Shown: in pieces, positions 1-64,000 of the stretch
Layout of the letters: every line of letters starts with the position of its first letter
How positions within the stretch are numbered: the stretch's first letter is position 1
DNA from: an uncultured Alphaproteobacteria bacterium
GTDB lineage: Bacteria; Pseudomonadota; Alphaproteobacteria; HIMB59; GCA-002718135
Assembly (NCBI GenBank): GCA_902620425.1
Contig: CACNHX010000006.1
Coordinates: 1 to 64,000, forward strand
DNA: 64,000 nucleotides
Direction: 5' to 3'
The notes under the pieces: model-generated
The model's database searches: none
Seen by the model: only the letters and a program-made list of their open reading frames with translations
What the model was told of the DNA's origin: nothing
Program-made: the position numbers and the translations under genes

Positions 1-859
<859 letters not shown>

Positions 860-877
860 TTAAGTTTTATACTTTAA

Positions 878-1666
878 TTATAATTCTGTAACAATAGCCT
901 TTTTAAGTCCAGCAATTTCTTTAGCTGGATTTAGACCTTTAGGGCAAGACCTAGTACAATTCATTATTGAATGACATCTATAAAGTTTTAATGAATCATT
1001 TATTGCTTTTAATCTCTCTTTTCTTTCTGAGTCTCTAGAGTCACTAACCCATCTTGCTGCTTGTAAAAGGACTGCAGGTCCTAAATATTCATCTCCATTC
1101 CACCAATAACTTGGACAAGAAGTAGTGCAACAAAAACATAATACACACTCCCATTTACCATCTAGTTTTTCTCTATCTTTTGGTGATTGTTTTTTTTCGT
1201 CTCCTGAGTTTTTTTCTTCATTTGTTTTTTCACGCTGCAACCAAGGTTTAATGGAAGCCAGTTGCTCATAGGCTTTACTAAGATCTGGAACTAAATCTTT
1301 TACTACACGCATATGTGGAAGAGGGTAAATTTTTATTTCATTCTTAACATCAGACATACTTTTCAAACATGCTAATGTGTTAACGCCATCAATATTCATA
1401 GCACAGGAACCACAAACTCCTTCTCTGCAAGATCTTCTAAATGTTAAAGTTGGATCAATTTCGTTTTTTATTTTCATAAGTGCGTCTAATACCATTGGGC
1501 CACACTTTTCTTGATCTATCTCATAATTATCTATCCTAGGATTTTTATCATCTTCAGGATCCCATCTGTAGATTGCAAGTTTCTTTGGATCGTTTGCGGG
1601 TTCTTTTAGTTGGTGAGTTTTCCCTTTAGTTATTTTTGAATTTGCAGGAAGTGTAAACTGAGCCAT
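878..1666 (-). CDS. sdhB: Succinate dehydrogenase iron-sulfur subunit
   Basis: SdhB (262 aa) carries electrons from the SdhA flavin to quinone at the inner membrane. The 2Fe-2S cysteines are C80, C85, C88 and C100 (CREGVCGSC). The 4Fe-4S and 3Fe-4S ligands are in [17 protein letters not shown] (about 174-190) and [17 protein letters not shown] (about 231-247). Length is normal, with a short Lys/Glu-rich linker at about 145-170. Its ATG overlaps the sdhA stop by one base (TAATG), implying translational coupling. Confidence 0.97.
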
Positions 1667-3459
1667 TAGTAAACTCTTCTTTTAGGTGGTATTGGTTGAA
1701 CATGATTAGTTAGAGTATTCATATGAACACCTCTGGAACCCATACTAACATCTCCCTTATCGTTTAACCAAGCTAAAGAGTGAACTAACCAATTATTATC
1801 ATCTCTTTCTTTATAATCTTCTCTTGCATGTGCGCCTCTACTTTCAGTTCGATTTAAAGCAGAATGAAGAGTAACTTTTGATTGTGCCATTAAATTGTGT
1901 AACTCTAAAGCTTCGACCAAGTCTGTATTAAATATTAATGATTTGTCTTTAATATCTATGTCATCCATTGAGCTTTCAACTTTTGAATATTCTTCAATAC
2001 CTTTAGATATGAGATCATGTGTTCTAAATACCGAGCATTTTTGCTGCATTATATGCTGCATAGAAGTACGAAGTTCTCCAGTTGTAGAGTTTCCTTTGCT
2101 GTTTCTAATCTTATCAAATCGCTCAATAATATAATCTGTTTTTGATTTACTAATTTCAATTTTTTTAGAATTTGGTTTTACTTTTTCTTTACATGTCAGA
2201 CTAGCTGCTTTGCCAAAAACAACAAGATCGATTAATGAATTTGTTCCTAATCTATTAGCACCGTGTACAGAAACACATGCAGCCTCACCAACAGCCATTA
2301 AACCTTCACATACATTGTCTGGATTTTGATTTGTTGGCCTTAGAACTTCTGTTCTATAATTTGTCGGTATACCACCCATATTATAATGAACCGTTGGAAG
2401 AACTGGTATTGGATCTTTAGTCAGATCAACTCCAGCAAATATTTTTGCAGTTTCTGAAATACCAGGCAATCTTTTATGTAATGTATCAGCATCAATATGC
2501 TCCAGATGAAGTAGCACATGATCGGCATTATCTCCACAACCTCTATTTTCACTAATTTCAATAGTCATTGCTCGGCTTACTACATCCCTTGATGCTAGAT
2601 CTTTTGCATTTGGAGCATATCTTTCCATAAATCTTTCACCATCACTATTAGTTAAATAGCCACCTTCTCCTCTAGCTCCCTCAGTGATTAACACTCCTGC
2701 ACCGTAAACTCCTGTTGGATGGAACTGAATAAATTCCATATCAGAAAGAGGTAGGTTTTGTCTTAAAGCCATTGCACTACCGTCACCAGTACAAATGTGA
2801 GCACTCGTGGATGAGAAGTAAGCTCTTCCATATCCACCAGTAGCTAGAATTGTTTGATGAGATAAAAATCGATGGATTGATCCATCCTCTAAGCACCATG
2901 TTACCACACCAATGCAATTACCTTGATCATCAGAAATTAAATCTAAAACAAAATATTCAATGTAAAATTCTACATTATTTTTAAGTGATTGCTGATAAAG
3001 TGTATGGAGTAAGGCATGTCCTGTTCTATCAGCTGCTGCACAAGCTCTCATCGCAGGAGCTCCCTCACCATTATTGGTTAAGTGTCCGCCAAAAGGTCTT
3101 TGATAGATCTTACCATCATCTGTTCTACTAAAAGGCATCCCATATTCTTCAAGTTCAATTACTGCTTCAGGGGCTTTAGAACATAAGTATTCAATTGCAT
3201 CTTGATCACCAAGCCAGTCGGAACCCTTAACTGTATCATACATGTGCCACTTCCAATTATCTTCACCCATATTACCTAAAGCTGCTCCAATTCCACCTTG
3301 TGCTGCAACAGTATGACTTCTTGTCGGAAACACTTTTGATATACAGGCTGTTTTTAATCCAGCTTCAGCACATCCAAGCGTAGCTCTCAGTCCTGATCCT
3401 CCGGCTCCAACAACTACAACGTCATAATGGTGATCAATAATTTTGTATGAATTAGTCAT
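1666..3459 (-). CDS. sdhA: Succinate dehydrogenase flavoprotein subunit
   Basis: SdhA (597 aa) oxidises succinate to fumarate. The N-terminus has the dinucleotide-binding motif [12 protein letters not shown]. The covalent FAD histidine lies in SHTVAAQGG, followed by [20 protein letters not shown], the usual sequence of this family. HPTGVYGAG, the HYNMGGI region and a late [11 protein letters not shown] motif complete the substrate and FAD sites. Length is typical. It starts directly after sdhD and overlaps sdhB by one base. Confidence 0.98.
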
Positions 3460-3789
3460 CTAAAAAACCATTCTCACTATGTTAACAGTAATTAAAATCA
3501 TGATAAAATATATAAGATAATTTATTGATACTTTAATGAATTTGGCTGTCTTTTTCGATGTGACATAATCTTCAATAATTGTTTGCAGTCCTAATTTTGA
3601 ATGCAGAAGCATAGATTGCATCATTACAAAAAATAAGAATGCATTAAAATAGGATTGAAAAAAAATTTCTATTTCAGAATAAGTCATCTTTGATAATGAT
3701 ATTGCAGAATATATAAACCAAAACGTCAATGGTATTAAAATTGAAGCAGTAACCCTTTGCGTTAACCATTTAAAAGCATAATTTTTCAT
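3460..3789 (-). CDS. sdhD: Succinate dehydrogenase membrane anchor subunit SdhD
   Basis: A 109-aa hydrophobic protein with three predicted membrane helices (about 13-32, 46-64 and 85-107). It begins KWLTQRVTASILIPL, matching SdhD N-termini, and contains HSKLGLQTIIEDYV, where the SdhD haem b histidine normally sits. It overlaps sdhC by 4 nt (ATGA) and is followed at once by sdhA. Position and motif together identify it; the primary sequence alone is weakly conserved. Confidence 0.9.
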   Translation of the reverse strand: MKNYAFKWLTQRVTASILIPLTFWFIYSAISLSKMTYSEIEIFFQSYFNAFLFFVMMQSMLLHSKLGLQTIIEDYVTSKKTAKFIKVSINYLIYFIMILITVNIVRMVF

Positions 3790-4166
3790 GCGAAGTACCA
3801 GACAACTAAACTAGAAATTAAAGTTAAACATATAACAGCATAACCAGATTTATATACTTGAGATAATTCCATTCCAATACCGAATGACCAATATAATTTT
3901 CTACATCCATTAAATAAATGGTAAAAAATACCGACAGTCCAAATCATTAAAACTAATTTAAACAAAATACTCTTAGAAAGAATTTCAAAATAAATATAAA
4001 ATTCGGGACCAAAACTAATTAAAAAAAACCAAATTGAAATTAATAGTGCACCCACACTTAATCCTATTCCAGATATCCTATGAAAAATTGAAAATACTGC
4101 TGTAAGTACTCTTTTGTGAATAGATAGGTGAGGTGATAATGGTCTATTATCAGTCATTTTTTTCAT
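3786..4166 (-). CDS. sdhC: Succinate dehydrogenase cytochrome b556 subunit SdhC
   Basis: First gene of the sdhCDAB-mdh operon (126 aa). RPLSPHLSIHKRVLTAVFSIFHRISG is the SdhC signature that contributes to the quinone site, and YHLFNGCRKLYWSFG carries the expected haem-ligand histidine. Three membrane helices are visible. Two in-frame starts exist (MKKMTDN or MTDN) and no good ribosome-binding site separates them, so the first residues are uncertain. The upstream 330 nt hold the probable control region. Confidence 0.93.
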   Translation of the reverse strand: MKKMTDNRPLSPHLSIHKRVLTAVFSIFHRISGIGLSVGALLISIWFFLISFGPEFYIYFEILSKSILFKLVLMIWTVGIFYHLFNGCRKLYWSFGIGMELSQVYKSGYAVICLTLISSLVVWYFA

Positions 4167-4274
4167 TTTTTTTATGTTTCATAAGTAAGTATTTTTCTTC
4201 AAATTTCAAAATATTAATGGTTTAGTTATTTTTTCTTACTATAACGGAAGTTTATAAAATGTTGATAAAAAGTG

Positions 4275-4314
4275 CCAAATTTGATGAAAATCATCCAAAT
4301 TTAATGCCAAATTT
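4275..4314. promoter_or_regulatory. Imperfect palindrome with three CCAAATTT boxes upstream of sdhC
   Basis: Three copies of CCAAATTT start at 4275, 4295 and 4307. The first two frame GATGA-AAA-TCATC, so 4277-4302 forms a near-perfect 26-nt inverted repeat. It lies 109-148 nt upstream of the sdhC ATG in sequence without a gene, a position suited to an operator for the sdh-mdh operon or for the neighbouring RNA candidate. No specific regulator can be named. The rest of 4167-4274 is plain A/T-rich sequence with no further element I can support. Confidence 0.4.
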
Positions 4315-4357
4315 AACTAAAAATCTTGAATTTTAAATAGATAGATATTACTCTTAA

Positions 4358-4499
4358 TAAGCCGGATAATACTCGTTTCTTAGCTTCGGAGGAACGCCAA
4401 GAATTTTTAATTATCTTACCCGCCGTTTGATAATTAGTTGAGTTTCTTATTCTAGAGAGGTGTCTGCCAAGGTACAAACTAGTTTTAGAGTCCGGCCTA
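4358..4499. ncRNA. Structured RNA candidate, possibly 6S RNA
   Basis: A relatively GC-rich island closed by GCCGGA (4361-4366) and TCCGGC (4491-4496). Nested inside are GTTT/AAAC, a CTTAG/CCAAG pairing, AGAAT/ATTCT and a perfect 8-bp hairpin TAATTATC/GATAATTA with loop TTACCCGCCGTTT. The result is a rod with a large unpaired middle of about 13-16 nt per side, the general architecture of 6S RNA. Strand is unresolved. A TTGAAT-17-TACTCT promoter-like pair would start a plus transcript at the closing stem, whereas one inner stem pairs better on the minus strand (G-U instead of A-C). The 3' edge touches the stop codon of the next gene. SRP RNA, RNase P and tmRNA signatures were not seen. Confidence 0.5.
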
Positions 4500-5486
4500 C
4501 TTTAAATTTTTATTAAAAAATTCTTCCATCTTTTTAGAGTATACTTCGGGATATTTAAACATTGCATCTACATGATAAGAGTTTTCAACTAACCAAAACT
4601 CAGCATTAATTTTATTTTGATTTGTATATTCTTTAAAATAATTAAAGTGTCTTGTTAAGATTCTTGTATCAGAGTCGCCATGAGCAAAATAATAGTATTG
4701 TTTCTTTGATAATTTTTTAGCTGGAGATAATTCTCTTGGATCTGTTCCAGTTAAGATTCTTCCAGCTAAACTAACAACTGGCCCAAATTCTATAGCAAGA
4801 CCATATCTTGCTATTTCATCTTTTAAAATCATATTAAATTCAGCAAGTGAACTATCTGCCCACACAGCACGTATTTCCGGTTCTGCATGTGCTGCAAAAA
4901 TAGAGGTGCTTGCACCAAGAGATATTCCATGTAATCCAATGCTATTAGACTTAAAACCAATTTTTTTTAAAAAGTCAAATGCACCAAGAATATCATTATA
5001 TGACTTTAAACCTAAATCATCATAACTACTTTCAGTATCACTTTGACCGTAGTTTCTTAAATCTATCGTAAGAACATTGAATTTTTTATTAACTAAAAAA
5101 CTTGCAATAAGATTGACTTCAGACTTACATTTACCATTCGGGCTTATACCGTGTGTTACAATTATAATTGGTCTATTTGGAAAATAATTAAACAGCCATC
5201 CATTAATCTTTATATCTGAGTCACGAGATTGAAAGTATACATCTTGCCATTCATCTAAATAATAATCTTTAAAGTTAAAATTTTCTCTTACTTTTTGTCG
5301 TGCAAGAATAGAATATTCATGTGAATCAACTGTTGTACTCCATGAATTAGGAAGAGATCCTTCGTGTAAACCACAAGTTGGATCTATTTTTAAAATTTGA
5401 TAAGCAACATAAAAACCTGCAGTTAAATAAACTACTGTTAATAAAACTACAGTGCTTACTAAAAACCTGATTATGTATTTCATCAA
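4497..5486 (-). CDS. Membrane-anchored alpha/beta hydrolase
   Basis: A 329-aa serine hydrolase with one N-terminal membrane segment (about 5-32), so the catalytic domain probably faces the periplasm. THGISPNG (about 111) supplies an oxyanion HG motif and HGISLGAS the nucleophile elbow (S189). D271 or D273 in AHGDSDTRI and H305 in ENSYHVDA complete a plausible triad. It resembles the prolyl-oligopeptidase/BAAT-like hydrolases often annotated as DUF-type or acyl-CoA thioester hydrolase-like proteins. The substrate cannot be predicted. Its ATG overlaps zapE by 4 nt. Confidence 0.85.
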   Translation of the reverse strand: MMKYIIRFLVSTVVLLTVVYLTAGFYVAYQILKIDPTCGLHEGSLPNSWSTTVDSHEYSILARQKVRENFNFKDYYLDEWQDVYFQSRDSDIKINGWLFNYFPNRPIIIVTHGISPNGKCKSEVNLIASFLVNKKFNVLTIDLRNYGQSDTESSYDDLGLKSYNDILGAFDFLKKIGFKSNSIGLHGISLGASTSIFAAHAEPEIRAVWADSSLAEFNMILKDEIARYGLAIEFGPVVSLAGRILTGTDPRELSPAKKLSKKQYYYFAHGDSDTRILTRHFNYFKEYTNQNKINAEFWLVENSYHVDAMFKYPEVYSKKMEEFFNKNLK

Positions 5487-6517
5487 TCTGGTTTTACTAT
5501 AGTCATTTCATATAATCTGCTAGCAGTTCTTTTAAATTCTTCTGCAAGAGTATTTATATTATTTAATGAATTTATAGGTTTTGATGCTAAAATAACAATT
5601 GAACAATTATTTTCATATAACATATCAATTAATCCAATAAATCTTCTGCACGAATCTTTTTTCTGATTATCAAATTTAGGAACATTTTTTAAAAATACCA
5701 ACTTAAATTTATCTGCAATATTTTTATAATCTTCATTACCAAAATTTACCTCACAAAGATTTTCAAAATCTATCATCATTAGATTTGATGTACATTTATC
5801 AAATTCTAATTCACGACTTTTAGATTTAATTTTTACTGTTGTTAAATGGGAGGGATCAACAAAGCGATTAAATAATTTTTCAAATTCATTTGTTGTGTCA
5901 GTTGTTATAGGTGTGAAATATGTCTTTGATTGATTTAATGTTTGTCGACGAAAATCAGTTTTAATACTAATATCATAGAGAAAAAAATTTTTTTTAATTA
6001 AATCAATGAATGGCAGAAAGTCATTTCTCTGCAAACCATCTTTATATAAATTATCTGGATGAAAATTTGACGACAGTAATACAAATATTTTATATTTAGA
6101 GAAATAATTAAATATTTTTTTTATTATTAATGCGTCAACAATATTAAAAATATGTAACTCATCAATAAAAATTATTTTGAAGTCTCTACTTAAATTTTTT
6201 ACATAGTTTTCGATTGCAAGTTCTTTATTTTCTGATTTTTTAACTTGTTCATGGATTTGATTCATTAAATTATTAAAATGAATTTTTTTACCAATCTTAG
6301 TATTTTGATAAAATAAATTTAATAAAAATGTTTTTCCTGTTCCAACTTGACCATAAAGATAAATTCCTTCAAAAATTTTATCTTTAAAAAATAACTTTGT
6401 TTTACTAAAAGATGACCAAACATCATCTGCTTGTTTTAAGAATTCAATTTGATCTTTATTTTTTTTTATAAAATTATTTTCAACGAAACTATTGTATTGA
6501 TCAATAACATTAAACAT
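5483..6517 (-). CDS. zapE: ZapE/AFG1-family ATPase
   Basis: A 344-aa P-loop ATPase of the AFG1/ZapE family, linked to Z-ring function in bacteria and membrane-protein quality control in mitochondria. Walker A is GQVGTGKT (56-63) and Walker B is KIIFIDELHIF (about 114-124). FRRQT and the late FIGLIDMLYENN segment are typical of the family. It is somewhat shorter than many alphaproteobacterial homologues. Genes of this family often sit near sdh/mdh. Its start overlaps the stop of the upstream 46-aa ORF (TAATG). Confidence 0.9.
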   Translation of the reverse strand: MFNVIDQYNSFVENNFIKKNKDQIEFLKQADDVWSSFSKTKLFFKDKIFEGIYLYGQVGTGKTFLLNLFYQNTKIGKKIHFNNLMNQIHEQVKKSENKELAIENYVKNLSRDFKIIFIDELHIFNIVDALIIKKIFNYFSKYKIFVLLSSNFHPDNLYKDGLQRNDFLPFIDLIKKNFFLYDISIKTDFRRQTLNQSKTYFTPITTDTTNEFEKLFNRFVDPSHLTTVKIKSKSRELEFDKCTSNLMMIDFENLCEVNFGNEDYKNIADKFKLVFLKNVPKFDNQKKDSCRRFIGLIDMLYENNCSIVILASKPINSLNNINTLAEEFKRTASRLYEMTIVKPD

Positions 6518-6657
6518 TATTTTTTACCCAAGTACTGTTCAAGTTGTTTTAAAGTTTCTAGTTCACCACTGCTGATGCTTCTATTTTCTTTTTTCTTTTT
6601 TAATCGTTTATATTCCTTTATTAGAAAATTAAGACTCTCCATTATTTGTTTATTCAT
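6517..6657 (-). CDS. Uncalled 46-aa small protein, unknown function
   Basis: Not in the ORF track. The reverse strand reads MNKQIMESLNFLIKEYKRLKKK, then a KENRSISSGELET stretch and a KQLEQYLGKK end. Its ATG overlaps the MFS stop as ATGA and its TAA overlaps the zapE ATG as TAATG, so it is wedged exactly between two coupled genes. The sequence looks like two short amphipathic helices with a basic KRLKKKKE turn. No family is recognised; coupling to zapE suggests a role with that ATPase, but this is inference. Confidence 0.72.
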   Translation of the reverse strand: MNKQIMESLNFLIKEYKRLKKKKENRSISSGELETLKQLEQYLGKK

Positions 6658-7844
6658 GTTTTATAAATTATAGGTAAAATTGATGATACAACAATCATAA
6701 TGGAGCTGATTAAAAATATAAGTGTTATTCCATAACCCCAATCAATAATATAACCAAAAACTACAGGCGATAAGGCACTCGCAAAAACCCCAACTGCGTG
6801 CAATAAAGCTTTAGCAGTTCCAATACTTTTGACTCCGTAAATTTCTGCCCAGAGTGATCCCATAAACGGTGCTGATAAACCTAAGTTAAATCCAAATAAA
6901 GACATGTAAAGCACGAATGACCAATAATTATTAAAGAAAAAAAGAATGGTAATACAGAGTAACAAAGGTAATAGCACAAAAGGTATTGCTTTCTTTGTAT
7001 TTATCTTATCTATTAGGGGTCCTCCTATTAATAAACCTAAAATAGAAAATAATCCAAAATATATATAACCGTTCCCAAGCATTTCCATTGTCCACCCTTT
7101 AGCATCAAAAATATAAATCTGATGAAACATTAGCCCAGTACCAATAAATGGAAAGGCTGCAGCTAATGGAAAATAAATGAAAAAAACTCGGTCTTTTAAA
7201 ATTTCTGTAATGGTCCAACTTTTATGTGTTTTTTCATTATCAATATTTTTTTGAAGAGCAGAATCTCTGCTTTTTTGATTATGAAGAATAAAGTATATTA
7301 TTGGAATTAAGATCAAAAGAGTCAAAGTTGTTAAAAACCAAAGAGTTTTAAAATTAAAGTATGAGTCCAAATTAACGATAATCTTTGGTAAAAACATTAT
7401 ACCTAACATTCCTCCAAGTGTTGCAACAGATATTGCCTTACCTCTATCAATTAAAAAATATCTTGCCATTGAAGTTGAGCCAGCATGTGTCATAGCTCCC
7501 TGTCCAAAAAAACGTAATAAAAATAAAATAAGAAAAAGATGAAAAATATTATCGAAAATAAAATAAAAACCAATGCAAGCAAAAGCTAAACCAAGAATAA
7601 TACCTATGGAGTATAATCTTAAATCAATTTTATCTATTAATTTAGCAAAGTTTATAAATAAAAATGAACTTACAAGCGTTGCTATGGCATAAACTAATCC
7701 AAACTCACCATCTGTTATTTTATATAGATTTCGAATATCATCGTTAAATAATGCAATGTAAAAAGTCTGTCCAAAACTTGCAAAGAAGACCATGACAAAT
7801 CCGTATACTAAGAGATTAGGATCATGTAAAAAAAATTTTTTCAT
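6654..7844 (-). CDS. Major facilitator superfamily transporter
   Basis: A 396-aa inner-membrane carrier with about 12 hydrophobic helices in two halves separated by a polar loop near residues 188-212. The inter-helix 2-3 loop of MFS proteins is represented by FAKLIDKIDLR, and GGPLIDKINTKKA is its repeat in the second half. The overall pattern resembles the monocarboxylate/oxalate-formate-type group, but the substrate cannot be read from sequence. It lies 6 nt after the uracil-DNA glycosylase and is coupled to the 46-aa ORF. Confidence 0.85.
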   Translation of the reverse strand: MKKFFLHDPNLLVYGFVMVFFASFGQTFYIALFNDDIRNLYKITDGEFGLVYAIATLVSSFLFINFAKLIDKIDLRLYSIGIILGLAFACIGFYFIFDNIFHLFLILFLLRFFGQGAMTHAGSTSMARYFLIDRGKAISVATLGGMLGIMFLPKIIVNLDSYFNFKTLWFLTTLTLLILIPIIYFILHNQKSRDSALQKNIDNEKTHKSWTITEILKDRVFFIYFPLAAAFPFIGTGLMFHQIYIFDAKGWTMEMLGNGYIYFGLFSILGLLIGGPLIDKINTKKAIPFVLLPLLLCITILFFFNNYWSFVLYMSLFGFNLGLSAPFMGSLWAEIYGVKSIGTAKALLHAVGVFASALSPVVFGYIIDWGYGITLIFLISSIMIVVSSILPIIYKT

Positions 7845-7850
7845 TATAGT

Positions 7851-8522
7851 TTAAAGCAATTTTTTAATACTATTTAAAAGCTTTACCATTTTACTTTTGT
7901 CTATTCTTCCTGTGTTAACATTTCGTGGGCTTGGATGATAACTACCAACTAAAATTTTCTTATCGGGTAAAATATTCATAGATCCGTGAGAAAAAATAAA
8001 ATCTTTATTTCGTATTTCATATTGTTGCTTATAATAATTTACACAGGCGTCATGACCAATTTTACCAAGGGCCACAATGACTTTTATTTTTTTTAAGAAA
8101 GCAATTTCTTGATTAAAAAAATTAAAACATGTTTTCAATTCTAGTGAAGTAGGTTTATCCTCTGGAGGTACACATTTAAGAGCAGTAGTTAAGTACATAT
8201 TTTGAAGTTCCAAACCATCACCTCTATCTACTGAATCTGGTTGGTTTGCAAATCCAGTTTTATATAAACAGGAAAATAAAAAATCTGCAGATTTATCCCC
8301 TGTAAAAACTCGACCTGTTCTATTTCCTCCATGCGCTGCTGGCGCAAGACCTACCATTAATAATTTAGCTTTTTCATCTCCATAGCCAGTAATGGGCTTA
8401 CCCCAATAACTTTGATCAATATATTGTTTTCTTTTTTCTTTAGCAATTTTTTCACGGAAGTTAACTAAGCGTTCACACTTTCTGCAATGAATAATGGATT
8501 TGTTTAAATTACTTAATGTCAT
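7851..8522 (-). CDS. Family 5 uracil-DNA glycosylase (UDGb), 4Fe-4S
   Basis: Removes uracil and other deaminated bases from DNA. Four cysteines placed for a 4Fe-4S cluster are C13, C16 (CRKC), C117 and C132. The active-site motif GLAPAAHGGNRTGRVFTGD (58-76) has no catalytic Asp/Asn in the position used by families 1-4, which marks the UDGb type. The second motif is YHPSPRNVNTG (195-205). The 223-aa length is typical. The annotated ATG directly abuts the TTG start of the divergent DUF924 gene, so at least one of the two starts may be set too far upstream. Confidence 0.9.
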   Translation of the reverse strand: MTLSNLNKSIIHCRKCERLVNFREKIAKEKRKQYIDQSYWGKPITGYGDEKAKLLMVGLAPAAHGGNRTGRVFTGDKSADFLFSCLYKTGFANQPDSVDRGDGLELQNMYLTTALKCVPPEDKPTSLELKTCFNFFNQEIAFLKKIKVIVALGKIGHDACVNYYKQQYEIRNKDFIFSHGSMNILPDKKILVGSYHPSPRNVNTGRIDKSKMVKLLNSIKKLL

Positions 8523-9116
8523 TTGGAAGATATATATTTATATTACAGCTCTGTGATTAATGAAAGAGCTAAAGCTATTCTAGAATTTTGTTTCATCAAA
8601 ACTCCACTTGAGCAGTGGTTTAAAAAAGATGATGAATTTGATAATATATTGAAAAGTATTTTTATGGATGATTACATTAAGGCTATTAATAATGAGTATG
8701 ATAATTGGAGAAATGATGCTGAAGAATGTGTAGCTTTGATTATATTACTTGATCAATTATCAAGAAATTTTTTCAGAAATAATTCAAAAGCTTATGACCA
8801 GGATACTAAGTGTGTTTTAATTGTTAAAGAAGCAATAAATAAAAGATATTTAGATAGCCTAGAAATTGATAAAATACATTTTTTATTACTGCCATTAATT
8901 CATAGTGAGGACATCATGGATCATGAACTTGGTCATAAATTAGTCGATCAATATTTAAATAATCATTCAGAATATACTAATATTAAAAAAGCTTGGAATG
9001 ATCATAGTGTGGCAATTAAAAAATTTGGAAGGTATCCGCATAGAAATAAAATACTAAATAGAAAATCAACAAATGAAGAAGAGGTATTTTTAACACAACC
9101 GAATAGTTCTTGGTAA
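8523..9116 (+). CDS. DUF924 family protein
   Basis: A 197-aa soluble alpha-helical protein. LDQLSRNFFRN followed by KAYDQDTK is the core DUF924 motif, HFLLLPLIHSED is the second conserved block, and GRYPHRNKILNR closes the domain. The molecular function of DUF924 is unknown; the fold is TPR-like. The tracked start is TTG at 8523, flush with the divergent gene. An in-frame GTG at 8551 would leave the usual ILEFCF start of the domain intact and may be the real start. Confidence 0.85.
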   Translation: MEDIYLYYSSVINERAKAILEFCFIKTPLEQWFKKDDEFDNILKSIFMDDYIKAINNEYDNWRNDAEECVALIILLDQLSRNFFRNNSKAYDQDTKCVLIVKEAINKRYLDSLEIDKIHFLLLPLIHSEDIMDHELGHKLVDQYLNNHSEYTNIKKAWNDHSVAIKKFGRYPHRNKILNRKSTNEEEVFLTQPNSSW

Positions 9117-9124
9117 ATTAAGAT

Positions 9125-10051
9125 ATGCTTTTAGAAAGAAATTTTTCAGATATTTTAAAACAACTTAAGTTTAAAAAAGGAAAAATTAAAGCAATTCTTG
9201 ATACAGACACCTACAATGAAATTGATGATCAATTTGCTTTAGTGCAAATGTTGTTTTCAAAAGAAAAAATAGAAGTGCAAAGTATAAATGCTGCTCCTTT
9301 TTCAATGAATAATCGTTCAGATAATCCAGAGAAGGGAATGGAGCTTAGTTATGATGAAATCTATCGATTGTTAGAAAAAATAAATTTTAAAAAAAATAAT
9401 TTTGTTTTTAAAGGTTCAAAAAGATATGTAGGTTTTGAAAAAAAACCAATTAATTCGCCTGCAGCGGACAATATCATTGAAAGTGCTTTAAAATGTTCTG
9501 AGGAAGATCCTCAATACATATTGGCTATCGGCGCTATTTCAAATGTTGCGTCTGCAATATTAAAAGAGCCAGAAATTATAAAAAAAATTGTTGTAGTTTG
9601 GTTGGGAGGTAACGCGCTTTATTGGCCACAAAATATGGAATTCAATCTAAAGCAAGATATTGGAGGTGCTCAAGTTTTATTTGATAGCGGCGTTTCTCTG
9701 GTTATGGTTCCTTGTAAGGGAGTAACTTCACATCTTATTTCAACAGTTCCAGAAATAGAAAAATACATAGAACCTCATGGTGAAATCGGTAAATTTCTTG
9801 CAATGCGATTTAAAGAGTACAATAGTATCCATAAAGGTTGGTCAAAAGAAATTTGGGATATGGCAGCTGTTGGTTATGTCTTAAACGAAGACTGGGCACC
9901 AACTAACACAATTCCATCTCCAATTCTTTTAGATGATATGAAATGGGCTTCAGATAAAAATAGACACCCAATTAAAATTGTCTATGAAATAAAAAGAGAT
10001 CCTATTCTCAAAGATTTCATTCAAAAATTAGAAAATTACAATAATAAATAA
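9125..10051 (+). CDS. Inosine/uridine-preferring nucleoside hydrolase family protein
   Basis: A 308-aa hydrolase that probably splits ribonucleosides into base and ribose. The calcium-binding DTDTYNEIDDQFA motif is at 26-38. LAIGAISNVASAI and the late WDMAAVGYVL motif supply further metal and ribose contacts. Adjacent to DUF924 with an 8-nt gap, so probably co-transcribed. Substrate preference cannot be assigned. It would fit nucleoside salvage in an oligotroph. Confidence 0.88.
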   Translation: MLLERNFSDILKQLKFKKGKIKAILDTDTYNEIDDQFALVQMLFSKEKIEVQSINAAPFSMNNRSDNPEKGMELSYDEIYRLLEKINFKKNNFVFKGSKRYVGFEKKPINSPAADNIIESALKCSEEDPQYILAIGAISNVASAILKEPEIIKKIVVVWLGGNALYWPQNMEFNLKQDIGGAQVLFDSGVSLVMVPCKGVTSHLISTVPEIEKYIEPHGEIGKFLAMRFKEYNSIHKGWSKEIWDMAAVGYVLNEDWAPTNTIPSPILLDDMKWASDKNRHPIKIVYEIKRDPILKDFIQKLENYNNK

Positions 10052-10062
10052 TTATAATAAAT

Positions 10063-10137
10063 GGTCTCGTGGTGAAATGGATATCACACGTGTCTTCGGA
10101 ACATGGATTTGGGGTTCGAGTCCCTACGAGACCGCCA
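10063..10137 (+). tRNA. tRNA-Arg (anticodon TCG)
   Basis: A cloverleaf can be drawn. The acceptor stem is GGTCTCG/CGAGACC, the D stem GTGA/TCAC and the anticodon stem CGTGT/ACATG with loop CTTCGGA (anticodon TCG, reading CGA and probably other CGN codons). The T stem TGGGG/CCCTA has loop TTCGAGT. Discriminator G is followed by an encoded CCA (10135-10137). It ends one base before the asd stop codon on the other strand. Confidence 0.95.
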
Positions 10138-10138
10138 A

Positions 10139-11182
10139 TTAAATATTTATTTTTTCTGAATACTTTGAAATTATTAACTCAGCAATTTGAACAGCATTAA
10201 GCGCTGCTCCTTTGCGCAAATTATCCGAGACCACCCATAAATTCAAACCATTGTCTATTGATTGATCATTTCTAATTCTACTAATATAAACTTTATCCTC
10301 TCCTGCAATTTCAACAGGAGTCACATAACCTTCATCTTTTCGATGATCAATTACTGAAATACCTTCAGAGTTAGATAATATTTCGTTAGCTTCTTTTTCA
10401 TCTAATGGCGAGTCAAACTCTATATTTACAGCTTCTGAATGGCCAATAAATACAGCTGTTCTAACACAAGTTGCTGAAACATTAATTCCCTCGTCTAGAA
10501 TTTTTTTTGTTTCATCAATCATTTTTTGCTCTTCTTCTGTATTACCATTTTCTAAAAAAGCTCCAATGTGTGGAATGGCATTAAAAGCAATTTGTTTTGT
10601 AAACTTTTCTTTTTTTAATTCTTGGTTTGCATAAACATTTTGAGTCTGATTAAATAATTCATCCATACCTGTTTTACCTGCTCCAGAAACAGCTTGATAT
10701 GTTGATACAACAACTCTGTTTATAATTGCTTTTTCATGAAGTGGTTTTAATGCAACAACCATTTGTATAGTTGAACAGTTAGGATTTGAAATAATATTAG
10801 TTCTGTTTTCATCATCAAAAAATTCATCAAGTGAACTAGCGTTTACCTCAGGAACGATTAAAGGAATATTTTGTTGCATTCGAAAATGAGAGGTATTGTC
10901 TATAACAATACATCCAGTTTTAGCTGCTTTTGGTGCAAATTCTGCAGAAATTTTACCACCAGGTGAAAATAAACCAATGTGAGCTTTTGAAAAATCAAAT
11001 TCTGATAAGTCTTCTACAACAATTTCTTTATCTTTAAACTCAATTTTTTTGCCTTTTGATTTTGATGATGCAAGTAAATATAAATTGTCTATAGGAAAAT
11101 CCCTTTGCTCTAATATTTGAACTATTTCTGTTCCTACCGCACCTGTTGCTCCTGCTACTGCTATATTGTATTTTTGAGTCAT
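10139..11182 (-). CDS. asd: Aspartate-semialdehyde dehydrogenase
   Basis: Makes aspartate semialdehyde from aspartyl phosphate for lysine/DAP, threonine and methionine synthesis. NADP site GATGAVG (11-17), catalytic cysteine C136 in SNPNCSTIQ, YQAVSGAGKTGMDEL, and an active-site histidine in FIGHSEAV. The 347-aa length is standard. It is the last gene of the ffh-to-asd cluster, directly after leuB, and ends against the tRNA gene. Confidence 0.96.
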   Translation of the reverse strand: MTQKYNIAVAGATGAVGTEIVQILEQRDFPIDNLYLLASSKSKGKKIEFKDKEIVVEDLSEFDFSKAHIGLFSPGGKISAEFAPKAAKTGCIVIDNTSHFRMQQNIPLIVPEVNASSLDEFFDDENRTNIISNPNCSTIQMVVALKPLHEKAIINRVVVSTYQAVSGAGKTGMDELFNQTQNVYANQELKKEKFTKQIAFNAIPHIGAFLENGNTEEEQKMIDETKKILDEGINVSATCVRTAVFIGHSEAVNIEFDSPLDEKEANEILSNSEGISVIDHRKDEGYVTPVEIAGEDKVYISRIRNDQSIDNGLNLWVVSDNLRKGAALNAVQIAELIISKYSEKINI

Positions 11183-12295
11183 TTAATTCCCAGATAGAAT
11201 TTTTAATTCTTCAATAACAGCATTGCCCATTTCTTGAGTTGAGATAATTTTTTCTGCTCCATCTTTTATATCAGCTGTTCTTAAACCTTTTAGTAATACA
11301 TTCTGTACAGCTTTCTCAATCATTTGACTATCTTCTTGCATATCAAAACTATATTTCAACATCATAGCGTAGCTCATGATCATTGCTAAAGGGTTTGCTT
11401 TAGATTGACCAGCTATATCTGGGGCACTACCATGAACGGGCTCATACATTGCTGCTCTAGTTCCATTTTCTTTAACTGGTCCAAGAGCTGCTGAAGGAAG
11501 CATTCCTAAAGATCCTGTTAGCATAGCTGCAGTATCACTTAAAAGATCGCCAAATAAATTATCTGTAAGTATAACATCAAATTGTTTTGGATAACGAACT
11601 AACTGCATTGCACAATTATCTGCAAGCATGTGTTCTAGATTAACAGCAGAATATTCCTTTTTATGTAAATCTGTTACGGTTTGTTTCCAAAATAAACCTG
11701 TTTCCATTACATTTGATTTTTCTACTGATGTAACTTTATTATTACGCAGCTTTGCTAGATCAAATGCCACTCGTGAAACTCTATTAACTTCTGATGTGGT
11801 ATACAGTTGAGTATCAACTGCCTTACTTTCAGTCTCACTAATTTTTGAGATACCTCTTGGTTGTCCAAAATATACACCACTTGTTAACTCTCTTATTATC
11901 AAAATATCTAATCCTTTAACAAGATCAGATTTTAAAGATGATGAATCTGAAAGAGCATCTAAAACAATCGCTGGTCTTAGATTAGCAAAGAGATCAAGGT
12001 CTTTTCTTAATCTTAATAAGGCTGCTTCAGGTCTTTTATCTCTTTCTACGTTATCCCATTTAGCACCTCCTACCGCACCAAATAATACTGCATCACAATC
12101 CATAGCTACTTGCATTGTTTCATCACTTATAGAATTACCTTCTTTATCGTATGCGGTACCACCAACTAATCTTTCAGAAATATCAAAAGATAAAGATTTA
12201 GTTTTTTCCATCCAATCAATGATTTTTAATACCTCAGCCATAACTTCATTGCCAATTCCATCACCAGGTAAAATTAAAATTTTTTTATTACTCAT
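11183..12295 (-). CDS. leuB: 3-Isopropylmalate dehydrogenase
   Basis: Oxidative decarboxylation step of leucine synthesis (370 aa). The N-terminus KKILILPGDGIGNEV is characteristic. RLRKDLDLFANLRPA and the RELTSGVYFGQPRG loop give the substrate arginines and tyrosine. NLFGDLLSDTAAML carries the metal aspartates, and EPVHGSAPDIAGQSKANP the NAD site. It follows leuD by 6 nt and abuts asd. Confidence 0.97.
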   Translation of the reverse strand: MSNKKILILPGDGIGNEVMAEVLKIIDWMEKTKSLSFDISERLVGGTAYDKEGNSISDETMQVAMDCDAVLFGAVGGAKWDNVERDKRPEAALLRLRKDLDLFANLRPAIVLDALSDSSSLKSDLVKGLDILIIRELTSGVYFGQPRGISKISETESKAVDTQLYTTSEVNRVSRVAFDLAKLRNNKVTSVEKSNVMETGLFWKQTVTDLHKKEYSAVNLEHMLADNCAMQLVRYPKQFDVILTDNLFGDLLSDTAAMLTGSLGMLPSAALGPVKENGTRAAMYEPVHGSAPDIAGQSKANPLAMIMSYAMMLKYSFDMQEDSQMIEKAVQNVLLKGLRTADIKDGAEKIISTQEMGNAVIEELKILSGN

Positions 12296-12301
12296 TTTTG
12301 A

Positions 12302-12904
12302 CTAAACTATCCAAGGTTGGATACTGTGTATATTTTCTTCGTGAACATCAATTTTTTTATTTTTTTGGAGCGTCAAACCAATATCATCCAAACCCTCTAG
12401 CAAACATTTTTTTCGAAATGCATCAATTTCAAATTCTATTGTTTTATCATTTTGATAAGTGATTTTTTGATTTTCTAAATCAACTGAAACATCATTTTTA
12501 TTTTCTGCTTCGTTCATTAATATATCTACCTTTTGTTGATCTAATTTAATTGGCAGTATTCCATTTTTAAAACAATTATTATAGAAAATATCTGCGAAGC
12601 TTGGTGCAATTATTGACTTAAAACCAAAATCTAAAAGTGACCATGGTGCATGCTCTCTACTTGATCCACAACCAAAATTTGCCCCAGCAATTAAAATTGT
12701 TGAAGTTTTATAAGGGTCCCAATTAAGAACAAAATCATTCTTTATGTTACCTTGAATATCGTATCTTAATTCATGAAATAAGTTTTTTCCTAAACCAGAT
12801 CTCTTTATTGTTTTCAAAAATTGTTTTGGAATAATCATATCGGTATCGACATTAATCATTGGTAATGGTGCAGGGATACCAATTATTGTTTTAAATAATT
12901 CCAT
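12302..12904 (-). CDS. leuD: Isopropylmalate isomerase small subunit
   Basis: A 200-aa swivel-domain subunit that works with LeuC to isomerise isopropylmalate. NVDTDMIIPKQFLKTI near residue 18 and GANFGCGSSREHAPWSLLDFG (about 73-93) are diagnostic of LeuD. Immediately downstream of leuC with no gap. The length is the usual one for the proteobacterial type. Confidence 0.97.
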   Translation of the reverse strand: MELFKTIIGIPAPLPMINVDTDMIIPKQFLKTIKRSGLGKNLFHELRYDIQGNIKNDFVLNWDPYKTSTILIAGANFGCGSSREHAPWSLLDFGFKSIIAPSFADIFYNNCFKNGILPIKLDQQKVDILMNEAENKNDVSVDLENQKITYQNDKTIEFEIDAFRKKCLLEGLDDIGLTLQKNKKIDVHEENIHSIQPWIV

Positions 12905-14308
12905 TTATAAATCCTCTGCTGTTGCAAAAGAACCTTTGATTGCAGAAGCAGCAGCTATTGCAGGACTAACAAGATGTGTTCTACCTTCTCTACCTTGTCT
13001 ACCTTCAAAATTTCTATTTGATGTTGATGCACATCTTTCTTGCGGTTTTAATTGATCTGGGTTCATAGCTAAACACATGGAGCAACCTGGTTCTCTCCAA
13101 TCAAATCCTGCTTCAATAAAAATTTTATCTAAACCTTCTTCTTCAGCTTGTTTTTTAACTAGACCTGAACCAGGAACAATCATTGAGTCTACAGAAACTT
13201 TTTTGCCCTCTACAACTTTGGCAACTTCTCTTAAATCCTCAATTCTTCCATTAGTGCAAGAGCCAATAAATACTTTATCAATTTTAATTTTTTGTATTTC
13301 TTGTTTTGGTTCTAAACCCATATATTCAAGAGAACGCTCCATAGCCTTCTTTCTATTTGGATTACTCTCTTCTTGAGGATTTGGTACTATACCATTTATA
13401 GCAACAACGTCTTGTGGGCTTGTGCCCCAAGTAATTTGTGGTGAAATATCTTTAGCATTAATTAAAATTTCTTCATCATATTTTGCACCCTCATCAGAAG
13501 GAAGGGATTTCCAAAATTCTACCGCTTTGTCCCAATTATCTCCCGATGGAGCATACGGTCTACCTTTAATATATTCAAAAGTTTTTTCGTCAGGAGCAAT
13601 TAAACCAGCTCTAGCACCTGCTTCAATACTCATATTACAGATTGTCATTCTTCCTTCCATAGAAAGAGAGGAAATTGCATTACCAGCATATTCAATAACA
13701 TAACCAGTTCCACCAGCTGTTCCTATTTTTCCTATTATATGAAGAATAATATCTTTTGCTGTAACACCTAAGTTTAATTTACCTTCAACAGAAATTCGCA
13801 TATTCTTTGCAGGTTTTTGAATCAAGGTCTGAGTAGCTAATACATGTTCAACTTCACTTGTGCCGATACCAAAAGCTAAGGCACCAAATGCTCCGTGTGT
13901 TGCTGTATGACTATCACCACAAACTATTGTCATACCTGGCTGAGTAATACCTTGTTCTGGTCCAACTATATGAACTATACCTTGTCTACTATCTAATAAT
14001 GGAAAAAGTGTAACATCAAAATCTTTGCAATTTTTTTCTAGTGTTTCAACTTGAATTCTACTTTCTTTATTTTCTATACCTTTAGATCTATCTGAAGTTG
14101 GGACATTATGATCAGCTACAGCAAAAGTACTTTGAGGCCTTCTAACTTTACGGTTATTATTTCTCAAACCTTCAAATGCTTGAGGGCTTGTAACTTCATG
14201 AACAAGGTGTCTATCAATATATATAAGACAAGTTCCATCTTCTTGTCTATCGACAAGATGATGTTCCCAAATTTTATCAAAAAGAGTTTTAGGATTATTT
14301 ATTGTCAT
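12905..14308 (-). CDS. leuC: Isopropylmalate isomerase large subunit
   Basis: 4Fe-4S aconitase-family subunit of leucine synthesis. I place the start at the ATG at 14308 ([14 protein letters not shown], 467 aa) rather than the tracked 14353, because the extra 15 residues are basic, unlike the family, and lie inside rplS. Cluster cysteines occur in [16 protein letters not shown] and [32 protein letters not shown] is the substrate-binding block. The chosen ATG overlaps the end of rplS by 14 nt, consistent with translational coupling. Confidence 0.95.
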
Positions 14309-14900
14309 CCGATTTATTTTCGGCTGCTTTTTCCTCTTCTTTACTAGGTTCATCTGCAGCTTCTGCTTTAGATTCTTCTGCTGGTTTGGCTTCTGCTTCT
14401 TCAGCTTTTGTCTCTGCTTGTTTTACTTCTACCTCTTCAGCTTTTGTTTCATCTGCAGCATTTGTGTCTGTATCTGCAGTTTTTGTTTCTTCTACCGGAG
14501 GAGCCTCCTCTATATATTCATATTGATCAGCTTCATCACCCCTATCTTTATCTGCGATCCTTGCTTTCTTTCCAGATAATTCTCTTAAATAATATAGCTT
14601 AGCTCTTCTTACATCACCTTTTCGAACAACTTCAATTTTTTCTATTAATGGACTAAATAAAGGGAATACTCTTTCAACACCCTCTCCATGAGATATTTTT
14701 CTCACAGTAAAGTTAGAGTTTACTGAATTATTTTTTCTTGCAATACAAATACCTTCAAATGCTTGAAGTCTTGACTTACTTCCCTCAGTAATTCTTACAG
14801 TAACTTTTAGAGTATCTCCTGGACGAAAAGCTGGAACTCTTTTTTTGGAAGTTAACTTTTCAATTTGTTGTTTTTCAAATGTCTCTAATAAATTACTCAT
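14295..14900 (-). CDS. rplS: Ribosomal protein L19 with long acidic C-terminal tail
   Basis: Residues 1-120 are a normal bL19 ([58 protein letters not shown]). Residues about 121-201 form an extra Glu/Ala/Lys tail with [11 protein letters not shown]-like units, ending in DDNK. Most bL19 proteins stop near 115-120 aa, so the tail nearly doubles the length. The same tail composition occurs in S16 of this cluster. Start is the ATG at 14900, one base after trmD ends. Confidence 0.95.
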
Positions 14901-14901
14901 T

Positions 14902-15600
14902 TTATATTTCCTTTTTAAAAAGATCTGGTCTTAATTTTTTAGTTTTTTCAACCGATTTTTCTTTTCTCCATTTATCAATTTTTTCATGATGACCTGATGT
15001 TAAAACATCTGGAACTTCATGTTTATTTCCCTGAATATCTTCCCAGGTTTGTGGTCTGGTATAATGAGGATATTCAAGAAGATTATTAGAAAAAGATTCT
15101 TCTAATAAACTTTGTGGCTGCCCTAATACTCCAGGAATGAGACGAATACAACCTTCAACTAACACCTGAGCAGCAATCTCACCACCAGAAAGGACGTAAT
15201 CACCAATACTTATTTCCTGAAAATCAAGAATTTCTATAGCTCTTTGGTCAACCCCTTCAAATCTACCGCATAAAATAAGCATTTCATCATGTTTTGATAA
15301 ATTATTAAGTTTGGCTTGAGATAATTTCTGACCTGACGGTGTTAGGAAAATTTTACAGTAATTCTCGGTTTTGAAAGTGATTGAATTTAATGCTTTTTCA
15401 ATCACATCTGGACGAATAACCATTCCAGGGCCTCCACCAAAAGGTTCGTCATCAACACTTCCTCTTTTGTCAATTCCAAAATTATGTAGATTGACTATCT
15501 CGAGAGAAAATTTTTTATTGTTTAATGAATTTCCGATTACAGAATATCCTAGTGAACCAGGGAACATTTCAGGATAACAGGTTAAAATTACTACTCTCAT
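14902..15600 (-). CDS. trmD: tRNA (guanine-N1)-methyltransferase
   Basis: Methylates G37 of tRNAs and prevents frameshifting. SPOUT-fold signatures are [13 protein letters not shown], the knot region [16 protein letters not shown] and [11 protein letters not shown] choose the ATG at 15600 ([13 protein letters not shown], 232 aa) because the tracked start at 15609 is a TTG that overlaps the rimM stop. Conserved position between rimM and rplS. Confidence 0.96.
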
Positions 15601-15601
15601 T

Positions 15602-16108
15602 TTAATCAAGAATACCAGGTATTGGATCAGCTATAATTTCTTTTTTATTGATATTAACTGATAAAATATTTGTTTTATCAAAGGGTATAAGAGTAAGTTT
15701 GGTATTATATTTGACTTCTAATAAATCACCTGCCCCAAAATTTTGAACACTTAAAACTTTTCCAATGCTAGTATTGTCTTTTAAGAAAATCATGCATTCG
15801 ATTAGATCGTTTATATAAAACTCGTTATCTTTTGTTTTTGGAAAAAAGTTCTTATTTGAAAAAATTTTTTGACCTTTAAGCTCTAAAACATCTTCTCTAG
15901 AAAAGTATTTTTCAACTTGAACAACACACTTATTATTTTTGAATGAAATATTTTTAAAATTCCAAGCAACTGAACCATCAAAATTATAATAGTTTTTTAA
16001 ATCTTTAAAAACTTCAAAAGAGGAAGTCATCATATTAACTTTTATTTCACCTTTTAATCCTAAAGGAGATCCAAACTGACCAACAAGAATAATATCTTTA
16101 TTACTCAA
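15602..16108 (-). CDS. rimM: Ribosome maturation factor RimM
   Basis: A 168-aa factor for 30S head assembly that binds S19. The N-terminal domain starts ILVGQFGSPLGLKGEIKV, the family signature, and the C-terminal PRC-barrel includes NDLIECMIF, GKVLSVQNFGAGDLLEV and IPFDKTNI. It lies between rpsP and trmD as in most Proteobacteria. Confidence 0.93.
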   Translation of the reverse strand: MSNKDIILVGQFGSPLGLKGEIKVNMMTSSFEVFKDLKNYYNFDGSVAWNFKNISFKNNKCVVQVEKYFSREDVLELKGQKIFSNKNFFPKTKDNEFYINDLIECMIFLKDNTSIGKVLSVQNFGAGDLLEVKYNTKLTLIPFDKTNILSVNINKKEIIADPIPGILD

Positions 16109-16122
16109 AACAAAAATTGATT

Positions 16123-16692
16123 TTATTCTTTTTTAGCTTCTGCTTCTTCTGCTTTTGGTTCCTCAGCAGGTTGTGCATCTTCAGCTGGCTTAGCTTCTAC
16201 TTCTTCTGCTTTTGGTTCCTCAGCAGGTTGTGAATCTTCAGCTGGCTTAGCTTCTACTTCTTCTGCTTTTGGTTCCTCAGCAGGTTGTGAATCTTCAGCT
16301 GGCTTAGTTTCTGCTTCTTCTGCTTTTGGTTCTTCTGCTGCAGCTTTCGCAGCTTCTTCTTTTTCTTTAGCAGCAGCCAAACGTTCCTGTGCTTTTTTCT
16401 TAGGTAGATGTTTTTTTGTTTTTTCAGTAATAACTGGTTTTTCCATCACACCAAGATTGCTTAGAAAAATTGAAATTCTATCTGATGGTTTTGCTCCTTT
16501 TGCAATCCATTCCTTAGCTTTATCTAAATCCATTTTAACTCTATCAGCGCTATCCTTTGGAAGCATTGGGTTATAAGTTCCAATTTGATCTATAAATTTT
16601 CCATCTCTAGCTCTTCTAGAATCAGCAACTACTATTCTATAAAATGGTCTTTTCTTTGCACCACTTCTTGATAATCTTATTCTTACTGGCAT
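16123..16692 (-). CDS. rpsP: Ribosomal protein S16 with repeat-built acidic tail
   Basis: Residues 1-85 are a normal bS16 ([31 protein letters not shown] start, GTYNP, FLSNLGV). After a basic linker (about 90-115) comes a tail to residue 189 made of nearly four copies of a 19-aa unit, [19 protein letters not shown]. Ordinary bS16 is about 80-100 aa. The tail is acidic and proline-containing, so probably disordered, and resembles the L19 tail. It follows ffh by 12 nt. Confidence 0.95.
16140..16345 (-). repeat. 57-bp tandem repeat, about 3.6 copies, inside rpsP
   Basis: The plus-strand string TTCTTCTGCTTTTGGTTC recurs at 16144, 16201, 16258 and, diverging, 16315, an exact 57-nt period. Each unit encodes 19 residues of the S16 tail, so copy-number changes keep the frame. 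Copies are nearly identical at DNA level, which suggests recent expansion by slippage or recombination. Confidence 0.9.
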
Positions 16693-16704
16693 TTTATTTC
16701 CTTT

Positions 16705-18069
16705 CTAATTTATGTTTGGAGGAAGATTTCCTTGTAATTTTTGCATTAAATCACTGGGAATTCCTCCTTTGCCCATTGATTTCATTCTCTTCATCATTTT
16801 TTGTGATTGGAGAAACTGTTTTAATAACCTGTTAACGTCTTGAACTTTTGTTCCAGATCCTTTTGAAATTCTAATTTTACGTGAAGCCTTTATAATATCT
16901 GGATCAGCCCTTTCTTTTTTCGTCATTGAACCGATTATAGCTATCTGTTTATCAATCATTGAATTAGAAATTTTATTTTCTGCCATTAACTTCTGTGCCT
17001 TTGAAACACCTGGCATCATAGAAAGTAAACCGGAGACTCCACCCATTTTACCCATTTGCTTTAATTGATTGGCAAAATCTTCAAGATCAAATTTTCCTTT
17101 AGCGATCTTTTTTGCCATATCTTCCATTTCTTCTTTATCAATATTTTCAGCAGCCTTTTCGACAAGAGATACAATATCTCCCATGCCTAAAATTCTTTGT
17201 GCAATTCTTTCAGGATGGAAAGGTTCAAAATTTTCTACTTTCTCACCTAGTCCTATAAATTTTATAGGAGAGTTTGTTATCGATTTAATTGATAGTGCTG
17301 CACCACCTCTGCTATCACCATCTATTCGAGTTAAAATTGATCCAGTAATATTTATTGCATCACTAAAACTTTTAGCTACATTTGCAGCATCTTGTCCTGT
17401 TAGAGCATCTGCTACTAATAATGTTTCGTCAGGTTTAAACTTATTTTCAATTTCTATTAATTCACTCATTAACTTTTTATCTACAACTTGTCGTCCAGCA
17501 GTGTCTAAAATAAGAATATCAAATAAATTTTTTTGAGCATAGTCTATAGAATCATCAACAATATTACTGACTGATGATAGATTATGACTAAAGAAATCTG
17601 AGCCGGTTTCTTCAGCTAATACTTTTAATTGTTCTTGTGCTGCTGGTCGATAAATGTCTGCTGATGCTAATAAAATTTTTTTCTTTGAAGACTTCTTTAA
17701 CAAATAGGAAAGTTTTGCAATTGATGTTGTTTTACCAGATCCTTGTAATCCACAAAATAATATTTTAGTTAATTGAGAAGAAGATAAATTTAGAGATTTA
17801 TTTTCTGATCCAAGAATTTTTACAAGCTCATCTTGCACAAGCTTTATGATCATTTGATCTGGCTTGACAGATTTGAGAATTTCTTTTCCTAAAATGTTTG
17901 ACTTGATGGAATTTATAAATTCTTTTACTACAACTAAGGAAACATCTGCCTCTAAAAGAGCAATTCTAATTTCACGTAATGTAATTTCAAGATCTGTTTC
18001 TGATATAACAGCCTTACCCCGAATACTTTGGACAATTTTTTCAAATTTTGTGTTCAGTGTATCAAACAT
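16705..18069 (-). CDS. ffh: Signal recognition particle protein Ffh
   Basis: SRP54 GTPase that binds 4.5S RNA and signal sequences and delivers ribosomes to FtsY. I use the ATG at 18069 (MFDTLNTKFEKIVQSIRGK, 454 aa); the tracked 20-residue extension is not family-like. G1 is GLQGSGKTT, then DTAGRQ and TRIDGDSRGG. The methionine-rich M domain (SGLLSMMPGV, QSQKMMKRMKSM) ends the protein. First gene of the cluster reaching to asd. Confidence 0.97.
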   Translation of the reverse strand: MFDTLNTKFEKIVQSIRGKAVISETDLEITLREIRIALLEADVSLVVVKEFINSIKSNILGKEILKSVKPDQMIIKLVQDELVKILGSENKSLNLSSSQLTKILFCGLQGSGKTTSIAKLSYLLKKSSKKKILLASADIYRPAAQEQLKVLAEETGSDFFSHNLSSVSNIVDDSIDYAQKNLFDILILDTAGRQVVDKKLMSELIEIENKFKPDETLLVADALTGQDAANVAKSFSDAINITGSILTRIDGDSRGGAALSIKSITNSPIKFIGLGEKVENFEPFHPERIAQRILGMGDIVSLVEKAAENIDKEEMEDMAKKIAKGKFDLEDFANQLKQMGKMGGVSGLLSMMPGVSKAQKLMAENKISNSMIDKQIAIIGSMTKKERADPDIIKASRKIRISKGSGTKVQDVNRLLKQFLQSQKMMKRMKSMGKGGIPSDLMQKLQGNLPPNIN

Positions 18070-18089
18070 AAATCTCCAATAGCCTTTTA

Positions 18090-18120
18090 ACTCCAGGGCA
18101 CGAAACTCGTGGGCTAGAGT
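18090..18120 (-). promoter_or_regulatory. Leader hairpin upstream of ffh
   Basis: On the minus strand ACTCTAG-CC-CACGA-GTT-TCGTG-CC-CTGGAGT folds into two fully paired stems (7 bp with one G-U, then 5 bp) separated by a symmetric CC/CC internal loop. It sits 21-51 nt upstream of the ffh ATG, in the probable 5' UTR of the large operon. A role in translational feedback is inference. No terminator T-run follows it, so it is not a plain attenuator. Confidence 0.5.
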
Positions 18121-18266
18121 ACCTATCACAATTGTAACAAGCTCAATTCGTTTACAAATATAGGATTTGTTGGTGACCCTCTATTAGCTGAATAATTGAA
18201 AGTCAAGTATTCTTAAATTTCCCATATTTACTGAGATTTATCGATAAATTAGGTTATAAAACAAAT

Positions 18267-19085
18267 ATGCAAAAAGTAGACTTTATAAAGATGCATGGGC
18301 TTGGGAACGATTTTGTTATCATAGATAAAAGGTCTAACAATATCGCAATTACTGAAGATATTATTAAAAGACTCAGTGACAGAAGAACTGGAGCAGGATG
18401 TGATCAATTAATCACAATTAATAATACAAGTAATCAAAGTGCTGATGCTGAAATTGAAATTTTTAATCCTGGTGGTGATAGAGCCGAAGCTTGTGGTAAT
18501 GGAACACGCTGCGTAGCAAAAATACTATTTGATGAAGATTCAAATAAAGAAATTTTACAAATTCAATCTGATGCAGGCATATTAGAATCAAAAAAAATAG
18601 ATAACAATATAAGTGTCAACATGGGTTCAATAAAGAATACTTGGGATAAAATTCCTTTAAGCAAAGAAGTCGATACAATGAATATACCAATTTCAATTGA
18701 TGGATATAGTAATGGGGTTGCTGTTAATGTAGGTAATCCACATGTAGTTTTTTTTGGGAAATCGATCAAAGATACAAATCTTGAAAGTATAGGTCCTAAA
18801 ATAGAAAATCATGAACTCTTTCCAAAAAAAACTAATGTTGAAATAGTTGAAGTTATTAATTCAAATTTAATTGAAATGAGAGTTTGGGAACGTGGAGTTG
18901 GAATCACGTTAGCTTGTGGTAGTGGTGCCTGTGCAGCTGTATATGCGGCGTGGAAAAAAGGATTAATTGAAAATAACGCTGAAGTGAAACTTGAAAAAGG
19001 ATCACTGCACATAAATATAGTTAATAATGAATCTATTATGACAGGACCTGCAGAAATAAGTTATCGAGGTAGTTTAGAAATATAA
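18267..19085 (+). CDS. dapF: Diaminopimelate epimerase
   Basis: Converts LL- to meso-diaminopimelate for lysine and peptidoglycan. The N-terminus KMHGLGNDFVIID is diagnostic. The catalytic cysteines are in AEACGNGTRC and ACGSGACAA. The 272-aa length is normal. A TATAAA box at 18255-18260 lies so close that transcription would begin at or near the ATG, hinting at a leaderless message. First gene of dapF-mtaB-ftsY-ispZ. Confidence 0.96.
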   Translation: MQKVDFIKMHGLGNDFVIIDKRSNNIAITEDIIKRLSDRRTGAGCDQLITINNTSNQSADAEIEIFNPGGDRAEACGNGTRCVAKILFDEDSNKEILQIQSDAGILESKKIDNNISVNMGSIKNTWDKIPLSKEVDTMNIPISIDGYSNGVAVNVGNPHVVFFGKSIKDTNLESIGPKIENHELFPKKTNVEIVEVINSNLIEMRVWERGVGITLACGSGACAAVYAAWKKGLIENNAEVKLEKGSLHINIVNNESIMTGPAEISYRGSLEI

Positions 19086-19088
19086 TTT

Positions 19089-20348
19089 ATGAAAAATAAA
19101 AACTACGTAGTCAATCTAGGTTGTAGATTGAATATTTATGAAGGTGAAATTATTAAAAACCATCTTAAAACAAATAATTTAAATAATGTTACAGTCATAA
19201 ATTCATGTGCAGTAACTGAAGAAGCTGAGAAAAAAGTTTCTTATGAAATTAGAAAGGCAAAAAAAAATTTTCCTAATAATAAAATAGTAGTTACAGGATG
19301 TGCAGCTCAAATCAATCCATTAAAATATAAAGATTTAAAAGAAGTAGACTCAGTAATTGGGAACACAGAAAAATTAGAAACTTTAACATGGAAAAATATT
19401 GATCAGTCAAAAAATCTTAAAGTAGGAAATATATTAGAAGAAAGTAAAACAGTACCTAATTCAATTGAAAAATTTGAAGGAAAATCTAGAGCTTATATTG
19501 AAATACAACAAGGTTGTAACCATCGCTGTACTTTTTGTATTATTCCATTTGGCAGGGGCAATAATAGAAGTGTACCTGCTGGAGAGATAGTAAATAAAAT
19601 AAAAAAAATTGTTAGCAATGGATATAATGAAGTAGTCTTAACGGGAGTAGATATAACTGATTATGGAAAAGATCTTCCAGCAAAACCGACTTTTTCTAAC
19701 TTAATTAAAAGAATTCTAAAATTAGTACCTGAATTAAGACAGCTGCGTTTGTCTTCAATTGACTGCGCTGAAATAGACGAAGATTTTTGGGATGTTTTAA
19801 AGGACGAAAGATTGATGCCTCATTTTCATATAAGTTTACAAGCTGGAAACAATTTAATTTTGAAAAGAATGAAAAGAAGACATTCAAGGGAAATGGCAAT
19901 TAATTTTTGTAAGAAAGTTTTATCTATTAGGAAAGATGCAACATTTGGTGCTGATATAATTGCCGGTTTTCCAACAGAGACAGAAACAATGTTTCAAGAT
20001 TCAATGAAACTAGTTGATGAGTGTAATTTAACTCATCTTCATATTTTTCCTTATTCACCAAGAGAAAACACTCCTGCATCTAGAATGCCTCAAGTTCAAA
20101 AAAATATTATCAAAGATAGAGCAAGAAGACTTAGAGAAAAAGGTGTTGAAAAATTAAAACAACATTTAAAAAAAAATATTGGAAAGAAGGAACAAATTTT
20201 AATTGAAAGTAGAAAAGAAAATTTTTCACTTGGAAAAGATCAGCATTTTTTAAAAGTAAAACTTGAAGAAGAGTTTAAAGAGGGAAATATAATTTCCTGT
20301 ATATACACTGGCGTAGAAAATGATACGTTATTAGCAAGAATAGCATGA
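19089..20348 (+). CDS. mtaB: tRNA t6A37 methylthiotransferase MtaB
   Basis: Radical-SAM methylthiotransferase (419 aa) that converts t6A37 to ms2t6A37. N-terminal cluster cysteines are in NLGCRLNIYE, INSCAVT and VTGCAAQINP; the radical-SAM cluster is in QGCNHRCTFCIIPFGRG. A TRAM-like C-terminal segment (EQILIESR...) follows. The GCRLN motif and the dapF-ftsY context favour MtaB over MiaB or RimO. It overlaps ftsY by 4 nt. Confidence 0.9.
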   Translation: MKNKNYVVNLGCRLNIYEGEIIKNHLKTNNLNNVTVINSCAVTEEAEKKVSYEIRKAKKNFPNNKIVVTGCAAQINPLKYKDLKEVDSVIGNTEKLETLTWKNIDQSKNLKVGNILEESKTVPNSIEKFEGKSRAYIEIQQGCNHRCTFCIIPFGRGNNRSVPAGEIVNKIKKIVSNGYNEVVLTGVDITDYGKDLPAKPTFSNLIKRILKLVPELRQLRLSSIDCAEIDEDFWDVLKDERLMPHFHISLQAGNNLILKRMKRRHSREMAINFCKKVLSIRKDATFGADIIAGFPTETETMFQDSMKLVDECNLTHLHIFPYSPRENTPASRMPQVQKNIIKDRARRLREKGVEKLKQHLKKNIGKKEQILIESRKENFSLGKDQHFLKVKLEEEFKEGNIISCIYTGVENDTLLARIA

Positions 20349-21265
20349 GTTTGTTCTCAATATTTAAAGATAAGTTAAGTAAAACTTCAAATATACTTTC
20401 TTTTAATATTGTAGAGATTTTAAAAAACAAAAAAATAGACGATTTAACTTTAGAAGAATTAGAAAATGTTCTTATTTCATCTGATATTAGTTTGGATGTT
20501 GTAAACCAACTAATAGATTCTATAAAAAAAATAAAAATTTCAAATAATGATGAAATAAAAAATGTACTAGAAATCTTAGCTCAAAATATAGAAAGTATAT
20601 TACTTCCAAGAGAACATGTTCTGATAAATGAAAAAAATGATGAAAAGAAAATATTAATATTTGTTGGAGTAAACGGAAGTGGAAAGACAACCACTATTGG
20701 TAAAATTGCAAATAAAATTTTGTCAAATAAAAAAATTCTGATTGCGGCTTGTGATACATTTAGGGCAGCAGCTGTTGAGCAGTTGGAAAATTGGGCAAAA
20801 AAAAATAATAATGGTTTTATCTCTGGAAAAAGTAATCAAGATCCAGCAAGCGTAGCGTATCAGGCAACTGAAAAATTTGGAAAAGAAAATTATGATTTTT
20901 TACTTATAGATACTGCTGGAAGATTATCAAATAATACTAACCTCATTAATCAGCTAATTAAATTGAAGAATGTTATCTCAAAAGTTAATTCCTCTTTTAA
21001 TATTGAAACTGTATTAGTTTTAGATGGAACAAATGGTTCGAACATGATTAAGCAAGTGGAAATCTTTGGAAATGAACTTAATGTATCAAGTCTTATAATA
21101 ACTAAATTGGATGGAACAGCAAAAGGTGGAGCATTAATTTCAATTGCAAATAAATTTGAAATCCCTATAAGTTATGTTGGTCTTGGAGAAAGTATTGAGG
21201 ACCTTGTTAGCTTTAATTCTCAAAACTTTGCTAGGTCTATTTTAAATCTAGAAGAACAAAAATGA
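20345..21265 (+). CDS. ftsY: SRP receptor FtsY
   Basis: SRP receptor GTPase (306 aa) containing only the N and G domains; the long acidic A domain of Escherichia coli is missing, as is common in reduced alphaproteobacteria. The G domain has GVNGSGKTTTIGKIA, DTFRAAAVEQL, LIDTAGRL and TKLDGTAKGGAL. Its partner Ffh is encoded 2 kb away on the other strand. Overlaps mtaB and ispZ by 4 nt each (ATGA). Confidence 0.96.
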   Translation: MSLFSIFKDKLSKTSNILSFNIVEILKNKKIDDLTLEELENVLISSDISLDVVNQLIDSIKKIKISNNDEIKNVLEILAQNIESILLPREHVLINEKNDEKKILIFVGVNGSGKTTTIGKIANKILSNKKILIAACDTFRAAAVEQLENWAKKNNNGFISGKSNQDPASVAYQATEKFGKENYDFLLIDTAGRLSNNTNLINQLIKLKNVISKVNSSFNIETVLVLDGTNGSNMIKQVEIFGNELNVSSLIITKLDGTAKGGALISIANKFEIPISYVGLGESIEDLVSFNSQNFARSILNLEEQK

Positions 21266-21801
21266 AGTCAGTTTATAAATTATTAATTGATATAGGACCG
21301 CTTGCTGTATTCTTTATTTTTTATACAAGAAGTGGTCTTCAAGAAGCAATACTTCCTCTTATGATTGCAACTGTAATTTCAGTAATCATTTCATATATAC
21401 TTGAGAAAAAAATACCAATTATGCCAACTCTTGGGGCTGCGATAGTATTAATATTTGGAGGTCTAACAATTTATTTTGACAATGAAATTTTTATTAAAAT
21501 GAAACCAACAATAATAAATATGGTTTTCGCATTAATTTTATATGGAGGAGTGATTGTTAAAAAACCTCTTTTAAAGTATCTTTTAGGTGCTGCACTTAAA
21601 CTAGAAGAAGATGGATGGAGAATATTAACTCAAAGGTGGATTGCTTTTTTTGTTGCACTTGCTGTTTTAAATGAAATTGTTTGGAGAACACAAAGTACTG
21701 ATGTTTGGGTAAATTTTAAAGTTTTTGGTATCTTGCCAATTACGTTTATTTTTACGATGACACAATTCCCTTTAATTAAAAAATATCAAATTGAAGATTA
21801 A
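21262..21801 (+). CDS. ispZ: Septation protein A / inner membrane protein YciB
   Basis: A 179-aa protein with five or six hydrophobic helices. IDIGPLAVFFIFY at the start, KKPLLKYLLG and EEDGWRILTQRWIAFFVALAVLNE are the conserved blocks of the IspZ/YciB family. The family affects cell-envelope synthesis and septation in some bacteria; the mechanism is unclear. It ends 1 nt before the convergent pgk stop. Confidence 0.92.
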   Translation: MKSVYKLLIDIGPLAVFFIFYTRSGLQEAILPLMIATVISVIISYILEKKIPIMPTLGAAIVLIFGGLTIYFDNEIFIKMKPTIINMVFALILYGGVIVKKPLLKYLLGAALKLEEDGWRILTQRWIAFFVALAVLNEIVWRTQSTDVWVNFKVFGILPITFIFTMTQFPLIKKYQIED

Positions 21802-21802
21802 G

Positions 21803-22999
21803 TTAAAAATTGTTTTCTCTTAATGCTATAAATCCTGGTGATTTATTTCCCTCAAGCCACTCTAAAAATGCACCTCCAGCTGTAGATAAATATTTAAATG
21901 CATCATTGGCTTTAGCTTTTTTTATTGCTGCAAGTGTATCTCCTCCTCCTGCTAGAGCATCTAATTGAGATTTACTTGAATAATTTTGTATAATATTTGC
22001 AACTGAAATTGTACTTTTATCAAATGGACTATACTCAAATGCGCCTAAAGGCCCATTCCATAAAATTGATTTAGATTTTAATATTTCATCTGAAATTAGT
22101 TTTGTTGTTTGTTCACCAACATCTAGTATCATTTGGTTATTTGGAATATTATTGATTGAATAAGTCTTAACATTTACTCTATCTTCTATTGTTTTTGAGC
22201 ACACAGCATCAATTGGTAAAAGTATTTTGCAATTTTTTGATTCTGCTTTTTTTTGTATCTTTTTTGATAGTTCAATAAAATCATTTTCTACCAGAGAAGA
22301 GCCAACGTTATAATTATTTGATAGCAAAAAAGTATTAGCCATTGCACCACCAATCACTAAAGAGTCAAAAATTTCAACTATATTTTCTAAAACTTTTATT
22401 TTTGTTGAAACCTTTGAACCACCTATAATTGCTAAATTTGGTTTATTTGAATTTTCTAAAAATTTATCTAAATTTTCAATTTCTTTTGAGAAACTTAATC
22501 CAGCGTATGAAGGTAAGTATTTAGTAATACCTACTATAGATGCATGATTACGATGAGATGCAGAGAACGCGTCATTAATAAATATGTCAAAACTAGAAGC
22601 TAATACTTTTGAAAAATTAAGATCATTTTTTTCTTCTTCAGCATTAAAACGAATATTTTCTAATAGACAAATTTCGCCCATGTCCATTTCAGCAATTTTT
22701 GTCTCAATTATTTTTTTTTCACAGTTAGCTAAAAAATGAATTGTGTTTAAATTTAAAAATTTTTTTAATTCTGAACATAAAAACTCAATGGAATATGTTT
22801 TATTAACTTGACCTTTAGGTCGGCCAAAATGAGCAATTAAGAATATCTTATTTTTATTTTTAATTAGTTTTTCTAGTGTTGGTAAAATAGCATGAATTCT
22901 TGAATGATCTGTAATTGTCCCTTCCAAAACTGGTACGTTTAAATCAACTCGAACAATTATTTTTTTATTTTTACAGTCTAGATCTCTTAATTCTTTCAT
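21803..22999 (-). CDS. pgk: Phosphoglycerate kinase
   Basis: Transfers phosphate between 1,3-bisphosphoglycerate and ADP (398 aa). RVDLNVPV near the N-terminus, HFGRPKG, the ENIRFNAEEE block, the IGGSKVSTKI loop and the WNGPLGAFEYSPFDK and GGGDTLAAIKKA motifs are all present. It is not next to gap or fba in this window. Followed upstream by the gcrA promoter region, with divergent orientation. Confidence 0.97.
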   Translation of the reverse strand: MKELRDLDCKNKKIIVRVDLNVPVLEGTITDHSRIHAILPTLEKLIKNKNKIFLIAHFGRPKGQVNKTYSIEFLCSELKKFLNLNTIHFLANCEKKIIETKIAEMDMGEICLLENIRFNAEEEKNDLNFSKVLASSFDIFINDAFSASHRNHASIVGITKYLPSYAGLSFSKEIENLDKFLENSNKPNLAIIGGSKVSTKIKVLENIVEIFDSLVIGGAMANTFLLSNNYNVGSSLVENDFIELSKKIQKKAESKNCKILLPIDAVCSKTIEDRVNVKTYSINNIPNNQMILDVGEQTTKLISDEILKSKSILWNGPLGAFEYSPFDKSTISVANIIQNYSSKSQLDALAGGGDTLAAIKKAKANDAFKYLSTAGGAFLEWLEGNKSPGFIALRENNF

Positions 23000-23055
23000 T
23001 TCTATTCACATGTATATAAAAAAAATGCTGGAAATCATTGATTTTTTTTAAAAAT

Positions 23056-23086
23056 TTGCAGTTTTATCTTTTTTAATACATATATT
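23056..23086 (+). promoter_or_regulatory. Possible gcrA promoter
   Basis: TTGCAG (23056-23061) and TATATT (23081-23086) are separated by 19 nt; CATATA at 23079 gives a 17-nt spacer instead. This is the best sigma-70-like pair in the 138-nt divergent gap between pgk and gcrA. The gap also holds a short CTAC-TAAAT-GTAG inverted repeat close to the gcrA start. AT-richness makes chance matches likely. Confidence 0.3.
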
Positions 23087-23137
23087 TAGTATATTAAACC
23101 TTTTTTAAGCTACTAAATGTAGTAATGGAGTTTGATT

Positions 23138-23608
23138 ATGCCTTGGGATGATAATAATGTAGCAAAACTTAGAGATTTATGGGACCAAGGTCTACCTACA
23201 GCTCAAATTGGAAAATTATTAGGTTTCACCAAAAACGCAGTGGTTGGAAAAGCTCATAGAATTGGACTCGAGAGAAGACCATCGCCTATAAGAAGAACAG
23301 CTGTTAAGCCTGATCGAAAAAAAGCTAGATCTCCAGTAATGCCAAAATTAAATTTTGAAAGCACCAAAGAACCAGAGATTGTCTCTAAAGAGCCTACTGT
23401 TTTCCAACCGGTTGTTAAAAATATATTCACTGCAGCTGCAAAGAGAGGTTGTGAATGGCCTGAAGGTCATCCTGATGAAGCTGACTTTCGTTTTTGTGGT
23501 AAAGATAGATTTGAAGATAAGCCTTATTGTTTAGATCATTGTGCTGTTGCATATGTTGTTCCTGAAAAAGAAGAAAACGAAAAGACAGAATTAAATAATA
23601 CGATTTAA
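23138..23608 (+). CDS. gcrA: Cell-cycle regulator GcrA
   Basis: GcrA binds sigma-70 and GANTC-methylated promoters in Alphaproteobacteria. The ATG at 23138 (MPWDDNNVAKLRDLWDQG, 156 aa) is the right start; the tracked 23132 is a TTG two codons earlier. The DNA-binding helix region reads AQIGKLLGFTKNAVVGKAHRIGL. The C-terminal domain has the Cys/His-rich GCEWPEGHPDEADFRFCG and YCLDHCAVAY. No ccrM or ctrA lies in the window. Confidence 0.95.
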   Translation: MPWDDNNVAKLRDLWDQGLPTAQIGKLLGFTKNAVVGKAHRIGLERRPSPIRRTAVKPDRKKARSPVMPKLNFESTKEPEIVSKEPTVFQPVVKNIFTAAAKRGCEWPEGHPDEADFRFCGKDRFEDKPYCLDHCAVAYVVPEKEENEKTELNNTI

Positions 23609-23658
23609 TAATAATAAAAATTCTAGAAATAAAAATTCTTCCTGTTATCTAATAAAAT

Positions 23659-24912
23659 ATGAAAGATGAGAGAGTTAATTCTGTATTTACTCCTATTCTA
23701 ATTGGAGGAAGTTTAATTCTTTTAATAAGTTTTGCAATTCGTTCAACATTTGGCCTATTTCAAATTCCTATTGCGTCTGATTTTTTATGGAACCGTTCAG
23801 AATTTTCTCTTGCCATTGCTATTCAAAATTTAGCTTGGGGGGTAGGCACTCCACTATTTAGTGCTTTTGCCGAAAAATATGGTGATAGAAAAGCAATAGC
23901 GCTAGGCTTAATTCTTTATGCAATTGGAATTTTCATAAGTAGTACTGCAACAACTCCAGAGGCGCATCAAACTTTAAACCTATTAATTGGTTTTGGTATA
24001 GCTGGTAGTGGTTTTGGTCCAATTTTAGCAGTAGTTGGAAGAGCCACATCTCCAGAAAAAAGATCTTTAGCACTAGGTATTACAACTGCTGCAGGGTCGG
24101 CTGGACAAGTGGTTGGTCCACCACTTGCTTCTATTCTATTATCATTTTTGCCTTGGTCTTCAGTGTTTGAAATCTTTTCAATTATATTATTAATAACACT
24201 GATTCTTGTTCCAATTTTAAAAACAGAATTATCAAATACGAATATTAATAATGAAAATGAAAAAATTACTGATGCTATATTTGTTGCATTAAAAGATCCA
24301 ACATACTCAATGTTGTTCTTTGGTTTTTTTTCTTGCGGTTTTCAGTTAGCATTTATTACTGCACATTTTCCAGCATTTATTGTTGAATCTAGTAGTCCAA
24401 TTATAGAAGGAAGTTTAATAAGTTTGGTTTGTAGTTCTGCAGAAGGTTTAGGAGCATTATCTATGGCTCTTATAGGATTGTTTAATATAATTGGTTGTTT
24501 GATTGCTGGAGCCTTAGGAAAGGGACATTATAAGAAATATCTTTTATCTTTAATTTATACTGGAAGAACTATTGCGGCAATTTTATTTATCTTACTACCT
24601 ATTACACCAACATCTATTGCAATATTTTCAATAGTTATGGGTGCTTTGTGGTTAGCAACAGTTCCTTTAACTTCTGGAATTATAGGCCATATTTATGGAT
24701 TAAAATTTATGGGTACATTATATGGGATTGTATTTTTTTCTCATCAGCTAGGATCTTTTGTAGGTGTTTGGTTAGGTGGTCTATTTTATGATATCTATGG
24801 AAGTTATGATATAGTATGGTGGGTTGGCATAGGAGTAGGTGCCTTTTCTGCAATAATCCATTTACCAATTAGAGAAAAACCATTATCTAATACAAATATA
24901 CAAACAGCGTAA
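23659..24912 (+). CDS. Major facilitator superfamily transporter
   Basis: A 417-aa carrier with 12 hydrophobic helices. AFAEKYGDRKAIALG is the MFS loop 2-3 motif, and GRATSPEKRSLALGITTAAGSAGQVVGPPLAS the conserved helix 4-5 region. GLKFMGTLYGIVFFSHQLGSFVG near the C-terminus is typical of the monocarboxylate/oxalate-formate-like branch. The substrate is unknown. Followed after 4 nt by a 40-aa membrane peptide. Confidence 0.87.
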   Translation: MKDERVNSVFTPILIGGSLILLISFAIRSTFGLFQIPIASDFLWNRSEFSLAIAIQNLAWGVGTPLFSAFAEKYGDRKAIALGLILYAIGIFISSTATTPEAHQTLNLLIGFGIAGSGFGPILAVVGRATSPEKRSLALGITTAAGSAGQVVGPPLASILLSFLPWSSVFEIFSIILLITLILVPILKTELSNTNINNENEKITDAIFVALKDPTYSMLFFGFFSCGFQLAFITAHFPAFIVESSSPIIEGSLISLVCSSAEGLGALSMALIGLFNIIGCLIAGALGKGHYKKYLLSLIYTGRTIAAILFILLPITPTSIAIFSIVMGALWLATVPLTSGIIGHIYGLKFMGTLYGIVFFSHQLGSFVGVWLGGLFYDIYGSYDIVWWVGIGVGAFSAIIHLPIREKPLSNTNIQTA

Positions 24913-24916
24913 TTTT

Positions 24917-25039
24917 ATGGATGAAAAAAAGATTATACGAAACTTAGTTATAGTAATTTTTTTCTTAGTTATTATTTATTCATTAGCTAGAGTTGGTGTT
25001 GGGTTAGATCTTAGCTTTGGACCTTATTTAAAAAAATAG
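24917..25039 (+). CDS. Uncalled 40-aa single-pass membrane peptide
   Basis: Not in the ORF track. It reads MDEKKIIRNL, then a hydrophobic helix VIVIFFLVIIYSLA, then RVGVGLDLSFGPYLKK. The ATG is 4 nt after the MFS stop and the TAG is 5 nt before the convergent aminopeptidase stop, so it fills the gap exactly. A charged start, a single helix and a Gly-rich end suggest a small inner-membrane subunit, perhaps of the MFS carrier. No family recognised. Confidence 0.6.
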   Translation: MDEKKIIRNLVIVIFFLVIIYSLARVGVGLDLSFGPYLKK

Positions 25040-25044
25040 AAAAA

Positions 25045-26283
25045 CTAGTTACACCATTCTCCTTTTTTAAATATTGGGGTAGAAGCGCCATCCTTATCAA
25101 CACCCTCGACATCAATTTCACCTGAACCAATCATCCAATCAATATGTATCATGCTTGAATTACCACCTCTTTGAATAATCTCTTCTTTTGATAAGTCTTT
25201 TTTGGATTTGAAACATTTTGAGTAACACTGTCCTAAAGCAATATGAGAGGCAGCATTTTCATCAAAAAGAGTGTTATAAAAAGTTATTCCTAATTGCGAA
25301 ATAGGTGAACTATTAGGGACTAAGGCTACTTCACCAAGTCTTCTTGAGCCTTCATCTGAATCAAGAACTTTTAATAAAACATCTTGTCCTTTAGAGGATT
25401 TTGCGTCAACAATTTTACCATCTTCAAAGCGAACATTAATATCTTCAATTAGGGTTCCTTGATAAGATAGAGGTTTGGTTGAACAGACTTCACCACTTAC
25501 ACGAGCAGCATGAGGAGTTGTGAACACTTCTTCAGATGGGATATTTGGATTACAAACAATACCATTCTGTGCCTCTGATGCGCCTCCCATCCATTCATGG
25601 TCATCAGCAAGACCTACCGTTAAAGATGTTCCAGGACCAGAGTATTTTAACGAATGAAAATTTTTAGCATTTAACCAATCTGTTTTATCTCTTAAATTTT
25701 TATTATGTTGATCCCATTCACTTACAGGATCATCATTACTAACTCTTGATGCATGAAATATTGCATCTCCTAATTTTTTAATTGCTTCACTATCATCAAG
25801 ATCTGGGAAGACTCTTTTTGCCCATGCTTTTCCTGGCCAAGAAATTATATTCCAGTTAATCTTAAATTCAGTAATTCTTTCTCTAGCTGGTTTGTATGCA
25901 ACAGCATTAGCTTTATTTGCACGCGAAACTTTATCAGGATCAATTTCAGATAATAGCATTGGGTCATCACCAGCAATAGCCATTCTAGCCGTATTATTAT
26001 CAAAAGCTTCACCCATCCCATTATAAAGCCAATTTGCTGCAACGTTGAAAGATTCGTCATTGCCATACTTAAATCGAGAAAGTGTAATATCAGAATCATT
26101 GAAAAGTGGGGTCACAAGTCCAGCTCCTTCTTTATAAGCATATTCAGCTATTTTTCTAACTAAAGGTAAAGATTCTAAAGGTGCTGTTATTAAAAGGTTT
26201 TGACCTTTTTGAAGTGCGACTCCTCTTTTAATAGATAGATGTGCAAGTTTATCAATCTTTTTTGTATCTACGTCATAAAACAT
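25045..26283 (-). CDS. M29-family metallo-aminopeptidase
   Basis: A 412-aa cytosolic aminopeptidase of the AmpS/aminopeptidase T type. The N-terminal domain contains KGQNLLITAPLESLPLVRKIAEYAYKEGA. The C-terminal catalytic domain includes SGEVCSTKPLSYQGTLI, LGEVALVPNSSPIS, SHIALGQCYSKCF and HIDWMIGSGEIDVEG, which supply the Glu, His and Asp metal ligands. It would release amino acids from short peptides. Confidence 0.9.
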   Translation of the reverse strand: MFYDVDTKKIDKLAHLSIKRGVALQKGQNLLITAPLESLPLVRKIAEYAYKEGAGLVTPLFNDSDITLSRFKYGNDESFNVAANWLYNGMGEAFDNNTARMAIAGDDPMLLSEIDPDKVSRANKANAVAYKPARERITEFKINWNIISWPGKAWAKRVFPDLDDSEAIKKLGDAIFHASRVSNDDPVSEWDQHNKNLRDKTDWLNAKNFHSLKYSGPGTSLTVGLADDHEWMGGASEAQNGIVCNPNIPSEEVFTTPHAARVSGEVCSTKPLSYQGTLIEDINVRFEDGKIVDAKSSKGQDVLLKVLDSDEGSRRLGEVALVPNSSPISQLGITFYNTLFDENAASHIALGQCYSKCFKSKKDLSKEEIIQRGGNSSMIHIDWMIGSGEIDVEGVDKDGASTPIFKKGEWCN

Positions 26284-26422
26284 TATTATTATAATTAGTT
26301 TTTAAATTCTAAAAAGTCTAGAGATTTTAATTTTAAAATTTATCTCTAAAATCTTTCCACAAACACTTGTTTTTTTCCAGATATAAAAATATCAAATCTA
26401 GGTAAAAATAGTAAAATAAATT

Positions 26423-28339
26423 ATGGATTATGATCTTTTAGATAAAATTAATTTTCCATCAGACTTAAGAGAATTTAAAAAGAAAGATCTAAAGCAAATC
26501 TCAGAAGAATTGAGAGCTAAAACAATTGAGACTGTTTCAAAAACTGGTGGCCATCTAGGTGCAGGATTAGGTGTTGTTGAATTAACCGTGGCAATCCACT
26601 ATGTCTTTAACACTCCGCATGATAAATTAATCTGGGATGTGGGACACCAAGCGTATCCTCATAAAATCATTACAGGTAGGAAAAAAAATATAGGTACACT
26701 TAGAAAGAAAGATGGTGTTTATGGTTTTGTAAGAAGGTCAGAAAGTGAATATGATCCCTTTGGCACAGCCCATAGTTCAACAGCAGTATCAGCAGGGTTA
26801 GGAATTAAAGCTGCAAAAGATATTAATAAAGACAACTCAAAAGTTATATGTGTTGTTGGAGACGGTGCCTTAAGCGCAGGTTTAGCATATGAAGGATTAA
26901 ACAACGCAGGCGCACAAAAAAAAGGTTTAATTGTCATTTTAAACGATAACAAAATGTCAATAGACAAACCAGTTGGTGCTATGAGTACATATCTAACTAG
27001 GTTACTATCATCTAAATCTTACTCAAGTTTAAGAAATATTATTAAAAAAATATCTAAAACCTTACCATCAAATCTATCAAAGACTCTTTATAGAACAGAA
27101 GAATATTCTAAAGGACTTATCACTGGCGGAACTCTATTTGAGGAATTGGGTTTTTATTATCTTGGCCCAATAGATGGTCACAATATAGACGATATGGTGT
27201 CAGTTCTTGAAAACATTAGAGATAATAAATTTGATAAACCAGTTTTTCTTCATTGTATAACCAAAAAAGGTAAAGGATATAGTCCTGCAGAAAAATCAGA
27301 AGATAAATTTCACGGAGTTGAAAAGTTTGATATTAACACTGGGAACTCAGTTAAAAAAACAAATTTAAAATCCTATTCAAATGTTTTTGGTGAAACATTG
27401 TCAAAACTTGCCGAAAATGATGAAAAAATTGTCGCAATAACAGCTGCTATGATGTCTGGAACAGGATTGAAATTATTCCAACAAAATTTTGAAAAAAGAT
27501 TTTTTGATGTTGGTATTGCTGAACAACATGCTGTTACAATGGCAGCTGGATTGGCAACAGAAGGTTTCAAACCATTTGTTGCAATTTATTCAACATTTTT
27601 GCAAAGAGCTTATGATCAAATAGTGCATGATGTAGCTATTCAAAAATTACCTGTTAGATTTGCAATTGATAGAGCAGGGTTAGTAGGATCAGATGGTCCT
27701 ACTCATGCTGGTTCTTTTGATATTACTTATTTAGCTACATTACCAAATTTTATAGTTATGGCGCCTAGTAACCAAAGAGAGTTGTCAAAAATGATAGAGT
27801 TGTCTTGTGAGATTAATGACACACCATCTGCTTTTAGATTTCCAAGAGGAACAGGATCAGATGAACTTTTTAATAATCAGCCTGCTGAAATAAATATAGG
27901 CAAGGGTTACATTCTAATTGAAGGTAACGATGTTGCTATCTTAAATTTAGGCACGAGACTTGAAAAATGTATTGAAGCTAGTAAGTTTCTTAATCAAAAT
28001 AATATTTATCCTACTATTGCGGATGCTAGATTTGCAAAACCATTAGATACTCAATTAATAGATAATTTACTAAATAATCATAAGTATATTTTAACAATTG
28101 AAGAAGGTTCTATAGGTGGATTTTCGTCACATATCTTACATTATGTACATAATATTAGATCAAAAAAGAATAATACAGTTATAAAAAATTTAATCTTTCC
28201 AGATAGATTTGTAGAACATATGACTTCAGATGAACAATATCAAGATATTAAAATGGATACGAAATCAATAATAAAAGAAATTAACAATTTTTATGAAAAT
28301 AAAATTGTTGATATAAAGAATTTTAAATTAAAAGTTTAA
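26423..28339 (+). CDS. dxs: 1-Deoxy-D-xylulose-5-phosphate synthase
   Basis: First enzyme of the non-mevalonate isoprenoid pathway (638 aa). GGHLGAGLGVVELTVAIHYVFNTP, WDVGHQAYPHKI and the thiamine-diphosphate motif GDGALSAGLAYEGLNNAG are present. The pyrimidine-domain segment reads FFDVGIAEQHAVTMAAGLA, followed by DRAGLVGSDGPTHAG. A 139-nt A/T-rich gap upstream presumably holds the promoter, but no convincing -35/-10 pair was found. Confidence 0.98.
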   Translation: MDYDLLDKINFPSDLREFKKKDLKQISEELRAKTIETVSKTGGHLGAGLGVVELTVAIHYVFNTPHDKLIWDVGHQAYPHKIITGRKKNIGTLRKKDGVYGFVRRSESEYDPFGTAHSSTAVSAGLGIKAAKDINKDNSKVICVVGDGALSAGLAYEGLNNAGAQKKGLIVILNDNKMSIDKPVGAMSTYLTRLLSSKSYSSLRNIIKKISKTLPSNLSKTLYRTEEYSKGLITGGTLFEELGFYYLGPIDGHNIDDMVSVLENIRDNKFDKPVFLHCITKKGKGYSPAEKSEDKFHGVEKFDINTGNSVKKTNLKSYSNVFGETLSKLAENDEKIVAITAAMMSGTGLKLFQQNFEKRFFDVGIAEQHAVTMAAGLATEGFKPFVAIYSTFLQRAYDQIVHDVAIQKLPVRFAIDRAGLVGSDGPTHAGSFDITYLATLPNFIVMAPSNQRELSKMIELSCEINDTPSAFRFPRGTGSDELFNNQPAEINIGKGYILIEGNDVAILNLGTRLEKCIEASKFLNQNNIYPTIADARFAKPLDTQLIDNLLNNHKYILTIEEGSIGGFSSHILHYVHNIRSKKNNTVIKNLIFPDRFVEHMTSDEQYQDIKMDTKSIIKEINNFYENKIVDIKNFKLKV

Positions 28340-28369
28340 TTCTTAATAAAATTTATTTAAAATTTATAC

Positions 28370-29155
28370 GTGAAAAAAATTAAAATTTTAAACAAAAGTT
28401 TTTCTAAACCAATAAGCTGTTTAACTGCTTATTCTCCATCAATTGCAAAAATTCTAGATGGTAAAATTGATTTAATACTAGTTGGAGATTCATTAGGTTC
28501 AACACTCTATGGAATGCAGAATACTCAAGGAGTTACCATGGATATGATGAAAAATCATGGAGCAGCTGTAAATAAGGAAATTAAGAGAAGTATAAAAGTT
28601 TTGGATATGCCTTATAGAACATATGATAATAAAATTGATGCATATAAAAATGCTAAAATACTTTTAAACCACTGTAAACCTGATTTATTAAAGATAGAAA
28701 TTAGTAAAAAAAAATTAATTATTTTAAAACATTTAGTAGATAAAAAAGTAAATGTAATTTCTCATATAGGAGTAACACCACAAAGTTATAAGAATTTTAA
28801 TAAAATTAAAGTTTTAGGAAAAACTAACAAAGAAAAACAAAATTTATTAAAATTAGCAAAAGAATCTGAAACACTCGGAGCTAAAGCTATATTGTTAGAA
28901 TGTATAACAACAGATACAGCTAAACTAATTACGCAAAATATTTCAATACCTACAATAGGTATAGGTGCTTCAAGATATTGTGATGGTCAAGTTTTAGTAT
29001 TTGATGATTTAATAAATCTAAGTACAAATGATAAAAGACCAAAATTTGTAAAAAATTATTTTAATTTTAATAAAATTGCAGGTAACGTAGTAAAAAAATA
29101 TAATCGAGAAGTTAAACTTAAAAAGTTTCCTAGTAGTAAATTTACTTACAATTAA
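28370..29155 (+). CDS. panB: Ketopantoate hydroxymethyltransferase
   Basis: Makes ketopantoate for pantothenate and CoA (261 aa). SCLTAYSPSIAKILDG, LVGDSLGSTLYGMQNT, the VNVISHIGVTPQ block and IPTIGIGASRYCDGQVLV are conserved PanB motifs. The start codon is GTG at 28370. panC is not adjacent. It ends in a 4-nt overlap with the convergent carbonic anhydrase gene. Confidence 0.95.
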   Translation: MKKIKILNKSFSKPISCLTAYSPSIAKILDGKIDLILVGDSLGSTLYGMQNTQGVTMDMMKNHGAAVNKEIKRSIKVLDMPYRTYDNKIDAYKNAKILLNHCKPDLLKIEISKKKLIILKHLVDKKVNVISHIGVTPQSYKNFNKIKVLGKTNKEKQNLLKLAKESETLGAKAILLECITTDTAKLITQNISIPTIGIGASRYCDGQVLVFDDLINLSTNDKRPKFVKNYFNFNKIAGNVVKKYNREVKLKKFPSSKFTYN

Positions 29156-29781
29156 TCTAAATCTATAAAGCTATTATTATCCAAAATTTTGATTAAACCT
29201 GAATTAATTTGATACCACAAACCAATTACATTCAGTTTATTTTCATTAATTAACTTATCTATAAAATCATATTCACGTAAATTTTTTATTGATTGTTTTA
29301 TATTTTCTTGCTCTAAAAAAGTTATTTTTTCAGTTTCTGAAAAATCATTTGGTATTTTGCTATAAGAATTTTGTAAACAACTTACCCATTGATTTATGTA
29401 TTCAAAATCATTTGTATTATTTTTATCTAATAATGTTTTATAAGAATGCGCAACTCCACCGCAATTTGAGTGACCTAGAATAATTAAGTTTTGAATTTTT
29501 AGAACTTTTAATGCGTATTCTATAGCAGATAATGTTTGTATATTTTGATTTTTATCATTTTTAGAGGGTACTATATTAGCGATATTTCTATGTATAAAAT
29601 AATCTCCAATACTTCCACCAAATATCGTATTCTCAAGAATTCTTGAATCACAACAAGTAATAATCATAGCAATTGGTTTTTGTACATTTTTAGAAGCTTG
29701 CTGGTATATATCTTTATAATTTTCAAAGGTGTTCTTTTTCCAGAATTGATATCTTTCAATTAAAAATTTTGGTATTTCCAT
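29152..29781 (-). CDS. Beta-class carbonic anhydrase
   Basis: Interconverts CO2 and bicarbonate (209 aa). Zinc ligands and the catalytic dyad are C43, D45 and R47 (CCDSR) and H104/C107 (GHSNCGGV). HRNIANIVP is the second conserved block. Length and motifs fit the classic plant-type beta enzyme. A single gene with convergent panB and divergent dusA. Confidence 0.95.
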   Translation of the reverse strand: MEIPKFLIERYQFWKKNTFENYKDIYQQASKNVQKPIAMIITCCDSRILENTIFGGSIGDYFIHRNIANIVPSKNDKNQNIQTLSAIEYALKVLKIQNLIILGHSNCGGVAHSYKTLLDKNNTNDFEYINQWVSCLQNSYSKIPNDFSETEKITFLEQENIKQSIKNLREYDFIDKLINENKLNVIGLWYQINSGLIKILDNNSFIDLD

Positions 29782-29822
29782 AATGTAATTTTTTTAGAAT
29801 TTATTTATATATCAAAAATTAA

Positions 29823-30797
29823 ATGAAAAAGGAAATTAGTAGAAAATTCTGCGTAGCTCCAATGATGGGGTATACAACACCTTATGCAAGGAAACTGTAT
29901 AGAATTTTATCAAAAAATAGCTTTTTATTTAGTGAAATGATAGCAACAAAATCACTGGTTTATTCAAAAAGTAAACATAATATTATTGATAATGACTTTA
30001 ATAACCCTGTTGCTCTTCAGGTAGGTGGTTCAGAAATAGATGAATTAACAAAAGCTTCAAAAATAGCAATTGATTACAACTATGATGAAATTAATTTAAA
30101 TGTTGGTTGCCCAAGCAAAGCTGTACAAAAAGGTAGTTTTGGTGCCTGCCTTATGAGAGATAAAATACTTGTAAGAAATTGTATGGAAGCTCTTCAGAAT
30201 GATAAAATTGAAGCAACATTAAAATGCAGATTAGGCTTAGGTAAAGATTTAAATTATGAATTCTTTGAAGAATTTATTGATGAAATATCAAAAACTGGAA
30301 TTAAAATTATTTATGTTCATGCTAGAAATGCAATATTGAGTGGTATTAGTCCTCAAGCTAATAGAACGATACCTCCTCTAAATTACGAATTTGTAAAAAA
30401 AATTAAAATTAAATTTCCCAAAATAACATTTATTCTAAATGGAGGTATAGATAGCCTTGATAAAGCAGATAACTTATTAAAAGAATTTGATGGTGTTATG
30501 GTTGGAAGAATGATTAAAAATAATCCATTTATTTTAAAAGAAGTTGACAAAAAAATTTTTAAAGAAAAAATTAAATTAGTAGATGAAACAATAATTAATA
30601 ATTATTTTGACTACATAAAACCAAAATTAGGTTTGGAATCAATATTTAGATTATTAAGTCCTCTACTAAGTATCTTTTTTTCTGTTCCACATAGCAAAAT
30701 TTATAAATCTAAAATTAATGATTATATGAAAGACCAGCAAATTAACTTAATTGAAGAATTATTATTAAAATTTGTTAATGAAAATAAACTTGGTTAA
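29823..30797 (+). CDS. dusA: tRNA-dihydrouridine synthase A
   Basis: FMN enzyme that reduces U20/U20a in the tRNA D-loop (324 aa). APMMGYTTPYARKLYRILSKNSFLFSEMIA is the DusA-type N-terminus. LNVGCPSKAVQKGSFGACLM holds the catalytic cysteine region, followed by KCRLGL, VHARNAILSG and NGGIDSLDKA. Ends 1 nt from the convergent PagL-like gene. Confidence 0.95.
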   Translation: MKKEISRKFCVAPMMGYTTPYARKLYRILSKNSFLFSEMIATKSLVYSKSKHNIIDNDFNNPVALQVGGSEIDELTKASKIAIDYNYDEINLNVGCPSKAVQKGSFGACLMRDKILVRNCMEALQNDKIEATLKCRLGLGKDLNYEFFEEFIDEISKTGIKIIYVHARNAILSGISPQANRTIPPLNYEFVKKIKIKFPKITFILNGGIDSLDKADNLLKEFDGVMVGRMIKNNPFILKEVDKKIFKEKIKLVDETIINNYFDYIKPKLGLESIFRLLSPLLSIFFSVPHSKIYKSKINDYMKDQQINLIEELLLKFVNENKLG

Positions 30798-30798
30798 T

Positions 30799-31329
30799 TT
30801 AATAAGGTACGTGATAAGAAAAACTCAAAATCTCTACACCTGGATTTTTATCACCTAAATTTGCATTTGAAATATGGCTAAAAGAAACACCAATTCTATT
30901 TTTATTTTTCAATTCGTATGTAATTTCAAGCGATGTTCTAAATTGTATGTCATTTCCTAATTTTTTTCCAGAACCATCATCATAAATACCTGCTCCAAAA
31001 CTTGGTGTAAAATAATATTTATTTTCTTCACCCTCAAATAATTCTCCTAGATTATCTTCAAAATAAATTCCAGTTAATATGTATGATGCTGAATCACTCG
31101 TATACTCGATACCAAAAAAAGGTTTCAAGAAAAAAAAATTATCTTCTTCTGGTCCAATATCAAGTATAGATTTATTACTTCTATATTCATATCTAAAGTC
31201 AGTAGATTGGTTTTTTTCTGAGCCGTCAAATTTTATATCGTAAATACCTATTCCAAAAACATTTGTTCCTTTGGAAAGAGCTATATTTGAAAATGATATG
31301 ATTACTATTGAAATAAATAATCTTATCAT
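30799..31329 (-). CDS. PagL-like lipid A 3-O-deacylase (acyloxyacyl hydrolase)
   Basis: A 176-aa outer-membrane beta-barrel candidate with a signal peptide (IRLFISIVIISFSNIALS). The last third has alternating strands and the PagL catalytic pair in IGVSFSHISNANLGDKNPGVE, His-Ser followed by Asn. It ends in an aromatic strand, SFSYHVPY. Family assignment rests mainly on the HxSN-NPG motif and length. It would trim lipid A acyl chains. Confidence 0.75.
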   Translation of the reverse strand: MIRLFISIVIISFSNIALSKGTNVFGIGIYDIKFDGSEKNQSTDFRYEYRSNKSILDIGPEEDNFFFLKPFFGIEYTSDSASYILTGIYFEDNLGELFEGEENKYYFTPSFGAGIYDDGSGKKLGNDIQFRTSLEITYELKNKNRIGVSFSHISNANLGDKNPGVEILSFSYHVPY

Positions 31330-31360
31330 AAGTGTATTTTATAATTATTTTAATTAGCTA

Positions 31361-32227
31361 TCAAATAAAAAATTCTTTATTTTGTTGAGAAATCTCTAAC
31401 AATGATTTTTTTAATTTTTCTAGAGCTTTTGTTTCTATTTGTCTAACCCTCTCTTTGCTTATCTTTAACTTTTGACCTAATTCGTCTAGGGTAATGCTTT
31501 TTTCTCGAAATTTTCTCAATTTTATAATTATTTTTTCTCTATCATTAAGAGTATCTATAGCTTTATTAATGAAATCTTTTTTTATATTTTTGTCATTGAA
31601 GTCTTCAAAAGATTCTTCTGGATTTTGTCTGTCGTCAGCTAGTAAACTCATAAGATCGTTTTCTGTATCAGTGTCTACTTTTTGATTAAGATGTAAATCT
31701 CCACCAGTAAGTCGTGATTCCATATTTTGAACTTCTAGAGATTTTACATTGAGCATACTAGATACTTTGTTTATTTCGTCCTGACCCATAAATTCTCTTG
31801 AAACATCATTAATTTGTTGTTTAATTTTTTTAAGATTAAAAAAAAGAGCTTTTTGTGATGCTGTAGAACCTGTTCTGACAACTGACCAGTTTTTAAGAAT
31901 ATAATCTTGTATAGATGCTCTAATCCACCAAGATGCATAGGTAGAGAGTCTAAAGTCTTTTGATGTATCAAACTTTTCTAGAGCATGCATGATTCCAAGA
32001 ACCCCCTCATGAATTAGATCATCAATAGGTAAGCCATAACTTGAGTATTTTCTTGCGTATGAAACAGCTAGACGAAGATACGAATTAAGAATTTTTTGCA
32101 GTGATCTTGGAGTTTTATTATCTCTCCAATCATTAATAAGTGTGAATTCCTCATCCTTTTCAAGAATTGCCGCTTTTTTTGAAAGTTCAATTAAATTGTT
32201 GGAATGAAAGTAATTTTTAACAGCCAT
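31361..32227 (-). CDS. rpoH: RNA polymerase sigma-32 factor
   Basis: Heat-shock sigma factor (288 aa). Region 2 reads YGLPIDDLIHEGVLGIMHALEKFD and YASWWIRASIQDYILKNWSVVR. The RpoH box is QKALFFNLKKI, which distinguishes sigma-32 from RpoD. Region 4 ends SITLDELGQKLKISKERVRQIETKALEKLK. A pseudo-phosphatase gene lies 31 nt upstream, so the two may share a transcript. Confidence 0.96.
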   Translation of the reverse strand: MAVKNYFHSNNLIELSKKAAILEKDEEFTLINDWRDNKTPRSLQKILNSYLRLAVSYARKYSSYGLPIDDLIHEGVLGIMHALEKFDTSKDFRLSTYASWWIRASIQDYILKNWSVVRTGSTASQKALFFNLKKIKQQINDVSREFMGQDEINKVSSMLNVKSLEVQNMESRLTGGDLHLNQKVDTDTENDLMSLLADDRQNPEESFEDFNDKNIKKDFINKAIDTLNDREKIIIKLRKFREKSITLDELGQKLKISKERVRQIETKALEKLKKSLLEISQQNKEFFI

Positions 32228-32258
32228 ATATTATTATACGAATGATTTAGAGTTTAGA

Positions 32259-33071
32259 TCAATTATTTTCAAAAATATCTAATATTTCACCATTTTCTCT
32301 GAAAATACCGCATAAAACGCTCTTATTGGTTAAAGGTTGTTTAAATAGAGTACAAACAACACTGTTTTTTGAATTTTCTAATTGATTTAAATGTTCAGAC
32401 TCATATCCTCTTACAATTCTTATAAATGTTTTGTATGGTTCCCTTATATTAGAAAAATTTTGGAACCCCCACCAAAAACAGTCATTCTGTGCAGAAAGGG
32501 GTCTAGTTATATCAACTCCTCTATTAACAAATAATATTTCTTTTGTATAAGAATATGCAGCATGCTTCAAATTCAAAAAATATTCAGTATGTCCAAGATT
32601 CATTTGCAATATTTTATTCAAACTTGATGTCCATTTTGAAATTTTGATAGTTCCAGAAGATGCAATATTTTTAACTTCATTTTCAGAGAAACCATATGAA
32701 TTTAATGTTCTATTTACTCCATGATCAAACATCCATTCAATAATTTCTGCTGGATTTGGTGCAAGTTGTAACTGTAGTAATTTACTAAACATTTCCTCTT
32801 GAGCACCTCTTAAAAAAACAATTGACTCGGGATTTAGTTGAAATTTTGACATTAAATTAAATCTCAAATCAATTACACTATCTAAAGTTTCTTTAGAGTG
32901 ATTGCCCAAACCTATAACATTACCAAGAAAAATTAATTTATCATTAATACCAAAATTTTTAAGTATAAATTTTTTAATTGAAGTAAAAGATTTTAAATTT
33001 GAATGTATTGATCCAATAGCCCAAATTTTGTTAGTATTATTTAATTCAACAAAATTACTTATGTTATTCAA
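32259..33071 (-). CDS. Metallophosphoesterase-fold protein lacking metal ligands
   Basis: A 270-aa protein whose layout follows PPP/metallophosphoesterases, with the signature residues replaced. Motif I GDxHG is GSIHS (20-24), GDxxDRG is GNVIGLG (50-56), RGNHE is RGAQE (88-92), the FVHAGV strand is FVNRGVD (181-187), and the late GHT-like position is GYE (222-224). I aligned these by eye from family knowledge. A catalytically dead, regulatory or structural role is likely. It lies between carD (4-nt gap) and rpoH. Confidence 0.72.
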   Translation of the reverse strand: MNNISNFVELNNTNKIWAIGSIHSNLKSFTSIKKFILKNFGINDKLIFLGNVIGLGNHSKETLDSVIDLRFNLMSKFQLNPESIVFLRGAQEEMFSKLLQLQLAPNPAEIIEWMFDHGVNRTLNSYGFSENEVKNIASSGTIKISKWTSSLNKILQMNLGHTEYFLNLKHAAYSYTKEILFVNRGVDITRPLSAQNDCFWWGFQNFSNIREPYKTFIRIVRGYESEHLNQLENSKNSVVCTLFKQPLTNKSVLCGIFRENGEILDIFENN

Positions 33072-33075
33072 AATA

Positions 33076-33579
33076 TTATTTTTTTATTAAAATTTGTTCA
33101 ATTTTTTCTGTTGATTGAAAATAATCTGTTTTTTCTACTGCTGCAACTTCCCTCGCTAATCTCTCTATTGCAACTTGAAACATTTGTCTTTCACTGTATG
33201 ATTGTTCTGCCTGACTACTTTTTCTAAATAAATCTCTTACAACTTCGGCTATTTTTACTGGATCACCTGAAAAAATCTTTGTCTCATATTCTTGAGCTCT
33301 TCTACTCCACATTATTCTTCTTATTTTTGGTTTTAATTTTAATGTTGAGTAAACTTCATCAATAATTTTTTTTGAAGAAATTTTTCTTAATCCAACCTCA
33401 TCTTTTTTATCTAGGGGCACTCTTATAACTAATTTGGATTGTTCCATTTTAACAACATAAAATCTTGTTTTTATACTAGAGATTTCCATATTTTCTATTT
33501 GCGTTATCTCACCTACTCCATGTTTCGGATAAACTACTATTTCTCCTATTTTAAATTCTGAGTTTTTTTTACTATTCAT
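33076..33579 (-). CDS. carD: CarD/CdnL-family transcription regulator
   Basis: A 167-aa RNA-polymerase-binding protein that stabilises open complexes, notably at rRNA promoters. The N-terminal Tudor-like domain reads FKIGEIVVYPKHGVGEITQIE. The helical C-terminal domain has IMWSRRAQEYETKIFSGDP and SYSERQMFQVAIERLAREVAAVE. It follows fdxA directly, the common alphaproteobacterial arrangement. Confidence 0.95.
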   Translation of the reverse strand: MNSKKNSEFKIGEIVVYPKHGVGEITQIENMEISSIKTRFYVVKMEQSKLVIRVPLDKKDEVGLRKISSKKIIDEVYSTLKLKPKIRRIMWSRRAQEYETKIFSGDPVKIAEVVRDLFRKSSQAEQSYSERQMFQVAIERLAREVAAVEKTDYFQSTEKIEQILIKK

Positions 33580-33912
33580 TTATCTTCCTGGTTTTGCACT
33601 GAAGTGTTTATTGTATTTATTTTTAACATTTTGCCATTCTTCAGCATCTGAAGGTGGATTTTTTTTCTCATTTATATTAGGCCAAATTTCTGAATATTTT
33701 CTGTTTATTTCAGCCCATTTTTCTATACCATCCTCAGTATCAGACAATATGGCTTCAACAGGACATTCAGGTTCACAAACACCACAATCAATACATTCAT
33801 CTGGGTGAATAACAAGCATATTTTCACCTTCATAAAAACAGTCAACTGGGCACACCTCAACGCAATCCATATGTTTACATTTAATACATTTTTCATCTAC
33901 AACATAAGTCAT
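33580..33912 (-). CDS. fdxA: Ferredoxin FdxA, 7Fe type
   Basis: A 110-aa ferredoxin with one 3Fe-4S and one 4Fe-4S cluster. [18 protein letters not shown] and [17 protein letters not shown] give the two cysteine sets, and the [15 protein letters not shown] bridge is typical of the FdII/FdxA group. It abuts carD and follows the TerB-like gene by one base. Confidence 0.97.
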
Positions 33913-33913
33913 A

Positions 33914-34363
33914 TTAATTCACTTTTCTATCTAGAGCTCTTTTTCTAGCATTTCCAGAGTCTACGTCAGTAATATAAAGTAATCCAGAAAGTCTTCTTAT
34001 AAGATTTGATTCAAAGTCATGAACCTCTCCATCAGATAATACAATGTCCCATAAAGCTTCAATTAGAAGAATTTTTTTATGTTCGTCAAATTTTTTATTA
34101 ATATAAGAAGTGTAATAGTGAAGGGATTTGGAGTTGTTTTTGTTTTTAACTGCACTTTCTATAACTAACTCAACATCTTTAGAATCTTCATTAAATACAT
34201 TAATTAAACTTAATTTAATTTTATTTAATTCACTTTCATCAACATTTCCATCAGTGTATGCGGCTTCTATCATTAATCCACATAATAATTCTAAATTTTT
34301 ATTGTCTTCAATATCGTCAGAAGAATTTTGGTCTTTTAAAATATTTTTTAAAAAATTTATCAA
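33914..34363 (-). CDS. TerB-like domain protein
   Basis: A 149-aa helical protein. [29 protein letters not shown] and the similar [31 protein letters not shown] are the two acidic D-G-x-V-x-x-x-E motifs of TerB, a fold that can bind metal. Function unknown; TerB-only proteins occur outside tellurite-resistance loci. In many relatives the slot between helicase and fdxA holds a small S4-domain protein instead. Confidence 0.8.
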
Positions 34364-34384
34364 TTTTTACCTTTCCAAGTATTA

Positions 34385-36934
34385 TTAAAGAAGTTTCTCT
34401 AAAACCGCAAAGGGAGAATTAGGATCTTTTTCAAGTTTGTTACTTCGATTTAGTTCTTTCGATTTTTTATTTTTTTTCTTATTTTTATTATTTTTAATTT
34501 CATTTTTATTACTATTAAAGAAATATAATTTTTTTTCGTCAGAAATAGTCAGATATTCATAACCACAGAAAATCATTATATCCTTTAACTGATTACTGTT
34601 ACATCCAATTGGATTCATAAGATCGGATGATTCTAAGAAGGGTCCTTTTTTTAATTTTTGTCTTGCTAGAAAAAAAATTTTTTCAAATACATCTATTCTA
34701 AACACAAAATTTTTTAAATTAATGTATCCTATTGCATTCCAATATTTATTTGGCATTTTTGTTTCTGATATAAATGATACCCTACCATTTAATGGTAGTG
34801 GTAGAAAATTATCTGAATCATTTTGATAAAATGTTTTCCATAAAATGGCACATAACTCTATTGATTTTTTCTTTAATAAATTTGGTGTATAAAAATATTT
34901 AGCTCCAATTCTAATACCTAACTTAGTCAATTGCAATCTACTCTCTTGCGTAATTGACTTTAGAGAGTTTTTAAAACTTTCAATTGGATAATTTCCAAAA
35001 TTTTCAAAACAATTGAAAGCAATAGCTCTAATTTCGGGATTTAAATTTTCATCTAAATTTTTATTTAGAGGATACAGAATCTCATCTAGTTCATTGTCAT
35101 ACCATTTTTGAAGCTTTGCAGATATAAGTAATTTATTTTCCGATGATAAGTATTCAGAATTTAGAGCATCAATAGTTGGTTTGTATAATGTTTTGCCTTT
35201 TTTCAGTTTGCCAACTGGTTCATCACCCCAATAAATAAGAGAGTCATCTTTTAATTTAGTTTCACTTACGTCACCAAAATTTAATGAGTCTAGTGGAGCA
35301 TTGAGGAAAATCTTAACTTTATCATCTATCATGTTTCTAACTGATTTTTTTATATTACTAATAGAAAAAAGGGATTGTGAAAATATTTTTTTATCTTCGA
35401 TGAGATCAAAACCTTTTATAATTCCATATTTAGTATCATCTAAGAAAAGCTGATTTTTATTTTTTGTATGAATATCTTCAATATTTTGTACATTAGGCTC
35501 TCTGATAAAAAACTTTGATGAGTAGTCAATAAATTTTTTTGTAAGACTATCATGTAATTGATCAGATAATTCATTTTCTATTTTTTGTGTTTTTTCTTTC
35601 CAATAATATGTATTTTTTAACCATCCATGATTATTAGATATATATGTCCAGGTTCTTATTTGTGAGATTTTAATTGATAACTCAGGTATTCCTCCTCCAA
35701 AATTATAGAGCCTGCTTACTTTTTTGTTAATCCATTCTTCTGGAATGGTATAATTATTTTTAATTAGAATCAAAAAAATATCTTTTAAAAGTAATAAATA
35801 GTTATCATTAAATAGTTTTTCGAAATCAGGTATTTGACAAATACTCCATAAAAGTTGAAGATTTTTTTTAGATCTCAAAAATTCTTTAATTTCACTATCA
35901 TTGATCAAACTTCGAAAATTAACTTCATCTAAAGCATTTTTTTTATGAATAAAATAATTATGTATTGGATATTTTTTTAATGAAGATAGTAATGTTTCTA
36001 TTGAGTTAAAATTGAGATCACTATTTCTCCAATAAATTTTTTGAATATTATCGAAATTGTGCGTTTCTATTTGCTGGATTATCATAGGATCTAAATTTCC
36101 TGCTTCTTTGGTATAACTAAAAGTCCCATCCTGTTTATACCTTCCTGCTCTCCCTGCTATTTGACCTAATTCATTTGGAGCAAGATTGCGATTGTATTTC
36201 CCATCAAATTTTTCTAATGATGAAAAGCTTACGTGATTAATATTTAGATTTAACCCCATACCAATAGCATCAGTAGCTACAAGATAATCAACATTTTTAT
36301 TTTCATATACTTCAACTTGTGCATTTCTTGTTCTTGGACTAAGGGATCCCAAAACTACTGCTGTTCCACCTTTATGTGTTCTGATATTTTCTGCAATTTC
36401 ATAAACCTTATTAATATTAAATGCGATTATTGCAGATCTTGGCTCGAGTTTAGAATAATTCTGTTTTCTCAAAAAAGAAAGTTTAGAAAATCGATTTTTT
36501 TTTTCTATAGTAATATTAGGATAAATTTTTTTTAATATATTTTCTATGTTAGACGATCCAAGAAAAATGGTTTGGTAATTTCCTCTTAAATTAAGAATTT
36601 TATCTGTAAAGATGTGGCCTCTTTCATAATCTGCTGATAATTGAATTTCATCAATTACTACGCAATCAACAGAAATGTTGCTAGGCATTGACTCAACAGT
36701 ACAAAAAAAATACTTTGCTTCTTTTGGAATAATTTTTTCTTCACCAGTAATTAAAGCAACATTATGAAGTCCAATTCTTTTTACAGCTTTATCATAATTC
36801 TCTCTTGCGAGTAATCTTAGTGGAAAGCCAAAAATTCCTGAAGAATAAGTAAATAGTTTTTCAAAGGCTGTATAGGTTTTTCCAGTATTAGTAGGCCCAA
36901 GTATAGCTAGTAAATTTTGATCCTCATTGAACAT
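34385..36934 (-). CDS. SUV3-like superfamily 2 RNA helicase
   Basis: An 849-aa ATP-dependent helicase similar to mitochondrial SUPV3L1 and bacterial MgpS-like proteins. Walker A is GPTNTGKTYTAFEKL (about 14-28), motif II is DEIQL, and motif VI is GQIAGRAGRYKQDGTF. A long C-terminal region includes an incomplete zinc-free SUV3-type domain and ends in a Lys/Asn-rich stretch. Likely acts in RNA turnover. It lies 4 nt after acnA. Confidence 0.88.
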   Translation of the reverse strand: MFNEDQNLLAILGPTNTGKTYTAFEKLFTYSSGIFGFPLRLLARENYDKAVKRIGLHNVALITGEEKIIPKEAKYFFCTVESMPSNISVDCVVIDEIQLSADYERGHIFTDKILNLRGNYQTIFLGSSNIENILKKIYPNITIEKKNRFSKLSFLRKQNYSKLEPRSAIIAFNINKVYEIAENIRTHKGGTAVVLGSLSPRTRNAQVEVYENKNVDYLVATDAIGMGLNLNINHVSFSSLEKFDGKYNRNLAPNELGQIAGRAGRYKQDGTFSYTKEAGNLDPMIIQQIETHNFDNIQKIYWRNSDLNFNSIETLLSSLKKYPIHNYFIHKKNALDEVNFRSLINDSEIKEFLRSKKNLQLLWSICQIPDFEKLFNDNYLLLLKDIFLILIKNNYTIPEEWINKKVSRLYNFGGGIPELSIKISQIRTWTYISNNHGWLKNTYYWKEKTQKIENELSDQLHDSLTKKFIDYSSKFFIREPNVQNIEDIHTKNKNQLFLDDTKYGIIKGFDLIEDKKIFSQSLFSISNIKKSVRNMIDDKVKIFLNAPLDSLNFGDVSETKLKDDSLIYWGDEPVGKLKKGKTLYKPTIDALNSEYLSSENKLLISAKLQKWYDNELDEILYPLNKNLDENLNPEIRAIAFNCFENFGNYPIESFKNSLKSITQESRLQLTKLGIRIGAKYFYTPNLLKKKSIELCAILWKTFYQNDSDNFLPLPLNGRVSFISETKMPNKYWNAIGYINLKNFVFRIDVFEKIFFLARQKLKKGPFLESSDLMNPIGCNSNQLKDIMIFCGYEYLTISDEKKLYFFNSNKNEIKNNKNKKKNKKSKELNRSNKLEKDPNSPFAVLEKLL

Positions 36935-36938
36935 GAAA

Positions 36939-39581
36939 TTATGCAGCTTCAGATATTATTTCATTTAAAACGTAATTTAAAATTCCTCCAGCTTTATAAT
37001 ATTCCAATTCTTTTTGTGTATCTATTCTGCACTTTAAATAAATACTTTTAATTTTTTTAGACTTAATTTCACAATTAAGAGTAGTGCCAGGTTGTAGTTC
37101 AGATAAACCAGATATAGAAATGAGTTCCTTTCCTAAAATATTAAGATTTGTTTTATTTTCATTATCAATAAACTCAAGAGGTAAAACTCCCATTCCTATT
37201 AAATTAGATCTATGAATTCTTTCAAAACTTTCTGCAATTACTGCTCTAACACCTAAAAGTCTTGTGCCTTTTGCAGCCCAATCTCTAGAAGAACCTGTGC
37301 CATATTCTTTTCCTGCTATAATAACAGTATCAATTTTGCTCTTCAAATATTCTTGAGCCGCATCGTATATGGACATTTGTTGATCTGAAATAAAAGATTT
37401 AGTGTAACCTCCTTCTACATTATCTAAAATCTGATTCTTAATTCTAATATTTGCAAAAGTACCTCTCATCATAATTTCATGATTGCCACGTCTTGATCCA
37501 TAAGAGTTAAAGTTCTTAGAATTAATTTGTCTGTCAGTTAAATATATTCCTGCTGGGCTGTCCTCTTTTATACCCCCTGCAGGAGAAATATGGTCTGTTG
37601 TTACGCTATCACCTAGTAAGGCTAATATTCTTGCATCTTTAATATCTTTTAACTCAAATTTATTTTTTTCATCAAAGAAAGGAGGGTGTTTTATATAAGT
37701 ACTTGTATCATTCCAATCATATGTAGTATTTTTTGAATTACTTATTAAATTCCAATTATCATCACCTTTGTAAATTTCTTTATATCTTTCTCTAAACATT
37801 TCAGGAGTTAAGCATAAATTAAGTGTCTGATTGATTTCTGTATTTGTTGGCCATAGATCTTTCAAAAATATATCTTTTCCAAATTTAGATTTGCCCAGAG
37901 AGTCTGTAGTAAGATTAACATTAATATTACCTGCAAGAGCATAGGCGACTACAAGTGGCGGTGAGGCAAGAAAATTTGCTTTCACTTCTTGGTGAACTCT
38001 TCCTTCAAAGTTTCTATTTCCAGATAAAACTGAACAAACAGTTAAATTATTTTTTTTGATTTCATTGGACACCCATTCATCTAAAGGGCCAGAGTTTCCT
38101 ATACAAGTTGTACATCCATACCCAACAGTGTTGAATCCAAGCAGGTCAAGATATTCAGTTAAACTTGCTTTTTCAAGATAGTCGCTAACAACTTTACTAC
38201 CTGGTGCTAAGCTTGTTTTAACCCAAGGTTTAACTTCTAAACCTAAATCAATTGCCTTTTTAGCAACTAGACCTGCTGCAATCATTACATTAGGATTAGA
38301 TGTATTTGTACAGCTAGTAATCGCAGCTATTACTATATCACCGGTTTTTAATTTACTTTTATTTATAGTTTGGTCATTATCTATCTTACTAAATTCAAAT
38401 GGTACTTCTTTTAAGAGAATTTTATCTTGGGGTCTTTTTGGACCAGCAAGAGTAGGTTCAATTGTATCTAAATCTAATAATATTTTGTCTGAATAATCAG
38501 GCGCATAGTTTTCATCTGCCCAAAGAGTTTGTCTTTTTGAATATTCAGTAACAATATTTAAATGCTCACTTTCTTTACCAGTTAATTTAAGATAATTTAT
38601 TGTTTCTTCATCTGTTGGAAAAAATCCACAAGTTGCTCCATACTCTGGGGCCATATTTGAAATAGTTGCTCTATCAGCTAATGACAAATTTTTTAAACCA
38701 CTTCCGAAGAATTCTACGAATTTTCCTACAACACCTTTATCTCTCAGAATTTTAGTTATTGATAAAACTAAATCAGTTGCGGTAATTCCTTCCTTTAATG
38801 AACCTTCTACTTCAAAACCAATTACATCTGGTATATTCATGGAAATTGCTTGGCCTAGCATAGCTGCTTCAGCTTCAATTCCACCAACTCCCCATCCTAA
38901 AACAGAAAGTGAGTTAACCATTGTGGTATGACTATCTGTTCCAACAACTGAGTCTGGAAATAAATAGTTTTGATTGTCAATTTTCTTTAACCATATAGTC
39001 TTAGCTATATTTTCTAGATTTACTTGATGACAGATGCCAGCCCCTGGGGGAACAAGATAGAAGTTGTCAAATGAATTTTGACCCCATTTTAGAAATTCAT
39101 ATCTTTCTTTATTTCTTTCAAACTCTTTTCTAACATTTTCTTTTAAAGCATTATTGTTTTTATAGTTATCTACCATAACAGAATGATCTATAACAAGATC
39201 TACCCTAGATAATGGGTTTATTTTTTTCGGCTCAATTCCTCTTGATTTCAATGCATTTCGCATTGCTGCAAGATCAGCAACTGCAGGTACACCAGTGAAA
39301 TCTTGCATTAAAACACGTGTTGGAAAAAAGGCTATTTCAATTTTTTCTTTTTTTTTATTAATTTGTTTCAAAGAAGAAAAAACTCTACAAATCATTTCTT
39401 TATTAATATTTTCTCCATCTTCATTCCTGAGAAGATTTTCAATTATTATTTTAATAGAAATTGGTATCTTACTAAGATCTACACCAAAAAATTCAGCTGC
39501 TTTATTTAAGTCAAAATATTTAAAATTTTGATTATTTATTTCAATTATACGTTCTGAATTAAAAGAATTTATATTTTTCAT
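36939..39581 (-). CDS. acnA: Aconitate hydratase A
   Basis: Aconitase of the TCA cycle (880 aa). The 4Fe-4S cysteines lie in AAITSCTNTSNPNVM and GYGCTTCIGNSGPL. DSVVGTDSHTTMVNSLSVLGWGVGGIEAEAAML gives the substrate block, and GKEYGTGSSRDWAAKGTRLLGV the swivel domain. Typical AcnA length. The 5' flank is an AT-rich gap shared with the divergent K/A-repeat gene. Confidence 0.98.
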   Translation of the reverse strand: MKNINSFNSERIIEINNQNFKYFDLNKAAEFFGVDLSKIPISIKIIIENLLRNEDGENINKEMICRVFSSLKQINKKKEKIEIAFFPTRVLMQDFTGVPAVADLAAMRNALKSRGIEPKKINPLSRVDLVIDHSVMVDNYKNNNALKENVRKEFERNKERYEFLKWGQNSFDNFYLVPPGAGICHQVNLENIAKTIWLKKIDNQNYLFPDSVVGTDSHTTMVNSLSVLGWGVGGIEAEAAMLGQAISMNIPDVIGFEVEGSLKEGITATDLVLSITKILRDKGVVGKFVEFFGSGLKNLSLADRATISNMAPEYGATCGFFPTDEETINYLKLTGKESEHLNIVTEYSKRQTLWADENYAPDYSDKILLDLDTIEPTLAGPKRPQDKILLKEVPFEFSKIDNDQTINKSKLKTGDIVIAAITSCTNTSNPNVMIAAGLVAKKAIDLGLEVKPWVKTSLAPGSKVVSDYLEKASLTEYLDLLGFNTVGYGCTTCIGNSGPLDEWVSNEIKKNNLTVCSVLSGNRNFEGRVHQEVKANFLASPPLVVAYALAGNINVNLTTDSLGKSKFGKDIFLKDLWPTNTEINQTLNLCLTPEMFRERYKEIYKGDDNWNLISNSKNTTYDWNDTSTYIKHPPFFDEKNKFELKDIKDARILALLGDSVTTDHISPAGGIKEDSPAGIYLTDRQINSKNFNSYGSRRGNHEIMMRGTFANIRIKNQILDNVEGGYTKSFISDQQMSIYDAAQEYLKSKIDTVIIAGKEYGTGSSRDWAAKGTRLLGVRAVIAESFERIHRSNLIGMGVLPLEFIDNENKTNLNILGKELISISGLSELQPGTTLNCEIKSKKIKSIYLKCRIDTQKELEYYKAGGILNYVLNEIISEAA

Positions 39582-39700
39582 GCTAAAATTAATTAATAAT
39601 TATAATGTTTAAATAGTATGAAGATAAATTTTTGTATAGCAAAATGTTAATTTATTATTAGTTTTCTGCCAAAAAATAAAAAGTGAGTTAATAAATTTTT

Positions 39701-39730
39701 TTGACATTTATCTTAGTTAAGAATTAAAAT
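39701..39730 (+). promoter_or_regulatory. Strong sigma-70-like promoter for the K/A-repeat gene
   Basis: A perfect -35 TTGACA (39701-39706), an 18-nt spacer and TAAAAT (39725-39730). Transcription would start near 39737, giving a 5' UTR of about 145 nt before the ATG at 39881. A second weaker candidate is TTGACT at 39772. Consensus -35 boxes are rare in this AT-rich window, so the match stands out. Confidence 0.55.
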
Positions 39731-39837
39731 TAAATCTATAATCAGATTAATTTTAAAATATTGCTATATTGTTGACTTTAATCGTAAGTTTTGGGAATAA
39801 ATGCATAGCCTTTTATAATTATCATAATATTGATAAT

Positions 39838-39853
39838 GGAGGGAGGTTCCTCC
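39838..39853 (+). promoter_or_regulatory. GGAGG/CCTCC hairpin in the leader
   Basis: GGAGG, a six-base loop and CCTCC pair 27 nt before the ATG. A second GGAGG at 39842 makes an alternative tight stem. The CCTCC strand could instead pair with the downstream AAGGAG ribosome-binding site (39869-39874), so a translational switch is possible but unproven. The remainder of the 39582-39880 gap is A/T-rich with nothing else I can support. Confidence 0.35.
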
Positions 39854-39880
39854 GGGGTAACAAAATACAAGGAGTATTTT

Positions 39881-40057
39881 ATGGCTAAGAAGAAAAAGAA
39901 AGCTGCTCCAAAGAAGAAGAAGAAAGCAGCTACTAAGAAAAAGAAAAAAGCAGCTCCTAAAAAGAAAAAGAAAAAAGCTGCTCCTAAGAAAAAGAAAAAA
40001 GCAGCTCCTAAAAAGAAAAAGAAAAAAGCTGCTAAAAAGAAGAAAAAGAGAAGATAG
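39881..40057 (+). CDS. Lys/Ala-repeat basic protein (histone H1-like), 58 aa
   Basis: The true start is the ATG at 39881, 6 nt after a good AAGGAG ribosome-binding site; the tracked upstream start has no support. The protein is MA followed by about seven units of KKKKK(K)AAP/AAT/AA and ends KKKKKRR. It has almost no residues other than Lys, Ala, Pro and Arg. Such tails occur in H1-like nucleoid proteins (Hc1/HctB, AlgP-like), so DNA or RNA binding is likely. It stands alone, between a strong promoter and two terminators. Confidence 0.85.
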   Translation: MAKKKKKAAPKKKKKAATKKKKKAAPKKKKKKAAPKKKKKAAPKKKKKKAAKKKKKRR

Positions 40058-40077
40058 TAATACTTCAATTTTTCAAG

Positions 40078-40105
40078 AAAACTTTAATTTAAAGTTTTCT
40101 TTTTC
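40078..40105 (+). terminator. AT-rich hairpin terminator after the K/A-repeat gene
   Basis: AAAACTTT-AATTT-AAAGTTTT followed by CTTTTTCTT, 21 nt after the stop. A weak A/T-only stem, but with a proper T tract; it is backed up by the GC-rich terminator downstream. Confidence 0.5.
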
Positions 40106-40124
40106 TTATCTTTTTCAAAAAGAT

Positions 40125-40151
40125 AAAACGGGGCTAAGCCCCGTTTTTTTT
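40125..40151 (+). terminator. Strong rho-independent terminator
   Basis: AAAACGGGGC-TAA-GCCCCGTTTT is a perfect 10-bp stem with a 3-nt loop, followed by further T residues. It isolates the K/A-repeat gene from the ccm operon, whose first ATG is at 40187. Confidence 0.93.
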
Positions 40152-40186
40152 ATTGTTTTAAATCAAAAAGTGATTAGATCAAAATA

Positions 40187-40792
40187 ATGCTAATTGTTAA
40201 GGACTTATCTGTAGAAAGAATAGATAAAAAAATATTTGAAAATATTAATTTATCACTTACGCCAGGTAATATTACCATCTTAAAAGGTAAAAATGGTTCC
40301 GGCAAAACAACGTTATTAAAAGCAATTTTAAATCTAATAGAACCATCATTTGGATCAATATTTTGGAAAGGGAAATTATTGAAAAGAAATTTTTATGATT
40401 TCTATAATCATACTACATACATAGCCGATACAACATCAAGCTTAAGAAAGTTAACTATCAAAGATAATATTAATATTTGGAAAAAATTTTTTATATCCAA
40501 TATTAATGATGCTCAAATTGAAACGGCATTAAAAACATTAAAATTAGATAATTATTTGAATAAAAAAGTTGCAACATTATCTTTTGGTGAAACTAAAAAA
40601 TTAGAATTTTTAAGATTAATAATAGAAAACAAAAAAGTTTGGATTTTAGATGAACCTCTTTCTAATTTAGATGAAGATTCAATTGAACTAATGAAACAAA
40701 CTTTTGAAGATCATTCCTCTAAAGAAGGATCTATAATTTTTAGCTCACATCAAAATCCAGGTATTTATGTGACAGAAGAAATAGAGCTATAA
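40187..40792 (+). CDS. ccmA: Haem exporter ATP-binding protein CcmA
   Basis: ABC ATPase (201 aa) of the CcmABCD complex, which releases holo-CcmE. Walker A is GKNGSGKT (34-41), the signature is LSFGETKKLEFLRL (an SFGE variant of the usual SSGQ), and Walker B is VWILDEPLSNLDED. HQNP supplies the switch histidine. First gene of ccmABCDEFGH. Confidence 0.95.
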   Translation: MLIVKDLSVERIDKKIFENINLSLTPGNITILKGKNGSGKTTLLKAILNLIEPSFGSIFWKGKLLKRNFYDFYNHTTYIADTTSSLRKLTIKDNINIWKKFFISNINDAQIETALKTLKLDNYLNKKVATLSFGETKKLEFLRLIIENKKVWILDEPLSNLDEDSIELMKQTFEDHSSKEGSIIFSSHQNPGIYVTEEIEL

Positions 40793-40796
40793 AATA

Positions 40797-41468
40797 ATGA
40801 ATTTTTTAAATAAAATAATTTTCTTTTATTACAGAGAATACAAATTAAATATGAGTGGTGCTCAAGATATTTTAACAAATATCATTTTCTTTTTTATATC
40901 AATATTTATTTTTATTTTCTCTATTGGACCAGATAAACAAACAATTTCTATAATAGGAGTTGGTATATTGTGGACATTATTATTACTAAGCTCAACTTTA
41001 TCTTTAAGGAAATTTTATCAAGATGACTTTGAGAATGGCAATTTAATTATAATGCATTTAAATGGTTTTAGTTTTGGTTTTATTGCTATTTTAAAGACTT
41101 TTTCACATTTTATTTTTGTACAGATTCCCTTTTTATTATCGATACCGATTGCAAGTATCTTACTAAATATTGCGAACGATAAACTCTTCTACTTATTTGC
41201 TAGTTTTGGCATTGGATCACTTATTCTGTCCTGTTTAGGTTCAATTTCATCTTCAATGAACTTAATGAATCAACGAAACTTTTTACTGGGCAGTGTCATA
41301 GTTATGATATTAAGTGTTCCAATAATTATTTTTTCAGTAGGTATTATTAATATGGAAGAAAGCTTTAATTCTCTTATAAACATATTATTTGGAATATTAT
41401 TAATAGTTTTTTCGATAAATCCCTGGGCAAGTGGGTTGTGTCTTAAACTTTCATTAGAAAATAATTAA
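40797..41468 (+). CDS. ccmB: Haem exporter permease CcmB
   Basis: A 223-aa permease with six hydrophobic helices. REYKLNMSGAQDILTNIIFFFISIFIFIFSIGP is a recognisable CcmB N-terminus and LRKFYQDDFENGNL is a conserved loop. Starts 4 nt after ccmA and ends 1 nt before ccmC. Confidence 0.92.
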   Translation: MNFLNKIIFFYYREYKLNMSGAQDILTNIIFFFISIFIFIFSIGPDKQTISIIGVGILWTLLLLSSTLSLRKFYQDDFENGNLIIMHLNGFSFGFIAILKTFSHFIFVQIPFLLSIPIASILLNIANDKLFYLFASFGIGSLILSCLGSISSSMNLMNQRNFLLGSVIVMILSVPIIIFSVGIINMEESFNSLINILFGILLIVFSINPWASGLCLKLSLENN

Positions 41469-41469
41469 T

Positions 41470-42168
41470 ATGAAGTTCTTAGTTAATCCTAGTAAATTTA
41501 ATGAGATGGCTGATTATATATTTAAACCAGTACTAATCTTATCTATCATATTGTTTGCAATAGGATTATTGTTTTCTTTTTATCTATCACCAGATGATTA
41601 TCAACAAGGATCAACTGTAAGAATAATGTATGTACATGTTCCGAGTGCTTGGTTAGCTTTACTAACTTATGCAATAATGACTCTTTATAGTATTATGGCA
41701 CTTGCTTTTAGAATACCCTTTGGTTTTATTTTTAATACAGCAGTAGCACCAATAGGAGCAGTTTTTACTTTGATATGTATAATAAGTGGATCTTTATGGG
41801 GAAAGCCAATGTGGGGTACCTGGTGGGTGTGGGATGCTCGATTAACTTCTGTTGCAATACTTTTTATTATTTATCTAATTATTATTTTTATGAATTTATC
41901 TTTTGAAAATAGGATTGTAAGAGAAAAGGTTGTTGCGATATTTATTCTTGTTGGATCAGTAAATCTACCAATAGTTAAATTTTCTGTGGATTGGTGGAAT
42001 ACACTACATCAACCAGCAACAATAAGTAAATTATCAAAACCCAGTATTGATCCTTCAATGATGACGCCTTTAATTATCATGACATTTGCATTTATAATGA
42101 TTGGAATAGCAATAGCCATTTTAAGAATAAAAACAGAGATAATTTCAAGAAAATCTTATTTAAGTTAA
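41470..42168 (+). CDS. ccmC: Haem handling protein CcmC
   Basis: Presents haem to CcmE. The tryptophan-rich WWD motif is WGTWWVWDARLTS, flanked by the conserved histidines YVHVPSAWLAL and WWNTLHQPATI that bind haem. About six membrane helices, 232 aa, a normal length. Confidence 0.97.
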   Translation: MKFLVNPSKFNEMADYIFKPVLILSIILFAIGLLFSFYLSPDDYQQGSTVRIMYVHVPSAWLALLTYAIMTLYSIMALAFRIPFGFIFNTAVAPIGAVFTLICIISGSLWGKPMWGTWWVWDARLTSVAILFIIYLIIIFMNLSFENRIVREKVVAIFILVGSVNLPIVKFSVDWWNTLHQPATISKLSKPSIDPSMMTPLIIMTFAFIMIGIAIAILRIKTEIISRKSYLS

Positions 42169-42229
42169 TTTGTGACTTTTAGTCCATTGGATTAAGTATC
42201 ATTCCTGAATAATTTTGTTATTAGACAAT

Positions 42230-42334
42230 ATGTATTTTTGGTATATTTTTGGATCTTATATCTCTGCCTTCCTTTTAATTTTTTTGTTATTATTTTTTAG
42301 TTACTTAAAACTTAGAAGAATAAAAAATAAATGA
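42230..42334 (+). CDS. ccmD: CcmD, 34 aa, missing from the ORF track
   Basis: MYFWYIFGSYISAFLLIFLL then FFSYLKLRRIKNK: one membrane helix with an aromatic N-terminus and a basic cytoplasmic tail, exactly the CcmD pattern. It sits between ccmC and ccmE and its stop overlaps the ccmE start as ATGA. CcmD is needed for release of holo-CcmE. Confidence comes mainly from position, size and topology. Confidence 0.88.
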   Translation: MYFWYIFGSYISAFLLIFLLLFFSYLKLRRIKNK

Positions 42335-42771
42335 GTCTACGATTTCAAAGATTGCTATTTATATTGCTTACCTTGGTAATTATACTGAGTGCAGTCCTAC
42401 TTATTTTATATAATACAAGAGAAAATGTGTCGTATTTTTATACACCATCTGAGATTGATAAATCAGAAATCATAATAAATAAAATAATAAGAATAGGCGG
42501 TTTTGTAGAAAATGATAGCTTTAATAAAATTTCTTCAAGTTCATTTAAATTTAAAATTACTGATGAAAAAACATCTATACTCGTTACTTTCAAAGGCATT
42601 CTTCCTGATTTATTTAGAGAAGGGCAAGGTGCAGTAATAGAGGGTGCCTTTGTTGATAAAAATATTTTTAATGCAACCAATGTTTTTGCGAAACATGATG
42701 AAAATTATATGCCAGCATCAATAAAAGAAGATCTGAAAGATACGGGTTATTGGAATAAAAAATATAAATGA
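42331..42771 (+). CDS. ccmE: Cytochrome c-type biogenesis protein CcmE
   Basis: Periplasmic haem chaperone (146 aa) with an N-terminal membrane anchor (about 8-27). The covalent haem ligand is H122 in VFAKHDENYMP, with the conserved tyrosine four residues on. IRIGGFVENDS and the OB-fold core are also typical. Overlaps ccmD and ccmF by 4 nt each. Confidence 0.97.
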   Translation: MSLRFQRLLFILLTLVIILSAVLLILYNTRENVSYFYTPSEIDKSEIIINKIIRIGGFVENDSFNKISSSSFKFKITDEKTSILVTFKGILPDLFREGQGAVIEGAFVDKNIFNATNVFAKHDENYMPASIKEDLKDTGYWNKKYK

Positions 42772-44630
42772 GTTCATTAGTTGGTTTTTTAAGCTTAGTT
42801 TTTGCGATAGGTATTAATTTTTACTTATTTTTATCTAGATACATATTTAAATTTCAAAAACAGAAATTTAATTTATTCATTCGCTTTTCATCCTTATTAA
42901 CTTTGTTATCTTTTTTTTCATTAATGTATGCCTATGTGGTATCTGATTTCTCAAATTATAATGTCTTCCAAAACTCTCACTCAAATAAACCACTAATATA
43001 TAAAATTTCAGGTACTTGGGGGAATCATGAAGGTTCGATGCTTTTGTGGCTAAGTATATTATCTATCTTTAGCTTCTTTTTTTCTTTTACTAAAAATATA
43101 GAAGATGACTTTCAAAAATTAACTTTAATTATTCAAGCTTTTCTTCATATTCTGTTTGGTCTATTTATAGTTTTTACCTCTAATCCTTTTCTAGTTAATT
43201 CAATATTAATAAATGAAGGTTTAGGTTTAAATCCTATTTTACAAGATCCTGGTTTGGCTGTTCATCCTCCAGTTTTATATGCAGGTTATGTTGGTTATTC
43301 TATAGTTTTTAGTATTGCAATAGCTGGTTTATTTCAAAATACAGATAATGAATGGCTTTATGTTGCTAAAAAATGGTCATTAATTAGTTGGACTTTTTTA
43401 ACCGGTGGAATAGCTCTAGGTTCATATTGGGCATATTATGAATTAGGATGGGGTGGTTGGTGGTTTTGGGATCCAGTTGAAAATATTTCACTGATGCCTT
43501 GGATTGCTGGTCTTGCATTAGTTCATTCACTCATGATGGTAAGAGGCGAGCAAGCTATTAAAAAATGGATAGTTTTTTTATCAATTCTTTGCTTTTCATT
43601 AAGTGTTTTTGGAACATTTTTAGTAAGATCTGGAATCTTAACAAGCGTACATTCATTTGCAGCAGATGCATCCAGAGGTATATTTATATTACTAATTTTC
43701 TTTATTGTAACTGGGTTTGGTTTTTTAGTTTTTTTGTTAAAAGAACCAAAAAAATCAAATACTTTAAACTTGTTATTTATCAATAAGGTTTCAGCACTTG
43801 TAATAAATAATATTTTAATGATTATAGCAACCTTAACTATTCTTTTAGGAACTATATACCCAATTATAATTGAAGTTTTGTATAATAAGAGAATATCGGT
43901 AGGTGGTCCTTATTTTAATTCAACAGTAATTCCTATAATGATCCCTGGTTTTTTATTAATGAGTATTGCACCAATTTTATCCTGGCAAACAAATAAGATA
44001 AATAATTCAAAAAAATATGTTCTAGCATTTATTATCTTAAGTGTTTTAGTTCTAATTCAATCATATTTTTTGGATTTTAATACATGGGGTTTTGTTGGGT
44101 TACTTTTAGGTTTTTGGATAATATTAGCTTCAATTATTGCTATATTTTCTTCGTATAAAATTAAAATTAACATTAAGTTTTTTAAAATAATTAATCCTCA
44201 TGTAGCGCATATTGGTGTTGGTATTGCTATAGTTGGTATCACTTGTTCTAGTGTTTTTCAAAATGAGCTAGATTTTAACCTTAGTGAGGGAGATAAGTTT
44301 AATATAAATGGAAAGACAGTTTTGTTTGAAAAAATAGAAACAACTAATCAAATTAATTTTCAATCTTTAAGAGGAAAATTTTTGTTTGATATTGAAAAAA
44401 ATCAATCAAAAGAAATAGAGGCTGGAAAAAACTATTATCCAGTGTCAAAGATGATTACATCTGAAGCTGGTATTTTACATCAGTGGAATAAGGATATATA
44501 TTTTATCCTTGGAGATCAAAAAAATAATGAGTGGTTTGTAAAAGTTTTAATAAATCCATTTGTTAGCTTTATATGGCTTGGAGTGATAATAATGATTTAT
44601 TCTGGTTTAATAGCAGTTACAAGAAGATGA
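42768..44630 (+). CDS. ccmF: Cytochrome c haem lyase subunit CcmF
   Basis: A 620-aa multi-pass protein that attaches haem to apocytochrome. The WWD motif is GWGGWWFWDPVENISLMPW. Haem histidines are in SGTWGNHEGSMLLW and DPGLAVHPPVLYAGYVG, and TSVHSFAADASRG is a further conserved loop. Length is close to the family norm. Overlaps ccmG as ATGA. Confidence 0.97.
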   Translation: MSSLVGFLSLVFAIGINFYLFLSRYIFKFQKQKFNLFIRFSSLLTLLSFFSLMYAYVVSDFSNYNVFQNSHSNKPLIYKISGTWGNHEGSMLLWLSILSIFSFFFSFTKNIEDDFQKLTLIIQAFLHILFGLFIVFTSNPFLVNSILINEGLGLNPILQDPGLAVHPPVLYAGYVGYSIVFSIAIAGLFQNTDNEWLYVAKKWSLISWTFLTGGIALGSYWAYYELGWGGWWFWDPVENISLMPWIAGLALVHSLMMVRGEQAIKKWIVFLSILCFSLSVFGTFLVRSGILTSVHSFAADASRGIFILLIFFIVTGFGFLVFLLKEPKKSNTLNLLFINKVSALVINNILMIIATLTILLGTIYPIIIEVLYNKRISVGGPYFNSTVIPIMIPGFLLMSIAPILSWQTNKINNSKKYVLAFIILSVLVLIQSYFLDFNTWGFVGLLLGFWIILASIIAIFSSYKIKINIKFFKIINPHVAHIGVGIAIVGITCSSVFQNELDFNLSEGDKFNINGKTVLFEKIETTNQINFQSLRGKFLFDIEKNQSKEIEAGKNYYPVSKMITSEAGILHQWNKDIYFILGDQKNNEWFVKVLINPFVSFIWLGVIIMIYSGLIAVTRR

Positions 44631-45151
44631 ATAGAATAATAATTTTAACACCTTTAATCATACTTTTAATAATATGTTTTTTTTCACTTACTTATTTATT
44701 AAGTGGTAAAGATCCAAATAAGCCGCCTAGTGCACTCTTAAATAAAAATGTTCCAAGTTTTGAAAGTACTTCTTTGTACGATACAAAGGAAATAATTAGA
44801 ACAATAGACATAAAAAATAGAAAGACCTTAATTAATTTTTTTGCTTCTTGGTGTAGTCCATGTAAAATAGAGCATCCACTTTTTTTTGAAATAGGTAAAA
44901 AATATCCTGAGCTATATTTGTTGGGATTTAATCATAAAGATCCAACTTCAGACGCAAAAAAATATTTAGAAGATGATGGAAACCCATATGATTTTGTTGG
45001 TGTAGATGCTGATGGATTAATTGCTTTAGAGTTTGGTGTTTTTGGACTGCCAGAGACATACTTAATTAATGAAGAAGGTAAGATTATATTTAAATTTATG
45101 GGCCCAATAACGAAGGATGTTTTAAAAAATGAAATCGAGCCACTTCTTTAG
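44627..45151 (+). CDS. ccmG: Thiol:disulfide interchange protein CcmG/DsbE
   Basis: Membrane-anchored periplasmic thioredoxin (174 aa) that keeps apocytochrome cysteines reduced. The start at 44627 overlaps the ccmF stop (ATGA) and gives the N-terminal anchor; the tracked start lies inside ccmF. The active site is FFASWCSPCKIEHP (C76, C79) and the cis-proline loop is FGLPETYLI. Confidence 0.95.
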   Translation: MNRIIILTPLIILLIICFFSLTYLLSGKDPNKPPSALLNKNVPSFESTSLYDTKEIIRTIDIKNRKTLINFFASWCSPCKIEHPLFFEIGKKYPELYLLGFNHKDPTSDAKKYLEDDGNPYDFVGVDADGLIALEFGVFGLPETYLINEEGKIIFKFMGPITKDVLKNEIEPLL

Positions 45152-45515
45152 AATCTTACATATAACAATTTTAGGTTTTATGTTTTTTACTTTCAAAATA
45201 TATGCACTAGAAACTATCGATGAAAGAGTAAAAAAATTAACTCTAGAGTTACGATGTATGACTTGTCAAAACCAAAGTATTTATGACTCGGATGCTGAAT
45301 TCTCAAATGATATCAAAAAAATAGTTAAACAAAAATTACAGGAAGGTGAAAGTGAGAAAGATATTAAGAAATTTTTAGCTGAAAGATATGGTGAATACAT
45401 TCTTTTTAGACCGCTTATGAATTATAATAATATTTTTCTTTGGAGTTTTCCTTTTATATTACTAATAATTGGCTTATTTTTTGTATTAATTAAGACCAAA
45501 ACAAAAAAGGCTTGA
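45129..45515 (+). CDS. ccmH: Cytochrome c-type biogenesis protein CcmH
   Basis: A 128-aa protein with a signal anchor, the LRCMTCQNQSI active site (C43, C46), the AERYGEYILFRP block and a C-terminal helix. It overlaps ccmG by 23 nt. The TPR partner CcmI, usually next, is not in this window, and the operon ends here. Confidence 0.95.
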   Translation: MKSSHFFRILHITILGFMFFTFKIYALETIDERVKKLTLELRCMTCQNQSIYDSDAEFSNDIKKIVKQKLQEGESEKDIKKFLAERYGEYILFRPLMNYNNIFLWSFPFILLIIGLFFVLIKTKTKKA

Positions 45516-45537
45516 ACAATTTATTTTGTTTTTTTTT
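45515..45537 (+). terminator. Weak terminator after ccmH
   Basis: AACAA-TTTATT-TTGTT followed by seven T residues begins at the ccmH stop codon. The stem is short and A/T-rich, so termination is uncertain. Confidence 0.35.
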
Positions 45538-45558
45538 ATTTAGCTTATATGGTTTCTT

Positions 45559-45587
45559 TATAATTTAGAAATACTTCTTCAAGGAGG
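45559..45587 (+). promoter_or_regulatory. -10 box and strong Shine-Dalgarno before the binding-protein gene
   Basis: A perfect TATAAT (45559-45564) with no clear -35, then AAGGAGG at 45581-45587, 4 nt before the GTG start. A consensus ribosome-binding site this strong is uncommon in the window and fits a highly expressed transport protein, while decisively supporting the GTG start. Confidence 0.5.
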
Positions 45588-45591
45588 AAAC

Positions 45592-46425
45592 GTGAAAAAA
45601 TTTATAATATACTTATTATCAATTGGTATTTTTGGAGTTGCATCAATTGCAAATTCGCAGACAATAAGAATTGGTACAGAAGGTGCTTATCCACCATGGA
45701 ATAATTTAAACTCTGCTGGTGAACTAGAAGGTGCTGAAATAGACTTTGGTAACGAAGCTTGTGAACGAATGGGTGTTACATGCGAATGGGTAACTCAAGA
45801 TTGGGATGGTATAATACCTGCCCTTCTTCAAGGTAAATATGACATTATTATTGCTGGAATGTCTATTACTGAAGAAAGAAAAGAAAAAGTTAACTTTACA
45901 ACTGGATATATGACTGATGGTGCAAGATTTGCTGTTTTAAAAAACAGTGGTTTAGCTAATTTAAATATTGCTGGTATGGCTAAAGTTAATCTTAATAATG
46001 CAGGAGGAAAAGAACAAGCTGCGATAGGTCAATTAATTGCTGCTATGGATGGTAAAACTGTCTGTGTTCAATCTTCAACAATTCACCAAAATTTTTTAGA
46101 AAAACACATGTCTGGTGCAGTAGATGTAAAACTATATCAAGCGGTTGATGATCATAATTTAGATTTAGCTGCTGGGAGATGTGATGCAGTTCTAGCTGAT
46201 GTAGGATCAATTATTGATTTTATGGAATCCGATGGGGGTGTTGACGTTGCGTTTACTGGTCCAACTTTTTCTGGTGGAGTTTTCGGTGATGGTGTTGGTG
46301 GAGCAGTTAGAAAAGAAGATACAGATATCTTAGAGATGTGGAATGCTGCCATTGCAGAAATGTCTAAAGATGGAACTACTGCTGAAATAACTAAAGAGTG
46401 GTTTGGCAGAGATATCTCAATGTAA
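45592..46425 (+). CDS. Amino-acid ABC transporter substrate-binding protein
   Basis: A 277-aa periplasmic protein of the lysine/arginine/ornithine- or histidine-binding family (SBP_bac_3). Signal peptide to about residue 22 (VASIANSQ). RIGTEGAYPPWNNLNSAGELEGAEIDFGNEAC is the ligand-pocket N-terminus, with DGIIPALLQGKYDIIIAGMSITEERKEKVNFT after it. C-terminal AEITKEWFGRDI. It has its own terminator and no permease or ATPase beside it. Charged or polar amino acids are the likely ligands. Confidence 0.92.
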   Translation: MKKFIIYLLSIGIFGVASIANSQTIRIGTEGAYPPWNNLNSAGELEGAEIDFGNEACERMGVTCEWVTQDWDGIIPALLQGKYDIIIAGMSITEERKEKVNFTTGYMTDGARFAVLKNSGLANLNIAGMAKVNLNNAGGKEQAAIGQLIAAMDGKTVCVQSSTIHQNFLEKHMSGAVDVKLYQAVDDHNLDLAAGRCDAVLADVGSIIDFMESDGGVDVAFTGPTFSGGVFGDGVGGAVRKEDTDILEMWNAAIAEMSKDGTTAEITKEWFGRDISM

Positions 46426-46443
46426 ATCAAATTTTATTTTAAT

Positions 46444-46472
46444 AAAAGCGGTCTTTAAGACCGCTTTTTTTT
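46444..46472 (+). terminator. Strong rho-independent terminator
   Basis: AAAAGCGGTCTT-T-AAGACCGCTTTT, a 12-bp inverted repeat (the tip must open), followed by a T run, 19 nt after the binding-protein stop codon. Confidence 0.93.
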
Positions 46473-46521
46473 GATTAAATTACAGCCATAATGCATAATA
46501 GATATTAAATAAAAATTTATA

Positions 46522-46803
46522 ATGAACTCGCTTTTGTATTTAATTATTCAAATTATAAACTTATTTCAGTTTGTTCTCATAATTTATATAATTCTAACTT
46601 GGTTAGTAAACTTTAATATAATTAATACTGGCAATCGATTTGTTTATAGTATTCTTGATGCTTTATACCGATTATGTGAGCCAAGTTTAAATTTTGTTAG
46701 AAGATACTTACCTACTTTTGGTGCAATAGATTTATCTCCAATAGTCGTTTATCTTGGTTTGTGGTTTATGAAAAGTTTATTAATTGAATATTGGCCTAGA
46801 TAA
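46522..46803 (+). CDS. YggT-family membrane protein
   Basis: A 93-aa protein with two hydrophobic segments (about 3-28 and 68-88) joined by a basic loop. YIILTWLVNFNIINTGN and LCEPSLNFVRRYLPTFGAIDLSPIVVYLGL are the YggT family blocks. Function is not firmly established (osmotic tolerance and division-related roles have been suggested). It lies 2 nt before folD. Confidence 0.9.
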   Translation: MNSLLYLIIQIINLFQFVLIIYIILTWLVNFNIINTGNRFVYSILDALYRLCEPSLNFVRRYLPTFGAIDLSPIVVYLGLWFMKSLLIEYWPR

Positions 46804-46805
46804 TT

Positions 46806-47684
46806 ATGCCTCGTATATTAGATGGAAAAAAAATAGCACAAAATTTAAAAGATAAATTAAAAATTGAAATTGAAGAAATAAAAATAAAATCTAATCGTGT
46901 GCCTGGGCTTGCAGTTATACAAGTAGGAAATGTTGCTGCAAGTAGTGTATATGTAAAAGCTAAAACAAAAGCTGCTAAAGAAGTTGGGATTGATGTAATT
47001 GATCATCACCTAGATGAATCTATAAATCAAAACGATTTAATCAATTTAATTAATCAATTAAACAATAATGATGATGTTAATGGTATTCTTGTCCAACTAC
47101 CCTTACCCAAAACAATAAACGAAGAAATGATCTTAAATAGTATAGCGCCTGAAAAAGATGCTGATGGGTTTCATCCTTTAAATGTTGGCAAACTTTCAAT
47201 AAGCCAAAAGAATGATGAAAGTCTTATGATACCATGTACTCCTTATGGTTGTCTGTTAATGCTTAGAGAACTTGATATTAATTTAGCTGGTAAAAATGCT
47301 GTTGTAATAGGAAGATCAAATATAGTTGGAAAACCTATGGCACAATTATTATTAAAAGAATCCTGTACTGTTACGACAGTTCATTCAAAAACTATAAATA
47401 TTGAAAGTATTTGCAAGAAAGCTGATATTTTAATAGCAGCAATTGGTAAACCTGAGTTTGTAAATAAGGATTGGGTTAAGGAAGGCGCTATTATTATCGA
47501 TGTGGGTATCAATCGTATCAAAATTAATGAAGAGAAATCAAAATTAGTAGGTGATGTTTTATTTAGTGATGTGAAAAATAAAGTAAGTGCAATTTCACCA
47601 GTGCCAGGAGGGGTAGGGCCAATGACAATTGCATGTCTTCTTAGAAATACAACAGCGGCATATAAACTGAAGTACTATAATTAA
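46806..47684 (+). CDS. folD: Methylene-THF dehydrogenase/methenyl-THF cyclohydrolase
   Basis: Bifunctional one-carbon enzyme (292 aa). The catalytic lysine region is SSVYVKAKTKAAKEVGI. GILVQLPLP, KDADGFHPLNVGKL, the CTPYGCLLML motif, VVIGRSNIVGKPMAQLLL and SPVPGGVGPMTIACLLRNT are all diagnostic. The gene overlaps the convergent glycosyltransferase gene by 4 nt. Confidence 0.97.
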   Translation: MPRILDGKKIAQNLKDKLKIEIEEIKIKSNRVPGLAVIQVGNVAASSVYVKAKTKAAKEVGIDVIDHHLDESINQNDLINLINQLNNNDDVNGILVQLPLPKTINEEMILNSIAPEKDADGFHPLNVGKLSISQKNDESLMIPCTPYGCLLMLRELDINLAGKNAVVIGRSNIVGKPMAQLLLKESCTVTTVHSKTINIESICKKADILIAAIGKPEFVNKDWVKEGAIIIDVGINRIKINEEKSKLVGDVLFSDVKNKVSAISPVPGGVGPMTIACLLRNTTAAYKLKYYN

Positions 47685-48532
47685 GAAGAGCTTATTCTAT
47701 AAATGTGTTTTAAAAAGAGGTCTACAGAGATCTTTTTTCTTGCCTCGGAACAGTGTTCGCAAAGTTTTAAATTTACTCCACAGGGCGATTTATTATCTTC
47801 ATAATAAATATTTTCATGAAAGTCGTAACCTATTATATCTGGTGATATCCACCCTCCAAAATATAGAACTGCTTTTTTATTTAATGCTGCTGCAACATGC
47901 CCAAAACCTCCTTCAGGACCAACGTAAAAATCAACTTCTTTTAGAAGTGCACAAGCAAGTCTAAATTCTATTTCTTGAGGTGTAAATATTCCTTTAATTT
48001 TTTTTGTTTGAGCATGCGATGATTGAATAATCAAATAATCATTTTTTAATTTATTTATTAGTCTTTCCCAATTCTCAATACCCCAATCTTTATTTTGATG
48101 TTTAAAACTAAATTGTGCATCATTTATCTTGGTTGATGAGGTTTCTAAAAAAATTATATTTCTAAATTTTTTACTATGATTTTCATCCCAAAATTTTTTT
48201 GCTTCAGATATTATTTTCTTAGCTTCTTTTTTTTCTTGATTTGAAAAATATATTTCACCAGGTACGGGTTTAAATTTTTTCCAAACATAATTATTTGGGA
48301 TACTTTTTTCGTAATCAATATATGGTCTATTCAATTCATGGAAGTCAATTAGATGGATAGGTTTGTTATTATCTAAATTTCTACAGTCTGCAATATTTGG
48401 ATTATTCTCATAAATTGGGGAATGAAATGCATGATTTTTTTTTGCAATGCCAATAACAATTTGTCTTTCTGGGAACTGTTTTTTAATTTTAGCGGCTAAG
48501 GAAGTTACAAGTAAATCATCACCGTAACCCAT
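47681..48532 (-). CDS. GT9-like glycosyltransferase (heptosyltransferase-related)
   Basis: A 283-aa protein with a GT-B layout. GYGDDLLVTSLAAKIKKQFPERQIVIG at the start and YVGPEGGFGHVAAALNKKAVLYFGGWISPDI near residue 215 match ADP-heptose:LPS transferase-type donor-site motifs. CGVNLKLCEHC is an extra Cys-rich loop. The start follows the argG stop by 6 nt in the same frame, leaving no room for the usual first beta-strand. Possibly makes surface glycan; substrate unknown. Confidence 0.72.
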   Translation of the reverse strand: MGYGDDLLVTSLAAKIKKQFPERQIVIGIAKKNHAFHSPIYENNPNIADCRNLDNNKPIHLIDFHELNRPYIDYEKSIPNNYVWKKFKPVPGEIYFSNQEKKEAKKIISEAKKFWDENHSKKFRNIIFLETSSTKINDAQFSFKHQNKDWGIENWERLINKLKNDYLIIQSSHAQTKKIKGIFTPQEIEFRLACALLKEVDFYVGPEGGFGHVAAALNKKAVLYFGGWISPDIIGYDFHENIYYEDNKSPCGVNLKLCEHCSEARKKISVDLFLKHIYRISSS

Positions 48533-48538
48533 AGAATA

Positions 48539-49726
48539 TTAATTATTTTTACGAAGCCTTATTGAATTTATTTTAATAAATCCCTCTGCATCTTTTTGAT
48601 TATATTCACCTACTTCATCAAATGAAACTAATGAATTATCATAAAGAGAATTGCTTGATCTTCTGCCCAATATAATTACGTTACCTTTAAATATTTTAAT
48701 TTTAACATCGCCATTAACTTTGTGTGACATTGAATCTATCAATTTTTGCATTGAAATTCTTTCAGAAGAAAACCAAAAACCATTATAAATTACTTCTGCA
48801 TATTTGGGCATCAATTCATCCTTAATATGTGCTTCTCCTTTATCTAAAGTAATACTCTCTATTGCTCTTCTTGCATCTAATAATATGGTTCCACCTGGTG
48901 TTTCATAAATCCCTCTAGATTTCATTCCAATAAATCTATTTTCTACAATATCTATTCTTCCTACTCCGTGAATTCCAGCTATAGAGTTTAATCTTGTAAG
49001 AATTTCGTGAGGTTTTAGTTTCTCTTCATTTATAGAAACTGGGTCACCGTTTTTAAATCCAATTATTATAATCTCTGCTTTATTTGGAGTATCTTCAATA
49101 GATTTTGTTCTAGAAAAAATATGTTCGGGTGGTTCAAGCCAAGGATCTTCAAGAAGTTTACCTTCAGAAGAAGTATGCAGAAGATTTGCATCTGTACTAA
49201 AAGGAGGCTCACCCATTTTATCTTTAGGTACTGTTATCTGATTTTTTTCTGCATAATCTAATAAATCATTTCTAGAATCAAATTCCCAATCTCGCCAGGG
49301 AGCTATGACTTCGATTTTTGGATTATTTGCATAATATCCAAGTTCAAATCTAACTTGATCGTTTCCTTTACCAGTAGCTCCATGTGCTACAGCATCTGCT
49401 CCTACAATTTTAGCAATTTCAATTTGTCTCTTTGCAATTAAAGGTCTAGCTATAGCTGTGCCTAACAAGTAAGTTCCCTCATAAAGTGCATTAGCCCTAA
49501 ACATTGGAAAAACATAATCTCTGACAAATTCCTCTTGAAGATTTTCAATAAATATTTCTTCAACACCTAGATTTTTTGCTTTTGTTTCAACCGGTGAAAG
49601 TTCTTCTCCTTGACCTAAATCTGCTGTGAAAGTAACTACTGGGCATTCATATTTATTTTGAAGCCACTTAAGAATGACACTTGTGTCTAATCCACCTGAA
49701 TAAGCTAAAACAATTTTTGTTGGCAT
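48539..49726 (-). CDS. argG: Argininosuccinate synthase
   Basis: Condenses citrulline and aspartate (395 aa). The PP-loop is [33 protein letters not shown], the [19 protein letters not shown] block and [18 protein letters not shown] are conserved. Directly after the IalB-like gene with no gap. argH is not adjacent. Confidence 0.98.
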
Positions 49727-50200
49727 TTAACAATCGTCAGTTAATTTATTATAAGCTGCGGTAAACCCATTAAGCGTGTATATATCATTGGTTATAGTAC
49801 CTCTTGAAGACTCGCCGGTAACTTTAAGTTCTAATCCTTTTTTCATAGCAAAAATTACTTTTGCATCTTCTTCTGTCCAAGCTGCAGTTGGCAGATCTTC
49901 AGTTGTATAAAATTTATACTCTCCTTTATCTATACTGATAATAATATCAGAAGAAATTTTGTAACTATAACCAGCCTCTATTTGAACTACAGTTTCTGGG
50001 TTACCTATATTTTTATAAACTAAAACGTAAAAGTCTCCTCTTTTCTTATCACTTGGTAAATCTGTTTCTGTTGCTAAACTGCCAATATAACAATACTCGT
50101 CAGCTTTATTAAAAGACCACTTGCCTGCTTCTAAAGCACTTAGAGTATTAGGAAGTGCTACAAATAGCACTATTAAAAACTTAAGAAAAATTTTCATCAA
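49727..50200 (-). CDS. IalB-like secreted protein
   Basis: A 157-aa protein with a signal peptide (KIFLKFLIVLFVALPNTLSA). The mature part resembles the invasion-associated locus B family of Alphaproteobacteria: an early YCYIGS, an FYVLVYKNIG strand, FAMKKGLELKVTGESSRGT and a final GFTAAYNKLTDDC. Two cysteines may form a disulfide. In free-living bacteria its role is unknown. Confidence 0.72.
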   Translation of the reverse strand: MMKIFLKFLIVLFVALPNTLSALEAGKWSFNKADEYCYIGSLATETDLPSDKKRGDFYVLVYKNIGNPETVVQIEAGYSYKISSDIIISIDKGEYKFYTTEDLPTAAWTEEDAKVIFAMKKGLELKVTGESSRGTITNDIYTLNGFTAAYNKLTDDC

Positions 50201-50269
50201 TTCCTTCTTTTAGTATATCTTATGCAAATAGTTAAGAGAGTTTAATCAATGCCAGAGTCTTTTTAAAAT

Positions 50270-50806
50270 ATGGAAAAATCAAATCTCAATAACTTGATGA
50301 AAAAAATTCAAAAAGACCGCGACGAAATGGCTTTTTCAGAAATTTTCGATTTTTTTGCTCCTAAAGTTAATACATATTTTATACAAAATAGGATCAAGTT
50401 TGAAAGTTCTGAAGAGCTCACTCAAGAGGTTTTAAGCACAGTTTGGGTCAAATCTAACCAATATGATTCAAAAAAAGCAGCTCTTTCAACATGGATATTT
50501 ACTATAGCGAGAAACAAAAAAATAGACTTTTTAAGGAAAAATTCAAAAATAAATTTTAAAGAAGAGGATATACGAGAATTTTTATACCAGGATAGAGAAA
50601 TTGATTTGATTGAAGAAAATGAAGCAAAAAAACAAATAGAAAGAATAAATAATGCGCTCGATGAACAGCAAAAAATAATGATTAAAATGAACTTTTTTGA
50701 AAATAAAAGTCATAAAAAAATTGCAGATGAGCTTGAAATTCCCTTGGGGACAGTTAAATCAAGAATAAGGCATATTTTAACAAAAATGCAGGGATTTTTA
50801 AGATGA
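50270..50806 (+). CDS. ECF sigma factor (RpoE/ECF11-like)
   Basis: A 178-aa sigma factor. Region 2 spans FSEIFDFFAPKVNTYFI, SEELTQEVLSTVWVKSNQYD and LSTWIFTIARNKKIDFLRK. Region 4 spans KIMIKMNFFENKSHKKIADELEIPLGTVKSRIRHIL. The next gene is a ChrR-type cupin protein overlapping by 4 nt, as in the singlet-oxygen RpoE-ChrR pair of Rhodobacter sphaeroides. Subgroup is assigned from context, not from a computed tree. Confidence 0.9.
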   Translation: MEKSNLNNLMKKIQKDRDEMAFSEIFDFFAPKVNTYFIQNRIKFESSEELTQEVLSTVWVKSNQYDSKKAALSTWIFTIARNKKIDFLRKNSKINFKEEDIREFLYQDREIDLIEENEAKKQIERINNALDEQQKIMIKMNFFENKSHKKIADELEIPLGTVKSRIRHILTKMQGFLR

Positions 50807-51432
50807 ATGGAACAGTAGTAAAAAACCAGCTTATATTTGATTTTGCTTCAGGAATATTGGGTCCAGCAAAGTCTTTATTCGCATCAACCTATTTACAATT
50901 AAACTCAAATGCCTCTAAAATTAGTACTACATTTGAAAATATGATGGGTGAAAATCTAATGAATAACGAAAACATTCATCCTAAAAATCTGAGGTATACA
51001 GACTGCATTAATGGTAAAGATACTAAATCTGCCCCAAATCTTAAGGATCCAGTAACTAGCTTCTTTGGAGACCTAAACAATTTAAATTGGAAACAAGTTT
51101 ATAAGGGTTTCAAAGAGTATACTGCTTCGATTGATGATAAAGATGAATTAAAATTAATAAAAATGGACCCCGGAGTTTCTGTACCGCTGCACTCTCATGG
51201 TGGTAAAGAGTATATATTAGTTTTGGAAGGTAGTTTCTGCGATGAATATGGTGAATACTCTAAAGGAGATATTCAGATTAATGATCAAAAAATAAAACAT
51301 ACACCAATAGCTTCAAAAGACACAGGTTGTGTCTGCTTGAGTATTACTGAAAAAGATGTAATATTCTTTGGAAAGTATGGATCCTTTTTAAATTTATTTA
51401 CATTTATCAAATCTTTTTTTAAGCAAAAATAA
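50803..51432 (+). CDS. ChrR-like cupin anti-sigma protein, N-terminal zinc ligands missing
   Basis: A 209-aa protein with an N-terminal anti-sigma domain and a C-terminal cupin. In ChrR the N-domain binds zinc through HLxLCxxC; here the equivalent stretch is TYLQLNSNASK (29-39), with Tyr, Asn and Ala in place of His, Cys and Cys. The cupin keeps H130, H132, E136 and H166 plus the GCVCL pair. It overlaps the sigma gene as ATGA. Either sigma binding no longer needs zinc or regulation differs from the model. Confidence 0.82.
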   Translation: MNGTVVKNQLIFDFASGILGPAKSLFASTYLQLNSNASKISTTFENMMGENLMNNENIHPKNLRYTDCINGKDTKSAPNLKDPVTSFFGDLNNLNWKQVYKGFKEYTASIDDKDELKLIKMDPGVSVPLHSHGGKEYILVLEGSFCDEYGEYSKGDIQINDQKIKHTPIASKDTGCVCLSITEKDVIFFGKYGSFLNLFTFIKSFFKQK

Positions 51433-51456
51433 ACTGATTATTGTATAACTTAATAC

Positions 51457-52452
51457 GTGTCTGAAATTCACGTTGATTTTATTAGGGGTAAAAAAGTTGA
51501 AAGTACCCATCAAGTTAAAGCTTTAGTAACAAATGCGAATGGTAAAATTTTATTAACCACAAATAATGATAATGAATATTTTTTTCCTCGATCATCAATT
51601 AAAATATTTCAAGCTATTCCTTTTGCAATGTCTAATGCCATAAAATATTATAAGTTAAATAATAAACATATAGCTTTAGCCTGTGCATCACACAAAGGGG
51701 AAAAAATTCATATAAGAGAATTAAAAAAATGGATTTCAAAAATAAACTTAAAAACAAAAAATTTACAATGTGGTATTCATGGACCATTAGATAAAAGAGC
51801 TTCTGAAAACATAATATATTCTAGAAAAAAATTTAACGAATTACATAATAATTGTGCTGGAAAGCACTTAGCTATGTTAACAAGCTGTTTGATCAATAAT
51901 CAGAGTATCAATAACTATCTAGATTATAATCACACTCATCAAAAAAATATAAGAAAAGTTTTTAACAAATTTACAGAAGCTAAATTGTCAAAAAAAAATT
52001 TCTCTTTAGATGGATGTAGCGCACCACAATATTCATTTAAAATTAAATCTATATCAAAAGCATTAAATAATTTGATTAAAAGTTATAAAAATTGTTATGA
52101 TTATAGTGAAGAAGTCAAAACTTTGATTAATTCAGTTTTAGAAAATCCTGAATTTATAGGAGGAACTTCAAGTTTTGATACTAAAGTTATGAAAGCTTCA
52201 AAAGGAAAAATATTTTGTAAAAGTGGAGCTGAAGGAGTTTTTTTATTTATTGATATTCAGAAAGAAATAAGTGGACTAGTTAAAATTACAGATGGAAATG
52301 AAAGAGCTATTCCTATTTCTATACTTAATATTTTTAAAAAATTGAAAGTTATGGATAGAGTAGAGCTAAAAAATTTAGAAAAAAAAGAAAAATTTGTTTT
52401 ACAAAATCATGCAGGTAGAAATATTGGTCGGATCAGCCTTACAATGAAATAA
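51457..52452 (+). CDS. Asparaginase II family protein (thermolabile type)
   Basis: A 331-aa protein of the Rhizobium-type asparaginase family, unrelated to the E. coli enzymes. RGKKVESTHQVKALVTN, FPRSSIKIFQAIPF, the ALACASHKGEKIH motif and NNCAGKHLAMLTSC are the family blocks, and CKSGAEGVFLF follows near the end. The start is GTG at 51457. It overlaps the convergent DUF3429 gene by 14 nt. Confidence 0.9.
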   Translation: MSEIHVDFIRGKKVESTHQVKALVTNANGKILLTTNNDNEYFFPRSSIKIFQAIPFAMSNAIKYYKLNNKHIALACASHKGEKIHIRELKKWISKINLKTKNLQCGIHGPLDKRASENIIYSRKKFNELHNNCAGKHLAMLTSCLINNQSINNYLDYNHTHQKNIRKVFNKFTEAKLSKKNFSLDGCSAPQYSFKIKSISKALNNLIKSYKNCYDYSEEVKTLINSVLENPEFIGGTSSFDTKVMKASKGKIFCKSGAEGVFLFIDIQKEISGLVKITDGNERAIPISILNIFKKLKVMDRVELKNLEKKEKFVLQNHAGRNIGRISLTMK

Positions 52453-52870
52453 GAAATAAAAAAATTGTAATTAAAACAGTTAAAGGCAGTCTAAGATAGT
52501 AAAATGCCTTTTTATTTGTTTCATTTGCAAATAAAATAATATAGTCAAAAAATAACTGAGTTAACAATAGTAGAATTAATAAAATAAAAATTATTAAAAT
52601 ATTAATATTAAGAAGACTTAATATAATAATTATAACAGCAAATAAACTAGGCAAAAAACCGTATATAACTATGTGAGTGGGCGGATTATTTTTTAAATTC
52701 CAGTTTATTGATCCAATAAAAACAATTATAATTAAACTATAGTAAACAACAAAATTTAGTAGATCATTTTCCTTAAATATTAAAAAATAGTATTTATCTA
52801 AAAAAGTTAAAACATATGGTATTATCCCAAAATATGAAATTAGAAATTGAATATTAATTTTTTTGGACAT
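52439..52870 (-). CDS. DUF3429-like membrane protein
   Basis: A 143-aa protein with about five short membrane helices. SYFGIIPYVLTFLD, the SLIIIVFIGSINWNL segment and YGFLPSLFAVIII resemble DUF3429 proteins, which have no known function. Divergent from the fructosamine-kinase-like gene with a 5-nt gap. The family call is moderate because the sequence is mostly hydrophobic. Confidence 0.6.
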   Translation of the reverse strand: MSKKINIQFLISYFGIIPYVLTFLDKYYFLIFKENDLLNFVVYYSLIIIVFIGSINWNLKNNPPTHIVIYGFLPSLFAVIIIILSLLNINILIIFILLILLLLTQLFFDYIILFANETNKKAFYYLRLPLTVLITIFLFLISL

Positions 52871-52875
52871 GTAGT

Positions 52876-53751
52876 ATGATTGATCAAAGTATCATATTAG
52901 AAATTGAAAAGCTTTTAGATAATAAAGAAATTATAGATAGCAAGTTATTATCAGACTCTTTTGGTATTAATTGTTTAAAAATTGTTACAAATGATAACAA
53001 GGACTTTATTGTTAAATATTATTACAAAAATAATCATAAATTTAACGCTATAAAATCTGAAACAGATAACCTTATTTTTTTTAATAAACAAAAATTTAAA
53101 TATTTCCCTAGTATTATTAATCATAATGATAGGTTTCTAATAATGTCATTCATAGAAAATAATGATGACCAACCAAATCAAACAAATAATGATTTTTTAG
53201 ATGCAATAATTTCTATTCACTCAAAGTATAGTACAAATTATGGTTTTAATTTTGACACACAGATTGGTGGTTTAAAACAAATTAATTCAATATCTAAAAA
53301 TTGGAAAGAATTCTATACAGAAAATAGATTATATTACATATTTGATTTAGTTAATAAAAATAAGCCTATGGATAAAGTAATTAACACTAAAATTGATTTA
53401 TTAATTAAAAAGATAGATAATTTTATTCCAAACAATCCAAGATCATCATTATTACATGGTGACTTATGGGAAGGAAATATACTTTTTGAAAACAAAAAGT
53501 TTGTAGGGTTAATTGACCCAGGATCTTTTTATGGACATAATGAGTTAGAAGTATCTTATTTAAGATGGTTTAACCCAAAATTCATTGATGATAATTTTTT
53601 AGATAAATACAATGATCGCATCAAGATTGATAAATATTATTTTGAATATGAACCAATTTACCAATTATATTATTCACTATTAAATGTTTATTTATGGGAT
53701 AGAAGCTATATTGAAGATGTACGTAAACTGCTGAAAAAAATTAAAATATAA
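52876..53751 (+). CDS. Fructosamine kinase-like phosphotransferase
   Basis: A 291-aa member of the APH/fructosamine-3-kinase superfamily. YGFNFDTQIGGLKQINSISKNWKEFYTENRL is characteristic of fructosamine kinases, followed by the catalytic LLHGDLWEGNILF and the magnesium motif LIDPGSFYGHNELE. Such enzymes phosphorylate sugar amines so that glycated proteins or metabolites break down. The stop overlaps the asnB start (TAATG), which couples the two. Confidence 0.85.
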   Translation: MIDQSIILEIEKLLDNKEIIDSKLLSDSFGINCLKIVTNDNKDFIVKYYYKNNHKFNAIKSETDNLIFFNKQKFKYFPSIINHNDRFLIMSFIENNDDQPNQTNNDFLDAIISIHSKYSTNYGFNFDTQIGGLKQINSISKNWKEFYTENRLYYIFDLVNKNKPMDKVINTKIDLLIKKIDNFIPNNPRSSLLHGDLWEGNILFENKKFVGLIDPGSFYGHNELEVSYLRWFNPKFIDDNFLDKYNDRIKIDKYYFEYEPIYQLYYSLLNVYLWDRSYIEDVRKLLKKIKI

Positions 53752-55637
53752 TGTGTGGAATTAATGGAATAGTATTTAAAACATCTAAGACTGATGTTTC
53801 AAAAATCCTAAAAATGAATGCACTTTTAAATCATAGAGGGCCAGATGATAGTGGATTTATTAATCATAAAAATCTTTTACTTGGTCATACTAGGTTATCT
53901 ATTATCGATATATCAAATCTTGGCTCTCAACCAATGTCTGTAGATGGAAGATATTGGATTATTTATAATGGAGAGATCTATAATTATAAAACTTTAAGAG
54001 AAGAACTAATACAAAAGAAATATAAATTTTATTCAAACTCGGACACTGAGGTTATTCTTAATGCTTATAAAGAGTGGGGTGTACACTCATTTCAAAGGTT
54101 TAATGGAGAATGGTCTTTTGCAATACTAGACAAAAAAAATAATGAAATAATAATTTGTAGAGATGGTATTGGCTATAAACCTTGTTATATATTTGATAAT
54201 AATAATTTTTTTGCATTCAGCTCTGAAATAAAGGCATTTTATGCATTAGAAAATAAAATTGAATTTGATAAAAATAATTTAGGTATAAATTCTACTACTC
54301 TAAATAATTGCTCTAAAACAATATTTGAAAATGTTAATCAACTTACTCAAGGAAGATATTTGAAAATAAATTTAAATAATTTAGAAAAAAAAATATTTAG
54401 ATGGGACTATCCACTTAAAAATTTGCCAAAAATCAATTCAGGTTTTCGAGAAAATGTTAATGATTATTTTGATCTTCTATATGAATCTACAAAATTAAGA
54501 TTGAACAGCGATGTTAAAACTGGAACTTCACTTAGTGGCGGTTTAGATTCCTCCTCTATTTTCACATTGATGAATTTGATCCAAAAAAAAGATAACTTAG
54601 CTGAAGATGATTTAGATTTGAACCCAATTATAATGGATTATGAGGAAATGAAGACTAAAGAGGAAGCAGTTAAATTATCCCAAAAATTTAAAAGAAATTA
54701 CCAAATAGTTGATTTTAAAACGATGACTGCTGATAAAACAATGGATCTTGTTTCATCCCTTGAAGTAGTAGAAGAATATTTTATGCAGTTTGAACTATAT
54801 AAAAAACAAAAAGAAAAAGGAATTAAAGTTAGTCTTGATGGCCATGGGGCTGATGAGTTTTTAGGGTATCCAAATTGGATACCAGAATTATCTGTAGATA
54901 TTTATAATACCATTGCGAATAATTTTAAAACAATAAATAAATTTGGGAAAACTCAAAATATAAATAAATTTAAAAGATTATTTGGTTTAGGTGAACAAGA
55001 GATTACACCCATATCTTTCAGATCAGTACCAGACTTAAATTATGGTTTTGAAAACTATCTTTATACAGGTAATTTTGATGGAGGTTATCAGATTATTAAT
55101 GATGATTTAGAATATTTAGAAAATTTTCCTTATGAAATATGTTTTACTTATTTGATGTCTTATTGTGGTTGGTTTCAATTTTTTTTAAATAAATGGGACA
55201 GGGCGTCAATGTCAAATTCAGTTGAGGTTAGAATGCCTTTTTTAGATAATAATGTAAGATTATTTGGATTGGCATTAAGTGGTTCTAATAAGTTGAAAAA
55301 TGGTTTTACAAAATCAGTATTAAGAGAAGCTTTTAAAAATTATTTTCCTAAAACTATGTATACTCAACAATTTAAACAAGGCCTAACTATACAAAATGTT
55401 GATTATGATGAAAATACTATAAATTTGATTTCTGAAATAATTAATGAAAGTGAATTTAAAGAAAGTAATGTTTATAATTTTAAGAACATTAATGATGATT
55501 TTATTAATAATAAAAATTTAGATAAAATATGGTTGCTTTGTAAATATTTCTTAATGATAAGAGGTTTCAAAAATAGGTATGATTCTATTAATATCGATTT
55601 GAAAGCTACAGAGAAAAGTAATTTATTAAACTCTTAA
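53751..55637 (+). CDS. asnB: Glutamine-dependent asparagine synthetase
   Basis: A 628-aa class-B enzyme. Catalytic C2 follows Met1 (MCGINGI), NHRGPDDSG and NGEIYNYKTLREEL mark the glutaminase domain, and TSLSGGLDSSSIF is the synthetase PP-loop (about 260). SLDGHGADEFLGY and NSVEVRMPFLDNNVR follow. It could make free asparagine or amidate another carboxylate. The C-terminus overlaps the convergent reductase by 4 nt. Confidence 0.9.
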   Translation: MCGINGIVFKTSKTDVSKILKMNALLNHRGPDDSGFINHKNLLLGHTRLSIIDISNLGSQPMSVDGRYWIIYNGEIYNYKTLREELIQKKYKFYSNSDTEVILNAYKEWGVHSFQRFNGEWSFAILDKKNNEIIICRDGIGYKPCYIFDNNNFFAFSSEIKAFYALENKIEFDKNNLGINSTTLNNCSKTIFENVNQLTQGRYLKINLNNLEKKIFRWDYPLKNLPKINSGFRENVNDYFDLLYESTKLRLNSDVKTGTSLSGGLDSSSIFTLMNLIQKKDNLAEDDLDLNPIIMDYEEMKTKEEAVKLSQKFKRNYQIVDFKTMTADKTMDLVSSLEVVEEYFMQFELYKKQKEKGIKVSLDGHGADEFLGYPNWIPELSVDIYNTIANNFKTINKFGKTQNINKFKRLFGLGEQEITPISFRSVPDLNYGFENYLYTGNFDGGYQIINDDLEYLENFPYEICFTYLMSYCGWFQFFLNKWDRASMSNSVEVRMPFLDNNVRLFGLALSGSNKLKNGFTKSVLREAFKNYFPKTMYTQQFKQGLTIQNVDYDENTINLISEIINESEFKESNVYNFKNINDDFINNKNLDKIWLLCKYFLMIRGFKNRYDSINIDLKATEKSNLLNS

Positions 55638-56686
55638 ACACACGGGTTCGGATCTGACAAATGAATATCTTCGATCTCTTTTAAAACTTCTTTTGATAAA
55701 GTAATATCAATACTATCTATATTTTCTTTGAGCTGCTCCATTGTAGTTGCTCCTATTATATTACTAGTTACAAATGGACGATCATTCACAAATGCATTGG
55801 CAAAAGTAGATGGGGCTATAGAATGTTTGTGAGCAAGATTAACATATTTTTCAATAGCGTTTTCACCTCTTTCAGTATGGTGTCTTGAAAATCTTCTTGG
55901 CCAAAGAGTATACCTTGCTTTTTTTGGATTTTTACCTCCTAGATATTTACCACTCAATCTACCTCCGGCTAAAGGTGAATATGCAAGTAAACCACAATTT
56001 TCTCTAATTGATACTTCCGAGTTATGAATATCAAACACGCGGTTTACCAAACTATAAACATTCTGAATAGACATCATGCGTGGTAGATTTTTTTCCTTGG
56101 ATAATTGAAGATATTTCATAACACCCCAAGGTGTCTCATTAGATAAACCTGCATATCTAATCTTTCCTGCCTTAACTAGCTGATCTAAATTATATAAAAC
56201 TTCTTCAACAGTGGTCCAATTATTATCACTAGCATCGTACTCAAAATCTAAAATTCCAAATTTTGGTACATTTCTCTCAGGCCAATGTAATTGGTATAAA
56301 TCAATATAATCAGTCTTTAATCTTTTAAGACTTTCGTCTATTGCAGCATTCATATTTTTTTTATCAAAACCAAGAGTTTTTGATCCTTCTCTAATCCATT
56401 CAAGACCATCTGATTTTGAAGCTATTTTTGAAGCTAGAATTATTTTATCTCTATTTTTCCTTTCTTGAAACCAATTACCAACTATTTCTTCGGTTTTACC
56501 ATAAGTTTCTTTTCGAGGCATAACGGCATATAGCTCTGCAGTGTCAAAAAAATTAACTCCTCTTTCAACAGCATAATCCATTTGGTCAAAACCTTCTTGT
56601 TGACTGTTTTGTTCACCAAAGGTCATTGTGCCTAAACAAATGACACTTACATCAATATCTGTATTACCTAGTTTTCTGTATTTCAT
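55634..56686 (-). CDS. Aldo/keto reductase, Tas-like (copy 2)
   Basis: A 350-aa NADPH-dependent reductase of the YajO/Tas group. The catalytic tetrad is D49 and Y54 (FFDTAELYA), a lysine in ILASKIAS and a histidine in LYQLHWPER. The cofactor end is TSNIIGATTMEQLKENIDSIDITL. It is a close paralogue of the upstream gene, with long identical stretches including the last 40 residues, and lies 18 nt after it. Confidence 0.93.
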   Translation of the reverse strand: MKYRKLGNTDIDVSVICLGTMTFGEQNSQQEGFDQMDYAVERGVNFFDTAELYAVMPRKETYGKTEEIVGNWFQERKNRDKIILASKIASKSDGLEWIREGSKTLGFDKKNMNAAIDESLKRLKTDYIDLYQLHWPERNVPKFGILDFEYDASDNNWTTVEEVLYNLDQLVKAGKIRYAGLSNETPWGVMKYLQLSKEKNLPRMMSIQNVYSLVNRVFDIHNSEVSIRENCGLLAYSPLAGGRLSGKYLGGKNPKKARYTLWPRRFSRHHTERGENAIEKYVNLAHKHSIAPSTFANAFVNDRPFVTSNIIGATTMEQLKENIDSIDITLSKEVLKEIEDIHLSDPNPCV

Positions 56687-56704
56687 TTTTTATATTCACT
56701 ATTA

Positions 56705-57754
56705 TTACACGCAAGGGTTGGGATCATAAAGATGAATATCTTCAATCTCCTGTAAAATATCATTAGTTAAAGTAATATCAATACTATCTATATTTTCTTT
56801 AAGTTGTTCCATTGTTGTAGCCCCAATAATATTGCTTGTTACAAAGGGACGATCATTAACAAATGAATTAGCAAATGTTGATGGAGCTATGCCATACTTG
56901 TTGGCAAGGTTAACATATTTTTCTATAGCATTTTCTCCTCTCATCGTGTTGTGTCTATGAAAGCGACTAGCCCATAATGTAAATCTTGTATTAGGTGGGT
57001 TTTTACCACCAATATATTTTCCACTTAATCTTCCTCCAGCTAAAGGTGAATACGCAAGTAAACCACAATTTTCTCTAATTGAAACTTCAGAGTTATGAAT
57101 ATCAAAAATTCTATTTACTAAACTGTAAACGTTTTGAATAGACATCATGCGTGGTAGATTTTTTTCTTCTGATAATTTCATATATTTCATTACACCCCAA
57201 GGCGTCTCATTAGATACTCCTATGTGCCTTACTTTTCCCTGCTTAACTAAATCTTGAAGACAAGATAAGACTTCTTCTAACTCAACCCATGAGTCTTTAG
57301 GGTCATATTCAAAATCTAATTTTCCGAACTTTGGCACTTTTCTTTCTGGTGCGTGGAGTTGGTATAAATCAATATAATCAGTTTTTAATCTTTTAAGACT
57401 ACCATCAATTGCTGCATTAATATTTTTTTTATCAAAGATAAGATTTGGGCCTCCATCTCTTATCCAACTGTTGCCTTCACTTTTAGCACAAATTTTAGTT
57501 GCTAAAATTACGTCTTTTCTTTTATTATTTTGACCAAACCAATTACCAATAATTTCTTCTGTTTTGCCATATGTTTCAGCTCTAGTTGGTATAGAATAAA
57601 CCTCGGCTGTATCAAAAAAATTTACACCTCTTTCAAATGCATAATCCATCTGCTGAAAGCCATCATCTTGATTATTTTGTTCTCCCCAAGTCATAGTACC
57701 AAGACAAATAACGCTTACATCTAAATCTGTAGTTCCTAGTTTTCTATACTTCAT
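56705..57754 (-). CDS. Aldo/keto reductase, Tas-like (copy 1)
   Basis: A 349-aa reductase with the same tetrad (FFDTAEVYS, ILATKICA, LYQLHAPER) and the same C-terminal cofactor block as its neighbour. The two differ most at residues 130-175, next to the substrate pocket, which suggests divergent substrates after tandem duplication. Substrate unknown. Confidence 0.93.
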   Translation of the reverse strand: MKYRKLGTTDLDVSVICLGTMTWGEQNNQDDGFQQMDYAFERGVNFFDTAEVYSIPTRAETYGKTEEIIGNWFGQNNKRKDVILATKICAKSEGNSWIRDGGPNLIFDKKNINAAIDGSLKRLKTDYIDLYQLHAPERKVPKFGKLDFEYDPKDSWVELEEVLSCLQDLVKQGKVRHIGVSNETPWGVMKYMKLSEEKNLPRMMSIQNVYSLVNRIFDIHNSEVSIRENCGLLAYSPLAGGRLSGKYIGGKNPPNTRFTLWASRFHRHNTMRGENAIEKYVNLANKYGIAPSTFANSFVNDRPFVTSNIIGATTMEQLKENIDSIDITLTNDILQEIEDIHLYDPNPCV

Positions 57755-57773
57755 ACTATTTTTACAAAATACC

Positions 57774-57803
57774 TTGAAATTGTCGGATTTATAGCGATAT
57801 TAG
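57774..57803 (+). promoter_or_regulatory. Possible promoter of the Bax-inhibitor gene
   Basis: TTGAAA (57774-57779), an 18-nt spacer and TATTAG (57798-57803), with an AAGGAG ribosome-binding site 6 nt before the ATG at 57825. Located in the 70-nt divergent gap. Confidence 0.4.
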
Positions 57804-57824
57804 TAATAATTAAAAGGAGAAATT

Positions 57825-58577
57825 ATGGCTTTAGACTTTAATCAACGATCTTATACTAAATCAGTAGATCAGACAGCAATTGATGAAGGCTTGAGGGCGT
57901 ATATGCTTAAAGTCTACAATTACATGACAATTGGCTTGTTACTTACTGGATTTATTGCTTACTTCTTTGGAAAAGCATCAATAGTTACTAACGACATGGG
58001 TCAAATTGTAGGTGTAACGCAAGTGGGCGCATTACTTTTTGGATCTCCACTAAAATGGGTTGTTATGCTAGCTCCTCTAGGGTTTGTATTTTATTTAAGT
58101 GCTAGAATTAATAGGATGTCAGTTTCTGCAGCTCAGATAACCTTCTGGTTATTTGCAAGTATAATGGGCCTATCTCTTGCTTCTGTATTTATTGAGTTTA
58201 CTCAAACCTCTGTTGCAAGAGTATTTTTTATTACAGCAAGTACATTCGGAGCAATGAGTTTATATGGTTACACAACAAAAAGGGACTTAACAAAACTTGG
58301 TGGTTTCTTATTTATGGGATTAATTGGTATTATTATTGCAAGCGTTGTTAATATCTTTGTTGGCTCAACAGCATTGCAGTTTGCAATCTCGGTTATTGGT
58401 GTTCTAGTTTTTGTTGGACTAACAGCATACGATACACAAAACATAAAAAATATGTATTATGGTGGTGATAGTGAAGAAATAGGATCAAAAAAAGCATTGA
58501 TGGGTGCATTAAAATTGTATTTGGACTTCATAAACTTATTCATTTTATTGCTACAATTATTTGGTCAAAGAAGATAA
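57825..58577 (+). CDS. Bax inhibitor-1/YccA-family membrane protein
   Basis: A 250-aa integral membrane protein with seven helices. The N-terminus QTAIDEGLRAYMLKVYNYMTIGLLLTG, the middle YGYTTKRDLTKLGGFLFMGLIGIIIAS and the end LYLDFINLFILLLQLFGQRR are strong BI-1 family motifs, including the late Asp pair region. In bacteria the family is linked to calcium leak and protein quality control. Clear ribosome-binding site and terminator. Confidence 0.95.
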   Translation: MALDFNQRSYTKSVDQTAIDEGLRAYMLKVYNYMTIGLLLTGFIAYFFGKASIVTNDMGQIVGVTQVGALLFGSPLKWVVMLAPLGFVFYLSARINRMSVSAAQITFWLFASIMGLSLASVFIEFTQTSVARVFFITASTFGAMSLYGYTTKRDLTKLGGFLFMGLIGIIIASVVNIFVGSTALQFAISVIGVLVFVGLTAYDTQNIKNMYYGGDSEEIGSKKALMGALKLYLDFINLFILLLQLFGQRR

Positions 58578-58608
58578 TTCTTTTAAAACCCAAATATCTT
58601 TTTATTAT

Positions 58609-58637
58609 ACCCAGTCTTTTAAAGACTGGGTTTTTTT
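58609..58637 (+). terminator. Strong rho-independent terminator touching the next ATG
   Basis: ACCCAGTCTTT-T-AAAGACTGGGT is an 11-bp inverted repeat (the innermost pairs must open to form the loop), followed by a T run that ends immediately before the ATG at 58638. It closes the Bax-inhibitor gene and leaves the following gene no Shine-Dalgarno sequence. Confidence 0.92.
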
Positions 58638-60443
58638 ATGTCTAACTTAGAAAATAAACTTAAAAAAATTATTGATACATTCAACAATGTAAATAAAGAA
58701 ATTGCTTTCAAGGATATTAAAAAATTATCTGAAAAATATAATAAAAATATAAACATTCAAAATATTTTGTATCAAATATCTATGAAAGTTGGTGACATAG
58801 ATACATCTATTGATGCTTTAAAAAAAATTTTGTTCATCGATAAAAATAACATTTGGTACCTTTCTCAATTATATAAATTACTTCTAGGAAAAGGTTTGCT
58901 TGATCAGGCGTTAGAAAAAATTAATTCTATACTTGAAAAAGATAATAAAAATTATGATGCTTTACGTGACAAATCCTATATTTATTTTTTAAAGAAAGAT
59001 TATATTGAAGCAAAGAAATACATTGAGAATATTTCAAACTTAAAAGATGACGATTACTTTGGTTACAATATTAAAGGCTTAATATATCTTAAAAATAATT
59101 TTTTTGAGGAAGCTAAAAATTTCTTTAATACAGCTTTAAAAATAAATGATCAATATATAGATAGCTACAATAATTTAGGCGCCTGTTTACTTGAGTTAGA
59201 AAAACTTGATGAAGCAAAAAAAATCTTCGATAGTGCCTATGACCTTGATAAAAAAAATGTATCAACCCTAATAAATTTAGCTAATGTTCTAAGCCTTCAA
59301 GATAATATTGTTGGAGCAGTGAATCATTATAATGAAGCTTTAAGTTTAGAACCAAATAATCAAGAAATAATTTCAAATTTAGCTATATGCTACTGCAGAG
59401 ATAGTAAAGAAAAAGAAGCAAAAATATTCTACGAAAGAGCAATAAAAATTAATCCGTATGATTACAAATTAATGTATGCGTATTGTACATTTCAATTAAA
59501 AATAAATAATTTTGATGATTCTTGGGAATTATTTGATTCACGATTATTAATAGAAAAAAATAAAGACAAGTTGAGCAATTTTGATTTGATTAAAAATAAT
59601 TTATTTAAAAGTTTAACTATTAATCAAAATGACAAATTACTTGTTTTAAGAGAACAAGGAATAGGTGAGGAAGTTTTATTTAGTTCAATATATCCTGATA
59701 TTATAAATGAATTTAAAAATCTTAAAATAGAAGCCGATAAAAGATTAGTGCCTATTTTTAATCGATCATTTGGAAAAGAAATATTTGTAGAAGATGGGTA
59801 TTACTCAAAAAATTCTAGTGTATATGATTTTGATAAAATTATATATGCAGGAAGTTTAATCAAATTTTTCAGAAAAAATAAAAGTGATTTTGATTATATT
59901 CATTATTTAACTGCAAGAGAAGATATTGTTCATAACTACAAAGAAAAACTAAACAATCATAAAGATAAGTTAAAAATAGGTATATCTTGGAAAAGTGTTG
60001 TAAATATTTACGGTAGTTTGAAATCATTATCAATTAAAGATTTTGAGCCATTGTTTATGGACAACAGATTAATTATTAATTTACAATATGGAAATATTGA
60101 TTCAGATAAAAAATATATATTTGAGCAAAATAAATACTTGGAAGTTTTTAGCGATTTAGATTTATTTAATGATATTGAGTCATGTATGGGATTACTGAAA
60201 AATTTAGATTTATTTATTACTGTAAGTAATTCAACAGCACATTTTGCTGGAGCCTTAGGTATACCAACAATATTAATTTGCCCAAGAAAATCATCTACTT
60301 ATTACTATTGGAATACACAAACTGGTTCTTCAATTTGGTATAAAAATATAAAAGTTTTAGGAATCAAAAAATCAATTAATGAAACGGTTAAAGTAATTAA
60401 TAATATTTTAGAAAAAGAAAATGAATTTAAATTTTCAAATTAA
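58638..60443 (+). CDS. TPR protein with C-terminal glycosyltransferase-like domain (copy 1)
   Basis: A 601-aa protein. Residues about 30-290 are tandem TPR helices (for example NLGACLLELEKLDEAKKIF, HYNEALSLEPNNQEII). The C-terminal half has LLVLREQGIGEEVLFSSIYPD, IGISWKSVVNIYGSLKSL and FITVSNSTAHFAGALGIPTILI, a GT-B donor-site pattern like GT9/GT41. Proteins of this architecture often glycosylate flagellin or surface proteins. Its ATG follows a terminator T run directly. Confidence 0.85.
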   Translation: MSNLENKLKKIIDTFNNVNKEIAFKDIKKLSEKYNKNINIQNILYQISMKVGDIDTSIDALKKILFIDKNNIWYLSQLYKLLLGKGLLDQALEKINSILEKDNKNYDALRDKSYIYFLKKDYIEAKKYIENISNLKDDDYFGYNIKGLIYLKNNFFEEAKNFFNTALKINDQYIDSYNNLGACLLELEKLDEAKKIFDSAYDLDKKNVSTLINLANVLSLQDNIVGAVNHYNEALSLEPNNQEIISNLAICYCRDSKEKEAKIFYERAIKINPYDYKLMYAYCTFQLKINNFDDSWELFDSRLLIEKNKDKLSNFDLIKNNLFKSLTINQNDKLLVLREQGIGEEVLFSSIYPDIINEFKNLKIEADKRLVPIFNRSFGKEIFVEDGYYSKNSSVYDFDKIIYAGSLIKFFRKNKSDFDYIHYLTAREDIVHNYKEKLNNHKDKLKIGISWKSVVNIYGSLKSLSIKDFEPLFMDNRLIINLQYGNIDSDKKYIFEQNKYLEVFSDLDLFNDIESCMGLLKNLDLFITVSNSTAHFAGALGIPTILICPRKSSTYYYWNTQTGSSIWYKNIKVLGIKKSINETVKVINNILEKENEFKFSN

Positions 60444-62211
60444 TAATCTTCTTAGAAAGTTTGAATCTGGGAACAAACAGGATAGTTACAGAGAATTATT
60501 AAAAATTTTTAAAAAAAATAAAGATGATAATTTATTACGCTACAATTTGGCAGTAATTCAGCAAAAACTTTATTTAAATGAAGAGGCAAAGATTAACTAC
60601 AATTATTTAATTAAGTTTGAAAAAAATATAAAGGCTATGATTAATCTTTATAATATTTTTTTCTCAGAAGAAAAATACTACGAAGCATTAAATATAATAG
60701 ATAAAATATTAAAAATTCAACAAATTGAAAACGTTCACAAGGATAAAGCTTTTGCATGTTTAAAATTGAACAATATTAAAATTTCTCGAGAAATATGTAG
60801 ATATTATCTTAGTAAAAATAGTAAAGATTTAATTGCTCTTAATATTTTAGGTCAGTGCTCCTTTGCTGAAGGGGATAATAAAATGGCTATAAAAATCTTT
60901 AATGATATCTTAGAATTTGATCCTAATAATTTATCTGCACTAAATACATTAGGTAGAATTTATCATGAGAAACGTGACACCAAAAATGCAGAAAAGTTTT
61001 TTTTATTAGCATTAGAAAGAGACAAATATTCTTACCATATTGTAAATAATATTGCTGGTTTTTATAGAGAAGAAGGAAAAAATGATAAAGCTGTATACTA
61101 TTATAAAAAAGCCATTAATCTAAATCCAAACAATCCATATGTTTATAATAATTTATCAAAAACTTTTTTTGATTTAGGCATTAATGAAGATGCAAAATAT
61201 AATAGTTTCAAAGCATTAAAGATAAAACCAGATGACGGTGATATACAAAAAACATTGTCATTTATTTATTTAAAAGATCATGATTTTGAAAAAGGTTGGG
61301 ATTATTTTGAAGGAAGACTAGGCTTGAATGAATTTATTAAAAAGAATGAAAATATTGAAAGATTAAATAAAAAACTATTTAGAAAAAAAATATTAAATAA
61401 TTCTAAGAATAAATTTTTAATTGTAAGAGAACAGGGTGTTGGAGATGAAATTCTTTATGGTTCTATGTATGGTGATCTTTTGAAAAAAGTAGATAATGTT
61501 ACTATAGAATGTGATCCAAGATTATTAAATTTATTTAAAAGATCTTTTTCAAAATATAGTAATAGCTTTGTTGAGCTTGGAAGTATTTCAAATGATGATT
61601 ATGAATTAGAAAAAATTGATTATGTTTTGTATGCTGGAAGCTTGGGTAGGTATTATCGTAAAAGATTAGAAAATTTTATTAATCAACCATTCCTAAAAAT
61701 AGATCATAAAAAATATACAGAGATACAAAATAAGTTATCTAAATATGATAATAAATATAATATTGGGATTTCATGGAAAAGTTTTAATAATAGATACGCA
61801 TCTGACAAATCATTAGATTTAGATGACTTTAAGGATGTGTTTAAGATACCAAATTGTAATGTTTTTAATTTACAATACGGTGATGTTTTAGATGAGATTA
61901 ATAACTTTAATAACAAGAAAAATAAACTTATGAAGATTGAAGATCTAGATCTTTATAATGATTTCGAAGGTGTAGCTGCATTTTTAAAATCACTAGACAT
62001 GTTTGTAACTATAAGTAACAGTACTGCGCATCTAGCAGGATCACTGGGCGTCAAAACATTATTAATAAAACCAGATAACTATGCTCTTTTTCATTATTGG
62101 AACCAAAAAAACAACAAAACACCCTGGTATAATTGTGTTAAATTAATTGATAGAGAGAGTTTTTTAAAAGGATCTATAAATTTAGAAAATTATCTAAAAT
62201 CTATGATTTAA
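60421..62211 (+). CDS. TPR protein with C-terminal glycosyltransferase-like domain (copy 2)
   Basis: A 596-aa paralogue of the previous gene, overlapping it by 23 nt. TPR units fill residues about 35-280 (NTLGRIYHEKRDTKNAEKFF, YYKKAINLNPNNPYVYNNL). The C-terminal domain repeats FLIVREQGVGDEILYGSMYGD, IGISWKSFNNRYASDKSLD and FVTISNSTAHLAGSLGVKTLLI. Tandem duplication followed by divergence; acceptor unknown. Confidence 0.85.
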   Translation: MNLNFQINNLLRKFESGNKQDSYRELLKIFKKNKDDNLLRYNLAVIQQKLYLNEEAKINYNYLIKFEKNIKAMINLYNIFFSEEKYYEALNIIDKILKIQQIENVHKDKAFACLKLNNIKISREICRYYLSKNSKDLIALNILGQCSFAEGDNKMAIKIFNDILEFDPNNLSALNTLGRIYHEKRDTKNAEKFFLLALERDKYSYHIVNNIAGFYREEGKNDKAVYYYKKAINLNPNNPYVYNNLSKTFFDLGINEDAKYNSFKALKIKPDDGDIQKTLSFIYLKDHDFEKGWDYFEGRLGLNEFIKKNENIERLNKKLFRKKILNNSKNKFLIVREQGVGDEILYGSMYGDLLKKVDNVTIECDPRLLNLFKRSFSKYSNSFVELGSISNDDYELEKIDYVLYAGSLGRYYRKRLENFINQPFLKIDHKKYTEIQNKLSKYDNKYNIGISWKSFNNRYASDKSLDLDDFKDVFKIPNCNVFNLQYGDVLDEINNFNNKKNKLMKIEDLDLYNDFEGVAAFLKSLDMFVTISNSTAHLAGSLGVKTLLIKPDNYALFHYWNQKNNKTPWYNCVKLIDRESFLKGSINLENYLKSMI

Positions 62212-62896
62212 ATTTATTGGAGAGATATTCATCTCTTTCTGCAAGCCATTCATTTGCAAATTCAACGTCCTGCCATTCAGAAAACCATGGTCCTCCTCTA
62301 GTATAATGAACTGCGTAAGGTTTATCGTTATTGTGGCCTGACGTCCACCCTTCTAACCAATTCCATCTTTCGTCTAAAGATCCAATTTCATCATCTTGAC
62401 ACCATTTAAATTGATGAAGGTATGCACCTGTCTCGTTATTAACTTTTTCAACAGTTAATTGTTTGGTGCTAGGATGAGAGCAGTTATATAAAATAAAACT
62501 AGACCAATTTTTTCTTGGATAAATTGTTTGTTTCTGTCCATCCATTTTGTGTTTCTCTTTGGGTGTATAGTCATGCTTAACACAATAAACGGCTTTATTT
62601 TCATCAAGATTTTTAAATAAATTGGAGACATCGCCTAAAAAAATAAAATCACAGTCACAGAAAACTGCCCAACCTTCATAATTTGTGAGTTTTGGAACTA
62701 AAAACCTAGAATAAGTAAATTGTGTAGATGCTAAAGGATCAATGCTTCTGGTGTATAAGTTTTTAGCAATAAGCTCATCGAGTTTTAAAGACATAACTTT
62801 TACATCAGCATTGGTACGTTTTAGTAGTGAATACTTACAAACTCTGTAAGCAATATCCTCTTTAGAATCATATCCTATAAAAAAATTTAATTTCAT
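62201..62896 (-). CDS. GT8-like glycosyltransferase
   Basis: A 231-aa GT-A protein. NFFIGYDSKEDIAYRVCKYSLLKR at the start, TQFTYSRFLVPKLTNYEGWAVFCDCDFIFLGDVSNLF with the metal-binding DxD-like CDCD, and NWSSFILYNCSHPS later resemble glycogenin/LPS galactosyltransferase-like enzymes. It is 1 nt from the HemY-like gene and overlaps the convergent TPR-glycosyltransferase by 11 nt. Donor and acceptor are unknown. Confidence 0.8.
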   Translation of the reverse strand: MKLNFFIGYDSKEDIAYRVCKYSLLKRTNADVKVMSLKLDELIAKNLYTRSIDPLASTQFTYSRFLVPKLTNYEGWAVFCDCDFIFLGDVSNLFKNLDENKAVYCVKHDYTPKEKHKMDGQKQTIYPRKNWSSFILYNCSHPSTKQLTVEKVNNETGAYLHQFKWCQDDEIGSLDERWNWLEGWTSGHNNDKPYAVHYTRGGPWFSEWQDVEFANEWLAERDEYLSNKFKS

Positions 62897-62897
62897 A

Positions 62898-64000
62898 TCA
62901 ATTGCTATTTTGTCTTATCATCATTGGAGACGACCAAACAAGAGAATTATAATTACCAGAGTTGGATAAAGAACTCCATTCTTCTTGTGACTGATTTGTA
63001 ATTCTACATATCCAACAATTTTCTAATTTAGCATTTTCAGCTCTCATTATCCAAGCATCACTTTTTTGCTTATCATTATTTTCTCCAAGTTCTATATCTG
63101 ACATAAAATAACAGATATCCCTAGAAGGAATAGAGCCAATCATTCCAATAATATTCTCTCTAGCGATATCCCATTTTAAATTTTTTATAGCAAAATAAAT
63201 TAAAAGTTTTTTGGATTCTTCTTCACCAGCATTATTTTTAATTATTTCATTTATAAATTTTATATCGGTAAGATCATTATCATTAAGTATTTTTATTATG
63301 ATAGCGCGAAGTAAAGAACTTGGATTTAAACTCCAATATTTTTTTATTAATTTTTTAAGTTTTCTTTTGTCATTTAAAGCAGCAGTAATTTCCAAATGAA
63401 GTTTTACATATGGAGGAAAGTTTTTTTTCATATCTACTGCTTTCAAAATATTTTTTAAAGAGTCCTTAATATCACTATCATATTTTATTTTAGCTATTTC
63501 ATAAAATCCTATTGATTTATTTTCATTTAAATCATTTTTAGTTATTATTTTATTTGAAAAAGCTTTATCTGATAATGAAATTATTTGATTCCAGTTTTTT
63601 GTTTTTGCTGCAATAAATATTAGTGTATCATAAAGTTTTTCAATATTAGGATTAATTGAAAACAATTTTTCTCCATATAAGAAAGCATGATGATAATCTT
63701 GATTTCTTAAATTTTGTTCCATTAAACCTCTATATCCAAGTGTTTCAGTTTTTTTTGATTTAATCATATCTTCATAGACATTGTTTAATTCTGGAAATTT
63801 TTTTTCTATCTTTAAAACTTCAGACTTTAATAACAGAGATAATGATGGTTCATCTTTAAGATAACTGACCATCTTTTTATGTGATTTTAGAGCTGTCTTA
63901 TTATCTTTGTTTGCAACAGCTATCATTGCATCAACAAAGTGTAAGTAACCTTTTTCAATTTTATTATATTTATTTTTTAGGAAATATTTACCGAGTGAAA
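62898..64000 (-). CDS. HemY-like TPR protein, N-terminus beyond the right edge
   Basis: The tracked start at 63926 is internal. The frame stays open to 64000, reading SLGKYFLKNKYNKIEKGYLHFVDAMIAVANKDNKTALKSHKK, which matches the HemY region after the membrane anchors. TPR-like repeats follow. The C-terminal ENCWICRITNQSQEEWSSLSNSGNYNSLVW matches the alphaproteobacterial HemY ending, though it keeps only one W-x-C-x-x-C-like cysteine pair. HemY proteins are associated with haem synthesis in the inner membrane. Confidence 0.8.
   Translation of the reverse strand, partial: SLGKYFLKNKYNKIEKGYLHFVDAMIAVANKDNKTALKSHKKMVSYLKDEPSLSLLLKSEVLKIEKKFPELNNVYEDMIKSKKTETLGYRGLMEQNLRNQDYHHAFLYGEKLFSINPNIEKLYDTLIFIAAKTKNWNQIISLSDKAFSNKIITKNDLNENKSIGFYEIAKIKYDSDIKDSLKNILKAVDMKKNFPPYVKLHLEITAALNDKRKLKKLIKKYWSLNPSSLLRAIIIKILNDNDLTDIKFINEIIKNNAGEEESKKLLIYFAIKNLKWDIARENIIGMIGSIPSRDICYFMSDIELGENNDKQKSDAWIMRAENAKLENCWICRITNQSQEEWSSLSNSGNYNSLVWSSPMMIRQNSN

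Follow-up and report, generated by a model that had tools for sequence, protein, structure and literature searches.

Pseudoenzymes are familiar from eukaryotic signalling, and an inactive calcineurin-like domain serves as a scaffold within a polymerase in POLE2, subunit B of DNA polymerase epsilon (PMC8634136). The bacterial phosphatases of the PPP type, which include ApaH and PrpE (Metallophos, PF00149; PRK00166, PRK09968, PRK11439), are defined in their active forms by six metal ligands (D, H, D, N, H and H), the catalytic His of the GNHE motif and the Asp of the DRG motif. We know of no dedicated regulatory partner of CarD in Alphaproteobacteria. CarD itself is essential or important in this class (PMC8407463, PMC5324124), and the wedge Trp of other CarD proteins is used at the open complex (PMC8407463).

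An open reading frame between carD and rpoH

The window analysed here is a stretch of 64,000 nt from an uncultured alphaproteobacterium (contig CACNHX010000006.1). Its closest database records were uncultured marine alphaproteobacteria (AG-337-I02, MarineAlpha5 and 'SAR11' single cells), and the organism is taken to belong to a HIMB59-like group. An open reading frame on the reverse strand, designated X, encodes a protein of 270 aa, with a TTG start codon at 33071 and a stop codon that ends at 32259. The features of the locus are as follows.

31361..32227, reverse strand: rpoH-type sigma factor (Pfam Sigma70_r2/r4)
32259..33071, reverse strand: X, pseudo-PPP phosphatase (open reading frame, family alignments, PPP homology, AF2 model and Foldseek)
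33076..33579, reverse strand: carD, CarD/CdnL-type RNA-polymerase-binding regulator of 167 aa (Pfam PF02559 and PF21095, above cut-off)
33580..33912, reverse strand: fdxA-type 4Fe-4S ferredoxin (DUF3470; Pfam)
33914..34363, reverse strand: TerB-like protein (Pfam TerB)

The stop codon of carD ends at 33076, 4 nt before X, and rpoH starts at 32227, 31 nt after X. These coordinates confirmed the two gaps given in the original prediction, which had described X as a pseudo-metallophosphoesterase between the two genes.

Distribution of X

Of 41 near genomes, most of which were incomplete, 18 had X, each as a single copy with an open frame. Relatives with 60-83% identity came from five genera, the four sister genera being at about 60%. 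A class-wide search revealed relatives in 96 further genomes among 289 alphaproteobacterial genomes (E 1e-37 to 1e-73). With the window's own family counted, X occurred in 56 of the alphaproteobacterial families sampled. About two thirds of the sampled genomes had no X, and nearly all of these, where checked, retained carD. This indicated that CarD works without X.

A tblastn search of plasmids with X gave only distant matches, of about 31% identity or less among the matches listed. None was a named, annotated member of the pseudo-family; the annotated matches were metallophosphoesterases or protein phosphatases.

TTG was the first in-frame start codon of X in 73 of the 78 family loci, and in 51 loci it was 4 nt past the carD stop codon. 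The conserved TTG, 4 nt behind carD, suggests that translation of X is weak and coupled.

Homology and predicted fold

When Pfam, NCBIfam and PDB were searched with the window X as a single sequence, or with its own family alone, nothing scored above any curated cut-off. The nearest models, all below cut-off, were PRK00166 (symmetrical Ap4A hydrolase; nearest for 14 of 16 members) and those of bacterial PPPs. Against PRK00166, X scored 13.7 bits and the relatives tabulated reached at most 24.4 bits. The cut-off is 176 bits, and X was thus not assigned to ApaH. These nearest models were also the best match for generic bacterial PPPs, so that Ap4A was not singled out for X.

A wider class alignment, of 111 sequences, was needed to reveal the homology. 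The profile of these sequences aligned end to end with canonical PPPs that possess all six ligands (E ~1e-21). A phylum-wide search with the X profile was bimodal. Members of the X family, all from Alphaproteobacteria, matched at E <=1e-98, far above the canonical PPPs at ~1e-18 or weaker (1e-10 to 1e-18; the sequences of some of these matches were read).

The AF2 model of X from the alignment of 111 had a pLDDT of 93.5 and a pTM of 0.92. An earlier AlphaFold model from 16 close relatives (pLDDT 59) was excluded from the fold search. The top 50 Foldseek matches in the PDB were essentially PPP phosphatases or complexes containing one (prob 1.00), and the best of them, with E 9.6e-9 and TM 0.56, was 2qjc, a putative diadenosine tetraphosphatase. 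The moderate TM-scores (about 0.56) indicated that the fold of X has diverged. Judged from the profiles and the model, X is homologous to bacterial PPP phosphatases with a predicted PPP-type fold, in agreement with the homology originally proposed.

Replacement of the active site

The five motif regions of the X protein are at residues 20-24 (GSIHS), 50-56 (GNVIGLG), 88-93 (RGAQEE), 181-185 (FVNRG) and 219-224 (IVRGYE). Five canonical bacterial PPPs, each with all six metal ligands, were used as the reference for alignment. GSIHS, GNVIGLG, RGAQE, FVNRG and RGYE of X fell opposite GDIHG, GDxxDRG, GNHE, xxHAG and HGHT, respectively, as an alignment by eye had placed them before.

X retained one of the six metal ligands, the His of motif 1 (His23). 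The catalytic His was missing, with Gln91 at the GNHE His site, and Gly54 occupied the site of the DRG Asp. The surviving second-shell residues included R88, G89 and E92. The catalytic features that define active PPPs are thus missing from X, and it is not filed as a phosphatase; by its sequence it is a pseudo-member of the PPPs by descent.

The same pattern was seen in the 96 class relatives. The motif-1 Asp, the bridging Asp and the DRG Asp were each present in 0/96, the bridging site being Asn in 91 and the DRG site Gly in all 96. The GNHE Asn was present in 2/96, the catalytic His in 2/96 (Gln in 87) and the GHT His in 3/96. His23 was present in 80/96 and His183 in 50/96. Each relative had between zero and three of the six ligands (none in 11/96), and the phosphate-binding Arg of DRG was present in only 28/96. 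The original claim that all ligands were lost therefore stood for the loss of the active site but not for the word 'all', since X still has His23, and a further His is present in half of the relatives.

The replacements N51, G54, Q91 and R221 were each at least 90% conserved in the family alignment. Because the replacements are themselves conserved, the pocket appears to have been remodelled, not eroded. Invariant among the aligned members from the five genera were G20, S21, H23 and S24; G50, N51 and G54; R88 to E93; N183, R184 and G185; and R221, G222 and Y223. Residue 183 was Asn in all aligned members of the window's genus.

An atypical TTG start and the lack of a Pfam match might be counted as signs of a decaying pseudogene or a sequencing artefact. 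On the other hand, X was open and full length in every relative that spanned the locus, and dN/dS between close pairs was 0.07-0.16, a mark of purifying selection. The substitutions fixed over five genera (that of the window and its four sister genera), the low dN/dS and the kept TTG together exclude decay or error, and we give this explanation practically no weight. The relatives in five genera, the class-wide matches and the dN/dS values also exclude chance. The relatives revealed neither a canonical site nor a sequencing error, and selection on the inactive form, as envisaged before, was borne out.

Gene neighbourhood

X in the window lies directly 3' of carD on the same strand, an arrangement shared by 78 of the 96 class genomes (1.5-kb flanks). 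In 18/96, X was not found adjoining carD within the flanks examined. The neighbourhood with carD is therefore kept across the class and, as judged from gene order, is ancient. A TerB-like gene was upstream in 11 class X loci, within short flanks.

A gene for rpoH was directly downstream of X on the same strand in 35/96 (1.5-kb flanks) and in the window's genus. On the same strand, the upstream ferredoxin gene was present at 54/96 X loci and at 25 of 30 X-less carD loci, and rpoH followed carD in 10 of these 30. The ferredoxin-carD linkage and some of the carD-rpoH linkage thus persist without X, which makes X a removable piece.

In the four sister genera, X followed carD and the locus lacked rpoH. 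The closest RpoH homologue was elsewhere in the genome in three of them, and none was found in the fourth (G042, G043, G045, G049). Within the window's family, X thus keeps its place behind carD even where rpoH has left the locus, which makes CarD a likelier partner than RpoH. The original prediction had given the two genes equal weight, and this balance did not hold.

The window genome has two RpoH-like sigma factors, the second copy being at C1:231070. X-bearing genomes usually had two or three RpoH paralogues. In most of the genomes checked, the X-linked paralogue was the one nearest to the window RpoH. This orthology was taken from whole-genome best matches, the window RpoH being on a long branch in the RpoH tree. 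As the rpoH of the window is a second RpoH paralogue, the link to heat-shock control drawn earlier is not implied.

A separate observation concerned the loci without rpoH. In 14 of 45 of these, a peptidase on the opposite strand, assigned to the M48 type from its sequence by eye, faced X (L147, L150, L161, L163, L167 and others).

Covariation with CarD residue 107

Residue 107 of CarD was Pro in all X-bearing class genomes (93/93) and throughout the window's family (82/82), and in 36/80 X-less genomes. The 93 consisted of 78/78 with X adjacent to carD and 15/15 with no X found next to carD in the flanks examined; in at least two of these 15, X was within about 2 kb of carD. The X-less CarD proteins without Pro107 had Leu, Ile or other residues; Ile was the residue in the sister family that belongs to the same order and lacks X.

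In a post hoc scan of the 167 CarD columns, residue 107 led all others for association with X by ten orders of magnitude (L289-L386). On the CarD tree, 11 changes of Pro107 were counted, none of them in an X-bearing row. The supported branches gave only three independent pairs (sign test p = 0.25). The covariation is thus a suggestive lead from sequence comparison, not significant after phylogenetic control. The window CarD has a wedge-type Trp at residue 91, putatively equivalent to the wedge Trp of other CarD proteins, and Pro107 is 16 residues later.

Two further observations were made on CarD. One row of the tree, P_L162, was X-bearing with Pro107 and was nested in a supported clade of X-less, Pro-less CarD proteins; carD and X may here have been transferred or regained together. 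In the X-less sister family, CarD had a long Lys/Ala-rich N-terminal extension, with open frames of about 235-243 aa versus 167 aa (L053, 4649-5371, reverse strand; L054, 4807-5535; L055, 1590-2294).

Proposed role and alternatives

We lean towards the reading that X is a class-wide alphaproteobacterial pseudophosphatase that acts as a non-catalytic accessory of CarD-dependent transcription initiation. For the partner, the ligand and the direction of regulation, we infer the following. The two-metal centre and the catalytic His of a bacterial PPP fold like that of ApaH or PrpE would have disappeared long ago, and the protein would have been kept in a non-catalytic form, made in coupling to CarD. 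As a scaffold, X might contact CarD itself, perhaps close to its DNA-facing C-terminal domain, or the RNA polymerase to which CarD is bound. In the remodelled pocket (N51, G54, R88, Q91, E92, R221 and, in most members, H23), a phosphorylated ligand might be bound but not hydrolysed, and such a ligand would tune CarD. A more specific version is rather doubtful: X would bind the C-terminal domain of CarD near Pro107 and, as a third component of initiation, make the stability of the open complex respond to a signal from a phosphorylated small molecule or an RNA cap.

The partner could instead be the neighbouring RpoH2-type sigma factor, with X as its pseudoenzyme chaperone, anti-sigma factor or adaptor. 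The downstream rpoH genes, and the resemblance of the window RpoH to the X-linked paralogue, are in accord with this. A strict partnership was nevertheless downgraded, because the sister genera keep carD and X without a local rpoH, and because the 10/30 X-less loci indicate a linkage that is older than X or independent of it. We regard a role for the sigma factor as unlikely.

A role purely as a ligand sensor, in which a dead relative of ApaH and PrpE binds an Ap4A-like alarmone or a capped RNA 5' end on behalf of some other partner, appears equally unlikely. The nearest sub-cut-off models, the diadenosine tetraphosphatase as best structural match and the conserved Arg, Asn and Gln of the old pocket all point in this direction. 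Those models fit generic bacterial PPPs best too, so that they show no preference for Ap4A, and the scarcity of the phosphate-binding DRG Arg speaks against the sensor in general. The conservation of the pocket, of His23 and, in half of the family, of His183 could also be read as that of a surviving enzyme, a one-metal or metal-free hydrolase of new mechanism. This is more improbable still, as no member has an Asp ligand, the catalytic His is mostly Gln, residue 183 is Asn throughout the aligned members of the window's genus and some relatives have no ligand at all. In favour of the accessory role with CarD are the PPP homology and predicted fold, the lost ligands with their conserved replacements, the low dN/dS, the kept place behind carD and the Pro107 pattern, and POLE2 offers a precedent. 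Against it stand the many genomes with carD but no X, the 18/96 in which X was not found next to carD, the post hoc origin of the Pro107 association and the divergence of the fold.

Comparison with known systems

In X, the five motif regions have the same order and spacing as in the bacterial PPPs of the ApaH and PrpE type, with which X also shares a full-length profile alignment and a PPP-type fold. It differs from them in the replacement of the Asp ligands, the DRG Asp and, mostly, the GNHE Asn and His and the GHT His. It has in addition a conserved FWW segment and central helices, and it falls below the Pfam and NCBIfam cut-offs. CarD/CdnL (PMC5324124, PMC8407463) is encoded directly upstream in most X-bearing genomes and is a protein unrelated to X.

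Our searches of Pfam, NCBIfam, PDB and the literature gave no family or paper describing X or its place beside carD. Across these collections, a widespread bacterial pseudophosphatase fixed within a core-transcription gene cluster thus appears to be undescribed, and X together with the covariation at CarD Pro107 provides a concrete, testable candidate for a CarD partner.

VPS29 of retromer uses a metallophosphoesterase fold as a protein-interaction scaffold in eukaryotic membrane traffic, and is for X an analogy only. POLE2 differs from X in being eukaryotic, fused to an OB domain and engaged in DNA replication; the two work alike at most, and we claim no shared family. Like X, POLE2 has a dead metallophosphoesterase domain, and this domain has a scaffolding role within the machinery of a nucleic-acid polymerase, similar to the role proposed here for X (PMC8634136).
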